39,893 bases of DNA from Streptomyces aureus (GTDB lineage: Bacteria; Actinomycetota; Actinomycetes; Streptomycetales; Streptomycetaceae): positions 1 to 39,893 of the forward strand of contig NZ_LIPQ01000287.1 in assembly GCF_001418135.1 (NCBI RefSeq), in the 5' to 3' direction. Position 1 is the stretch's first letter; every line of letters begins with the position of its first letter. Below the pieces are notes generated by a model. That model saw only the letters and a list, made by a program, of their open reading frames with translations. It searched no databases and was not told the origin of the DNA. The position numbers were made by a program, and so were the translations under genes. Below, in pieces: positions 1 through 39,893 of this stretch.

Positions 1-164
1 GGTGTCGTGGGGGTGGGCGTCGGCGTGACAGGCGCGGGCGTCGGCGTGGGGGCCGGCTCCGGCGGGCCCGAGTCGGAGCAGCCGTACAGCCCGGCCGCCG
101 CCACCGCGCACAGCAGCGCGGTGAGGACGCGGCCGGGGCGCCTGGCTCCGCGCTCGCCTGTCAT
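1..164 (-). CDS. Putative lipoprotein, N-terminal part only (runs off the window)
   Basis: The ATG at 164-162 on the minus strand follows a GGGGAG ribosome site. The 54 visible codons give an Arg-rich n-region, a hydrophobic stretch (LTALLCAVAAAGLYGC) and a lipobox ending LYGC, so Cys29 would be lipidated and the protein held at the outer face of the membrane. After the Cys comes a low-complexity Pro/Thr linker (PTPTPAP type) that continues past the window edge. Such a linker usually tethers a globular domain, which cannot be seen, so no function is assigned. It is divergent from the acyltransferase gene, with 79 bases between them. The Gly/Val-rich frame on the other strand is its shadow. 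Confidence 0.7.
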   Translation of the reverse strand, partial: MTGERGARRPGRVLTALLCAVAAAGLYGCSDSGPPEPAPTPTPAPVTPTPTPTT

Positions 165-243
165 GGTGACGCTCCCCCACCAGTGGACCACGGGCCCGCG
201 CACGGATACAACGGGCTTGACGGACGACGAACGGGGGTCGCGG

Positions 244-933
244 GTGTTCTACCACCTGATGAAGTACGTACTGCTGGGACCGCTCCTGAAGCTGCTCTTC
301 CGGCCGCGTATCGAGGGGCTCGAACACATCCCGGAGGAGGGTGCGGCGATCGTCGCGGGCAATCACCTCTCCTTCTCGGACCACTTCCTGATGCCGGTCG
401 TGCTCGACCGGCGGATCACCTTCCTGGCGAAGCAGGAGTACTTCACGGGGCCGGGGATCAAGGGCCGGCTGACGGCCGCCTTCTTCCGGGCGGCCGGGCA
501 GATCCCGGTCGACCGCTCGGGCAAGGAGGCCGGCAAGGCCGCCATCCGGGAGGGCCTCGGGGTGCTCGGGAAGGGGGAGCTGCTCGGCATCTACCCGGAG
601 GGCACGCGCTCGCACGACGGGCGGCTCTACAAGGGGAAGGTGGGCGTGGCGGTGATGGCGCTGACGGCCGGGGTGCCGGTGGTTCCCTGCGCGATGGTGG
701 GGACCTTCGAGATCCAGCCGCCGGGGAAGGTCGTGCCGAGGATCCGCCGGGTCACCATCCGGTTCGGGGCGCCGCTGGACTTCTCCCGGTTCGCCGGGTC
801 GGCGGGAGAGAAGGCGGTGGTCCGCGCGGTGACGGACGAGATCATGTACGAGATCCTCCGGTTGTCCGGGCAGGAGTACGTCGACGACTACGCGGCGGTG
901 GTGAAGGCGGCGGAGGCGCGGACCGAGGGCTGA
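244..933 (+). CDS. Lysophospholipid/1-acylglycerol-3-phosphate acyltransferase family protein (PlsC-like)
   Basis: This 229-residue protein carries the PlsC-type motifs: NHLSFSD (HX4D, His41-Asp46), which is the catalytic pair, and PEGTRS (118-123), which binds the glycerol phosphate. The family transfers an acyl chain from acyl-CoA or acyl-ACP to a lysophospholipid at the inner membrane face. A hydrophobic N-terminus (LMKYVLLGPLLKLLF) probably anchors it. The GTG start at 244 is preferred because a GGGGG ribosome site lies six bases upstream and residues before it look non-coding. A TTG at 217 is the alternative. The exact acceptor cannot be told from sequence, since actinomycetes have several paralogues. 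It is apparently monocistronic, 99 bases ahead of the epimerase gene. Confidence 0.85.
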   Translation: MFYHLMKYVLLGPLLKLLFRPRIEGLEHIPEEGAAIVAGNHLSFSDHFLMPVVLDRRITFLAKQEYFTGPGIKGRLTAAFFRAAGQIPVDRSGKEAGKAAIREGLGVLGKGELLGIYPEGTRSHDGRLYKGKVGVAVMALTAGVPVVPCAMVGTFEIQPPGKVVPRIRRVTIRFGAPLDFSRFAGSAGEKAVVRAVTDEIMYEILRLSGQEYVDDYAAVVKAAEARTEG

Positions 934-1032
934 ACCCCGTCGGTGGGTTCCCCCGCCGGGGACGCTCTGAGCGGATCCGCGCTCGGCGCAATGCCCTGGG
1001 CCGCGGCGGCGGACGGTCGTAGCGTCTCGATC

Positions 1033-2070
1033 ATGACCAAGGGAACCGCGTTCGTACTGGGTGGATCGGGGCAGGTGGGGCGGGCGGCCGTGCGGGCGCT
1101 CGTCGCTGACGGCTGGGAGGTGACGGCCGCCTCGCGGGGCGGCGGCAGGGACGAGAGGTGGCCGGCCGAGGTCCGGTCGGTGGCGCTCGACCGGACCGAG
1201 GAGGGCGCGCTCGCGTCCGGTCTGGGCGACGGCTGCGATGTGCTGGTGGACATCGTGGCGTACGACGCCGGGCACGGCCGGCAGCTGACGGGGCTCTCGG
1301 ACCGGATCGGTTCGGCGGTGGTGGTGTCCAGCGGCGCCGTCTACGAGGACGGGCGGGGGCGCAGCTTCGACACCCAGGACCGGCCGGACGGCTTCCCCGA
1401 CTATCCGCTGCCGATCCCGGAGGACTGGCGGACGGTGGCGCCCGGCGACACCTCGTACGGCACGCGGAAGGTGGCGCTGGAGCGGGAGTTGCTCGCGGCG
1501 GGCGACGCCCTGCCGACGACGGTGCTGCGGCCGGGCGCGATCCACGGGCCGTACTCCCCGGGTCCGCGGGAGCTGTGGTTCGTGAAGCGGGTGCTCGACG
1601 GGCGGCCGGTGCGTCCGCTCGCGTACGGCGGGGCCTCGCGGTTCCACCCGGTGCACGTGGACAACCTCGCGGAGCTGGTCCGGCTGGCGGCGGCGAATCC
1701 GGGCAGCCGGGTGCTGAACGGCGGGGACCCGGAGGCGCCGACGGTGGCCGAGATCGGGGCGGCGATCGACGCGGTCATGGGTGTCAGCAGTGAGACGGTG
1801 CTGATCGAGGGCGCACCGCCGCGGGACATCGTGGGGTCCACCCCGTGGACGGCGCCGCGGTCCGTGGTCTACGACATGGCGGCGGCTGAGCGGGAGCTGG
1901 GGTACCGGCCGGTGGTGTCGTACGCCGATTCGCTGCCGGAGACGGTCGCCTGGCTGACCGAGCGGGTGGCGGGCCGTGAGTGGCGGGAGGCCTTCCCGGG
2001 TCTCGCGAAGTACGGGGTGGACCTCTTCGACTACGCGGCGGAGGACGCCTGGCTGGCGTCGCGGGGGTGA
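1033..2070 (+). CDS. NAD-dependent epimerase/dehydratase family protein
   Basis: A 345-residue atypical short-chain dehydrogenase. The N-terminus has a Rossmann nucleotide-binding loop (VLGGSGQVGR, residues 8-17), and a YGTRK segment (Tyr142/Lys146) fits the YxxxK catalytic pair. RPGAIHGPY and the HPVHVDNLAELV segment are typical of extended SDRs that act on nucleotide sugars or of isoflavone-reductase-like proteins. Substrate unknown. No clear ribosome site precedes the ATG at 1033; it is chosen because the Rossmann strand begins a few residues later. The gene ends just before a strong hairpin shared with the convergent peptidase gene. Confidence 0.8.
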   Translation: MTKGTAFVLGGSGQVGRAAVRALVADGWEVTAASRGGGRDERWPAEVRSVALDRTEEGALASGLGDGCDVLVDIVAYDAGHGRQLTGLSDRIGSAVVVSSGAVYEDGRGRSFDTQDRPDGFPDYPLPIPEDWRTVAPGDTSYGTRKVALERELLAAGDALPTTVLRPGAIHGPYSPGPRELWFVKRVLDGRPVRPLAYGGASRFHPVHVDNLAELVRLAAANPGSRVLNGGDPEAPTVAEIGAAIDAVMGVSSETVLIEGAPPRDIVGSTPWTAPRSVVYDMAAAERELGYRPVVSYADSLPETVAWLTERVAGREWREAFPGLAKYGVDLFDYAAEDAWLASRG

Positions 2071-2074
2071 CACG

Positions 2075-2108
2075 GGTGAGGGGAGGGACGGCTGTCCCTC
2101 CCCTCACC
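2075..2108. terminator. Bidirectional hairpin terminator
   Basis: A perfect 15-bp stem (left arm GGTGAGGGGAGGGAC, loop GGCT) sits between two convergent stop codons. There is no long T tract, as is usual in Streptomyces. Confidence 0.8.
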
Positions 2109-2122
2109 GGGCCGTCAGCGTG

Positions 2123-3703
2123 TTACGGCTTCGGGGTGGCGTGCGGTGCGCAGACCTGGTCCTTGGCGTCCAGCTTGCCGGTCAGCAGGTAGGCCTCGAC
2201 CTTGGTGTTGAGGCACGGGTTGACCAGGCCGGTGATGCCGTGCGAGCCGGCGTCCTTCTCCGTGATCAGGCGCGAGCCCTTGAACCGCTTGTGCAGCTCG
2301 ACGGCGCCGGCGTACGGGGTGGCGGCGTCGCGCTCGGACTGGGCGATGAGCACCGGCGGCAGGCCCTTGCCGGTCCGCACCTCGGTCGGGCGCTGGCGCG
2401 GCGCGGACCAGGTGGCGCACGGCAGGTTCATCCATGCGTTGGCCCAGGTCATGAAGGGGTACTGCTGGTGGAGCCGGCTGTTGTCCCGGTCCCACTTCTT
2501 CCAGCTGGTCGGCCAGGGGGCGTCGGCGCACTCGACCGCGGTGTAGACGGCGTTGCCGTTCTCCGAGGCGGCGTTGCCGGCGGTGTCGGTCGGGTCCGAC
2601 GCCGCGTTGTCGATGAGCGGCTGCGGGTCACCCGCGGCGTACGCGCTCCAGGCCTCGGCCACCGGGGCCCACATGGAGTCGTAGTAGGGGGCGTTCTGGA
2701 AGAAGCCGATGAGTTCGGCGGGGCCGACCTTGCCGCCGAGGGGAGCCTTCTTGGCGGCGGCGCGCAGCGTCACCCACTGCTGCTGCACCTCCGACAGGGT
2801 GTCGCCGAGGTGGTAGGTGGCGTCGTTCTGGGCGACCCAGGTCATCCAGTCCTTGAGGCGGCCCTCGAAGGCGATGTCCTGGTCGAGGTTGACCTCGTAC
2901 CAGATCTTGCGCGTCGACGGGTTCACGACGCTGTCGAGGACCATGCGGCGGACGTGGGTCGGGAAGAGGGTGCCGTAGACCGCGCCGAGGTAGGTGCCGT
3001 AGGAGACGCCGACGAAGTTGAGCTTCGCCTCGCCGAGGGCGGCGCGGATGACGTCGAGGTCACGCGCGGTGTTGGGCGTGTTCATGAAGGGCAGCATGTC
3101 GCCGCTCTTCTCGGCGCAGCCCTTGGCGTAGTCGGCGGCGAGCTTGCGCTGCGCGAGCTTGTCGGCCTCGCTGTCGGGGACCGGGTCGGGCTTGGGGCCC
3201 TTGACGAACTCGCTCGGGTCGACGCAGGAGATGGGGGCCGACTTGCCGACGCCGCGCGGGTCGAAGCCCACGAAGTCGTAGGCCTTGGCGGCGCCCGCCC
3301 AGATCGCGTTCTTGGTGGTGACCCGGCGCGGGAAGCGCAGGCCGGAGCCGCCGGGGCCGCCCGGGTTGTAGAGGAGCGCGCCCTGGCGCTCGGCGGGGGT
3401 GCCGGTGGCGTTGATCCGGTCGACCGCGATCTTGATCTTCCTGCCGTTGGGCTTCGCGTAGTCGACGGGGACGGTGACCCAGCCGCACTGGATCGGCTTC
3501 TCGAGGCCCCAGTCGGCCGGACAGTCCTGCCAGTCGATGCCCGCCTGGGCGGCCCGCGCCGCTGCGACGGCGACGCCGATCGACTCGGCGTCACGCAGGT
3601 GACGGTTGCTGTCGGCGTTCGCGGCCGGGGCCGCGAGCGCGCCCGCGACGAGCGTGCCCGCTATCAGGGTGCCGGCCGAGCCGAGCACTGCCGTACGTCT
3701 CAA
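2123..3703 (-). CDS. Secreted tripeptidyl-aminopeptidase-like alpha/beta hydrolase (Tap/SlpD family)
   Basis: The TTG start at 3703 is supported by GGGGAG six bases upstream and gives 526 residues. It begins with an RR-containing signal peptide whose hydrophobic core ends near AANA-DSN, so the enzyme is exported. The mature part has NPGGPGGSG (oxyanion region), the nucleophile elbow GVSYGTYLG (Ser about 234), and a C-terminal TAP-like domain with the acid in SERDAATPY and the His in AGSHG. The family removes tripeptides from the N-termini of secreted proteins or processes extracellular peptides. Cysteines near both ends may form disulfides. Streptomyces carries several paralogues, so the precise member (tap, slpD, slpE) is not claimed. 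Transcribed alone, downstream of ureD in the same direction. Confidence 0.88.
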   Translation of the reverse strand: MRRTAVLGSAGTLIAGTLVAGALAAPAANADSNRHLRDAESIGVAVAAARAAQAGIDWQDCPADWGLEKPIQCGWVTVPVDYAKPNGRKIKIAVDRINATGTPAERQGALLYNPGGPGGSGLRFPRRVTTKNAIWAGAAKAYDFVGFDPRGVGKSAPISCVDPSEFVKGPKPDPVPDSEADKLAQRKLAADYAKGCAEKSGDMLPFMNTPNTARDLDVIRAALGEAKLNFVGVSYGTYLGAVYGTLFPTHVRRMVLDSVVNPSTRKIWYEVNLDQDIAFEGRLKDWMTWVAQNDATYHLGDTLSEVQQQWVTLRAAAKKAPLGGKVGPAELIGFFQNAPYYDSMWAPVAEAWSAYAAGDPQPLIDNAASDPTDTAGNAASENGNAVYTAVECADAPWPTSWKKWDRDNSRLHQQYPFMTWANAWMNLPCATWSAPRQRPTEVRTGKGLPPVLIAQSERDAATPYAGAVELHKRFKGSRLITEKDAGSHGITGLVNPCLNTKVEAYLLTGKLDAKDQVCAPHATPKP

Positions 3704-3875
3704 CGTGTACTCCCCCAAGATGAGCGCCACCCCCCGTGGCGGCGCCGTGTGTTGGCTGTCCGGGGGATCCTTTCGTCCCGCAGCCACCCGATGAAAGGGC
3801 GAACGCCTGTTTCTTTGCCGAACCAATAACCGGTGAACGGTGTACCGCTGAGCGGTGAGCTCGCGGCAACACCTA

Positions 3876-3905
3876 CAGAACCGGTCAGAACCCGTCAGAA
3901 CGGGG
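3876..3905. repeat. Three 10-bp tandem repeats across the ureD stop codon
   Basis: CAGAACCGGT, CAGAACCCGT and CAGAACGGGG follow one another; the ureD stop codon lies inside the array. Nearby at 3844-3856 is the short inverted repeat ACCGCT-G-AGCGGT. No function is evident. Confidence 0.5.
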
Positions 3906-4647
3906 CGAGTTCCGACAGTGCGGTGTCGAGCAGACGCCGGACCGCGAGGGCGTCCGGGGCGACGGCGGTGGCGAGGGCCGCGGGTCCGGCGAGCGGAGTG
4001 ACGGCGGCGTGCTCGCCGAGCAGCCGCGGCCGCACCGGCTTCTCCGCGAACGCCGGATCGACGACGAGAAGTTGCCCGGTGGCCCGATGACCGCCGAGGA
4101 CCGCGCCGCCGTCCCAGCCACCGGGAGCACCGGGACCGAAGGCCAGTTCCTGGTCGAGGAGGGGCCGCCCGGCGCGGCGGACGGTGAGGCGGGTGACGAG
4201 GGTGCCGGGCGCTTCGCCGTGCCGGCCGAGGATCTGCTCCTCGCGGAGGACCAGCCGGGCCGTGGTGGCGAGCTCGACGACGGTCCGCATCAGCAGATGG
4301 GAGCCGTGCACGGACACCACCTGTTCGGGCAGCCAGCGGAGCACCGCGTCCTCGCCGACGGTGATCCGGACGTCGTACGCGGCCGGCTCGGCGCTCCGGC
4401 CCGGCAGGGCGAGGGTGGCGGCGGCCGAGTCGACCAGGAGCCCGGCCCCGTCCCGCGCCTCGGCCTCGACGGCGAGCCGGTCACCGCCGAGCGGCGCGCT
4501 CATCGCCCCGACGACGGTGACCCGGGTGTACGGACCGGAGGCCCTGGTCCGGCGCAGGGCGAGGGGCCCGTCGCTCACGAGCAGCGGCAGGCCCCCGTCG
4601 GCGTCGGCGGCGATCCGGGCGGTGGCGCGCAGGCTCACGCGGTCCAT
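3895..4647 (-). CDS. ureD: Urease accessory protein UreD
   Basis: 250 residues if the ATG at 4647 is used. UreD (UreH) is the scaffold that binds apo-urease and docks UreF and UreG during nickel insertion. Sequence support is the family pattern [14 protein letters not shown] - GPLALRRTR near the N-terminus and the central VRWLPEQVV-like segment (here [21 protein letters not shown]). It is the last gene of the urease operon and overlaps the end of ureG: the ATG gives a 13-base overlap, while a GTG at 4638 would give a tighter GTGA overlap with the ureG stop. Both are possible, and translation is probably coupled to ureG. Confidence 0.9.
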
Positions 4648-5312
4648 GCCCCGAGCTGGGCCCGGACCCAGTCGGCGACCGGGGCGACGCCGTGCTCGGC
4701 GCGCAGCGAGGTGAAGGCGACGGGCAGCTCACCGCGCTGCTCCTTGGCGTCGCGTGCCATCCGCTCCAGGTCGGAGCCCACGTACGGGGCGAGGTCGGTC
4801 TTGTTCACGACGAGGAGGTCGGCGGTGGTGACGCCGGGGCCGCCCTTGCGCGGGATGTCGTCGCCGCCGGCCACGTCGATGACGAAGATCTGGGCGTCGA
4901 CGAGCCCCTTGGAGAAGGTGGCGGTGAGGTTGTCGCCGCCGGACTCGACGAGGATGAGATCGAGCGGGCCGACGCTGTCCTCGAGCTCCTCGACGGCTTC
5001 GAGGTTGGCGGAGATGTCGTCGCGGATGGCGGTGTGCGGGCAGGCACCGGTCTCCACGGCCTGGATCCGCTCGGGCGGCAGGACGGCGTTGCGGAGCAGG
5101 AACTCGGCATCCTCACGGGTGTAGATGTCGTTGGTGACGACCGCGAGGGAGAGGCTGTCGCGCAGGACCCGGCAGAGGGCGGCGACGGTGGCGGTCTTGC
5201 CCGAGCCGACCGGTCCGCCGAGCCCGATGCGCAGGGCGCGGCGGGTGCCGTCGGGGCGGTGGGCGTCGGCGGAGACGGCGCCGTGGTGGGTGTGACCGTG
5301 GTCGAGGTGCAT
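4635..5312 (-). CDS. ureG: Urease accessory GTPase UreG
   Basis: 225-residue SIMIBI-class GTPase that delivers Ni2+ to urease. Visible are the P-loop GGPVGSGKT (residues 32-40), the metal-binding Cys-Pro-His motif in [11 protein letters not shown], the switch/Walker B segment [11 protein letters not shown] and the base-recognition motif NKTD. The N-terminus is His-rich (five His in the first ten residues), a nickel-binding extension common where no ureE is present, as here. The ATG at 5312 has a GGAG site and lies 19 bases after the ureF stop. Confidence 0.95.
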
Positions 5313-5331
5313 GGGGCGGCTCCAGTGGTTC

Positions 5332-5997
5332 TCAGGATGCGAAGAGGCGGACGGGCCAGGACGCGTGCTGTTCGGCGGTGATGTCGAGGAGCGGCGCGGA
5401 GGCCGCGGGCAGGGCGTCGACGCCCTGCCGGGCGGCGCGCGCCGCTTCCTCGGCGACCAGGTCCATGGCGGGGGCGAGGCGGGCGAGGACGGCGGTGGCC
5501 TGGAAGGGGTCCAGACTCAGCAGCCGGACCGTGGCGGTGGCGGGACCGCTGACGGTCTCGTACGCGACGCAGTGCGCGGCGTCCTCGGGGCCGAGTCCGG
5601 CGGCGCGGGCGGCGACGCCCAGGACGACGGGCTGATGGGCGCCGCGCGGGAAGGCGGTGGCGAGCGCGTCGAGTTCGGCGCACGGCCAAGTGGCGCGCGC
5701 CGCCCGCATCATCTGCCGGCCGAGCTTGCGGGCGGCGGCGCGCAGGGCGGGCGAGGGGGTGCGGGCGTCGGCGGCCGCGTCGAGTTCACCCGGGTCGAGT
5801 CCGTGCGCGGCTCCGGCGGCGAGTGCGGCGGAGGTGAGTCCGGTGGTGTGCAGCCGGCCCCGGCAGAAGGCTTCGAGTCCGGACGCGTCCTTGATGCGGC
5901 CGGCCTTGACGGCGGCCTCGGCGCCGCCGGAGTGGGCGTGCCCGCCGGCGGGGAACCGCCCGTCGGCGAGCACCAGGAGTGCGGCGCGACTCGCCAT
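5332..5997 (-). CDS. ureF: Urease accessory protein UreF
   Basis: 221 residues. UreF is the helical accessory protein that bridges UreD and the UreG GTPase and controls GTP hydrolysis in the maturation complex. Typical marks are the start [25 protein letters not shown], with the conserved FPxGxxxHSGG pattern, and a C-terminal half with [11 protein letters not shown]-type helices. The ATG at 5997 shares its A with the TGA of ureC (TGATG), so translation is coupled. A much longer open frame continues upstream of this ATG, but it only mirrors ureC and is not coding. Confidence 0.92.
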
Positions 5998-7718
5998 CAG
6001 AAGAGGAAGTAGCGCTGGGCCATGGGCAGTTCGGCGGCGGGGGCGGGTTCTACCGCTTCGCCGTCGATCGTGACCGTGAAGGTGTCGGCGTCGACCTCGA
6101 CCCGGGGCATGGCGTCGTTCTCCCGCATGTCCGCCTTGGACACCCGGCGGGTGCTGCCGATCGCGGTGAACTCCTTGTGCACGCCGAGGCGCTGCGCGAT
6201 GTCGTCCTCGATCGCCGGCTGGGCGACGAAGTTGACCGAGCCGGCCGCCGCCGCCTTGCCGAGCGCGCCGAACATCGGCCGGGGCAGGACGGGTTGGGGG
6301 GTGGGGATGGAGGCGTTGGCGTCGCCCATCTGCGCGTAGGCGATCTGGCCGCCCTTGAGGACGGCGAGCGGCTTCACCCCGAAGAAGGCGGGCTCCCACA
6401 GCACCAGGTCGGCGAGCTTGCCGGGTTCGACGGAGCCGATGAGGTGGTCCATGCCCTGGGCGACGGCCGGGTTGATCGTGTACTTGGCGACGTAGCGGCG
6501 GGCGCGGTGGTTGTCGGCGCGGCCGTCCCCGGGCAGGGCGCCACGCCGCTTCTTCATGACGTGGGCGGTCTGCCAGGTGCGCATGACCACCTCGCCGATG
6601 CGGCCCATGGCCTGGGAGTCGGAGGAGATGATCGAGATGGCGCCCAGGTCGTGGAGGACGTCCTCGGCGGCGATGGTGGAGGGCCGGATCCGGGACTCGG
6701 CGAAGGCGAGGTCCTCGGGGACGGCCGGGTTGAGGTGGTGGCAGACCATCAGCATGTCGAGGTGTTCCTCGATGGTGTTGACGGTGTGCGGCCGGGTCGG
6801 GTTGGTCGAGCTGGGCAGGATGTACGGCTCCGAGACCACCGTGATGATGTCGGGCGCGTGCCCGCCGCCGGCGCCCTCCGTGTGGTACGCGTGGACGGTG
6901 CGCCCGGCGATGGCGGCGAGGGTGTCGCCGACGAAGCCGGCCTCGTTCAGGGTGTCGGTGTGGATGGCGAGCTGGGCACCCGTCTCCTCGCACACGCCCA
7001 GGCAGGCGTCGATGACGGCGGGGGTGGCACCCCAGTCCTCGTGGATCTTGAATCCGAGTGCCCCGCCGCGCAGTTGGGAGTGCATGGCCTCCCGGGACAT
7101 GGTGTTGCCCTTGCCGAGCAGACCGATGTTGACGGGGAAGGTGTCGAGGGCCTCGAACATCCTGGCCGTGTGCCAGGGGCCGGGGGTGACCGTGGTCGCC
7201 TTGGTGCCCTCGGCCGGTCCCGTGCCGCCGCCGACGAGGGTGGTGACGCCGGTGGCGAGGGCCTGCTCGACGACGGTCGGCGAGATGAAGTGGACATGGG
7301 CGTCGACGGCGCCGGCGGTGACGATCCTGCCGTTGCCGACGATGATCTCGGTCTCGGGGCCGATCACGAGGCCGGGGTGGACGCCGTCCATGGTGTCGGG
7401 GTTTCCGGCCTTGCCGAGGGCGGTGATCCGGCCGTCCCGGATGCCGATGTCGGCCTTGACGACGCCCCAGTGGTCGATGATCACGGCGCCGGTGATCACG
7501 GTGTCGGGGGCGCCCTCGGCGCGGGTGGTGCGGGCCTGGCCCATGGACTCGCGGATGACCTTGCCGCCGCCGAAGACGGCTTCGTCGCCGGCGCGGCCGG
7601 GGCCGCCGCTGCGGTCCTCCTCGATCTCGACGAGGAGATCGGTGTCGGCGAGCCGGACGCGGTCGCCGGTGGTGGGGCCGAACAGGTCGGCGTAGACGGC
7701 GCGGTGCAGGTCAGGCAT
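5997..7718 (-). CDS. ureC: Urease alpha subunit (catalytic)
   Basis: 573 residues, full length. Hydrolyses urea to ammonia and carbamate at a dinuclear nickel centre in the cytoplasm. The whole active site can be read: HVH in DAHVHFISP, the carbamylated Lys in [10 protein letters not shown], His in AIHTDTLNE, His in [13 protein letters not shown], the flap Cys-His in MVCHHL, and the nickel-ligand Asp in SSDSQAMGR. The ATG at 7718 follows GAGGGGG and overlaps ureB by eight bases. Nothing suggests loss of function. Confidence 0.97.
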
Positions 7719-8106
7719 GGTCGGCCCCCTCGGCCTCGGTGGGCTCGTCGGCCCGGTCGGTCGCGTGGCCGGTCGGGTGGTCGGTCGCGTGGCCGGTCGG
7801 GTCGAGCGGCCCCGCCGTACCGCCGCGCAGGCCGGGCACGATCCGGCGGCCGGCGAGCGGAACGAGTTCGACCTCGACGGGGATGCCCGGCTCGAAGCGG
7901 ACGGCGGTGCCGGCGGCGATGTGCAGCCGCTGCCCGTGCGCGGCGGCGCGATCGAAGTCCAGGCCGGGGTTGACTTCGGCGAAGTGGTAGTGGGAGCCGA
8001 CCTGGACGGGCCGGTCGGCGGCGTTCAGCACGGTCAGACGCGTGACGGGGCGCCCCTCGTTGAGGGCGACGGGGCCGTCCGCGTACAGGATCTCTCCGGG
8101 GATCAT
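7711..8106 (-). CDS. ureB: Urease beta subunit
   Basis: 131 residues. The conserved core ([11 protein letters not shown] - [18 protein letters not shown] - GTAVRFEPG - [10 protein letters not shown]) occupies roughly the first 95 residues; it packs against UreC and carries no nickel ligand. The remaining about 35 residues form an extended tail rich in Thr, His, Asp and Glu that contains a tandem repeat, so the protein is longer than the usual 100-105 residues. The ATG at 8106 lies 13 bases after ureA and the stop falls inside ureC. Confidence 0.95.
7757..7804. repeat. 24-bp in-frame tandem duplication in ureB
   Basis: Two copies (7757-7780, 7781-7804) differ at one base. On the minus strand they encode two near-identical 8-residue units of the type [16 protein letters not shown] in the C-terminal tail of UreB. 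Confidence 0.85.
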
Positions 8107-8119
8107 CGGCGCGGCCCGT

Positions 8120-8422
<303 letters not shown>

Positions 8423-8723
8423 TCTTCCACCTCACAGTCGTCGACCGGGACACCCGGACAGCTGCGGACCCTACCGACCGTCAACACCTTGTTGAACTGC
8501 GGAGATGCGGCTCGCGGCCAGACATTGCACGTTAGGGCGGAAGTTTTTCCGGCTCGTTAACTGCGGCTTTGCTCTTTCATGATCGTCGTGCCGGATCGAC
8601 CGACCTGGACATCGGGCCGCGCCGCGACAGAGGACCGGGAGGTATACGGAGCGGGCGTGCCGAGCACACCGGAACCCCTGCCGACCGCCGCGGGCGCGGC
8701 GGCGGGCGGGTCGGCCGACAGGA
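8423..8723. other. Intergenic region upstream of the urease operon
   Basis: About 300 bases without a credible gene; the forward frames here lack a ribosome site and any family resemblance. It must hold the urease promoter, reading leftwards. A TTGACG at 8476-8481 (minus strand) is the best -35-like word, but no good -10 lies at the right distance. I see no riboswitch or operator I can name. Confidence 0.4.
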
Positions 8724-8745
8724 CCTGGGCCCGACCGGGCCTAGG
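8724..8745 (-). terminator. Hairpin at the end of the antitoxin gene
   Basis: A 9-bp stem (CCTGGGCCC against GGGCCTAGG, one G-U pair, loop GACC) overlaps the TAG stop of the antitoxin gene. No T tract. Confidence 0.45.
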
Positions 8746-9019
8746 AGACGCCGGGCTCGCGGTGGTGGGCGGCGATGCCGAAGCGGCGCTGTTCGCCGGT
8801 AGCGGAGTCCAGGGAGTGGAGGCCGGAGACCGAGCTGATCACCTGCTCGTCGGCGGGCTTCTCGGCCGCCTCGAGTTCCTCCAGGTCAGCGGCGGAGACC
8901 AGGGCGACCAGCGGCTTCCCGTGGCGGGTGACGACGACGCGCTCACCGCCGTACACGACGCGGTTGATCAGGTCGGCGAGCTCGGCTCGCGCTTGCGTCA
9001 CCGGGATCTCGTAGGTCAT
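8741..9019 (-). CDS. Type II antitoxin of the Phd/YefM family, no toxin gene beside it
   Basis: 92 residues from the ATG at 9019, which has GGGGAG upstream. The N-terminal half is a clear Phd/YefM fold: [48 protein letters not shown], normally a DNA-binding dimer domain. The C-terminal 35 residues ([11 protein letters not shown]...) would be the toxin-wrapping tail. No RelE/YoeB, Doc or PIN gene follows: the next gene leftwards is ureA after 318 bases. It is therefore an orphan antitoxin or a stand-alone repressor. It is divergent from the ClpP-like gene, with TGTAC repeats between the two starts. Confidence 0.88.
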
Positions 9020-9036
9020 GCTCCCCATCTTACGGG

Positions 9037-9062
9037 CTGTACGTCCTGTACATTTTTTACAG
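9037..9062. promoter_or_regulatory. TGTAC-repeat operator between the antitoxin and clpP-like genes
   Basis: The 58-base divergent spacer has two direct CTGTAC words (9037-9042, 9046-9051), a TGTACA core (9047-9052) and the inverted repeat CTGTA-N7-TACAG (9046-9062). TGTACA is the core bound by E. coli YefM at the yefM-yoeB operator. A minus-strand TAAGAT (9032-9027) may be the antitoxin -10; TACATT (9049-9054) may be the -10 for the clpP-like gene. Binding here is inferred. Confidence 0.6.
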
Positions 9063-9077
9063 ATGGAGGTACCCGTC

Positions 9078-9701
9078 ATGGATGCTCGCCACGTCCTGCC
9101 CGAGTTCACGGAGCGCACCAGCTACGGAACCCGGACCCTCGACCCCTACTCGAAGCTCCTCTCGTCCCGGATCGTCTTCCTCGGCACCCCGATCGACGAG
9201 ACGTCGGCCAACGACGTCATCGCCCAGCTCCTGTATCTGGACCACGCGGGCCCCGAGCAGGACATCTCGCTCTACATCAACTCCCCCGGCGGCTCGATCA
9301 GCGCCATGACCGCGATCTACGACACGATGCGCTCGCTCCATTGCGACGTGGAGACCACCTGCCTGGGCCAGGCCGTCTCCACCGCCGCCGTGCTGCTCTC
9401 CGCCGGCACCCCGGGCAAGCGCATGATGCTGCCGGGCGCCCGGATCACCCTGCGTCAGCCCGCCATGGACGAGCCCCTCCAGGGCCAGCCGAGCGACCTC
9501 GACATCCACGCCCGTGAACTGCTCCGCCTCCGCGCGCTGATGGCGGGGATGCTCACCGAGCACACGGGGCGGGACCGCGAACGCGTCGACGCCGACCTCG
9601 ACCGCCTGACGGTCCTGGACGCGCCGGCGGCGGTCGCGTACGGCCTGGTGGACCACGTGATCACGAGCCGGCGCGCGGGCGTCGGCGGGACGGCGAGGTG
9701 A
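9078..9701 (+). CDS. ClpP-like protein with degenerate catalytic triad
   Basis: 207 residues from the ATG at 9078, which has a near-perfect GGAGGT site seven bases upstream. The ClpP fold is unmistakable ([67 protein letters not shown]). Ser101 is at the nucleophile position. Where ClpP has His in the HQP motif this protein has Arg126 (RITLRQP), and alignment to E. coli ClpP around RDRFLSAPEAVEYG puts Leu177 at the catalytic Asp. Two of three catalytic residues are thus missing, as in ClpR-type subunits. It may form mixed rings with active ClpP subunits encoded elsewhere. It is followed after seven bases by a small gene. Confidence 0.9.
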
Positions 9702-9708
9702 GCGGGCC

Positions 9709-10014
9709 GTGGTTCCCGAGCTGCCGCCGCTGCCCGCCCTGACCCGCGCCGAGAGTGAACTCGTCGACGCCTACCTCGAAGTGGTCGACCTGCTGGGGAA
9801 GATCAATCCATCCAGGGGTACGCATACCTATGGCGCACTGCGCGCGGCACAAGCCCTGGTGGGGCGGGCGGAGTCGCTTCTCCAAGCCCTGACGCTCATG
9901 CATATGCGGGGCGAGAGCGAGGTGCACGCGGACACACTGGCACGCGCGCTCAGGGTGTTGGACGGCGAGCGCCGAGCCGACCGCGTCACCGTCCCGCGCA
10001 CTCGGGCGAGTTGA
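9709..10014 (+). CDS. Small helical protein of unknown function, co-transcribed with the clpP-like gene
   Basis: 101 residues from a GTG seven bases after the clpP-like stop; GAGGTGAGCGG provides a ribosome site. No recognised domain. It looks largely alpha-helical (SELVDAYLEVVDLLGKI, ALRAAQALVGRAESLLQALTLMHMRG, TLARALRVLDG) with no signal peptide or membrane segment, and ends in a basic tail. Codon use is like its neighbours. The tight spacing suggests an operon and a possible partner or adaptor role for the ClpP-like protein, which is inference. Confidence 0.65.
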   Translation: MVPELPPLPALTRAESELVDAYLEVVDLLGKINPSRGTHTYGALRAAQALVGRAESLLQALTLMHMRGESEVHADTLARALRVLDGERRADRVTVPRTRAS

Positions 10015-10334
10015 CATTTCCGCGTGTCGTGTCGAGGGCCGGACGGCCGACGCGCACCGCAGAATCGCTCCCCCGTTCGGCGTAGTCGACGAGTCGACAT
10101 ATGTGCCGGGTGAGTTGCACAACAGGTGTACGCATTTGGCGGAATGGGGCGTTCCGTCGCTGGTGCGAGGCTCGTAGGCGAAACCTCTGAAGATCACAAA
10201 GGCTCTCTGTCCACCCGTATGGATCAGTCGTGAGGAGCCTCACATATCGCCGTTTCAGCTCGGATTTCGACCTCGGTGTGGGTCAAGATCCCTGTCGACG
10301 ACAAGCCCCCGCCACCACGGCGGGGCGGTCCGGG
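10015..10334. other. Intergenic region upstream of the riboswitch
   Basis: About 320 bases with no supportable gene on either strand. It should contain the promoter of the riboswitch-controlled cell-wall hydrolase. Seen: a TTGACA at 10011-10016 without a matching -10, a GTCGAC-GA-GTCGAC repeat at about 10085-10098, an interrupted inverted repeat GTGAGG-AG-CCTCAC at 10230-10243, and a TATGGA at 10218-10223. None can be assigned firmly. Confidence 0.4.
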
Positions 10335-10532
10335 CGGACGCCGAGTCCTGCCGCTGTCCCGGACGTCTGGTCGACAGGATTGGATCGGCAGGAGTGGAGG
10401 ACCCGATTTTTACGGGGCGTACGCGCTGTTCCGGCAGCGGGGCCGTCCCTTGGGGTGAAGCCGCGTCAGCGGCCGGGCATCTTCGCCAGCCCGAACCCGA
10501 CAGGTCATCCTTCGCAGGCGGCTGACGAAGGG
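10335..10532 (+). promoter_or_regulatory. ydaO-type c-di-AMP riboswitch
   Basis: The leader carries the conserved ydaO/yuaA elements in order: CGCCGAGTCCTG (10339-10350), a TCCTGCCG / CGGCAGGA stem (10346-10353 with 10386-10393), GGAGGACCC (10396-10404), CTTGGGGTGAAG (10449-10460), then CCCGAACCCGACAGGTCA (10490-10507) and GCAGGCGGC (10514-10522). Terminal P1 pairing is CGCC with GGCG. It ends against GAAGGG, the ribosome site of the NlpC/P60 gene. In actinobacteria this class precedes cell-wall hydrolase genes and senses c-di-AMP, which fits. Outer limits are approximate. Confidence 0.85.
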
Positions 10533-10538
10533 TTGCGC

Positions 10539-11015
10539 ATGACTGCGCAGATGCACGTCCCGTCCCTGCTGTCCCGGGCCGGAGCCGTCTCGGCTCTCAC
10601 CCTCGCCGCCGTCGGCGGCACGCTGTTCGCACCCGGTGCGGCAACGGAGGCCCAGGCAGCCACCACGCACGCGAACAAGGCACTGAGCGTCGCCGCGTCC
10701 AAGAAGGGAGCTCCGTACCGGTACGGGAGCACCGGACCATCGAGGTTCGACTGCTCCGGCCTGACGCTCTACGCGTACAAGCAGGCGGGCAAGTCGCTGC
10801 CCCGCACCGCGCAGCAGCAGTACAACAAGACCCGGCACATCTCCGCCTCCACCAGGCAGAAGGGGGACCTGGTCTTCTTCCACTCCGGCGGGAGGGTCTA
10901 TCACGTGGGTATCTACGCCGGCGGCGGCAAGATCTGGCACTCGCCCAAGACGGGTTCCTGGGTGAAGCTCGACAAGATCTGGTCGTCGAAGGTCTCCTAC
11001 GGCCGCGTCCGCTGA
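10539..11015 (+). CDS. Secreted NlpC/P60 family peptidoglycan endopeptidase
   Basis: 158 residues. A signal peptide (hydrophobic AVSALTLAAVGGTLFAPGAA, likely cleavage after AQA at residue 40) is followed directly by a single NlpC/P60 domain. The catalytic Cys72 lies in RFDCSGL, the general-base His122 in VYHVGIY and a third polar His134 in IWHSPK. Such enzymes cut stem peptides of peptidoglycan, usually the D-Glu-mDAP bond. There is no coiled-coil, LysM or SH3 region, so this is a minimal member. The ATG at 10539 has GAAGGG upstream; a second Met at residue 5 is possible. Expression should follow c-di-AMP through the riboswitch just upstream. Confidence 0.92.
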   Translation: MTAQMHVPSLLSRAGAVSALTLAAVGGTLFAPGAATEAQAATTHANKALSVAASKKGAPYRYGSTGPSRFDCSGLTLYAYKQAGKSLPRTAQQQYNKTRHISASTRQKGDLVFFHSGGRVYHVGIYAGGGKIWHSPKTGSWVKLDKIWSSKVSYGRVR

Positions 11016-11133
11016 TCAGGCGGCGGTAGCGGTCCGTTCGTGGGGGGGGTGCGGTGGCGCCGCCGTACCCCTGACCGCCGACGGGACCGACCGGACCCCC
11101 GACGGGGGGGGCTCCGGTTCGCAGGATGCCGAG

Positions 11134-11373
11134 ATGACACTCGATCAAGCTCTGGTCGACGCCGCCATAGCCCGGCTCGACCGCCGCTGGACGCCCGACG
11201 AGCCGGGCGGGGCCGCCGCCGTCCATCTCGACGACGGACGGATCCTGACCGGTGCCGGCCTCGACCACCTCGACGCCGGGGTGACCCTGTGCCCCCGCCC
11301 CTCGGGCGCCCGGGACCCGACTACACGGCCCCTTGACAGCTCACCACGGGGGCCGTGGTCCACGGCAGGGTGA
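11134..11373 (+). pseudogene. Truncated cytidine-deaminase-like gene
   Basis: The 79-codon frame begins like actinobacterial cytidine deaminases: MTLDQALVDAAIARLDRRW, then GGAAAVHLDDGRILTGAGLDHLDAGVTLCP. In intact relatives this is followed by the zinc motif (HE/CETGA) and PCGVC. Here the similarity stops right after VTLC, continues as unrelated PRPSGARDPTTRP, and the frame runs into the convergent ATPase gene. Both zinc-binding motifs are missing, so no deaminase activity is expected. It appears to be a 3'-deleted remnant. Family assignment is from memory of the N-terminal pattern and is moderately sure. Confidence 0.55.
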
Positions 11374-11770
11374 TCCAGACGGTCTTGCCGCCGTCCTCCG
11401 TCGGGGTGACCGACAGCCGGCCCCCGGCCTCCGCCGCCAGGACGCGGATGATGGCCATGCCCCGCCCGTTGTCCTGCTGGACCGCCGCAGGCAGGCGGCG
11501 CGGCCGGCGCGGATGGCTGTCGGTGACGCCGACGTGGAGCCGCTCCTCGCGCTCCAGGCGGACGTCGACCGTGAAGGTGGGCGACTGGCCGAGGGTGTGC
11601 AGGACGGCGTTGGTCGCCAGTTCGGAGACGATCAGCCGGATCGAGTCCGCGATCTCCGCGGCATCGTCCAGGCCCCAGCCCACGAGGACGTCCGCGACGT
11701 ACCGGCGGGCCGTGGGGACCGAGGCGGGATCGCTCGGCAGCGTGACGGATGCTTCCTGGTGATCTGCCAT
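11321..11770 (-). CDS. ATP-binding protein of the RsbW/anti-sigma histidine-kinase-like ATPase type
   Basis: 149 residues from the ATG at 11770. A GHKL (HATPase_c_2) fold: N box in IRLIVSELATNAVLH, G1 box in DNGRGMAII, and a closing TEDGGKTVWITL strand. Streptomyces has dozens of such stand-alone domains, some acting as anti-sigma factor kinases; neither the target sigma factor nor an anti-anti-sigma partner is encoded nearby, so the role is open. Upstream extension of the frame lacks family similarity, hence the internal ATG. The 3' end overlaps the remnant deaminase frame by 53 bases on the opposite strand. Confidence 0.85.
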   Translation of the reverse strand: MADHQEASVTLPSDPASVPTARRYVADVLVGWGLDDAAEIADSIRLIVSELATNAVLHTLGQSPTFTVDVRLEREERLHVGVTDSHPRRPRRLPAAVQQDNGRGMAIIRVLAAEAGGRLSVTPTEDGGKTVWITLPWTTAPVVSCQGAV

Positions 11771-11926
11771 GGCGACGCTGTCCCTTTCCCACCGGGGCCA
11801 CCGCCCCGGATTGCGCTTCGCGTCAGAGTGCCACCGATCGTGCCGCGCCGTGCGGCGTTCCACCAAGATATGTCCCCATCTGTCGCCCGAAGCGGTGAAC
11901 TCTGCTGCCCGGGAACGCTCTTGGGC

Positions 11927-13108
11927 CTACCGGGCGTCGGGCGCGGTACGCAGGACCGTCCGGACCGCGTGCTCGATCTGCGCGTCGGTCAGATCGGCGC
12001 GGGCCGTGAGCCGCAGCCGCGAGATGCCGTCGGGGACGGACGGGGGCCGGAAGCAGCCGACCGCCAGACCCTGTTCCCGGCAGTCCGCCGCCCAGCCCAG
12101 GGCCGCCTCCGGTGACGGCGCGCGCACCGAGACGACGGCCGCGTCGGGCCGGGCCGCCGTGAGACCGGCCTCGGTGAGCAGCCGGTGCAGCGTGGTCGCG
12201 ACGGTACGGGCCCGCTCGGCGAGGCCCGGTTCGGCCCTGATCAGACGCAGGCTCGCGAGCGCGCCGCCCGCGGCGGCCGGGGCGAGACCGGTGTCGAAGA
12301 TGAAGGTGCGGGCCGCGTTCACCAGGTGCTCGATCACCCGGGCCGGGCCGAGGACGGCACCGCCCTGGCTGCCGAGGGACTTGGAGAGGGTCAGGGTGGC
12401 GACGACGTCCTCGTCGCCCGCGAGTCCGGCCTCGTGGAGGGCGCCCCGACCGCCTTCGCCGAGGACGCCGAAGCCATGGGCGTCGTCCACCACGAGTCCG
12501 GCGCCGTGCGCGCGGCAGGCTTCCGCGAGCTCGGGCAGCGGGGCCTTGTCGCCGTCGACGGAGAAGACGGAGTCGCTGACGACCAGGGCCCGCCGGCCGG
12601 GGTGCGCGCCGAGGGTCTTGCGTACGGCCTCGGGTTCGGTGTGCGGTACGACGGCGGTCTCGGCGCGGGCCAGGCGGCAGCCGTCCACGATCGAGGCGTG
12701 GTTGGAGGCGTCGGAGACGATCAGGGAGTCCCGGGCGCCGAGCGCGGTGAGCGCGGCGAGGTTGGCGGTGTAGCCGGAGGAGAAGACGAGGGCCGCCTCG
12801 AATCCGCAGAACTCGGCGAGCTCGCGCTCGAGCCGGGTGTGCAGCCGGGTGGTGCCGGTGACGAGCCGCGAGCCCGTGGAGCCGGCGCCCCAGCGCCTGG
12901 CCGCGTCGGCCGCCGCCTCGGTGACCTCCGGGCGGCGGGTGAGGCCCAGGTAGTCGTTGCCCGCCAGGTCGAGGAGGTCCGACTCGGCGGCCCGTGGCCG
13001 CAGCGTACGGACGAGACCGGCGTCCGCCCGGCGGCGCGCCTCGGCGTCGGTCCAGTCGAACGCGGTACGGCGGGGGCCCGCGGCCCGTGCGTCGTCGGCC
13101 TGTGGCAT
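11927..13108 (-). CDS. bioF: 8-amino-7-oxononanoate synthase
   Basis: 393-residue fold-type I PLP enzyme that condenses pimeloyl-thioester with L-alanine, the first committed ring-forming step of biotin synthesis. Seen: LLDLAGNDYLGLTRRPEV, GAGSTGSRLVTGTTRLHTRLE, the cofactor segment DDAHGFGVLGEGGRG, the Schiff-base Lys in TLSKSLGSQGG and the C-terminal RLRLTARADLT. The ATG at 13108 follows AAAAGGAT. Divergent from bioBAD with 143 bases between the starts, so the two units probably share control. AONS rather than KBL is favoured by the bio context. Confidence 0.93.
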   Translation of the reverse strand: MPQADDARAAGPRRTAFDWTDAEARRRADAGLVRTLRPRAAESDLLDLAGNDYLGLTRRPEVTEAAADAARRWGAGSTGSRLVTGTTRLHTRLERELAEFCGFEAALVFSSGYTANLAALTALGARDSLIVSDASNHASIVDGCRLARAETAVVPHTEPEAVRKTLGAHPGRRALVVSDSVFSVDGDKAPLPELAEACRAHGAGLVVDDAHGFGVLGEGGRGALHEAGLAGDEDVVATLTLSKSLGSQGGAVLGPARVIEHLVNAARTFIFDTGLAPAAAGGALASLRLIRAEPGLAERARTVATTLHRLLTEAGLTAARPDAAVVSVRAPSPEAALGWAADCREQGLAVGCFRPPSVPDGISRLRLTARADLTDAQIEHAVRTVLRTAPDAR

Positions 13109-13251
13109 TCGGCGATCCTTTTGTAGGCAGCGCACAGACCCTAACCGGATGATGCCGAGGTCGGGATGTGGTCATCCACACACCTCTATCGGAGGCGTTT
13201 GTTCGGATCCTCCTTGGCCGGGGGGTGGGCGGTAGGCGAGGATCAGCGCTT
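13109..13251. promoter_or_regulatory. Divergent bioF / bioB promoter region
   Basis: Holds both biotin promoters. The inverted repeat TGTGG-TCAT-CCACA at 13167-13180 lies near the middle and is the best operator candidate. A minus-strand TAGGGT (13145-13140) may be the bioF -10. In actinobacteria biotin genes are often under the TetR repressor BioQ; I cannot match its site here. Confidence 0.45.
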
Positions 13252-14508
13252 ATGGACCTGCTGAACACGCTGGTGGAGAAGGGGCTGCGGCGCGAGCTGC
13301 CGACCCGTGAAGAAGCGCTCGCCGTCCTGGCGACCTCCGACGACGAACTGCTCGATGTGGTGGCGGCGGCCGGCAAGGTGCGCCGTCAGTGGTTCGGGCG
13401 GCGGGTGAAGCTCAACTACCTGGTCAACCTGAAGTCGGGCCTGTGCCCCGAGGACTGCTCGTACTGCTCGCAGCGGCTCGGCTCCAAGGCCGAGATCCTC
13501 AAGTACACCTGGCTGAAGCCGGACGAGGCGTCCCAGGCCGCCGCCGCGGGTGTCGCGGGCGGGGCCAAGCGGGTCTGTCTGGTCGCGAGCGGCCGCGGTC
13601 CGACGGACCGGGACGTCGAGCGGGTCGGCAGGACCATCGAGGCCATCAAGGAGCAGAACGAGGGCGTCGAGGTGTGTGCCTGTCTGGGCCTGCTCTCGGA
13701 CGGCCAGGCGGAGCGGCTGAAGGAGGCCGGCGCCGACGCGTACAACCACAACCTGAACACGTCCGAGGCGACGTACGCCGGAATCACCAAGACCCACACG
13801 TACGCGGACCGGGTGGACACCGTGCAGAAGGCGCACGCCGCCGGTCTGTCGGCCTGCTCGGGTCTGATCGCGGGCATGGGCGAGACCGACGAGGACCTCG
13901 TCGACGTCGTGTACGCGCTGCGCGAGCTCGACTCGGACTCGGTGCCGGTCAACTTCCTCATCCCCTTCGAGGGGACGCCGCTCGCCAAGGAGTGGAACCT
14001 CACCCCGCAGCGCTGCCTGCGGATCCTGGCGATGGTGCGGTTCGTCTGCCCCGACGTCGAGGTGCGGATCGCGGGCGGCCGTGAGGTGCACCTGCGCTCG
14101 ATGCAGCCGCTCGCGCTGAACATCGCGAACTCGATCTTCCTCGGCGACTACCTGACGAGTGAGGGCCAGGCCGGCCAGGCCGACCTGGACATGATCGCGG
14201 ACGCGGGCTTCGAGGTGGAGGGCGCGGGCACGACGACGCTCCCGAAGCACCGTGCGGACGCGCTCGCCGCGGCGGGTGGCGGCTGTGGTTCCAAGGCGTC
14301 GGCGGGCTGCGGCTCGCACGACGCCGCGGAGGGCGCGGGCTGCGGCTCGCACGCCGAGGCCGGCGGCGGCTGTGGTCCGTGCGGCGGTCACGCCGCGCCC
14401 GCGCCCGCCGAGGCGCCGACGGCCGAGGCCGCCGCGAACACCGCTCGGACCGACCTGGTGGCGGTACGCCGCCGGGGCGCCGGTACGGACCTCGCACCGA
14501 ATGCGTAA
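13252..14508 (+). CDS. bioB: Biotin synthase with Cys/Gly/His-rich C-terminal tail
   Basis: 418 residues. Radical SAM enzyme that inserts sulfur into dethiobiotin. The CxxxCxxC cluster ligand motif is CPEDCSYC (Cys65, 69, 72); further BioB marks are YNHNLNT, the [2Fe-2S] cysteines in VCLVASGRG and VCACLGLLS, and GGREVHLRS. The catalytic core ends near residue 340. The last about 75 residues are an extension with repeated CGS, CGSH and CGPCGGH units followed by an Ala/Pro-rich stretch, absent from the about 346-residue E. coli enzyme. The ATG at 13252 follows GCGAGGAT. First gene of bioBAD; its stop overlaps bioA by eight bases. Confidence 0.95.
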
Positions 14509-15781
14509 CGACGAACTCATCGCCCTGGACCGGGCCCACGTCTGGCATCCGTATGGTCCCATGCCGGGCCGTACGGACCCGCTGGTCGTGGAGTCCGCGT
14601 CCGGTGTACGGCTCCGGCTCGCCGAACCCGTCGAGGGCCGGGGTGAGTTGATCGACGGCATGTCCTCCTGGTGGTCGGCGGTCCACGGCTACAACCACCC
14701 GGTGCTCAACGAGGCGGTGCGCGGCCAGCTGGACCGGATGAGTCATGTGATGTTCGGCGGGCTCACCCACGAGCCCGCCGTGCGGCTCGCCGCCCGGCTC
14801 GTCGAGATCACCCCCGAGCCGCTGCGGCACGTCTTCCTCAGCGACTCGGGCTCCGTCTCCGTCGAGGTCGCGGTCAAGATGTGCCTGCAGTACTGGCGCT
14901 CGCTGGGCCGCCCCGAGAAGCAACGCATGTTCACCTGGCGCGGCGGGTACCACGGGGACACCTGGCAGCCGATGTCCGTGTGCGACCCCGACGGCGGGAT
15001 GCACGAGCTGTGGACCGGCGTCCTCCAGCCGCAGGTGTTCGTGGACGCCCCGCCGGTCACCTACGAGGAGTCGTACGCGGAGCTGCTGCGGACCGAGATC
15101 GGGAAGCACGCGCACGAGCTGGCCGCGGTGATCGTGGAGCCGGTGGTGCAGGGCGCGGGCGGGATGCGCTTCCACGACCCGGAGTACCTCCGGGTGCTCC
15201 GCGAGGCCTGCGACGCGCACGACGTGCTGCTCGTGTTCGACGAGATCGCCACCGGATTCGGGCGTACGGGCACGCTGTTCGCCGCCGACCAGGTGGGGGT
15301 CTCGCCCGATGTCATGTGCCTGGGCAAAGCGCTGACCGGCGGATACCTGTCGATGGCGGCGACCCTCAGCACGAGCCGGGTCGCCGACGGGATCTCGCGG
15401 GGCGAGGTCCCGGTGCTCGCGCACGGGCCGACCTTCATGGGCAATCCGCTGGCCTCGGCGGTGGCCTGCGCCTCCATCGACCTGCTGCTCTCGCAGGACT
15501 GGCAGGTCGAGGTGAAGCGGATCGAGGCCGGACTGCGGGAGGGGCTCGCCCCCGCCGCCGAACTGCCCGGCGTCCGCGAGGTGCGGGTGCTCGGCGCGAT
15601 CGGCGTCGTCCAGCTCGACCACCCGGTCGACATGGCGGCGGCGACACGGGCCGCGGTCCGGGAGGGTGTGTGGGTACGCCCGTTCCGGGATCTCATCTAC
15701 ACGATGCCGCCGTACGTGACGGGCGACGAGGACCTGGCCCGCATCTGCGCCGCGGTGCTCGCGGCGGCGGTCGCGGGCTGA
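14501..15781 (+). CDS. bioA: Adenosylmethionine-8-amino-7-oxononanoate aminotransferase
   Basis: 426-residue PLP aminotransferase making 7,8-diaminopelargonate with SAM as amino donor. Diagnostic segments: VWHPYGPM near the N-terminus, [19 protein letters not shown], the [14 protein letters not shown] motif, [12 protein letters not shown], the PLP Lys in [13 protein letters not shown], and [15 protein letters not shown]. The ATG at 14501 lies inside the end of bioB, so translation is coupled. Sits between bioB and bioD in pathway order. Confidence 0.95.
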
Positions 15782-15809
15782 CCGGCAGAACAGCAGGACA
15801 GGGAGAACA

Positions 15810-16544
15810 GTGGGAATCATCGTCGTCAGCGGTACGGGCACGGAGATCGGCAAGACCGTCGTCACCGCCGCCGTGGCCGCCGTCGCCACCGCCGCCGGCC
15901 GCACGGTCGCCGTCCTCAAGCCCGCGCAGACCGGCGTCGGGCCGGACGAGCGCGGTGACGCGGACGAGGTCGTCCGGCTCTCGGGTGCCGTGGGCTCCGC
16001 CGAGCTGGGCCGTTTCCCGGAGCCGCTGGCCCCGGGGACGGCGGCCCGGCGGGCCGGGCTCGCCCCGGTCGGGCCCGCGGAGGTCGCCGAGGCCGCGCGG
16101 AAGCTGGCCGCCGAGCACGACCTGGTGCTCGTCGAGGGCGCGGGCGGGCTCCTCGTCCGCTTCGACGAGGAGGGCGGCACGCTCGCGGACGCGGCGGCGC
16201 TGCTCGGCGCACCCGTGCTCGTGGTCGCCCCCGCCGGTCTGGGGACGCTCAACTCCACGACGCTGACGGCGGAGGCGCTGCGGGCGCGCGGGATCGAGCA
16301 GCTGGGCGTGGTGATCGGCAGCTGGCCGGACGCGCCGGACCTGGCGATGCGCTGCAACCTGGCGGACCTGCCGCGGGAGGCGGGCGCGCCGCTCCTCGGG
16401 GCCGTACCGGAGGGATCGGGGTCGCTCGGCCCGGCGGAGTTCCGGGCGGCGGCGGGCGGCTGGCTCGCGTCGGCGCTGGGCGGCACGTGGGACGCGGAGG
16501 CGTTCCGGGAGCGGTTCGCGGAGCCGTACGCGGGAGCTTCGTGA
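15810..16544 (+). CDS. bioD: Dethiobiotin synthetase
   Basis: 244 residues. ATP-dependent ureido-ring closure of diaminopelargonate with CO2. P-loop SGTGTEIGKTVVTAA (residues 7-21), KPAQTGV (carbamate/substrate Lys), and VEGAGGLLVRF with PVLVVAPAGLGTLN complete the family pattern. GTG start at 15810 with GGGAG just upstream, 28 bases after bioA. The last codons fall in the first copy of a degenerate tandem repeat that continues into the intergenic region. Confidence 0.95.
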   Translation: MGIIVVSGTGTEIGKTVVTAAVAAVATAAGRTVAVLKPAQTGVGPDERGDADEVVRLSGAVGSAELGRFPEPLAPGTAARRAGLAPVGPAEVAEAARKLAAEHDLVLVEGAGGLLVRFDEEGGTLADAAALLGAPVLVVAPAGLGTLNSTTLTAEALRARGIEQLGVVIGSWPDAPDLAMRCNLADLPREAGAPLLGAVPEGSGSLGPAEFRAAAGGWLASALGGTWDAEAFRERFAEPYAGAS

Positions 16545-16657
16545 CGCAGGACGCGGGAGCCTCGTAGCGCGGGAAGCGGGGCTCGTGAAGCGGACGCGGG
16601 GCTCGTGGCAGGACCCGGGGCTCGTGAAGCAGGACGCGGGAGCCTCGGACCGAGGGA
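16529..16657. repeat. Degenerate tandem repeat spanning the bioD stop
   Basis: Six imperfect units of 19-24 bases built on CGCGGG(A)GC(C)TCGTGAAGCAGGA, starting at 16529, 16552, 16576, 16595, 16614 and 16635. Copy 1 holds the bioD C-terminus and stop codon. No gene is seen between 16545 and 16688. Confidence 0.75.
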
Positions 16658-16676
16658 CGCGCGTGCCTCCACTCCG

Positions 16677-16688
16677 TAGGCTGGAGGC
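16677..16688 (+). promoter_or_regulatory. Probable leaderless -10 element of the VOC gene
   Basis: TAGGCT (16677-16682) ends six bases before the ATG at 16689, the spacing of leaderless Streptomyces transcripts. GGAGG also lies there but is too close to the start to be a normal ribosome site. No clear -35. Confidence 0.5.
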
Positions 16689-17033
16689 ATGCGCGCTCAC
16701 GTTCAGGAGATCGTCTTCGACTGTGCCGATCCGGCCGCCCTGGTCCGGTTCTGGGCAGGGCTCCTCGGCGGTGCTCCGGTCGACCGGAGCGGCGACTGGT
16801 CGTACGTGGACCCGCCGGATTTCGTCCGGCTCGCCTTCCAGCGGGTGCCGGAGGGCAAGGCCGTGAAGAACCGCGTCCATCTCGACCTGGAGGTCGAGGA
16901 CCCGGTCCTGGCCGCCGACGAGGCGCTGCCCGCGGGCGCGTCCACGGTCGGCGGTCTCGTGACGGACGAGCAGGGCTCCTTCCAGGTCATGCGGGACCCG
17001 GAGGGCAACGAGTTCTGCTTCGTGACCGGCTGA
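16689..17033 (+). CDS. VOC (glyoxalase-fold) family protein
   Basis: 114 residues, one vicinal-oxygen-chelate module pair: VQEIVFDCADPAALVRFWAGLLG (first beta-alpha unit), VHLDLEVEDP, and the closing FQVMRDPEGNEFCFV. Members bind metals and act as lyases, dioxygenases or drug-binding proteins; substrate cannot be deduced. The His in VHLDLEV and the Glu in EGNEFC are at usual metal positions. Followed after ten bases by the methyltransferase gene, so likely co-transcribed. Confidence 0.85.
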   Translation: MRAHVQEIVFDCADPAALVRFWAGLLGGAPVDRSGDWSYVDPPDFVRLAFQRVPEGKAVKNRVHLDLEVEDPVLAADEALPAGASTVGGLVTDEQGSFQVMRDPEGNEFCFVTG

Positions 17034-17043
17034 GGAGGCTCCG

Positions 17044-17718
17044 ATGACACCACCGAACGCTCCGTCATCCGCTTCACCCGCCTCACCCCCCGTCCACCAT
17101 CCGCTGTTCGCCCGCTTCTACGCCCGGTTCAGCGTGTCCGCCGACACCAGGGGCGGGCTCGGCGAACTGCGGGCGGAACTGCTCGCCGGGCTGTCCGGCC
17201 GGGTGATCGAGATCGGGGCGGGCAACGGGCTGAACTTCGCGCACTACCCGGAGGGTGTCACCGAGGTGGTGGCGCTCGAACCGGAGTCCCGGCTCCGGCG
17301 GCTGGCCCAGGAGGCCGCGCTCCGGGCCCCGGTCCCGGTGACCGTGCTCCCGGACACCGCCGAGGCGCTGCCGCTGGAGGACGCCTCCTTCGACGCGGGG
17401 GTGGCCTCCCTCGTGCTGTGCACGGTACAGAACCTCCCGCAGGCTCTCGCCGAGCTGTACCGGGTACTGCGCCCCGGCGCCGAGCTGCGGTTCTTCGAGC
17501 ACGGCGTGGCCGACACGCCCGGCCTCGCACGCCTGCAGCGGGGTCTCGACCGGACGGTCTGGCCACTGCTCTTCGGCGGCTGCCACACCTCGCGCGCCCC
17601 GCTCGCGGCGATCGAGGCGGCAGGCTTCACCCTGGGCCCGTACCGCTCGTTCGACGTGCCGGAGAAGGGGCCGCGGCTGCCCTCCTCGCCCTGTGTCCTG
17701 GGCGCGGCCCGGCGGTGA
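17044..17718 (+). CDS. Class I SAM-dependent methyltransferase
   Basis: 224 residues. Motif I is VIEIGAGNGLNFAHYP, motif II VVALEPES, and a later acidic/hydrophobic strand is FDAGVASLVLCTVQNLPQALAELYRVLRPGAELRFFEHG, which matches the Methyltransf_11 (UbiE-like) group. The N-terminal 18 residues are Pro/Ser-rich and poorly conserved. The ATG at 17044 follows GAGGAGG right after the VOC stop. Substrate unknown. Confidence 0.88.
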   Translation: MTPPNAPSSASPASPPVHHPLFARFYARFSVSADTRGGLGELRAELLAGLSGRVIEIGAGNGLNFAHYPEGVTEVVALEPESRLRRLAQEAALRAPVPVTVLPDTAEALPLEDASFDAGVASLVLCTVQNLPQALAELYRVLRPGAELRFFEHGVADTPGLARLQRGLDRTVWPLLFGGCHTSRAPLAAIEAAGFTLGPYRSFDVPEKGPRLPSSPCVLGAARR

Positions 17719-17781
17719 GGGCGCCGTCCCGCAGACCGGAAATCCTGGCGACGGCCCGGCACGGCGTGATGGGATCCGGCC

Positions 17782-18207
17782 ATGATCGATCTGCGGATAC
17801 GTGCCGCCACCCCCGACGACGCCGAGACCGTGCTGGCCTTCTGGAAGGAGTCCGCCGAGGGGACCTCCGTCTCGGACGACGTGCACGGGGTGACCCGGCT
17901 CCTCGAACGCGACCCGGAGGCGCTCCTCCTGGCGGTCGCCGACGACCGGATCGTGGGATCCGTCATCGCCGGCTGGGACGGCTGGCGTGCCTCCCTCTAC
18001 CGCCTCGCGGTCCTGCCCTCGTATCGTCGCAGGGGCATCTCCACCGCGCTGCTGCGCACGGCCGAGGAACGGTTCCTCGCGCTCGGCGGACGGCGGGTGG
18101 ACGCCATGGTCCTGGAGGCGAACGAGACGGGACAGCGGCTGTGGACGGCGGCCGGGTACGGGCGTCAGGACCACTGGCGCCGCTGGGTGAAGCCGCTCAC
18201 CGACTGA
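17782..18207 (+). CDS. GNAT family N-acetyltransferase
   Basis: 141 residues. The acetyl-CoA-binding motif A is LAVLPSYRRRGISTALLRTAEERFLALGG, with RRRGIS as the Q/RxxGxG/A loop. Motif B follows as MVLEANETGQRLWTAAGYGRQ. Resembles small RimI-like enzymes. Acceptor unknown. ATG at 17782 with a weak GGGATCC site; 63 bases separate it from the methyltransferase gene, so operon membership is uncertain. Confidence 0.87.
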   Translation: MIDLRIRAATPDDAETVLAFWKESAEGTSVSDDVHGVTRLLERDPEALLLAVADDRIVGSVIAGWDGWRASLYRLAVLPSYRRRGISTALLRTAEERFLALGGRRVDAMVLEANETGQRLWTAAGYGRQDHWRRWVKPLTD

Positions 18208-18215
18208 GCGGTGCC

Positions 18216-18235
18216 GACCGGCCGCCGGACCGGTC
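18216..18235 (+). terminator. Weak hairpin terminator after the GNAT gene
   Basis: GACCGG / CCGGTC stem with an 8-base loop, followed by CTGTTTTGCC. Modest stem, so only a candidate. Confidence 0.4.
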
Positions 18236-18262
18236 ATCCCGCTGTTTTGCCGATCCTTTACC

Positions 18263-18433
18263 ATGGTCTCTCATCCGAACGACCGAACGACCGAAAGGTG
18301 TGAGCGTCCGCCCATGGGCGAGCCTCCCAGTAGTACCGATTTCCGTACTGCTCCCGAAAGCACCGGCGACGACAGCCGACATCGAGCATTCCCCCTCCCC
18401 CTGACTGATCATGGGACGGAGGTGAACCGATGA
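18263..18433 (+). CDS. Candidate 56-residue leader peptide translationally coupled to the first CorC gene
   Basis: A frame from ATG 18263 to TGA 18431-18433 ends in an ATGA overlap with the start codon of the CNNM/CorC gene and is in a different frame from it. An internal ATG at 18314 would give 39 residues. The peptide is hydrophilic, with Pro and acidic clusters (ERPPMGEPPSS, APESTGDDS, FPLPL). Inside lies a hairpin AGTAGTAC-N8-GTACTGCT (18329-18352). Proline/acid-rich leaders control Mg2+ transporter genes elsewhere (MgtL, intrinsic ribosome destabilisation), and CorC/CNNM proteins are Mg2+-linked, hence the idea of a sensing leader. There is no strong ribosome site, so it may be chance. 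A 34-codon frame from GTG 18300 is the rival. Confidence 0.4.
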   Translation: MVSHPNDRTTERCERPPMGEPPSSTDFRTAPESTGDDSRHRAFPLPLTDHGTEVNR

Positions 18434-19773
18434 CCGAAGTGCTTCTGCTCCTCCTGGCGCTCCTCCTCTCCGTCGCGTGCGGCGCGTTCGTCGCCGCCGA
18501 GTTCTCGCTGACGACCGTCGAGCGCCGTGAGCTCGAGGACGCCGCGGAGCGTGGCGAGCGCGGTGCGGCGGGAGCGCTCAAGGCCGTCAGGTCGCTGACC
18601 TTCCAGCTCTCCGGCGCCCAGCTGGGCATCACCGTCACCAACCTGGTCGTCGGCATGCTGGCCGAGCCGTCGATCTCCAAGCTGATCCGCGGCCCGCTCG
18701 AGGACCTCGGCCTCTCCGCCTCGGTCGCCTCGTCGCTGGCGCTGGTCCTGGGCACCGCCCTGTCGACCGTCGTCCTGATGGTCGTCGGCGAGCTGGTCCC
18801 CAAGAACTGGGCGATCTCCTCGCCCCTCGCGATGGCGAAGGTGGTCGGCACCCCGCAGCGGATCTTCACCGCCGCCTTCAAGCCGCTGATCAGCCACCTC
18901 AACAACACCGCGAACCGGATCCTGCGCCGTCTCGGCATGGAGCCGACCGAGGAACTGGCATCGGCGCGCTCCCCGCAGGAGCTGGTGGCGCTGGCCCGCC
19001 ACTCCGCGAAGGAGGGCGCCCTGGAGGCGGACACGGCCGAGCTGTTCGTCCGTACCCTCAACCTGGCGGAGCTCACCGCGGAGAACGTGATGACGCCCCG
19101 CGTGCAGGTCACCGCGCTCGACGTGCAGGCCACCGCCGAGGACGTCGCCAACGCGACCCGGGCGACCGGCCTCTCCCGTTTCCCCGTCTACCGGGGCAGC
19201 CTCGACGCGGTCGTCGGCATCGCGCACATCAAGGACGTCCTGGCCATACCGGCCGAGGAGCGGCGCCACCGCCGGATCGGCGAGCTGCTGCGCGAGCCGC
19301 TGCTCGTCCCCGAGACGCTGACCGTGGACCGGCTCCTCGACCGGCTGTCCGGGAAGCAGACGATGGCCGTCGTCATCGACGAGTACGGCGGCACCGCCGG
19401 GGTCGCGACCCTGGAGGACATCGTCGAGGAGGTCGTCGGCGAGGTCCGCGACGAGCACGACCCGCACGAGACGCCGGACCTGGCGCGGGCGGGTGACGAC
19501 GCGGACGGGCGTGAGCTCTGGTCCGCCGACGGCGCCGCCCGTACCGACCAGGTGGAGGTGATCGGCCTCCGGGTGCCGGACGGTCCGTACGAGACGCTCG
19601 CGGGCTTCGTCGCCCATGAGCTGGGCCGTATCCCTGCCGCCGGGGACAGCGTGGAGCTGGACGGCTGGCGGCTCGACGTCGCGGACGCCTCGGGCCGGCG
19701 CGCCGCGCGCGTACTGCTGCACGCGCCCGCGTCGCAGGCGCACCACGACGAGACCGGGGAGGCCGGCCGATGA
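18430..19773 (+). CDS. CNNM/CorC (HlyC) family membrane protein with CBS pair and C-terminal CorC domain
   Basis: 447 residues. Order: DUF21/CNNM membrane domain (about 1-190, with the signature AEFSLTTVERRELE and GELVPKNWAIS), a CBS-domain pair (about 205-340, ENVMTPRVQVTAL, SRFPVYRG, VVIDEYGGTAGVATLEDIVEEVVGEV), and a CorC_HlyC domain (about 365-435). CNNM proteins are linked to Mg2+ efflux, and the old name hemolysin is misleading. The GGAGGTGAACCG site before the ATG is strong. First gene of a pair, overlapping the second by ATGA, and itself overlapped at the 5' end by the leader frame. Confidence 0.92.
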   Translation: MTEVLLLLLALLLSVACGAFVAAEFSLTTVERRELEDAAERGERGAAGALKAVRSLTFQLSGAQLGITVTNLVVGMLAEPSISKLIRGPLEDLGLSASVASSLALVLGTALSTVVLMVVGELVPKNWAISSPLAMAKVVGTPQRIFTAAFKPLISHLNNTANRILRRLGMEPTEELASARSPQELVALARHSAKEGALEADTAELFVRTLNLAELTAENVMTPRVQVTALDVQATAEDVANATRATGLSRFPVYRGSLDAVVGIAHIKDVLAIPAEERRHRRIGELLREPLLVPETLTVDRLLDRLSGKQTMAVVIDEYGGTAGVATLEDIVEEVVGEVRDEHDPHETPDLARAGDDADGRELWSADGAARTDQVEVIGLRVPDGPYETLAGFVAHELGRIPAAGDSVELDGWRLDVADASGRRAARVLLHAPASQAHHDETGEAGR

Positions 19774-20789
19774 TCGCGATCCAGCTGTTGATCGGTCTGC
19801 TGACCCTGGTCGTCAACGCCTTCTTCGTCGGCGCCGAGTTCGCCCTGATCTCGGTGCGCCGCAGCCAGATCGAGCCGCTGGCCGAGGACGGGAACCGGCG
19901 GGCGCGCAGCGTCATCTGGGGCCTTGAGCACGTGTCCGCGCTGCTCGCCGCGGCGCAGCTCGGCATCACGCTCTGCACCCTGGTGCTGGGCATCGTCGCC
20001 GAGCCGGCCATCGCGCATCTGCTCGAACCGGTCTTCGACGCGGTGGGCGTGCCGCACGGCCTGGTCCACCCGATCTCGTTCGTGATCGCGTTGAGCGTGG
20101 CCACCTATCTGCACATGCTGCTGGGCGAGATGGTGCCGAAGAACATCGCGCTGGCGGAGCCGACGCGTACGGCGCTGCTGCTCGGCCCGCCGCTGGTGGC
20201 GCTGGCGCGGGCGCTGCGGCCGGTGATCTTCGCGATCAACGCCTTCGCCAACGCCCTGCTCAAGCTGTTGCGGGTGGAGGTCAAGGACGAGGTCGCGGCG
20301 ACGTTCTCGGACGACGAACTGGCCCGCATGGTCACCGACGCCGGTGACGCGGGGCTGCTCGACGACCGGGCCGCCGAGCGGCTGCACGACGCCCTGGAGC
20401 TGGGCCGCCGTCCCGTACGGGACGTCGTGATGCCGGCGGAGAAGGTCGTGTACGCGCGGGTCGGCACGACTCCGGGGGAGCTGGAGGCACTGTCGGCACG
20501 GACGAGCTACTCGCGCTTCCCGGTGGTCGACGAGGAGCGCAGGATCCTGGGCTACCTGCACGTCAAGGACGCCCTTGACGTCTCGCCGCGCGATGAGCCG
20601 TTCCCGGTGTCCGCGCTGCGGCCGATCGCCCGGGTCCGCGCGGCCACGCCGCTGGACGACGTGCTGACGGCGATGCGCCGCAGCCGGACCCATCTGGCGG
20701 CGGTGCTCGACGAGGACGGCAAGCCGGCCGGCCTCGTGACGATGGAGGACGTGCTGCGGGAGCTGGTGGGCCGCCCGGCGGCGCCGTAG
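19770..20789 (+). CDS. Second CNNM/CorC family membrane protein, lacking the C-terminal CorC domain
   Basis: 339 residues. Same N-terminal DUF21 fold (AEFALISVRRSQIEPLAEDG, LGEMVPKNIALAEP) and CBS pair (VRDVVMPAEKVVYARV, SRFPVVDEERRILGYLHVKDAL, HLAAVLDEDGKPAGLVTMEDVLRELVG), but it stops right after the second CBS motif, so the CorC_HlyC domain present in its partner is absent. Likely a heteromeric partner or paralogue from duplication. ATG at 19770 overlaps the stop of the previous gene by four bases. Confidence 0.92.
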   Translation: MIAIQLLIGLLTLVVNAFFVGAEFALISVRRSQIEPLAEDGNRRARSVIWGLEHVSALLAAAQLGITLCTLVLGIVAEPAIAHLLEPVFDAVGVPHGLVHPISFVIALSVATYLHMLLGEMVPKNIALAEPTRTALLLGPPLVALARALRPVIFAINAFANALLKLLRVEVKDEVAATFSDDELARMVTDAGDAGLLDDRAAERLHDALELGRRPVRDVVMPAEKVVYARVGTTPGELEALSARTSYSRFPVVDEERRILGYLHVKDALDVSPRDEPFPVSALRPIARVRAATPLDDVLTAMRRSRTHLAAVLDEDGKPAGLVTMEDVLRELVGRPAAP

Positions 20790-20805
20790 CACCCGCGTTC
20801 GAGGT

Positions 20806-20843
20806 CGGAGGGCCCCGGGAACTCGATTTCCCGGGGCCCTCCG
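20806..20843 (+). terminator. Strong hairpin terminator after the CorC pair
   Basis: A perfect 16-bp stem (CGGAGGGCCCCGGGAA and its complement) with loop CTCGAT. It sits 17 bases after the stop. Confidence 0.85.
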
Positions 20844-20894
20844 GCGTCCACAGTGCGGTGGTCTCCCCTTCCGGGCTCCGGCGGAGCGCCGCGC

Positions 20895-20920
20895 ATACCG
20901 CGCGGTATGATCTCTCCGCC
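20895..20920 (+). promoter_or_regulatory. Leaderless promoter with 14-bp palindrome ahead of the GDSL gene
   Basis: ATACCGCGCGGTAT (20895-20908) is a perfect palindrome overlapping the -10-like TATGAT (20906-20911). The ATG at 20921 lies nine bases downstream, so the mRNA probably starts at or next to it. The palindrome is a likely repressor site; no regulator gene adjoins. Confidence 0.6.
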
Positions 20921-21703
20921 ATGGAGATCAATGCCACGTACAACAGTTTCGTCGCCCTCGGCGACAGCTTCACCGAAGGCATGTCGGACCGGATGCCCGA
21001 CGGTTCCTACCGGGGCTGGGCCGACGTCCTCGCGGACCGGCTGGCCGCCCGCACCCCCGACTTCCGGTACGCCAACCTCGCCGTACGCGGCAAGCTCATC
21101 GGCCAGATCGTCGAGGAGCAGGTCGAGACGGCCGCCGCGATGAAGGCCGACGTCGTGACGCTCGTCGGCGGGCTCAACGACACCCTGCGGCCCAAGGTCG
21201 ACATGGGGCGGGTGCGCGGGCTGCTCACCGAGGCCGTCGAGCGGCTCGCCCCGTCCTGCGGGCAGCTGGTCCTGATGCGCAGCCCCGGCCGGAACGGGCC
21301 GGTCCTGGAGCGCTTCCGCCCCCGGATGGAGGAGCTGTTCGCGCACGTCGACGACCTGGCCGCCCGGCACGGGGCGCTGGTCGTCGACCTGTACAGCGCT
21401 CCCTCGCTCGCCGACCCCCGGCTGTGGGACGTGGACCGGCTCCACCTCACCGCCGGCGGGCACCGGCGGGTCGCCGAGGCCGTGTGGCAGGCGCTCGGTC
21501 TGGCGCCCGAGGAGGACTGGCGGACGCCGCTGCCCCCGACCCCCCTGCCGGGCTGGGCGAGCCGCCGCGCGGCGGACGCCCGTTTCGCCAGGGAGCACCT
21601 GGGACCGTGGATCGGGCGGCGCCTCACCGGCCGCTCGTCGGGCGACGGCCGCGCGCCCAAGCGCCCCGAGCTGCTGCCGTACGAGCCGTCGACGGAGCCG
21701 TAG
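20921..21703 (+). CDS. SGNH/GDSL family hydrolase
   Basis: 260 residues. Block I VALGDSFTEG carries the nucleophilic Ser, block II Gly lies in NLAVRGKLIGQ, block III is LVGGLNDTLRPK (GxND), and block V DVDRLHLTAGGHRRVAEAVW holds the Asp-x-x-His pair. All catalytic positions are present, so an active esterase or lipase is expected. No signal peptide, hence cytoplasmic. A basic, Pro-rich C-terminal tail of about 50 residues follows the fold. Start chosen at ATG 20921, which directly follows a leaderless-type promoter. Confidence 0.9.
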   Translation: MEINATYNSFVALGDSFTEGMSDRMPDGSYRGWADVLADRLAARTPDFRYANLAVRGKLIGQIVEEQVETAAAMKADVVTLVGGLNDTLRPKVDMGRVRGLLTEAVERLAPSCGQLVLMRSPGRNGPVLERFRPRMEELFAHVDDLAARHGALVVDLYSAPSLADPRLWDVDRLHLTAGGHRRVAEAVWQALGLAPEEDWRTPLPPTPLPGWASRRAADARFAREHLGPWIGRRLTGRSSGDGRAPKRPELLPYEPSTEP

Positions 21704-21795
21704 CCCCGGCGGGGCGGCGTACGGGAGCGGCCGTGAGCTGCGTCTCGTAGCAAACTCCAGCTCGGACCCTGGCGCTGGCCTGCAGAAATCGCCAG

Positions 21796-21809
21796 TAAAC
21801 TCTGTCCAC
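21796..21809 (+). promoter_or_regulatory. Probable leaderless promoter element of purB
   Basis: TAAACT (21796-21801) is a good -10 and ends eight bases before the GTG at 21810. No ribosome site is seen, which fits leaderless initiation. Confidence 0.5.
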
Positions 21810-23252
21810 GTGACTGCTGTGACTGCGAAGCCCCGCATCCCCAACGTTCTGGCCGGCCGCTACGCCTCCGCGGAGCTCGCCGTCCTCTGGTCCCCCGAGC
21901 AGAAGGTGAAGCTGGAGCGTCAGCTCTGGCTCGCCGTGCTGCGTGCGCAGAAGGACCTCGGGATCGAGGTTCCGGACGCCGCCCTCGCCGACTACGAGCG
22001 CGTGCTCGACCAGGTCGACCTCGGTTCCATCGCCGAGCGCGAGAAGGTCACCCGGCACGACGTGAAGGCCCGGATCGAGGAGTTCAACGCCCTCGCCGGC
22101 CACGAGCACGTCCACAAGGGCATGACCTCGCGCGACCTCACCGAGAACGTCGAGCAGCTGCAGATCCGGCTCTCCCTGGAGCTGATGCGCGACCGTACGG
22201 TCGCCGTCCTCGGCCGTCTCGGCAAGCTCTCCGCCGAGTACGCGGAGCTGGTCATGGCCGGCCGCTCGCACAACGTCGCCGCCCAGGCGACCACCCTCGG
22301 CAAGCGGTTCGCGACGGCGGCGGACGAGCTGCTCGTGGCGTACACCCGCCTGGAGGAGCTGCTCGGCCGCTACCCGCTGCGCGGCATCAAGGGCCCGGTC
22401 GGCACCGCCCAGGACATGCTGGACCTGCTCGGCGGCGACGCCGGCAAGCTGGCCGACCTGGAGCAGCGGATCGCCGGTCACCTCGGCTTCGCCAACGCCT
22501 TCACCTCCGTCGGCCAGGTCTACCCGCGCTCGCTCGACTACGACGTGGTCACCTCGCTGGTGCAGCTCGCCGCCGCCCCGTCGTCGATCGCCAAGACGAT
22601 CCGCCTGATGGCCGGCCACGAGCTGGTCACCGAGGGCTTCAAGCCCGGCCAGGTCGGCTCCTCGGCGATGCCGCACAAGATGAACACCCGCTCCTGCGAG
22701 CGCGTCAACGGTCTGATGGTCATCCTGCGCGGATACGCCTCGATGACCGGCGAGCTGGCGGGCGACCAGTGGAACGAGGGCGACGTCTCCTGCTCGGTGG
22801 TCCGCCGGGTCGCGCTGCCCGACGCGTTCTTCGCGCTCGACGGTCTTCTGGAGACCTTCCTCACCGTGCTCGACGAGTTCGGCGCCTTCCCGGCCGTCGT
22901 CGCCCGTGAGCTCGACCGCTACCTGCCCTTCCTGGCGACCACCAAGGTCCTCATGGGCGCGGTGCGCGCCGGCGTCGGCCGCGAGGTCGCCCACGAGGCC
23001 ATCAAGGAGAACGCCGTCGCCTCCGCCCTCGCCATGCGCGAGCAGGGCGCCGAGCGCAACGAGCTCCTCGACAAGCTGGCCGCGGACGAGCGCATCCCGC
23101 TGGACCGGGCGCAGCTCGACGAGCTGATGGCGGACAAGCTGTCCTTCACCGGCGCCGCCGCCGACCAGGTCGCTTCCGTGGTCTCCCGTATCGAGGAGAT
23201 CCTCAAGCAGCACCCGGAGGCCGCCGCCTACGCCCCTGGAGCGATCCTCTGA
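21810..23252 (+). CDS. purB: Adenylosuccinate lyase
   Basis: 480 residues, fumarase/aspartase superfamily. It cleaves SAICAR to AICAR and adenylosuccinate to AMP in purine synthesis. The family signature GSSAMPHKMNT (mobile catalytic-Ser loop) is intact, as are the TSRDLTENVE segment and the catalytic His in GRSHNVAAQATT. The long helical bundle is continuous with no frame disruption. The GTG at 21810 gives the N-terminus MTAVTAKPRIPNVLAGRYAS. The DNA glycosylase gene follows after 20 bases. Confidence 0.95.
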   Translation: MTAVTAKPRIPNVLAGRYASAELAVLWSPEQKVKLERQLWLAVLRAQKDLGIEVPDAALADYERVLDQVDLGSIAEREKVTRHDVKARIEEFNALAGHEHVHKGMTSRDLTENVEQLQIRLSLELMRDRTVAVLGRLGKLSAEYAELVMAGRSHNVAAQATTLGKRFATAADELLVAYTRLEELLGRYPLRGIKGPVGTAQDMLDLLGGDAGKLADLEQRIAGHLGFANAFTSVGQVYPRSLDYDVVTSLVQLAAAPSSIAKTIRLMAGHELVTEGFKPGQVGSSAMPHKMNTRSCERVNGLMVILRGYASMTGELAGDQWNEGDVSCSVVRRVALPDAFFALDGLLETFLTVLDEFGAFPAVVARELDRYLPFLATTKVLMGAVRAGVGREVAHEAIKENAVASALAMREQGAERNELLDKLAADERIPLDRAQLDELMADKLSFTGAAADQVASVVSRIEEILKQHPEAAAYAPGAIL

Positions 23253-23272
23253 CCGGGAGCCCCCGGTTCACC

Positions 23273-23812
23273 GTGGAGCAGCTGGAGGCCGCCCGCGACC
23301 GCGTCGTTCCCGACGTGGTGGCGGGCGGCCTCTCGGTGTTGTTCTGCGGGATCAACCCGGGTCTCATGACAGCGGCGACGGGCCACCACTTCGCCCGTCC
23401 CGGCAACCGGTTCTGGCCGGTACTCCACCTGTCCGGGTTCACCCCGAGACAGCTGCGGCCCGACGAGCAGGAGGAGCTCCTGACGTACGGCCTCGGGATC
23501 ACCAACGTCGTGCCACGGGCGACCGCGCGGGCCGACGAGCTGACCCGCGAGGAGTACCGGGAGGGCGGACGGGTCCTGTCCGGGAAGGTGGAGCGGCTCG
23601 CGCCCCGCTGGCTCGCGGTGGTCGGTGTCACCGCGTACCGCACGGCCTTCGGCGAGCCGAGGGCCGCCATCGGGCCCCAGGAGCGCATGATCGGATCCAC
23701 CCGGATCTGGGCGCTGCCCAACCCGAGCGGTCTCAACGCGCACTGGACGGCGGCGACGATGGCCGCGGAGTACGCCCGTCTCCGGGAGGCCGCCGAGGGG
23801 CCCGAGGTGTGA
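23273..23812 (+). CDS. mug: G/U mismatch-specific DNA glycosylase (Mug/TDG family)
   Basis: 179 residues. It aligns along its length with E. coli Mug: VLFCGINPGL (the Asn activates the water), HFARPGNRFWPVLHLSGFTPRQL, GITNVVPRATARADELT, and IGSTRIWALPNPSGLNAHW, the intercalation and clamp region. It removes U, and some damaged bases, from mismatches with G. The GTG at 23273 is used; no ATG lies upstream in frame after the purB stop. Co-oriented and close behind purB, likely co-transcribed. Confidence 0.92.
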   Translation: MEQLEAARDRVVPDVVAGGLSVLFCGINPGLMTAATGHHFARPGNRFWPVLHLSGFTPRQLRPDEQEELLTYGLGITNVVPRATARADELTREEYREGGRVLSGKVERLAPRWLAVVGVTAYRTAFGEPRAAIGPQERMIGSTRIWALPNPSGLNAHWTAATMAAEYARLREAAEGPEV

Positions 23813-23824
23813 GGAGGACCGCCC

Positions 23825-24355
23825 GTGGAGTGGGGTGACTACCGGCCGTTCCAGCCGCTGGAGGACGGGCCGATGGAGGACATGGCCCCGTTGGCCGCGC
23901 GCCGGGAGTACGACCACCGGATGGCGACCAAGGACGAACGGCTGGCGGTGCTCGCCGCCCTGGTCGGGGCGAACGGGCTGCGGCTCGGCACGGACGACGA
24001 GGCGCTCGACGCGCTGGAGGGCTGGTACCTCGCCGAGGTCGAGCCGGAGGCGGACGGGGCCACACGGCCGCGACCGCTGTGGATCGCGGTCGCGTACGAC
24101 CTGGGGCTCCACCTCGGCGACACGATCATCGCGCGGGCTCCGGGGCTCTCCTGGACCTTCTACCGGTCCCGGGCGGGAGCGCGGGACGTCGCGCACCAGC
24201 ACCCGGTGATCATGGGTTTCACCCAGCTCCGGAACAAGCGCTACAACGTCGACCCGTTCCCCTTCGCGGTCGGCACCGGCGGCAGCTCGCTCGGGGGCCG
24301 CGACGCGCGGGGCAGCTTCCGGAACTTCGTCGACTCGGCCGTCCAGTACGCCTGA
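23825..24355 (+). CDS. Conserved hypothetical protein
   Basis: 176 residues, family not recognised. GTG start at 23825 with GGAGGA eight bases upstream, directly after the glycosylase stop, which suggests the operon continues. The protein is soluble, without signal or membrane segments. A helical first half (REYDHRMATKDERLAVLAALVGANGL, DDEALDALEGWYLAEVEP) leads to a conserved-looking WIAVAYDLGLHLGDTIIARAPGLSWTFY and GFTQLRNKRYNVDPF. The second half resembles small proteins of phage-resistance or immunity neighbourhoods only loosely, so no function is claimed. Confidence 0.75.
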   Translation: MEWGDYRPFQPLEDGPMEDMAPLAARREYDHRMATKDERLAVLAALVGANGLRLGTDDEALDALEGWYLAEVEPEADGATRPRPLWIAVAYDLGLHLGDTIIARAPGLSWTFYRSRAGARDVAHQHPVIMGFTQLRNKRYNVDPFPFAVGTGGSSLGGRDARGSFRNFVDSAVQYA

Positions 24356-24365
24356 GCCCCGGGCG

Positions 24366-24776
24366 TCACACCGGCGGGTCGACCGTCGTGAGCACGGCGA
24401 GCAGCTGGAACGGCAGTTCCTTGTCCCACTGGGAGACGCCCAGTCCGATCCACCGTCCGTCGGCCCGCCACAGACGCAGGTTCGGGGTGTGGCAGCTGAG
24501 CGTGGACCAGGGCTCGGGTATCGACTCGCCCTCCATGCTCCGCTCCAGGACGGGCCCGAGGTCGAGCTTTCGGGGCTCGCCCCAGCGCGCGGTGAGCAGG
24601 GCGCCCAGCCCGTCCCGTTCCGCTTCGTACTGGTCCTCGACGATCGGGCGGCGCGTGCCGTCGTCCTCCCAGAAGTCCTCGCTGGTCGCGAGCTCCGCCA
24701 GGTGGTGGTCCGTGCCGTCGTCGAATCCCCGGGCCCTGAGTAAGTCGATCGCCGCCAGGTGGTCTGCCGTGGTCAT
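24366..24776 (-). CDS. Hypothetical protein
   Basis: 136 residues from the ATG at 24776 (GGAG two bases upstream, so possibly leaderless). Family not recognised. The start MTTADHLAAIDLLRARGFDDG, the middle FWEDDGTRRPIVEDQYEAERDGLGALLTARWGEP and the end WRADGRWIGLGVSQWDKELPFQLLAVL suggest a small alpha/beta protein of the kind found near SMI1/SUKH-type immunity proteins; this is only an impression. It is convergent with the preceding gene (ten bases between the stops). Confidence 0.7.
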   Translation of the reverse strand: MTTADHLAAIDLLRARGFDDGTDHHLAELATSEDFWEDDGTRRPIVEDQYEAERDGLGALLTARWGEPRKLDLGPVLERSMEGESIPEPWSTLSCHTPNLRLWRADGRWIGLGVSQWDKELPFQLLAVLTTVDPPV

Positions 24777-24782
24777 GGCTCC

Positions 24783-24805
24783 AGTAAAGCCCCCACCACT
24801 GACAG
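24783..24805 (-). promoter_or_regulatory. Degenerate RecA-NDp-like promoter upstream of 24366-24776
   Basis: On the minus strand CTGTCAGTG (24805-24797), eight bases, then TTTACT (24788-24783), six bases before the ATG. It resembles TTGTCRGTG-N8-TAnnnT but has a mismatch at the first base and at the second base of the -10. Confidence 0.35.
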
Positions 24806-24995
24806 TTGGCGCCGCGTCAGGAACCGCGGCGGACTGCGGGCCGGGCCCGCGGCCGTCGTGGAGCCGGCCGGGAGCCGGCGCCGGGCCCGTACCGGGCCGC
24901 GGGCGGATCCAAAGCGTCATGGGGGCGGCACTCGCCGCGACCGGGCCCATTGAGTACCATCCGCCGAAGAGGTGCACGAGCTGGGAGGACACACT

Positions 24996-26153
24996 GTGGG
25001 GCGGCTGACCGGCGGGGATCCGTCTCTGCTGCGGCGGATCAACTCCGCGGTGGTACTCCATGCGCTGCGCGGCGCCGAAGCTCCGACGCTCACGGATCTG
25101 ACCCGGATCACGGGCCTTTCGCGGCCCACGGTCGAAGGGGTCGTCGAGGGACTCATGGAGGGCGGCCTCGTCGTCGAGGCGGCGCCCGAGGAGGGCGAGG
25201 CCCGGCGACAGGGGCGTCCCGCGCGGAGGTTCCGCTTCCGCGCCGAGGCCGGTCATCTGCTCGGCATCGAGATCGGCCCGCACCGGGTGGCCGCGCTGCT
25301 CTCCGGTCTGGACGGGCGGATCATCGGCGCCGGTTCGCGCGAGGTGTCGGAGACGGCCCCCGAGGACGAGCGCCTCGACCGGGTCCGTACGGTCGTGGCC
25401 GACGTGCTGCGCAGGGCCGGGGTCGCCCGGTCCAATCTGCGGGCCGTCGGCGTCGGCACCCCCGGCATCGTGGAGGCCGACGGCACCGTCCGCCTCGGTA
25501 CGGCCCTGCCGGGCTGGACGGGTCTGGCGCTCGGCGAGCGGCTGCGGCGCTCCTTCAAGTGCCCGGTCATCGTGGAGAACGACGCGAACGCGGCGGCCGT
25601 CGCCGAGCACTGGAAGGGTGCCGCGACCGACTCCGACGACATCGTCTTCGTTCTCGCCGGGCTGAGCCCGGGCGCCGGTTCGCTGATCGGTGGCCGGCTG
25701 CACCGCGGTTTCGGCGGGGCGGCCGGGGAGATCGGCGCCCTGCACCTGCTCGGCCGGGGTGTCACACCCGAGCATCTGCTGTCGACGACGGACGAGCCGC
25801 TGCACCCGCTCGACGAGCAGGCGGTCGCCGAGGTGTTCGCGCTGGCCCGCAAGGGCGACGCGCGCGCGGAGGCGGCGGTGGAGCGGTTCATCCAGCGGCT
25901 CGTGCACGACGTGGCGGCGCTGGTCCTGGCGATCGACCCCGAGCTGGTGGTCGTCGGCGGCTGGGCGGCCGGCCTGGACGGCGTGCTCCAGCCGCTCCGG
26001 GAGGAGCTGGCCCGGTTCTGTCTGCGGCCGCCGCGGGTGGTGCTGTCGCTGCTCGGCGAGGCCGCGGTGGGGACGGGTGCGCTGCGGCTCGCCCTCGACC
26101 ACGTCGAGGAGCAGCTGTTCGCGGTCGACGGCACGGTGACGGCACGCCGCTAG
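24996..26153 (+). CDS. ROK family transcriptional regulator without the zinc motif
   Basis: 385 residues. The N-terminal winged helix (about 12-70, LLRRINSAVVLHALRG, LTDLTRITGLSRPTVEGVVEGLMEGGLV) is followed by a ROK sugar-kinase-like domain with GIEIGPHRVAALLSGLDG, GVGTPGIVEADGTV, VENDANAAAVAEHW and VVVGGWAAG. The CxCGxxGCxE zinc cluster typical of ROK proteins is missing: the segment reads GFGGAAGEIGALHLLGRG. Sugar sensing may therefore be changed. The GTG at 24996 is preferred because GGGAGG lies seven bases ahead; a GTG at 24972 is the alternative. Ends in a strong hairpin. Confidence 0.88.
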   Translation: MGRLTGGDPSLLRRINSAVVLHALRGAEAPTLTDLTRITGLSRPTVEGVVEGLMEGGLVVEAAPEEGEARRQGRPARRFRFRAEAGHLLGIEIGPHRVAALLSGLDGRIIGAGSREVSETAPEDERLDRVRTVVADVLRRAGVARSNLRAVGVGTPGIVEADGTVRLGTALPGWTGLALGERLRRSFKCPVIVENDANAAAVAEHWKGAATDSDDIVFVLAGLSPGAGSLIGGRLHRGFGGAAGEIGALHLLGRGVTPEHLLSTTDEPLHPLDEQAVAEVFALARKGDARAEAAVERFIQRLVHDVAALVLAIDPELVVVGGWAAGLDGVLQPLREELARFCLRPPRVVLSLLGEAAVGTGALRLALDHVEEQLFAVDGTVTARR

Positions 26154-26189
26154 GCCCTGTCGTCGGACGGGAGTTGGACGACAGGGCCT
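26152..26189 (+). terminator. Hairpin terminator at the ROK stop codon
   Basis: AGGCCCTGTCGTC and GACGACAGGGCCT form a 13-bp perfect stem with a 12-base loop. The TAG stop lies at its base. Confidence 0.8.
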
Positions 26190-26244
26190 GGGAGAATCCT
26201 CGCGACGGGCCGTCGGCCGGTGTTCAGTGTCCGCGGGAGGGGCG

Positions 26245-26985
26245 CTACGAGGCCATGACCAGGTCGACCGAGTCGCCGAAGGTGAGGCGGCAGGTGTCGG
26301 CGCGGTAGGTGGCCACGGAGACGGCGGCGGTACGCCCTCCGGAGAGGTAGCGGGTCGTCACGACGAGCACGGGCGCGCCCGGCAGCCGGTCGAGCTCCTT
26401 GGCGTCGTCGGCGCGCGCGGAGCCGAGTTCCACGGAGCGGTCCTGGCCGTCGAGGGCGAGGTGCTGGAGCTCGCGGAGCACCGCACGGGCGCGGGCGGGT
26501 CCGGCGGGCGCGTCGATGGCGCTGAGGCCCGGGACGGAGCCGGCGGGCACGTAGAGCAGCTCGGCGGCGACGGGCTGGCCCTGGCTGACGCGGATGCGGC
26601 GGACGATGTGCACCTGCTCGTCGGCGCCGCTCTCCAGGACGCGCGCGACGGCGGCCGGGGCCACGTCGGCGGCGGAGTCGAGGGACTGCCAGGCATCGTC
26701 ACCGACGCCCGGCCAGGTGTGCTGGGTGGTCGAGACGTCGACGCCGACGCGCGGCGGGGCGACGGTGGTGCCGACGCCGCGACGGCGCTGCAGTCGGCCT
26801 TCGAGCTCCAGCTGCTCCAGGGCTTGGCGGAGCGTGGCACGGGCGACGCCGAAGCGTGCCGCGAGATCGCGCTCGTTGGGGAGGATCTCCCCGACCGCGA
26901 AGTCCGAGTCGAGTGCTTCGCCGATGACTGTCTTGAGGTGCTGGTACTTCGGTTCCGGTACCGATGCCAGCTGCGTGGTCCCCAC
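26245..26985 (-). CDS. GntR family regulator, HutC subfamily (UTRA domain)
   Basis: 246 residues from the GTG at 26985, which has GGAGG seven bases upstream. N-terminal winged helix (about 10-75: PKYQHLKTVIGEAL, LPNERDLAARFGVARATLRQALEQLELEGRLQRRRGVGT) and a C-terminal UTRA ligand domain (about 95-240: VHIVRRIRVSQGQPVAAELLYVP, VLVVTTRYLSGGRTAAVSVATYRAD). HutC-type proteins such as DasR bind phosphosugars or amino acid derivatives. Its promoter carries a dre-like inverted repeat over the -35, so autoregulation is likely. The ROK regulator lies tail to tail with it. Confidence 0.9.
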   Translation of the reverse strand: MGTTQLASVPEPKYQHLKTVIGEALDSDFAVGEILPNERDLAARFGVARATLRQALEQLELEGRLQRRRGVGTTVAPPRVGVDVSTTQHTWPGVGDDAWQSLDSAADVAPAAVARVLESGADEQVHIVRRIRVSQGQPVAAELLYVPAGSVPGLSAIDAPAGPARARAVLRELQHLALDGQDRSVELGSARADDAKELDRLPGAPVLVVTTRYLSGGRTAAVSVATYRADTCRLTFGDSVDLVMAS

Positions 26986-27065
26986 CCTGATCCTCCGCAA
27001 TTCGCCGTGTCCCGCGGCGTTTTTCCGCGCCCTTGTTTATTAAAGGTTCCTGCACTAACTCTGCG

Positions 27066-27100
27066 ACCATAAGGCGAGCCCACCCCTTGGTCAAGACCAA
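27066..27100 (-). promoter_or_regulatory. GntR-gene promoter with dre-like operator over the -35
   Basis: Minus strand: -35 TTGACC (27094-27089), 17-base spacer, -10 TATGGT (27071-27066). The inverted repeat TTGGTC-AA-GACCAA (27087-27100) covers the -35. DasR-type dre sites have the core TGGTCTAGACCA, so this site shares both half-sites. Confidence 0.75.
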
Positions 27101-27186
27101 TCCTCTGTCGAACGCCCCCGAATGTGACCCTCTGACCTAGATCGTTCACAGGACGTTCGCGCCCCCGTGTGCCCCGCGCAGCAAAA

Positions 27187-27216
27187 CACCCCGTCTCCCT
27201 GGTGGGAGACGGGGTG
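27187..27216 (-). terminator. Rho-independent terminator of the ECF sigma gene
   Basis: A 13-bp perfect stem (CACCCCGTCTCCC with GGGAGACGGGGTG), 4-base loop, followed on the minus strand by GTTTTG. Placed 60 bases after the sigma factor stop. Confidence 0.85.
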
Positions 27217-27276
27217 AAGTTCCGGCCGATCGGCGTGATCGGGCCGTTTCGTCGCGCGGGGCGCGCCCCGGGCGCG

Positions 27277-28173
27277 TCAGAGACCGGCGAGCGCCCGGAG
27301 CTTGTCGGGGTTGCGGATGAGGTAGACGCACTGGACGCGCCCGTCGAGCACCTCGATCTGGAAGACGGCGTCCGGCTTGCCGTCCACGAGAGTGAGCAGG
27401 GCGGGGGCGCCGTTGAGTTCGAGGAAGCGGAACTCGAAGATCTCGTCCGCGCCCTGGGCCGTGGCGTGCAGGAAGCGGCCGACCTTGTCGGCGCTCTCGA
27501 TGATCCGCAGCGGGGCCTTGGACTTGCCGCCGCTGTCGCCGACGAGCCGTACGTCGGGGGCGAGCAGGGCGAGGAGATCACCGAGGTCGCCGCCCGCCGC
27601 CGCGGTGAGGAAACGCTCGGTGAGGTCCCTGCGCTCGGCCGGGTCGACGTCGTAGCGCGGCTTGCCCTCGTCGACATGGCGCCGGGCGCGCCCCGCGAGC
27701 TGGCGCACGGCCGCCTCGGAGCGGTCCAGGGTGGTGGCGATCTCGGCGTACGGGAAGCCGAAGGCCTCGCGCAGCACGAACACGGCCCGCTCCAGCGGGG
27801 ACAGGGATTCGAGGACGACGAGGACGGCGAGCGAGACGGAGTCGGCGAGGAGTGCGCGCTCGGCGGTGTCGGGCGCGGTCGGTCCGAAGTCGGTGACGAC
27901 GGGCTCGGGCAGCCAGGGGCCGACGTAGGACTCGCGGCGCGCCTGGGCCTGCCGGAGCCGGTCGATGGAGAGCCTCGTCGTGATCCGTACGAGAAAGGCC
28001 CGGGGCTCGCGGACCTCGGCCCGGTCCTCCGCGGTCCAGCGCAGCCAGGCATCCTGGACGACGTCCTCGGCGTCGGCGGCGCGGCCGAGCATCCGGTAGG
28101 CGACGCCGAGGAGCATCGGACGGTGCTCCTCGAAGTGCTCGGTCAGGGTGTCGGTCGGAATATCGGTGGGCAC
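27277..28173 (-). CDS. ECF41-type RNA polymerase sigma factor with C-terminal SnoaL-like domain
   Basis: 298 residues from the GTG at 28173; a GTG at 28191 would add six. Sigma region 2 (EHRPMLLGVAYRMLGRAADAEDVVQDAWLRW) and region 4 (LSPLERAVFVLREAFGFPYAEIATTLDRSEAAVRQLAGRARRHV) are followed by a SnoaL-like extension of about 110 residues with the ECF41 marks WLPEP in the linker, GDSGGK (DGGGK type) and NGAPALL. In ECF41 factors that extension acts as a built-in regulator, and no separate anti-sigma is needed. ECF41 genes usually sit beside a COE-type oxidoreductase or decarboxylase; here an alpha/beta hydrolase is divergent instead. Confidence 0.9.
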   Translation of the reverse strand: MPTDIPTDTLTEHFEEHRPMLLGVAYRMLGRAADAEDVVQDAWLRWTAEDRAEVREPRAFLVRITTRLSIDRLRQAQARRESYVGPWLPEPVVTDFGPTAPDTAERALLADSVSLAVLVVLESLSPLERAVFVLREAFGFPYAEIATTLDRSEAAVRQLAGRARRHVDEGKPRYDVDPAERRDLTERFLTAAAGGDLGDLLALLAPDVRLVGDSGGKSKAPLRIIESADKVGRFLHATAQGADEIFEFRFLELNGAPALLTLVDGKPDAVFQIEVLDGRVQCVYLIRNPDKLRALAGL

Positions 28174-28223
28174 CCGTCCATCCCAGCCCACCGCGGTCGC
28201 CCTGTCCAGTTTGGGACGGGGTC

Positions 28224-28252
28224 TTGAACTCCAGGCTACCGATCGGTAATTC
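28224..28252 (+). promoter_or_regulatory. Promoter with TACCGATCGGTA palindrome ahead of the hydrolase gene
   Basis: TTGAAC (28224-28229), 17-base spacer and TAATTC (28247-28252) form a plausible promoter. The perfect palindrome TACCGATCGGTA (28237-28248) covers the spacer and -10, in the manner of a TetR-type operator. No TetR gene is adjacent. Confidence 0.55.
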
Positions 28253-28295
28253 TCACTGACGGGACGTCCAAGAAGCTTCAGGACAGGGAGTTCGC

Positions 28296-29129
28296 ATGCC
28301 CGAACGGATCGCGTTCACGATCGAGACCCCGGCGGGCCCCCGCACGGCGTCCCTCACGTACGAACGCCGGGGCGCGGGCGAACCGCTGCTGCTCCTGCAC
28401 GGCATCGGGCACCACTGGCAGGCCTGGGAGCCGGTGCTGGACATCCTGGCCGCGGAGCGGGACGTGATCGCCGTCGACCTGCCCGGTTTCGGCGACTCGG
28501 ACCAGCTGCCCGAGGGCTGCCCGTACGACCTGTCCACCGTCGGGAGCGTGCTCGGCGCGTTCTGCGAGGCCGTCGGCGTCGAGCGCCCCCATGTGGCGGG
28601 GAACTCGCTCGGCGGACTGCTCGCCCTGGAGCTTGGCCGGGAGAGGCTGGTGCGCTCGGTCACCGCCCTCTCCCCCGCCGGGTTCTGGTCGGAGGGCGAA
28701 CGGCGGTACGCCTTCGTGACGCTGCGGGCGATGCGCGGAGCGGCGAGGTCGCTGCCCGTTCCGGTGATCGACCGCCTCTCCCGGACGTCCGCCGGGCGCA
28801 CCGTGCTCACCAGCACGATCTACGCACGCCCGGGGCGCCGTTCACCCGCGGCCGCCTACGCCGAAACGCTCGCGCTGCGCGGGGCGACCGGGTTCCACCG
28901 GACCCTGGCCGCCGGCGGGAGCGTGCGTTTCCGCGACGACGTCGCCGACGTACCCGTCACGGTGGCCTGGGGTGCCCGCGACCGGCTGCTCCTTCCCCGG
29001 CAGGGCGTCCGCGCCAAGCACACCATCCCCGGCGCCCGGCTCGTCCGGCTGCCCGGCTGCGGTCATGTGCCCATGAACGACGACCCGGCTCTCGTCGCGC
29101 GCGTGATCCTGGACGGCAGCGGCGCCTGA
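28296..29129 (+). CDS. Alpha/beta hydrolase
   Basis: 277 residues from the ATG at 28296, eight bases after AGGGAG. Oxyanion strand LLLLHGIGHHWQAWEP, nucleophile elbow VAGNSLGGLLALELG (Ser in GNSLGG), acid region VAWGARDRLLLP and His in PGCGHVPMNDDP complete the triad. Cytoplasmic, substrate unknown. Divergent from the ECF41 sigma gene, so possibly one of its targets, though the visible promoter looks like a housekeeping one. The last 288 bases overlap an open frame of the convergent transporter gene. Confidence 0.88.
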   Translation: MPERIAFTIETPAGPRTASLTYERRGAGEPLLLLHGIGHHWQAWEPVLDILAAERDVIAVDLPGFGDSDQLPEGCPYDLSTVGSVLGAFCEAVGVERPHVAGNSLGGLLALELGRERLVRSVTALSPAGFWSEGERRYAFVTLRAMRGAARSLPVPVIDRLSRTSAGRTVLTSTIYARPGRRSPAAAYAETLALRGATGFHRTLAAGGSVRFRDDVADVPVTVAWGARDRLLLPRQGVRAKHTIPGARLVRLPGCGHVPMNDDPALVARVILDGSGA

Positions 29130-30035
29130 GGCCGCCTCCCGGGCCGGCCGCTCGCTTGCGGTCCTTCGCGCGAAGAGGCCGGTGCCCACGGCGGCGCCGG
29201 CCCCCACCAGCAGGCTGCCGACCGCCTGCGGAAGGCCGAAGGCGGCGCCCGCGACCAGGGCGGCGCTCAGGGCGGCTGCGACCGGGATCGCGCCGGTGAA
29301 GAGGGTGGCCCGTTCCATGCCGACCCGCTGGACACCCATGTAGAACAGGACGAACCCGACCACGGTGGCGAGCGCCGCCTGCCAGACCAGGGCGCCCGCC
29401 TCCACCGCCGTCGGCATCCGGACGAGACCGGCCCCGTCCACGACGAGGCCCACGAGCGCCGCCTCGGCCGCGCCGACCCCGCACACGACTGCCGTGAGCA
29501 GCTTGGGCCCGAGCAGCCGGAGGACGGGGACGGCCAGCACCGTGAAGCCGACCTCGCCCGCGAGCGCGGCCACCGACCAGCCGATTCCGGCCAGGTCCGT
29601 ACGCCCCCAGCCCTGCACGGTGAAGGCACCGGCGGCGACGAGCAGAGCCCCGTACAGCACGGCGGGGGCGGGCCTGCGGCCCTCGGTCAGCGGGACGAGG
29701 ACGGCGACGACGACGGGGGCGCAGCCGACGAGAACGCCGGGCACGGCCGGCTCGGCGGTCCGCTCCGCGGCGAGGACCGCCAGGTTGAAGCCGACCATGC
29801 CGACGCCCGCGAGGGCGGCGAGCCGCAGCCAGTGACGGGCGGTCAGGATCCGCAGCGGGGCGAGCCCGCCACGGCCGAGCAGGGGAAGCAGGAGCAGACA
29901 GGCGGCGCCGTAGCGCAGGGCCTGGCCGCCCGCGTACGGATAGTCGCCGAGGAGGCTGTTCGCGGTGAAGGAGGCGCCGACGAGGGCGTAGGCGAGGGTC
30001 ACGAGGAGGACCCCGCGGAGGGCGTTCGCGTTCAT
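28842..30035 (-). CDS. EamA/DMT family transporter with unusual C-terminal extension antisense to the hydrolase gene
   Basis: 397 residues from the ATG at 30035. About ten hydrophobic segments between residues 5 and 290 (ALRGVLLVTLAYALVGASF, LALAALAGVG type helices, AVGSLLVGAGAAVGTGLFARR) give the EamA fold, a metabolite or drug exporter of the 10-TMS group. The membrane part ends near 29150, where such proteins normally stop. Here the frame stays open for about 100 more codons to 28842 and reads back through the complement of the hydrolase gene. That tail is hydrophilic and low-complexity. It may be truly translated, or the stop codon was lost; the start and membrane part are secure. Confidence 0.75.
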   Translation of the reverse strand: MNANALRGVLLVTLAYALVGASFTANSLLGDYPYAGGQALRYGAACLLLLPLLGRGGLAPLRILTARHWLRLAALAGVGMVGFNLAVLAAERTAEPAVPGVLVGCAPVVVAVLVPLTEGRRPAPAVLYGALLVAAGAFTVQGWGRTDLAGIGWSVAALAGEVGFTVLAVPVLRLLGPKLLTAVVCGVGAAEAALVGLVVDGAGLVRMPTAVEAGALVWQAALATVVGFVLFYMGVQRVGMERATLFTGAIPVAAALSAALVAGAAFGLPQAVGSLLVGAGAAVGTGLFARRTASERPAREAASGAAAVQDHARDESRVVVHGHMTAAGQPDEPGAGDGVLGADALPGKEQPVAGTPGHRDGYVGDVVAETHAPAGGQGPVEPGRPAQRERFGVGGRG

Positions 30036-30138
30036 GCCTCTGACGCTAGGAAGGCGCGCGGCCCTGGTGGAGGTCCACTTCCGTCCCGCCATCGGGGACC
30101 ACTTCCGGCCGGTGCCGTCGTGTGCGCCGCTGTCCGGG

Positions 30139-30233
30139 GCCGCCGTGCGGGCCGCCGTCCGGGCCGCCGTCCGGGCCGCCCGTGCGGGCCGGCGTGCGGG
30201 CCGGCGTGCGGGCCGGCGTGCGCCGGCGTGCGG
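30139..30233. repeat. 12-bp minisatellite-like array
   Basis: Eight units of GCCG(C/G)CGT(G/C)CGG, 11-13 bases each, in the 331-base gap between the EamA and GntR starts. The first four units are mainly GCCGCCGTCCGG, the last four GCCGGCGTGCGG. Apart from this array and the promoter at 30307-30343, nothing else is seen between 30036 and 30366. Confidence 0.8.
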
Positions 30234-30306
30234 GTTCGCATGCACCGGCCGGGCGATCGCGCGGGTTCGCTTTCCTCAGCCGACGGCCCGGCGTCCGCGT
30301 GAGCTC

Positions 30307-30343
30307 TTGCCTCATGACCGACCTAGAGGTCTATAGTGCTAGG
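30307..30343 (+). promoter_or_regulatory. Promoter and inverted repeat of the YtrA-type operon
   Basis: -10 TATAGT (30332-30337); the best -35 is TTGCCT (30307-30312) at a long 19-base spacing. The inverted repeat CCTAG-N12-CTAGG (30322-30343) flanks the -10, and a further CTAG lies at 30347-30350. Autorepression by the first gene product is typical of YtrA-type operons. Confidence 0.55.
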
Positions 30344-30366
30344 CAACTAGATAAATGGAGGAACCG

Positions 30367-30759
30367 GTGATTGAGTTCCACCTGAACAGCCGGTCCGGCT
30401 TGTCCCCGTACCAGCAGCTGGTCCAGCAGGTCCGGCACGCACTGCGCCTGGGGCTGCTGAAGGAGGGAGACCGACTGCCGACGGTCAAGGACGTGGCGAG
30501 GCAGATGGCGGTCAACCCGAACACGGTGCTCAAGGCGTACCGGGAGCTGGAGCACGACGGACTGGTGGCCGCCCGCCCCGGCGTGGGCACGTTCGTGACC
30601 CGCACCCTGGCCGACGCCTCGCTCGCCGCACACGGGCCTCTCCAGAAGGACCTGCAGCGCTGGCTGACCAAGGCCCGGCTGGCCGGGCTCGACGACGAGA
30701 GCATCGAGGCGTTGTTCATGAACACGTTTCGCAACGTGGCCGGAGAGGACGTGGCGTGA
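30367..30759 (+). CDS. YtrA-type GntR family regulator
   Basis: 130 residues. Winged helix with SGLSPYQQLVQQVRHALRLGLLKEGDRLPTVKDVARQMAVNPNTVLKAYRELEHDGLVAARPGVGTFV, then a short helical tail of about 50 residues, the YtrA subfamily layout without a ligand domain. The GTG at 30367 follows GGAGG seven bases upstream and is preferred over ATG 30355. It heads an operon with an ABC ATPase and permease (GTGA and ATGA overlaps), the usual partners of this subfamily. Confidence 0.9.
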   Translation: MIEFHLNSRSGLSPYQQLVQQVRHALRLGLLKEGDRLPTVKDVARQMAVNPNTVLKAYRELEHDGLVAARPGVGTFVTRTLADASLAAHGPLQKDLQRWLTKARLAGLDDESIEALFMNTFRNVAGEDVA

Positions 30760-31652
30760 GCGCCGTCTTGCGAGCCCAGGGCCTGGGCAAGAGGTACAAG
30801 CAGCGCTGGGCGCTGCAGAACTGCGACCTGGACGTCCCCGCCGGCCGGGTGGTGGGCCTGGTCGGCCCCAACGGCGCCGGAAAGTCGACCTTGTTGAAGT
30901 TGGCCTCCGGCATGCTGACCCCGTCGGCCGGCACCATCGAGGTGTGCGGCGGCCGCCCCGCCGCGGGTGTGGAGCAGCTGGCCAAGGTCGGCTTCGTCGC
31001 CCAGGACACCCCGGTCTACGCCGCGCTGAGCGTCGCCGACCACCTCGACCTCGGCAAGCGCCTCAACCCGAACTGGGACGAAGCCGTGGCGCGCGAGCGG
31101 ATCCGTCGCCTCGGTCTGGACCCCGAGCAGCGGGCCGGGAAGCTGTCCGGCGGCCAGCGCGCGCAACTCGCCCTCACCCTGGGCATCGCCAAACGCCCGG
31201 AGCTGCTCATCCTGGACGAGCCGGTCGCGGCACTGGACCCGCTCGCCCGACGGGAGTTCATGCAGGACCTCATGGAGGCCGTCGCCGAGCACGAGCTGAG
31301 CGTCGTGCTCTCCTCCCACCTGGTCTCCGACGTGGAGCGGACCTGCGACTACGTCATCGTCCTGGTCGACTCCCGGGTGCAGGTGGCCGGCGACATCGAC
31401 GACCTCGTCGCCTGCCACCACCGGCTCACCGGACCGCGCCGGGACCCGGACACGCTCCCGGGCGGTCAGCACGTCATCACCGCCAGCCACACCGACCGGC
31501 AGACCACTCTCCTGGTGCGCACCGACACCGCGGTCCACGATCCGTCCTGGACCGTCAGCCCGCTCGGTCTGGAAGACATCGTCCTGGCCTACATGACCCG
31601 GCCCGCCGACGCGGTACGTGACACTCGGCCCGCACTGGAGGTGCTCCGATGA
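30756..31652 (+). CDS. ABC transporter ATP-binding protein
   Basis: 298 residues. Walker A GLVGPNGAGKSTLLKL, Q-loop VGFVAQDTP, signature LSGGQRAQLAL, Walker B LLILDEPVAALDP and the switch His in SSHLVSDVERT are all intact, so it should hydrolyse ATP. The region after residue 215 is the accessory domain found in YtrB/CcmA-like exporters. GTG start overlaps the regulator stop (GTGA). Works with the permease that follows. Confidence 0.92.
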   Translation: MSAVLRAQGLGKRYKQRWALQNCDLDVPAGRVVGLVGPNGAGKSTLLKLASGMLTPSAGTIEVCGGRPAAGVEQLAKVGFVAQDTPVYAALSVADHLDLGKRLNPNWDEAVARERIRRLGLDPEQRAGKLSGGQRAQLALTLGIAKRPELLILDEPVAALDPLARREFMQDLMEAVAEHELSVVLSSHLVSDVERTCDYVIVLVDSRVQVAGDIDDLVACHHRLTGPRRDPDTLPGGQHVITASHTDRQTTLLVRTDTAVHDPSWTVSPLGLEDIVLAYMTRPADAVRDTRPALEVLR

Positions 31653-32659
31653 TCTGGCTGACCTGGCGCCAGTTCCGTACCCAGGCCGCCGTGGTGTTCG
31701 CCGTGGTGGCCGCCCTCGCCGTCACCCTCGCGGTCACCGGCCCGAACTTGTCCGACCTCTACCGCACGGCGGGCAGCAGCCTGGTGGACCAGGTCTCCAG
31801 TTCGGACCAGTCCCTCTACTACGTCGGCCTGCTGGTCGTACTCGCCGTGCCGGCCGTCGTCGGGATGTTCTGGGGCGCGCCGCTGATAGCCCGTGAGCTG
31901 GAGACCGGTACCCACTACCTCGCGTGGAACCAGGGCGTCACCCGCACGCGCTGGCTGGCGGCCAAGCTGGGACTCGGTGCGGCGGCCGCCATGACCGCCG
32001 CGGGACTGACCAGCCTCGCGGTGAGCTGGTGGAGCAGCCCCCTCGACCGGGCTGTCAACGGCGGCGGCGCGACGGACACGTACTTCCCGCGGCTCGACCC
32101 CGTGGCCTTCGCCGCACGGGGTGTCGTCCCCGTGGCCCATGCCGCCTTCGCCTTCGTGCTGGGCGTCGCCCTCGGCCTGGTCATCCGCCGCACCCTGCCC
32201 GCGATGGCCACCACGTTCGCCCTGTACGCCGCCGTCCAGATCGTCGTACCGATCTGGATCCGGTCCCACCTGGCGGCCGCGGACCGCACCGTCCTGCCGA
32301 TCGAGCCCGGCGGCGCCCCCATCAGCATCCAGGACGGCGCCAGGCACATCATCGCGCACCTCGAAGAAGTGCCCGGGTCCTGGGTCACCTCCCAGCAGAC
32401 GCTGAACGCGTCCGGTCAGCCGGCCCCCGTGCCGTCGTCCTTCGCCGACTGCCTGCGCACCGAGTCGGGCCCGCCCACCCTGCAGCAGGTCGACGGCTGC
32501 GTCGCCGACCTCGGCGCCCTGGGCTACCAGCAGCAGGTGACGTACCAGCCCGCCGGGAACTTCTGGGTCCTGCAATGGGCCGAGACCGGGCTCTATCTCG
32601 GCCTCGCCCTGGCCCTGGCCGGGTTCTGCGCCTGGTGGATCCGCCGCCGAGCGACCTGA
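31649..32659 (+). CDS. ABC transporter permease
   Basis: 336 residues with about six hydrophobic segments (QAAVVFAVVAALAVTLAVTG, YYVGLLVVLAVPAVVGMFWGAPLIA, AAAAMTAAGLTSLAVSWW, VAHAAFAFVLGVALGLVI, MATTFALYAAVQIVVPIWI, LYLGLALALAGFCAWWI). A large extracytoplasmic loop of about 100 residues lies before the last segment, with two Cys that may pair. The ELETGTHYLAWNQGVTRTRWLAAK motif is typical of ABC-2-type exporters. Substrate unknown; YtrA-linked transporters often answer cell-wall antibiotics. ATGA overlap with the ATPase gene. Confidence 0.88.
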   Translation: MIWLTWRQFRTQAAVVFAVVAALAVTLAVTGPNLSDLYRTAGSSLVDQVSSSDQSLYYVGLLVVLAVPAVVGMFWGAPLIARELETGTHYLAWNQGVTRTRWLAAKLGLGAAAAMTAAGLTSLAVSWWSSPLDRAVNGGGATDTYFPRLDPVAFAARGVVPVAHAAFAFVLGVALGLVIRRTLPAMATTFALYAAVQIVVPIWIRSHLAAADRTVLPIEPGGAPISIQDGARHIIAHLEEVPGSWVTSQQTLNASGQPAPVPSSFADCLRTESGPPTLQQVDGCVADLGALGYQQQVTYQPAGNFWVLQWAETGLYLGLALALAGFCAWWIRRRAT

Positions 32660-32684
32660 CGGACGCCGGCCCCGCGACGGGGGT

Positions 32685-32725
32685 GCCCGTGAGGGGCAGC
32701 CGGGCCCCGGCTGCCCCTCACGGGC
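32685..32725 (+). terminator. Very strong hairpin terminator after the ABC operon
   Basis: A perfect 19-bp stem (GCCCGTGAGGGGCAGCCGG and its complement) with a 3-base loop. It probably also serves the convergent GlxA-type gene. Confidence 0.85.
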
Positions 32726-32776
32726 TCGACACCGGTCCTCCCGCACCCTCGGGGATCCCCTGGCCGCTGAAGGGCG

Positions 32777-33745
32777 TCACAGGAGACGGTCGGCGCCGGT
32801 GCGGGCGCGGAAGGTGCGGCGGTAGGTGTCCGGAGGCACGCCGACCGTGCGGTTGAAGTGCCGGCGCAGGGTCGTGGCGGTGCCCATACCGGTGGCGGCC
32901 GCGATGCCCTCGACGCTTTCGTCGGTGGACTCCAGCAACTCCTGGGCGTGGCGGATCCGCTGGGTCAGCAGCCACTGCAGCGGGGTCGTACCGGTCACCG
33001 ACCGGAAGTGGCGGCCCAGGTTGCGCGAGCTCATCCGCGCCCGGCGGGCCAGGTCGTCGACGGTCAGCGGCCGGTCGAGCCGCTCCATCACCCAGGGGAG
33101 CAGATCACCGAGCGGGTGGTCGTCGCGCGCGGGCACGGGCGTGGTGACGAACTGGGCCTGGCCGCCCGCGCGGTGCGGGGGTACGACCAGGCTGCGGGCG
33201 ACCGTGTTGGCGACGGCCGAGCCGTGGTCGAGGCGGACCAGGTGCAGGCAGAGGTCCATCGCGGCGGCCTTGCCCGCGGAGGTGAGGACACGGCCGTCGT
33301 CCACGTAGAGCACGTCCGGGTCGACCTCCACCCGGGGGTGGCGGGCGGCGAGTTCCTCGGTGTGCGCCCAGTGGGTGGTCGCGCGCCTGCCGTCGAGCAG
33401 GCCCGCGGCGGCCAGCACGAACGCGCCCGTGCACAGGGAGGCCACGCGTGCGCCCGCCTCATGGGCCGCGCGCACCGCGTCGACCAGTTCGGCCGGCGGG
33501 GCCTCGTCGGTTTCGGCGAGGGCGGGAACGATCACCGTGCCGGCGCGCGCCAGCCGGTCGTAGCCGCCGTCGGGCTCCAGCCGGAACCGGCCGATCCGGA
33601 CCGTGGAGGGTCCGCAGAGCGCGATGTCGTACCAGGGGCCGGTCACTCCGGACGGGGGCGGCCCGAAGACCTCGTACGCCACCGACAGCTCGAACTGACG
33701 CATGCCCTCGGTGACGGCCAGCGCGACGGTGCTCAGGTCCGTCAT
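32777..33745 (-). CDS. GlxA family transcriptional regulator (DJ-1/PfpI domain plus AraC HTH)
   Basis: 322 residues from the ATG at 33745. N-terminal DJ-1/PfpI-like domain (about 5-175; TVIVPALAE and the elbow ASLCTGAFVLAAAGLLDGRRATTHW with its Cys) and a C-terminal AraC-type pair of helix-turn-helix motifs (about 225-315; LTVDDLARRARMSSRNLGRHFRSVTGTTPLQWLLTQRIRHAQELLE, then VEGIAAATGMGTATTLRRHFNRTVGVPPDTYRR). Divergent from the reductase gene with a 124-base spacer, so that gene is its most likely target. Confidence 0.92.
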   Translation of the reverse strand: MTDLSTVALAVTEGMRQFELSVAYEVFGPPPSGVTGPWYDIALCGPSTVRIGRFRLEPDGGYDRLARAGTVIVPALAETDEAPPAELVDAVRAAHEAGARVASLCTGAFVLAAAGLLDGRRATTHWAHTEELAARHPRVEVDPDVLYVDDGRVLTSAGKAAAMDLCLHLVRLDHGSAVANTVARSLVVPPHRAGGQAQFVTTPVPARDDHPLGDLLPWVMERLDRPLTVDDLARRARMSSRNLGRHFRSVTGTTPLQWLLTQRIRHAQELLESTDESVEGIAAATGMGTATTLRRHFNRTVGVPPDTYRRTFRARTGADRLL

Positions 33746-33869
33746 CGGGTGCGTTTCCACGTCCGTAATTGTACGCACGATGTCGTTCCGGACACTCGTG
33801 TGCGACGGCCGGCGGGGCCAGGATTGCCCCACGAGAACGGTTCGAGTCGTACGAGAGCAGGGAGAAGTC

Positions 33870-34901
33870 ATGGAAACGGGGCTCACGGTCGCGGTGTTCG
33901 GCGCCTACGGACACACCGGGCGGTTCGTGGTGGCGGAGCTGCTCGCCCGCGGGTTCGTCCCGGTGGCCGTCGGCCGCGACGCCGACAAGCTGCGGGCCCT
34001 CGCGGAGTCCCGTCCGGGGCTCGACGCGCGACCCGCGTCGATCGACGACCCGGCGTCGCTCGACCGCGCGCTGGAAGGCGCGGCGGCCGTGATCAACTGC
34101 GCCGGGCCCTTCGCCCTGACCGGCGCCCCCGTGATCGAGGCGGCCCTGCGGGCCGGGATCCCGTACGTGGACGTGGCGGCCGAGATCGAGGCCAACGCCG
34201 ACACGTTCGAGCGGTTCACGGACCGGGCCCGCGCGGCGGGAGCGGTGATCGTCCCCGCGATGGCCTTCTACGGCGGCCTCGGCGATCTGCTCGCCACCGC
34301 CGCCATGGGCGACTGGACGTCGGCCGACGAGGCCCACATCGCGTACGGGCTGAGCAGCTGGCACCCCACCGCCGGCACCCTCGCCGCCGGAAAGGTCTCC
34401 CGGGAGCGGCGCGACGGCCGCCACGTCCGCTTCACCCAGGGGCGACTGGAGTACCACGACGACGAGTTCACGGTCCAGGAGTGGCCCTTCCCGGCCCCGA
34501 TGGGTCCCCGGCCCGTCATCGGCGAGTTCACGATGGCCGATGTGGTCACCCTGCCGAGCCATCTGAAGGTGCCCGAGGTGCGCACGTACATGGCGGTGGA
34601 CGCGGCCCAGGACCTGTCGGCGCCCGACGCGTCGGCACCGGCCGCGGTCGACGAGCACGGCCGTTCCGACCAGACCTTCCTCGTGGACGTCGTCGTCCGC
34701 TCGGGCGACGCGGAACGCCGGGCCGTGGCCGTCGGCCAGGACATCTACGCCGTCACCGCACCGCTCGCCGTGGAGGCCGTCCGGCGCATCCTCACCGGCC
34801 GTACCAGGACGACGGGCGTCGCCTCGGCCGGCGAGATCTTCGACGCTCCGGACTTCCTCCGCGCGCTCGCCCCGCACATCTCCTTCGAACTGCACGGGTG
34901 A
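33870..34901 (+). CDS. Saccharopine-dehydrogenase-like NAD(P)-binding oxidoreductase
   Basis: 343 residues from the ATG at 33870, which has GGGAGAAG upstream. Rossmann start TVAVFGAYGHTGRFVVAELLARG, then VAVGRDADKLRAL, AAVINCAGPFALTGAPVIEAALRAGIPYVDVAAE and AFYGGLGDLLA, the pattern of the SDH-like/trans-acting enoyl reductase group. The substrate is unknown. Its promoter faces that of the GlxA-type regulator; the spacer holds imperfect repeats (TGTCGTTCCGGACA at about 33780-33793) that could be an operator. Confidence 0.85.
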   Translation: METGLTVAVFGAYGHTGRFVVAELLARGFVPVAVGRDADKLRALAESRPGLDARPASIDDPASLDRALEGAAAVINCAGPFALTGAPVIEAALRAGIPYVDVAAEIEANADTFERFTDRARAAGAVIVPAMAFYGGLGDLLATAAMGDWTSADEAHIAYGLSSWHPTAGTLAAGKVSRERRDGRHVRFTQGRLEYHDDEFTVQEWPFPAPMGPRPVIGEFTMADVVTLPSHLKVPEVRTYMAVDAAQDLSAPDASAPAAVDEHGRSDQTFLVDVVVRSGDAERRAVAVGQDIYAVTAPLAVEAVRRILTGRTRTTGVASAGEIFDAPDFLRALAPHISFELHG

Positions 34902-35008
34902 CGGGTCCGCCGCCGGATCCAGCCGATCCCGGTCCGCCCGGGGCGCGGCATCATGGGCCCGGGCCGGGACCGCCGGCGCGCGGGACGGGCGAGGAGGGCC
35001 ACACGGAT

Positions 35009-36541
35009 ATGAGGAGCCACGGACAGGCGGCCTGGGAGCTGCTCCTGCCGGCCGCCGCCGCCCCGGCGCGGCGGCGGGGGCGGGCCCTCCAGGAGGCGCT
35101 GCGCGAGGCCGTGCGCTCGGGCCGGCTCGCGGCCGGGACCCGCCTGCCGTCGACCCGCGCGCTCGCGGCCGACCTGGGCGTGTCTCGGGGCCTGGTCACG
35201 GAGGCGTACGAACAGCTCACCGCCGAGGGCTATCTGCGCAGCGACCGGGGCGCGGGCACGTGGGTGGGCGGCGCGGCGAGGGGCCGCCTCGGCGGCACGC
35301 CCGTGCGTGGGGCAGCCGAGGACCTGGGCGCGGGGACGCATGCGGGCGGAATCCTCGCCCGCGGTACGGCCCCGGGCACGCACGCGCGTGGTGCCCTCGT
35401 GAACGGTCCGGAAGCCGGCACGCACGCGCGTGGTGCGGGTACTCCCGCCGTCCGGGTGGACTTCCGGCCCGGGACGCCCGATCTGTCCCTGTTCCCGAGA
35501 GCCGCCTGGTCCGCTGCCCAGCGGGCCGTCCTCGCGCGCCTTCCGCACCCCGCCCTCGGGTATCCGGACCCGCGCGGGCTGCCCGAACTGCGGGAGGCCC
35601 TGGCGGGAATGCTGACCCGGCGCCGGGGCGTGGTGGCCGATCCGGAGCGGCTCGTGGTGTGTTCGGGAGTGGCACAGGCGTCCACTCTGCTCGGCTTCGT
35701 CCTGCGGGCGCGGGGGCTCGACGCGGTCGGCATCGAGGATCCGGGCAGCCCGGAGCACGGGCGGCTCTTCGCCTCGACCGGTCTGGACACGGTGTGGCTT
35801 CCGCTCGACGAGGAGGGGCTGCGGCCGGAGCCCCTCGCCGCCTCCGGGGTACGGGCGGTGGTGGTGACGCCCTCGCACCAGTTCCCGTCCGGGATCAGCT
35901 GGTCGGCGGAGCGTCGTGCCACGCTGCTCGACTGGGCGCGGGCGGTGGACGGTTACGTCCTGGAGGACGACTACGACGGCGACTTCCGGTACGACCGGGC
36001 TCCCGTCGGCGCGCTCCAGGGACTCGACCCGGAGCGGGTCGTCTACGCCGGCTCGGTCAGCAAGTCGCTCGCGCCCGGTCTGCGGCTCGGCTGGATGCTC
36101 GTCCCCGGGGCGCTGCTCGCCGAGGTCGTCGAGCGCAAGCGCACGATGGACCTCGGCAACCCCGTGCTCGACCAGGCGGTACTCGCCGAGTTCGTGACGC
36201 GGGGCGCGTACGACCGGCAGTTGCGTCGCTGTCAACGCGCCTACCGGGAGCGGCGGGACGCCCTCCTGTCGGCGCTCGCCGAGCACCTGCCGGGCACCGG
36301 TGTGAGCGGCATCGCCGCCGGACTGCATGTCATCGCGCGCGTGCCGGGGCGTTACGGGCCACCGGAACGGTTCCTGGCACGGTCGGCGGCGGCGGGTGTG
36401 GCGCTGCGGCCCCTGGAGGAGTACGGCACGGCGCGCCCCGGCGACGGGGAGGTACGGCTCGTGATCGGCTACGCGCACCTGGCGCCGTCCGTGGTGACGG
36501 CCGGGATCCGCAGGGTGGCGGAGGCGGTCGGCCGAGGGTGA
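35009..36541 (+). CDS. MocR/PdxR-type GntR regulator with aminotransferase domain
   Basis: 510 residues. N-terminal GntR winged helix (about 20-85, [47 protein letters not shown]), a Gly/Thr/His linker with a three-fold repeat (about 103-144), and a fold-type I aminotransferase domain (about 150-505) with the PLP site: [27 protein letters not shown] (Schiff-base Lys in VSKSLAPG) and the Arg of [10 protein letters not shown]. Such proteins sense PLP or amino acids; PdxR activates pdxST, which is not seen here, so the target is open. The ATG at 35009 follows GAGGAGGG. The open frame extends far upstream but only mirrors neighbouring genes. Confidence 0.9.
35315..35440 (+). repeat. Three 42-bp repeats in the MocR-type linker
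   Basis: Units at 35315-35356, 35357-35398 and 35399-35440 each encode 14 residues with a GTHA(R/G)G core. The 20-base word starting GGCACGCACGCG is identical in units 2 and 3 (35375, 35417); unit 1 is diverged. Confidence 0.85.
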
Positions 36542-36600
36542 GGTGGAGCGATCCGTTCACACGCCCGGCGCCGGAGGCACGCCGCGGCCCTCGTGCGAGT

Positions 36601-36645
36601 GTTCACGCGGGGTTCGTGTGGGCGCCGCACCCGGCCGTTAGGCAT
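36601..36645 (+). promoter_or_regulatory. PHO box and -10 upstream of the phoD-type gene
   Basis: Two adjacent 11-base direct repeats, GTTCACGCGGG (36601-36611) and GTTCGTGTGGG (36612-36622), match the PhoP-binding unit of Streptomyces. A -10-like TAGGCA (36639-36644) lies 16 bases on, so the PHO box stands in for the -35. Another single unit, GTTCACACGCC, is at 36555-36565. Confidence 0.75.
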
Positions 36646-36692
36646 GGGGCGACGCACCGCCCCCGCCCGGACAGCCCCTCGGAGGCTCTTCC

Positions 36693-38282
36693 ATGTCCCA
36701 GTCCGTACCCGGCAGTTCCCCCTCCCCCGCCCGGCGCAGCGTGCTGCGCGGTTCGCTCGCCGCGTCGGCGGCGCTCACCCTCGGCGGTGCCGGTCTCGCC
36801 GCCCCGGCGTTCGCGCTGTCGGGCCGGCCCCGCGCCGAGTGGGGTGTGCAGACGGGCGACGTCACCACGTCCTCGGGTCTCGTGTGGGTGCGCTCGGACC
36901 GGCCGGCCCGCGTGCTCGTGGAGACCTCGGCGAGCGAGCCGTTCCGTCGGGTGCGCCACCACCACGGGCCCCTGATCGGCGCCGGCACGGACTTCACCGG
37001 CACCACCGCGCTGCGCGGGCTGCCCGCGGGCGAGCAGATCCACTACCGGGTCACGCTCGCCGACCCGGACGATCCGCGCCGGACGGGCGAGCGGATCGCC
37101 GGCACCTTCCGCACCGCCCCCGACCGGCGTCGGGACGGGGTCCGCTTCCTCTGGTCGGGAGACATCGCCGGGCAGGGCTGGGGCATCAACCCGGACATCG
37201 GCGGCTTCCGCGCGTACGAGGAGATGCGCCGCCTCGACCCGGACTTCTTCCTGTGCAGCGGTGACTCGATCTACGCCGACGGCCCGCTCCAGCCGAGCGT
37301 GACGCTGCCCGACGGCCGGATCTGGCGGAACGTCACGACTCCCGAGAAGTCGAAGGTCGCGGAGACCCTCGACGAGTACCGGGGCAATTTCCGCTACAAC
37401 CTCCTCGACCACAACGTCCGGGCGTTCAACGCCCAGGTGCCCACGGTGACGCAGTGGGACGACCACGAGGTGCGCAACAACTGGTACCCGGGGCAGATCC
37501 TGGACGACGCGCGCTACACGGAGAAGGACGTGGACGTCCTCGCCTCGCGCGCCCTGCGCGCGTTCGGCGAGTACACGCCGGTGTCCACCCTCCACGCGCG
37601 CGGGGGCGGTCGCGGGGGCCGGATGCACCGTGTGGTGCGGTACGGGCCGCTGCTCGACGTGTTCGTGCTGGACATGCGCTCGTTCCGGAACGCCAACTCC
37701 CCCGGGCGGCAGGCCGACGACACCACCGGCATCCTCGGCGCCGAGCAGCTCGCCTGGCTCAAGCGGGAGCTGGCCGCCTCCACCGCGGTGTGGAAGGTGC
37801 TCGCGGCGGACATGCCGCTCGGCCTGGTCGTCCCGGACGGCACGAACATCGAGGCGATCGCGCAGGGCGACCCGGGCGCACCGCTGGGCCGTGAGCTGCA
37901 GATCGCGGAGCTGCTGCGGTTCATCAAGCACCGGCGGATCACCGGCACGCTGTGGCTGACGGCGGACGTGCACCACACCTCGGCGCAGCACTACGCGCCG
38001 GAGCGGGCGGCCTTCCAGGACTTCGCGCCGTTCTGGGAGTTCGTGTCCGGTCCGCTGGCCGCGGGCGGCTTCCCGGCGAGCGCGCTGGACGGGACGTTCG
38101 GCCCGGAGCGGGTGTTCGTCCGGGCGCCCCAGCGGGCCAACCTGTCGCCGATGGAGAGCCCGCAGTACTTCGGCGAGGTCGACATCGACGGCCACAGCGG
38201 GGAACTGACGGTCCGTCTGCGGGCGGAGGGCGGGACGGTGCTGTTCAGCAAGGTGCTGCGACCGGGTCGCGTCGGGCAGTAA
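36693..38282 (+). CDS. phoD: Secreted PhoD-type alkaline phosphatase/phosphodiesterase
   Basis: 529 residues. A Tat signal (SPARRSVLRGSLAASAALTLGGAGLAAPAFA, twin Arg 14-15) precedes an N-terminal beta domain (VQTGDVTTSSGLVWVRSDRP) and a metallophosphatase domain. Metal-site motifs are FLWSGDIAGQGWGINPDIGGF, FFLCSGDSIYADGP, VTQWDDHEVRNNWYPG, VFVLDMRSFRN and LTADVHHTSAQHY. It releases phosphate from mono- or diesters outside the cell using Ca2+/Fe3+ in the family. GGAGG lies seven bases before the ATG. The PHO box upstream supports phosphate-starvation control by PhoR-PhoP. Confidence 0.93.
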   Translation: MSQSVPGSSPSPARRSVLRGSLAASAALTLGGAGLAAPAFALSGRPRAEWGVQTGDVTTSSGLVWVRSDRPARVLVETSASEPFRRVRHHHGPLIGAGTDFTGTTALRGLPAGEQIHYRVTLADPDDPRRTGERIAGTFRTAPDRRRDGVRFLWSGDIAGQGWGINPDIGGFRAYEEMRRLDPDFFLCSGDSIYADGPLQPSVTLPDGRIWRNVTTPEKSKVAETLDEYRGNFRYNLLDHNVRAFNAQVPTVTQWDDHEVRNNWYPGQILDDARYTEKDVDVLASRALRAFGEYTPVSTLHARGGGRGGRMHRVVRYGPLLDVFVLDMRSFRNANSPGRQADDTTGILGAEQLAWLKRELAASTAVWKVLAADMPLGLVVPDGTNIEAIAQGDPGAPLGRELQIAELLRFIKHRRITGTLWLTADVHHTSAQHYAPERAAFQDFAPFWEFVSGPLAAGGFPASALDGTFGPERVFVRAPQRANLSPMESPQYFGEVDIDGHSGELTVRLRAEGGTVLFSKVLRPGRVGQ

Positions 38283-38356
38283 CGCCTGGTCGGAAGTGAT
38301 GCGGGGGCCGGGTCCCACCGGTCGTGACGGCCGGACGGGCCGCGGCTCCCCGGTGA

Positions 38357-38379
38357 TTGTCAGTGCCGGGTCCTAACGT
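38357..38379 (+). promoter_or_regulatory. RecA-NDp (PafBC-type) DNA-damage promoter of the SWIM gene
   Basis: TTGTCAGTG (38357-38365), exactly eight bases, then TAACGT (38374-38379): a full match to TTGTCRGTG-N8-TAnnnT. The ATG at 38387 follows seven bases after the -10, so the transcript is probably leaderless. Confidence 0.8.
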
Positions 38380-38386
38380 CGTTTCC

Positions 38387-39796
38387 ATGACGCGATCCGT
38401 ACAGGCACTCGCCTATGTCCGCCCTTCCGCGCTGGAGTCGACAGGCTCCGGCCGGCTGCTCGGTCTGGAGACGGCGGGGGGTCTGACGCCCCGGGGGGCG
38501 GAGGCCCATCCCCGCTTCTTCGCCGGTTTCCTGGCCTCGCCGCAGGTCGCCGCCCGCGGTCTGCTGGCGGTCGCCGACGTGGCCGCGGCCCGCTACCACC
38601 AGCGGATACGGCCGGGGTCGCTCGACCCGGTGGTGACGGGGAACGGGGACCGGCTGCGGTTCGAGTCGTTCTCCGGCTGTGGCGGGGTGTACGCGCGGCT
38701 GGACGTGCTCGACGAGGGGCTCGGCGGTACGGAGACGGGCCACGGAACGACCAATGTCGACGTCAACAACCCGCTGCGTGAGGCGCTGTCGCGGATGACG
38801 GGGGACGATCCGCTGCACCTCCGGGTCGGTCCGGAGGAGATGGCGGTGACCACGCTCGCGGGGGCCGTCGTGGAGAAGAAGGTCCCGCTGCCGGACCGCT
38901 GGCTGCGGGGCTTCGCCGAGGCGCAGGTCGCCTCGGCCCGGTTCGATCTGCGGGCCGAGCTGAGCGGGGCGGAGGCCGTCCGTTTCCTCCGGTCCCTGCC
39001 GCGCAACCAGGCCCGTGGGCGCGGGCCGATGTGGGTCACGCAGTCCGGCCGGACCCTGCGGCCGACGACCCGGCCCGGCGCGGGCGCGGTGTGTCTGCCG
39101 GGGCCCGACCGGCTCGTCGCCCTGGAGCGGGTGCTGCGGCACGCGACGGGGCTCCGGGTGTACGGGCCGGTGCCGGACGGCACCCTGGCCACGGCGAGCG
39201 CCTGGGAGGTGGTGCTCCCGGGCATGCGGCTCACGCTGACCCTCTCGCCCGACCCCGCGCGGGGCTTCTCCGGCGAGGGAGGGGTCCTGGAGGCCCTCGC
39301 GACGGAGGAGGCCGCACAGGACGCCGAGCTGGTCGCGGTCCTCCTCGCCTGGGAGCCGAGGATCGACCCGGCCGATCTCGCGGCGCAGGCCGGGCTCACG
39401 ATCGACCGGGTGCGGGCGGCGCTGACCCGGCTCGGCACGGCCGGGCGCGTGGGGTACGACGTGGCGGACGCGGCGTACTTCCACCGGGAGCTGCCGTACG
39501 ACGCGGACCGCGCCGAGCGGCACAACCCGCGCCTGGTGAGCGCCCGTCGGCTGGTCGCGGAGGGCGCGGTGACCGTCGAGGGCCCTCTGGCGACGGTGGC
39601 CTCGGGCGAACGGCGCTACCGGGTGCGGGAGTCGGACGGGGTGCTGAGCTGCACCTGCCAGTGGTGGGCCGACTACCGGGGCCGGCGGGGCCCGTGCAAG
39701 CACGCGCTCGCGGTCCGGATGGTCCGGCGGGGCGCGAGGCCCGAGCCGGTCGGTGCCGGGGACGACGGCACGGCGGTCGCCGGAGCGGCGCGATGA
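38387..39796 (+). CDS. SWIM zinc-finger domain protein
   Basis: 469 residues from the ATG at 38387. The zinc finger lies near the C-terminus: CTC (in VLSCTCQWW) and CKH (in GPCKHALAV) form CxC-Xn-CxH. The long N-terminal part (about 400 residues) is unlike nucleases or ATPases I know and is specific to this actinobacterial group; a LTIDRVRAALTRLGTAGRVGYDV segment before the finger looks like a small winged helix. SWIM domains bind DNA or proteins. The ATGA overlap with the next gene starts an operon. In related genomes, from memory, such genes stand with MoxR-type AAA+ and VWA genes. The promoter indicates induction by DNA damage. Confidence 0.88.
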   Translation: MTRSVQALAYVRPSALESTGSGRLLGLETAGGLTPRGAEAHPRFFAGFLASPQVAARGLLAVADVAAARYHQRIRPGSLDPVVTGNGDRLRFESFSGCGGVYARLDVLDEGLGGTETGHGTTNVDVNNPLREALSRMTGDDPLHLRVGPEEMAVTTLAGAVVEKKVPLPDRWLRGFAEAQVASARFDLRAELSGAEAVRFLRSLPRNQARGRGPMWVTQSGRTLRPTTRPGAGAVCLPGPDRLVALERVLRHATGLRVYGPVPDGTLATASAWEVVLPGMRLTLTLSPDPARGFSGEGGVLEALATEEAAQDAELVAVLLAWEPRIDPADLAAQAGLTIDRVRAALTRLGTAGRVGYDVADAAYFHRELPYDADRAERHNPRLVSARRLVAEGAVTVEGPLATVASGERRYRVRESDGVLSCTCQWWADYRGRRGPCKHALAVRMVRRGARPEPVGAGDDGTAVAGAAR

Positions 39797-39893
39797 CGGG
39801 GAGCGCCGGGGCGACGGTGGACGGTGGGGGGACCGAGGTGGGGAACAGCCTGGTGAACAGGGTGATGGACAGCATGATGACCAAGGTGAGGAG
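39793..39893 (+). CDS. Start of the next gene of the SWIM operon (partial)
   Basis: ATG at 39793 overlaps the SWIM stop (ATGA). The 33 visible codons read MTGSAGATVDGGGTEVGNSL and onwards to VNRVMDSMMTKV, with no stop before the window edge. Too short to assign. The overlap argues for real translation and coupling to the SWIM gene. Confidence 0.6.
   Translation, partial: MTGSAGATVDGGGTEVGNSLVNRVMDSMMTKVR

Follow-up and report, generated by a model that had tools for sequence, protein, structure and literature searches.

The end of a Streptomyces aureus contig carries a gene for a SWIM zinc-finger protein, and the sequence preceding it raises the question of whether this gene leads an operon switched on by DNA damage and, if so, what the operon does. 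The window, i.e., the whole 39,893 nt stretch of DNA analysed, comprises contig C209 in full; the genome (7.92 Mb) is assembled in many fragments. As it ends at 39893, the operon was completed from other contigs and from relatives. The features of the locus are listed in Table 1.

Table 1. Features of the SWIM-led operon in the window.
Feature	Position	Strand	Basis
RecA-NDp/PafBC-type promoter	38357..38379	+	exact consensus, orthologue conservation, genome counts
-26-type element TTGTCAGTG	38357-38365	+	promoter part
8-nt spacer CCGGGTCC between TTGTCAGTG and TAACGT		+	promoter part
-10 element TAACGT	38374-38379	+	promoter part
7-nt gap CGTTTCC and ATG start (38387)	38380..38389	+	sequence; ATG in 80/80 orthologues
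SWIM zinc-finger protein P0001, 469 aa	38387..39796	+	translation; Pfam SWIM; PADLOC SWIM_XIII
Predicted PCNA-like clamp region, residues 1-300	38387..39286	+	hhalign to PCNA profile
Best-matched clamp part, residues 84-171	38636-38899	+	hhalign
Winged-helix region, residues 305-391	39299..39559	+	weak DprA_WH, GntR and transcriptional-regulator matches; model helices
SWIM motif C422-x-C424-x12-C437-x-H439-x-x-A442	39650..39712	+	sequence
Start of DUF6493 partner gene	39793..39893	+	ATGA overlap with SWIM stop; contig end after 33 codons

The promoter TTGTCAGTG-CCGGGTCC-TAACGT shows no mismatches to the RecA-NDp consensus TTGTCRGTG-N8-TANNNT and is the sole match in the window at one mismatch or fewer (chance expectation 0.02). 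The first-pass annotation had described an exact consensus seven nucleotides before the ATG, and both statements hold, with CGTTTCC lying between TAACGT and the ATG. The -10 element ends 6-7 nt before the ATG, which implies a leaderless transcript, and transcription would start at or beside the first codon of the SWIM gene. The TTG at 38357 was considered as an upstream start and rejected, since the spacing of the site alternates between -29 and -30 and the frame from this TTG is lost.

The site is strongly conserved. It was found at -29/-30 from the ATG in all 80 named Streptomyces orthologues, 74 of which have an exact copy and six a single mismatch, always in the first T; the ATG itself is common to all 80. 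The 30 orthologues examined in the genome collection also have the site at this position without exception (27 exact). Across the 80 Streptomyces loci, the TGTC.GTG and TA...T columns hold 1.9 to 2.0 bits, and the columns more than 10 bases upstream of the site mostly 0.1 to 0.5 bits. Relatives from other genera and families, with 58-62% identical proteins, show the same site position, mostly with one mismatch; they include order-level relatives, Nonomuraea and another family of the phylum. The relative G306 has three mismatches. In plasmid and proteobacterial copies of the SWIM gene the promoter is lost or absent, and no LexA-type sites were seen by eye before the proteobacterial copies.

The partner gene encodes a protein with DUF6493/DUF7824/DUF7825 domains, and its remaining 602 codons lie on another contig of the same genome (G000:C202, minus strand, 6883-8691). 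DUF6493 is found downstream in 79 of the 80 Streptomyces loci (at the remaining one the contig stops short), and the 4-nt (-4) overlap of the two genes recurs in 74 of 78 orthologous pairs. Most Streptomyces have the pair at one chromosomal address, flanked on one side by a PhoD gene and on the other by the gene of a membrane/GNAT-type protein. The AlphaFold2 model of the DUF6493 protein, built with 48 sequences, is nearly all helical (mean pLDDT 88, pTM 0.80), and its best PDB matches are HEAT-type solenoids such as FANCI, condensin, importin and SF3B1, at E ~1e-3 and with no global superposition. The model argues strongly for an alpha solenoid of HEAT/ARM type that stands outside these families.

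The SWIM finger is the only Pfam domain of the leading protein over the cut-off (20.6 vs 19.6 bits). The protein is also matched by the PADLOC model SWIM_XIII, an accessory of type XIII retrons, with an E-value of 1.2e-51 and over profile positions ~102-504 of 509. The finger has the form CXC...CXHXXA described for Shu2/SWS1 of eukaryotic recombination (PMC6316741). The likeness to Shu2/SWS1 is one of motif form: the window protein pairs with a solenoid, and a RAD51 paralogue is neither known as its partner nor present in the operon. No viral relatives of the SWIM protein were found, a PHROGs search gave nothing useful and sequence comparison with solved structures returned no convincing relatives. 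The AlphaFold model is poor, including the clamp region (mean pLDDT 54), and a Foldseek search with it gave no significant match.

The homology to SWIM_XIII leads to the main rival account, according to which the pair is a stand-alone conflict module, directed against phages or plasmids and akin to the retron accessory, with the damage promoter serving as an alarm and the SWIM protein and solenoid as sensor or effector. The retron layout consists of a reverse transcriptase, WHSWIM and ARM. The relatives of the window operon differ in that no reverse transcriptase was seen among the genes identified beside the operon in locus L053 and in the annotated plasmid loci. The DUF6493 protein, in spite of its HEAT/ARM-like model, matches no PADLOC model for the ARM-type partner of retrons. 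The near-full-length SWIM_XIII match speaks for a conflict module, as does a patchy distribution. A near-full-length SWIM copy is present in 38 of 101 sampled Streptomyces genomes, so the module, missing in most of them, does not belong to core repair; short or interrupted remnants of the gene (G068:C1:1732138-1732747; also in G080, G070, G041 and G027) suggest repeated loss. Copies also lie on plasmids, one beside an integrase and a VapC pair and one near a Fic gene, and proteobacterial plasmids have similar pairs. In S. lavendulae the motif moreover precedes defence-type genes (type I-C cas3 and cas5, a STAND NTPase). Against this account, the pair keeps one conserved chromosomal address in most Streptomyces rather than an island, and searches with Pfam and PADLOC revealed no recognisable toxic or nuclease domain in the operon proteins. 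The examined neighbours, among which no reverse transcriptase was seen, likewise count against it. A conflict role is the less likely reading, though still to be reckoned with.

The regulatory reading was assessed by motif counts across genomes. For the window's genome the count of exact motifs was 21, against 0 for the reversed-pattern control; the corresponding figures were 150 vs 2 for six other Streptomyces genomes and 19 vs 0 for S. lavendulae CCM 3239. In the window's genome it precedes recA, ruvC and dnaX, identified by reading translations, and, by Pfam, a dnaN paralogue, ogt (O6-methylguanine methyltransferase), two macrodomain genes, a gene for a WGR protein and others. Translations read from other Streptomyces genomes add homologues of ung (uracil-DNA glycosylase), uvrA, rarA, xth (exonuclease III) and polA (DNA polymerase I). 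The genes for PafB, PafC (HTH_PafC, 2.5e-31) and PafA (Pup_ligase, 3.2e-167) lie side by side on contig C697 of the window's genome. The consensus, the spacing, the PafBC genes and the co-targets recA and repair genes are those of the RecA-NDp/PafBC regulon of mycobacteria and other actinobacteria; the SWIM operon is not among the members described in the literature found, and its assignment here is sequence-based. In a sample of 100 genomes of the phylum, at least three sites were found in only eight, all with a strong PafC HTH match. In many genomes with PafC matches, exact sites were not in excess, and the consensus in its exact form therefore seems to hold for only a part of the phylum.

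That the motif instead serves another regulator, or is constitutive and not damage-inducible, is improbable. This alternative draws on a study of S. venezuelae whose first search for the PafBC motif of M. smegmatis reportedly showed no conservation and which left the existence of the response open (PMC9380542). It is opposed by the strong representation of repair genes among the motif targets, by the PafBC locus, by the confinement of genomes with at least three sites to those with a strong PafC match in the phylum sample, and by SCO6735, a Streptomyces gene with a RecA-NDp promoter that is upregulated 5-fold after UV (PMC5087735). Taken with the exactness and conservation of the motif, these points make a PafBC-type DNA-damage promoter the best reading of the site, and induction by damage is predicted.

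Some motif-led genes merit separate mention. In S. lavendulae CCM 3239 (NZ_CP024985.1, ~67.8-70.4 kb) exact motifs stand directly before cas3 and cas5 of type I-C (L264 1501-1523 and L265 1501-1523; PADLOC Cas3c 8e-125, Cas5c 6e-58), and second copies of both motif-led genes (L281, L282) lie at the other chromosome end; the CRISPR system in these terminal repeats is possibly damage-inducible. An exact motif in the same species also belongs to a gene (L278 3-1514, minus strand) whose product, an NTPase of STAND/NB-ARC type extended at length at its N-terminus, has a defence-like look and no PADLOC match. In the window's genome, exact motifs accompany genes with little known link to damage, for SMI1/KNR4, WGR-propeller, MFS transporter and DUF4253 proteins (L001, L002, L018 and L020).

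Two further SWIM-type operons of the window's genome have the exact promoter and partners other than DUF6493. The first, on G000:C425 (L015, L139), has the motif 7 nt before the ATG, and in an orthologous locus (L143 11439-12815, minus strand) the partner is DUF5691; the zinc finger of this SWIM protein lies near the N-terminus, and that of the window protein near the C-terminus. The second, on G000:C184 (L007, L140 ~5625-10206, minus strand), encodes, in order, a 188-aa SWIM-like protein that Pfam does not detect but that has a cysteine/histidine cluster, an unknown protein of 464 aa and a MoxR-type AAA_5 ATPase; an ATGA overlap is present. It fits the MoxR idea of the first-pass annotation, which had expected MoxR/VWA genes to follow the SWIM gene in a chaperone or conflict operon, better than the window operon does. 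For the latter, in spite of these same-promoter operons with DUF5691 or a MoxR-type ATPase, the expectation is refuted by the syntenic loci and has practically no chance left, as the operon extended past 39893 yields one partner only, the translationally coupled DUF6493 solenoid. DUF6493 fills this place at all intact Streptomyces loci, with no AAA/VWA gene after it. What survives of the earlier interpretation is the RecA-NDp/PafBC-type promoter of a SWIM-led operon, supported by the conserved site, the genes for PafB, PafC and PafA, and the co-targets recA and other repair genes.

A possible clue to function came from the N-terminal part of the SWIM protein. Sliding clamps were recurrent among the weak Foldseek matches of its model in two libraries, at E ~1; given the poor model these matches prove nothing, but their recurrence prompted a profile test. 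The query profile, built from 63 SWIM proteins, was compared by hhalign with a profile of 11 PCNA sequences, one of them an archaeal sequence entered by hand. The score was 34.4 (P 8e-4, or 4e-4 for residues 1-305), the P-values needing a small correction for the two targets tried, PCNA and DnaN. The best-matched part of the SWIM protein corresponds to PCNA columns 36-131, with 85 columns matched, and on realignment the match covers residues 86-292 and 189 columns, reaching the PCNA end. The reversed PCNA profile scored 15.4 and 200 column-shuffled profiles 13.8 on average (sd 2.8), with a maximum of 31.8 in one shuffle; all 28 unrelated families scored lower (maximum 24.8, P 0.019). The register did not change with query subsets or with the PCNA profile freed of the hand-entered sequence, and P was 5e-4 to 2.3e-3, with 0.0023 for the PCNA sequences taken from databases. 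The second clamp domain alone had no match to the SWIM profile, and bacterial DnaN, the other candidate, was set aside as a weak match (P 0.02-0.06).

The order of secondary-structure elements in the N-terminal region is compatible with PCNA and beta clamps. Unlike these, the region is followed in the same chain by a winged helix and a SWIM finger, and the likeness is one of profiles. A clamp-like region within the first ~300 residues is a supported lead whose chances we put just short of even. A separate observation concerns Haloarcula californiae icosahedral virus 1, where a PCNA-like stretch (L231, 4501-5340; tblastn E 9e-9) forms part of a long ORF with a VP1 annotation.

The reading that we prefer, with a probability of about 0.6, is that of a PafBC-dependent damage promoter of a two-gene, leaderless, coupled operon, whose SWIM and DUF6493 products would act jointly on damaged DNA, most likely in recombination or repair. 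DNA damage would give rise to single-stranded DNA and so to activated PafBC; in mycobacteria, single-stranded DNA activates PafBC, which acts by sigma adaptation (PMC11804915). PafBC would then recruit the housekeeping RNA polymerase to the promoter, with transcription beginning at the SWIM gene's ATG. The SWIM protein, combining the putative PCNA-like region, the winged helix and the Shu2/SWS1-type finger, may act on damaged DNA with the DUF6493 solenoid as its scaffold or clamp-handling partner, and the two would then make up a complex on DNA that serves repair or recombination. The S. venezuelae motif report, the poor model of the clamp region, the Foldseek clamp matches at E ~1, the one high-scoring shuffle, the unmatched second clamp domain, the patchy presence and the promoterless proteobacterial copies were counted against this reading. 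A more far-reaching version is slightly less likely than the clamp region itself. In it, a PCNA-like clamp that carries a winged helix and SWIM finger in the same protein, with a HEAT-type solenoid as partner, makes up a damage-induced alternative clamp system related to the type XIII retron accessory module, and the SWIM protein of that module would likewise be a clamp.

Of the elements described here, the type of promoter, the SWIM domain and the SWIM_XIII family were known before. In the mainly open-access literature searched, no description was found of a stand-alone SWIM-DUF6493 operon that combines a strictly conserved PafBC-type promoter with a possible clamp domain, and an open-access search found no literature on DUF6493 or the retron SWIM accessory. 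The operon offers a strongly conserved and directly testable candidate target of PafBC in a genus for which the existence of such a response was recently left open (PMC9380542). Through it, two uncharacterised proteins with a relationship to a retron accessory become linked to the DNA damage response. Should the region prove to be a clamp, the SWIM protein would represent a second, inducible kind of clamp in bacteria.
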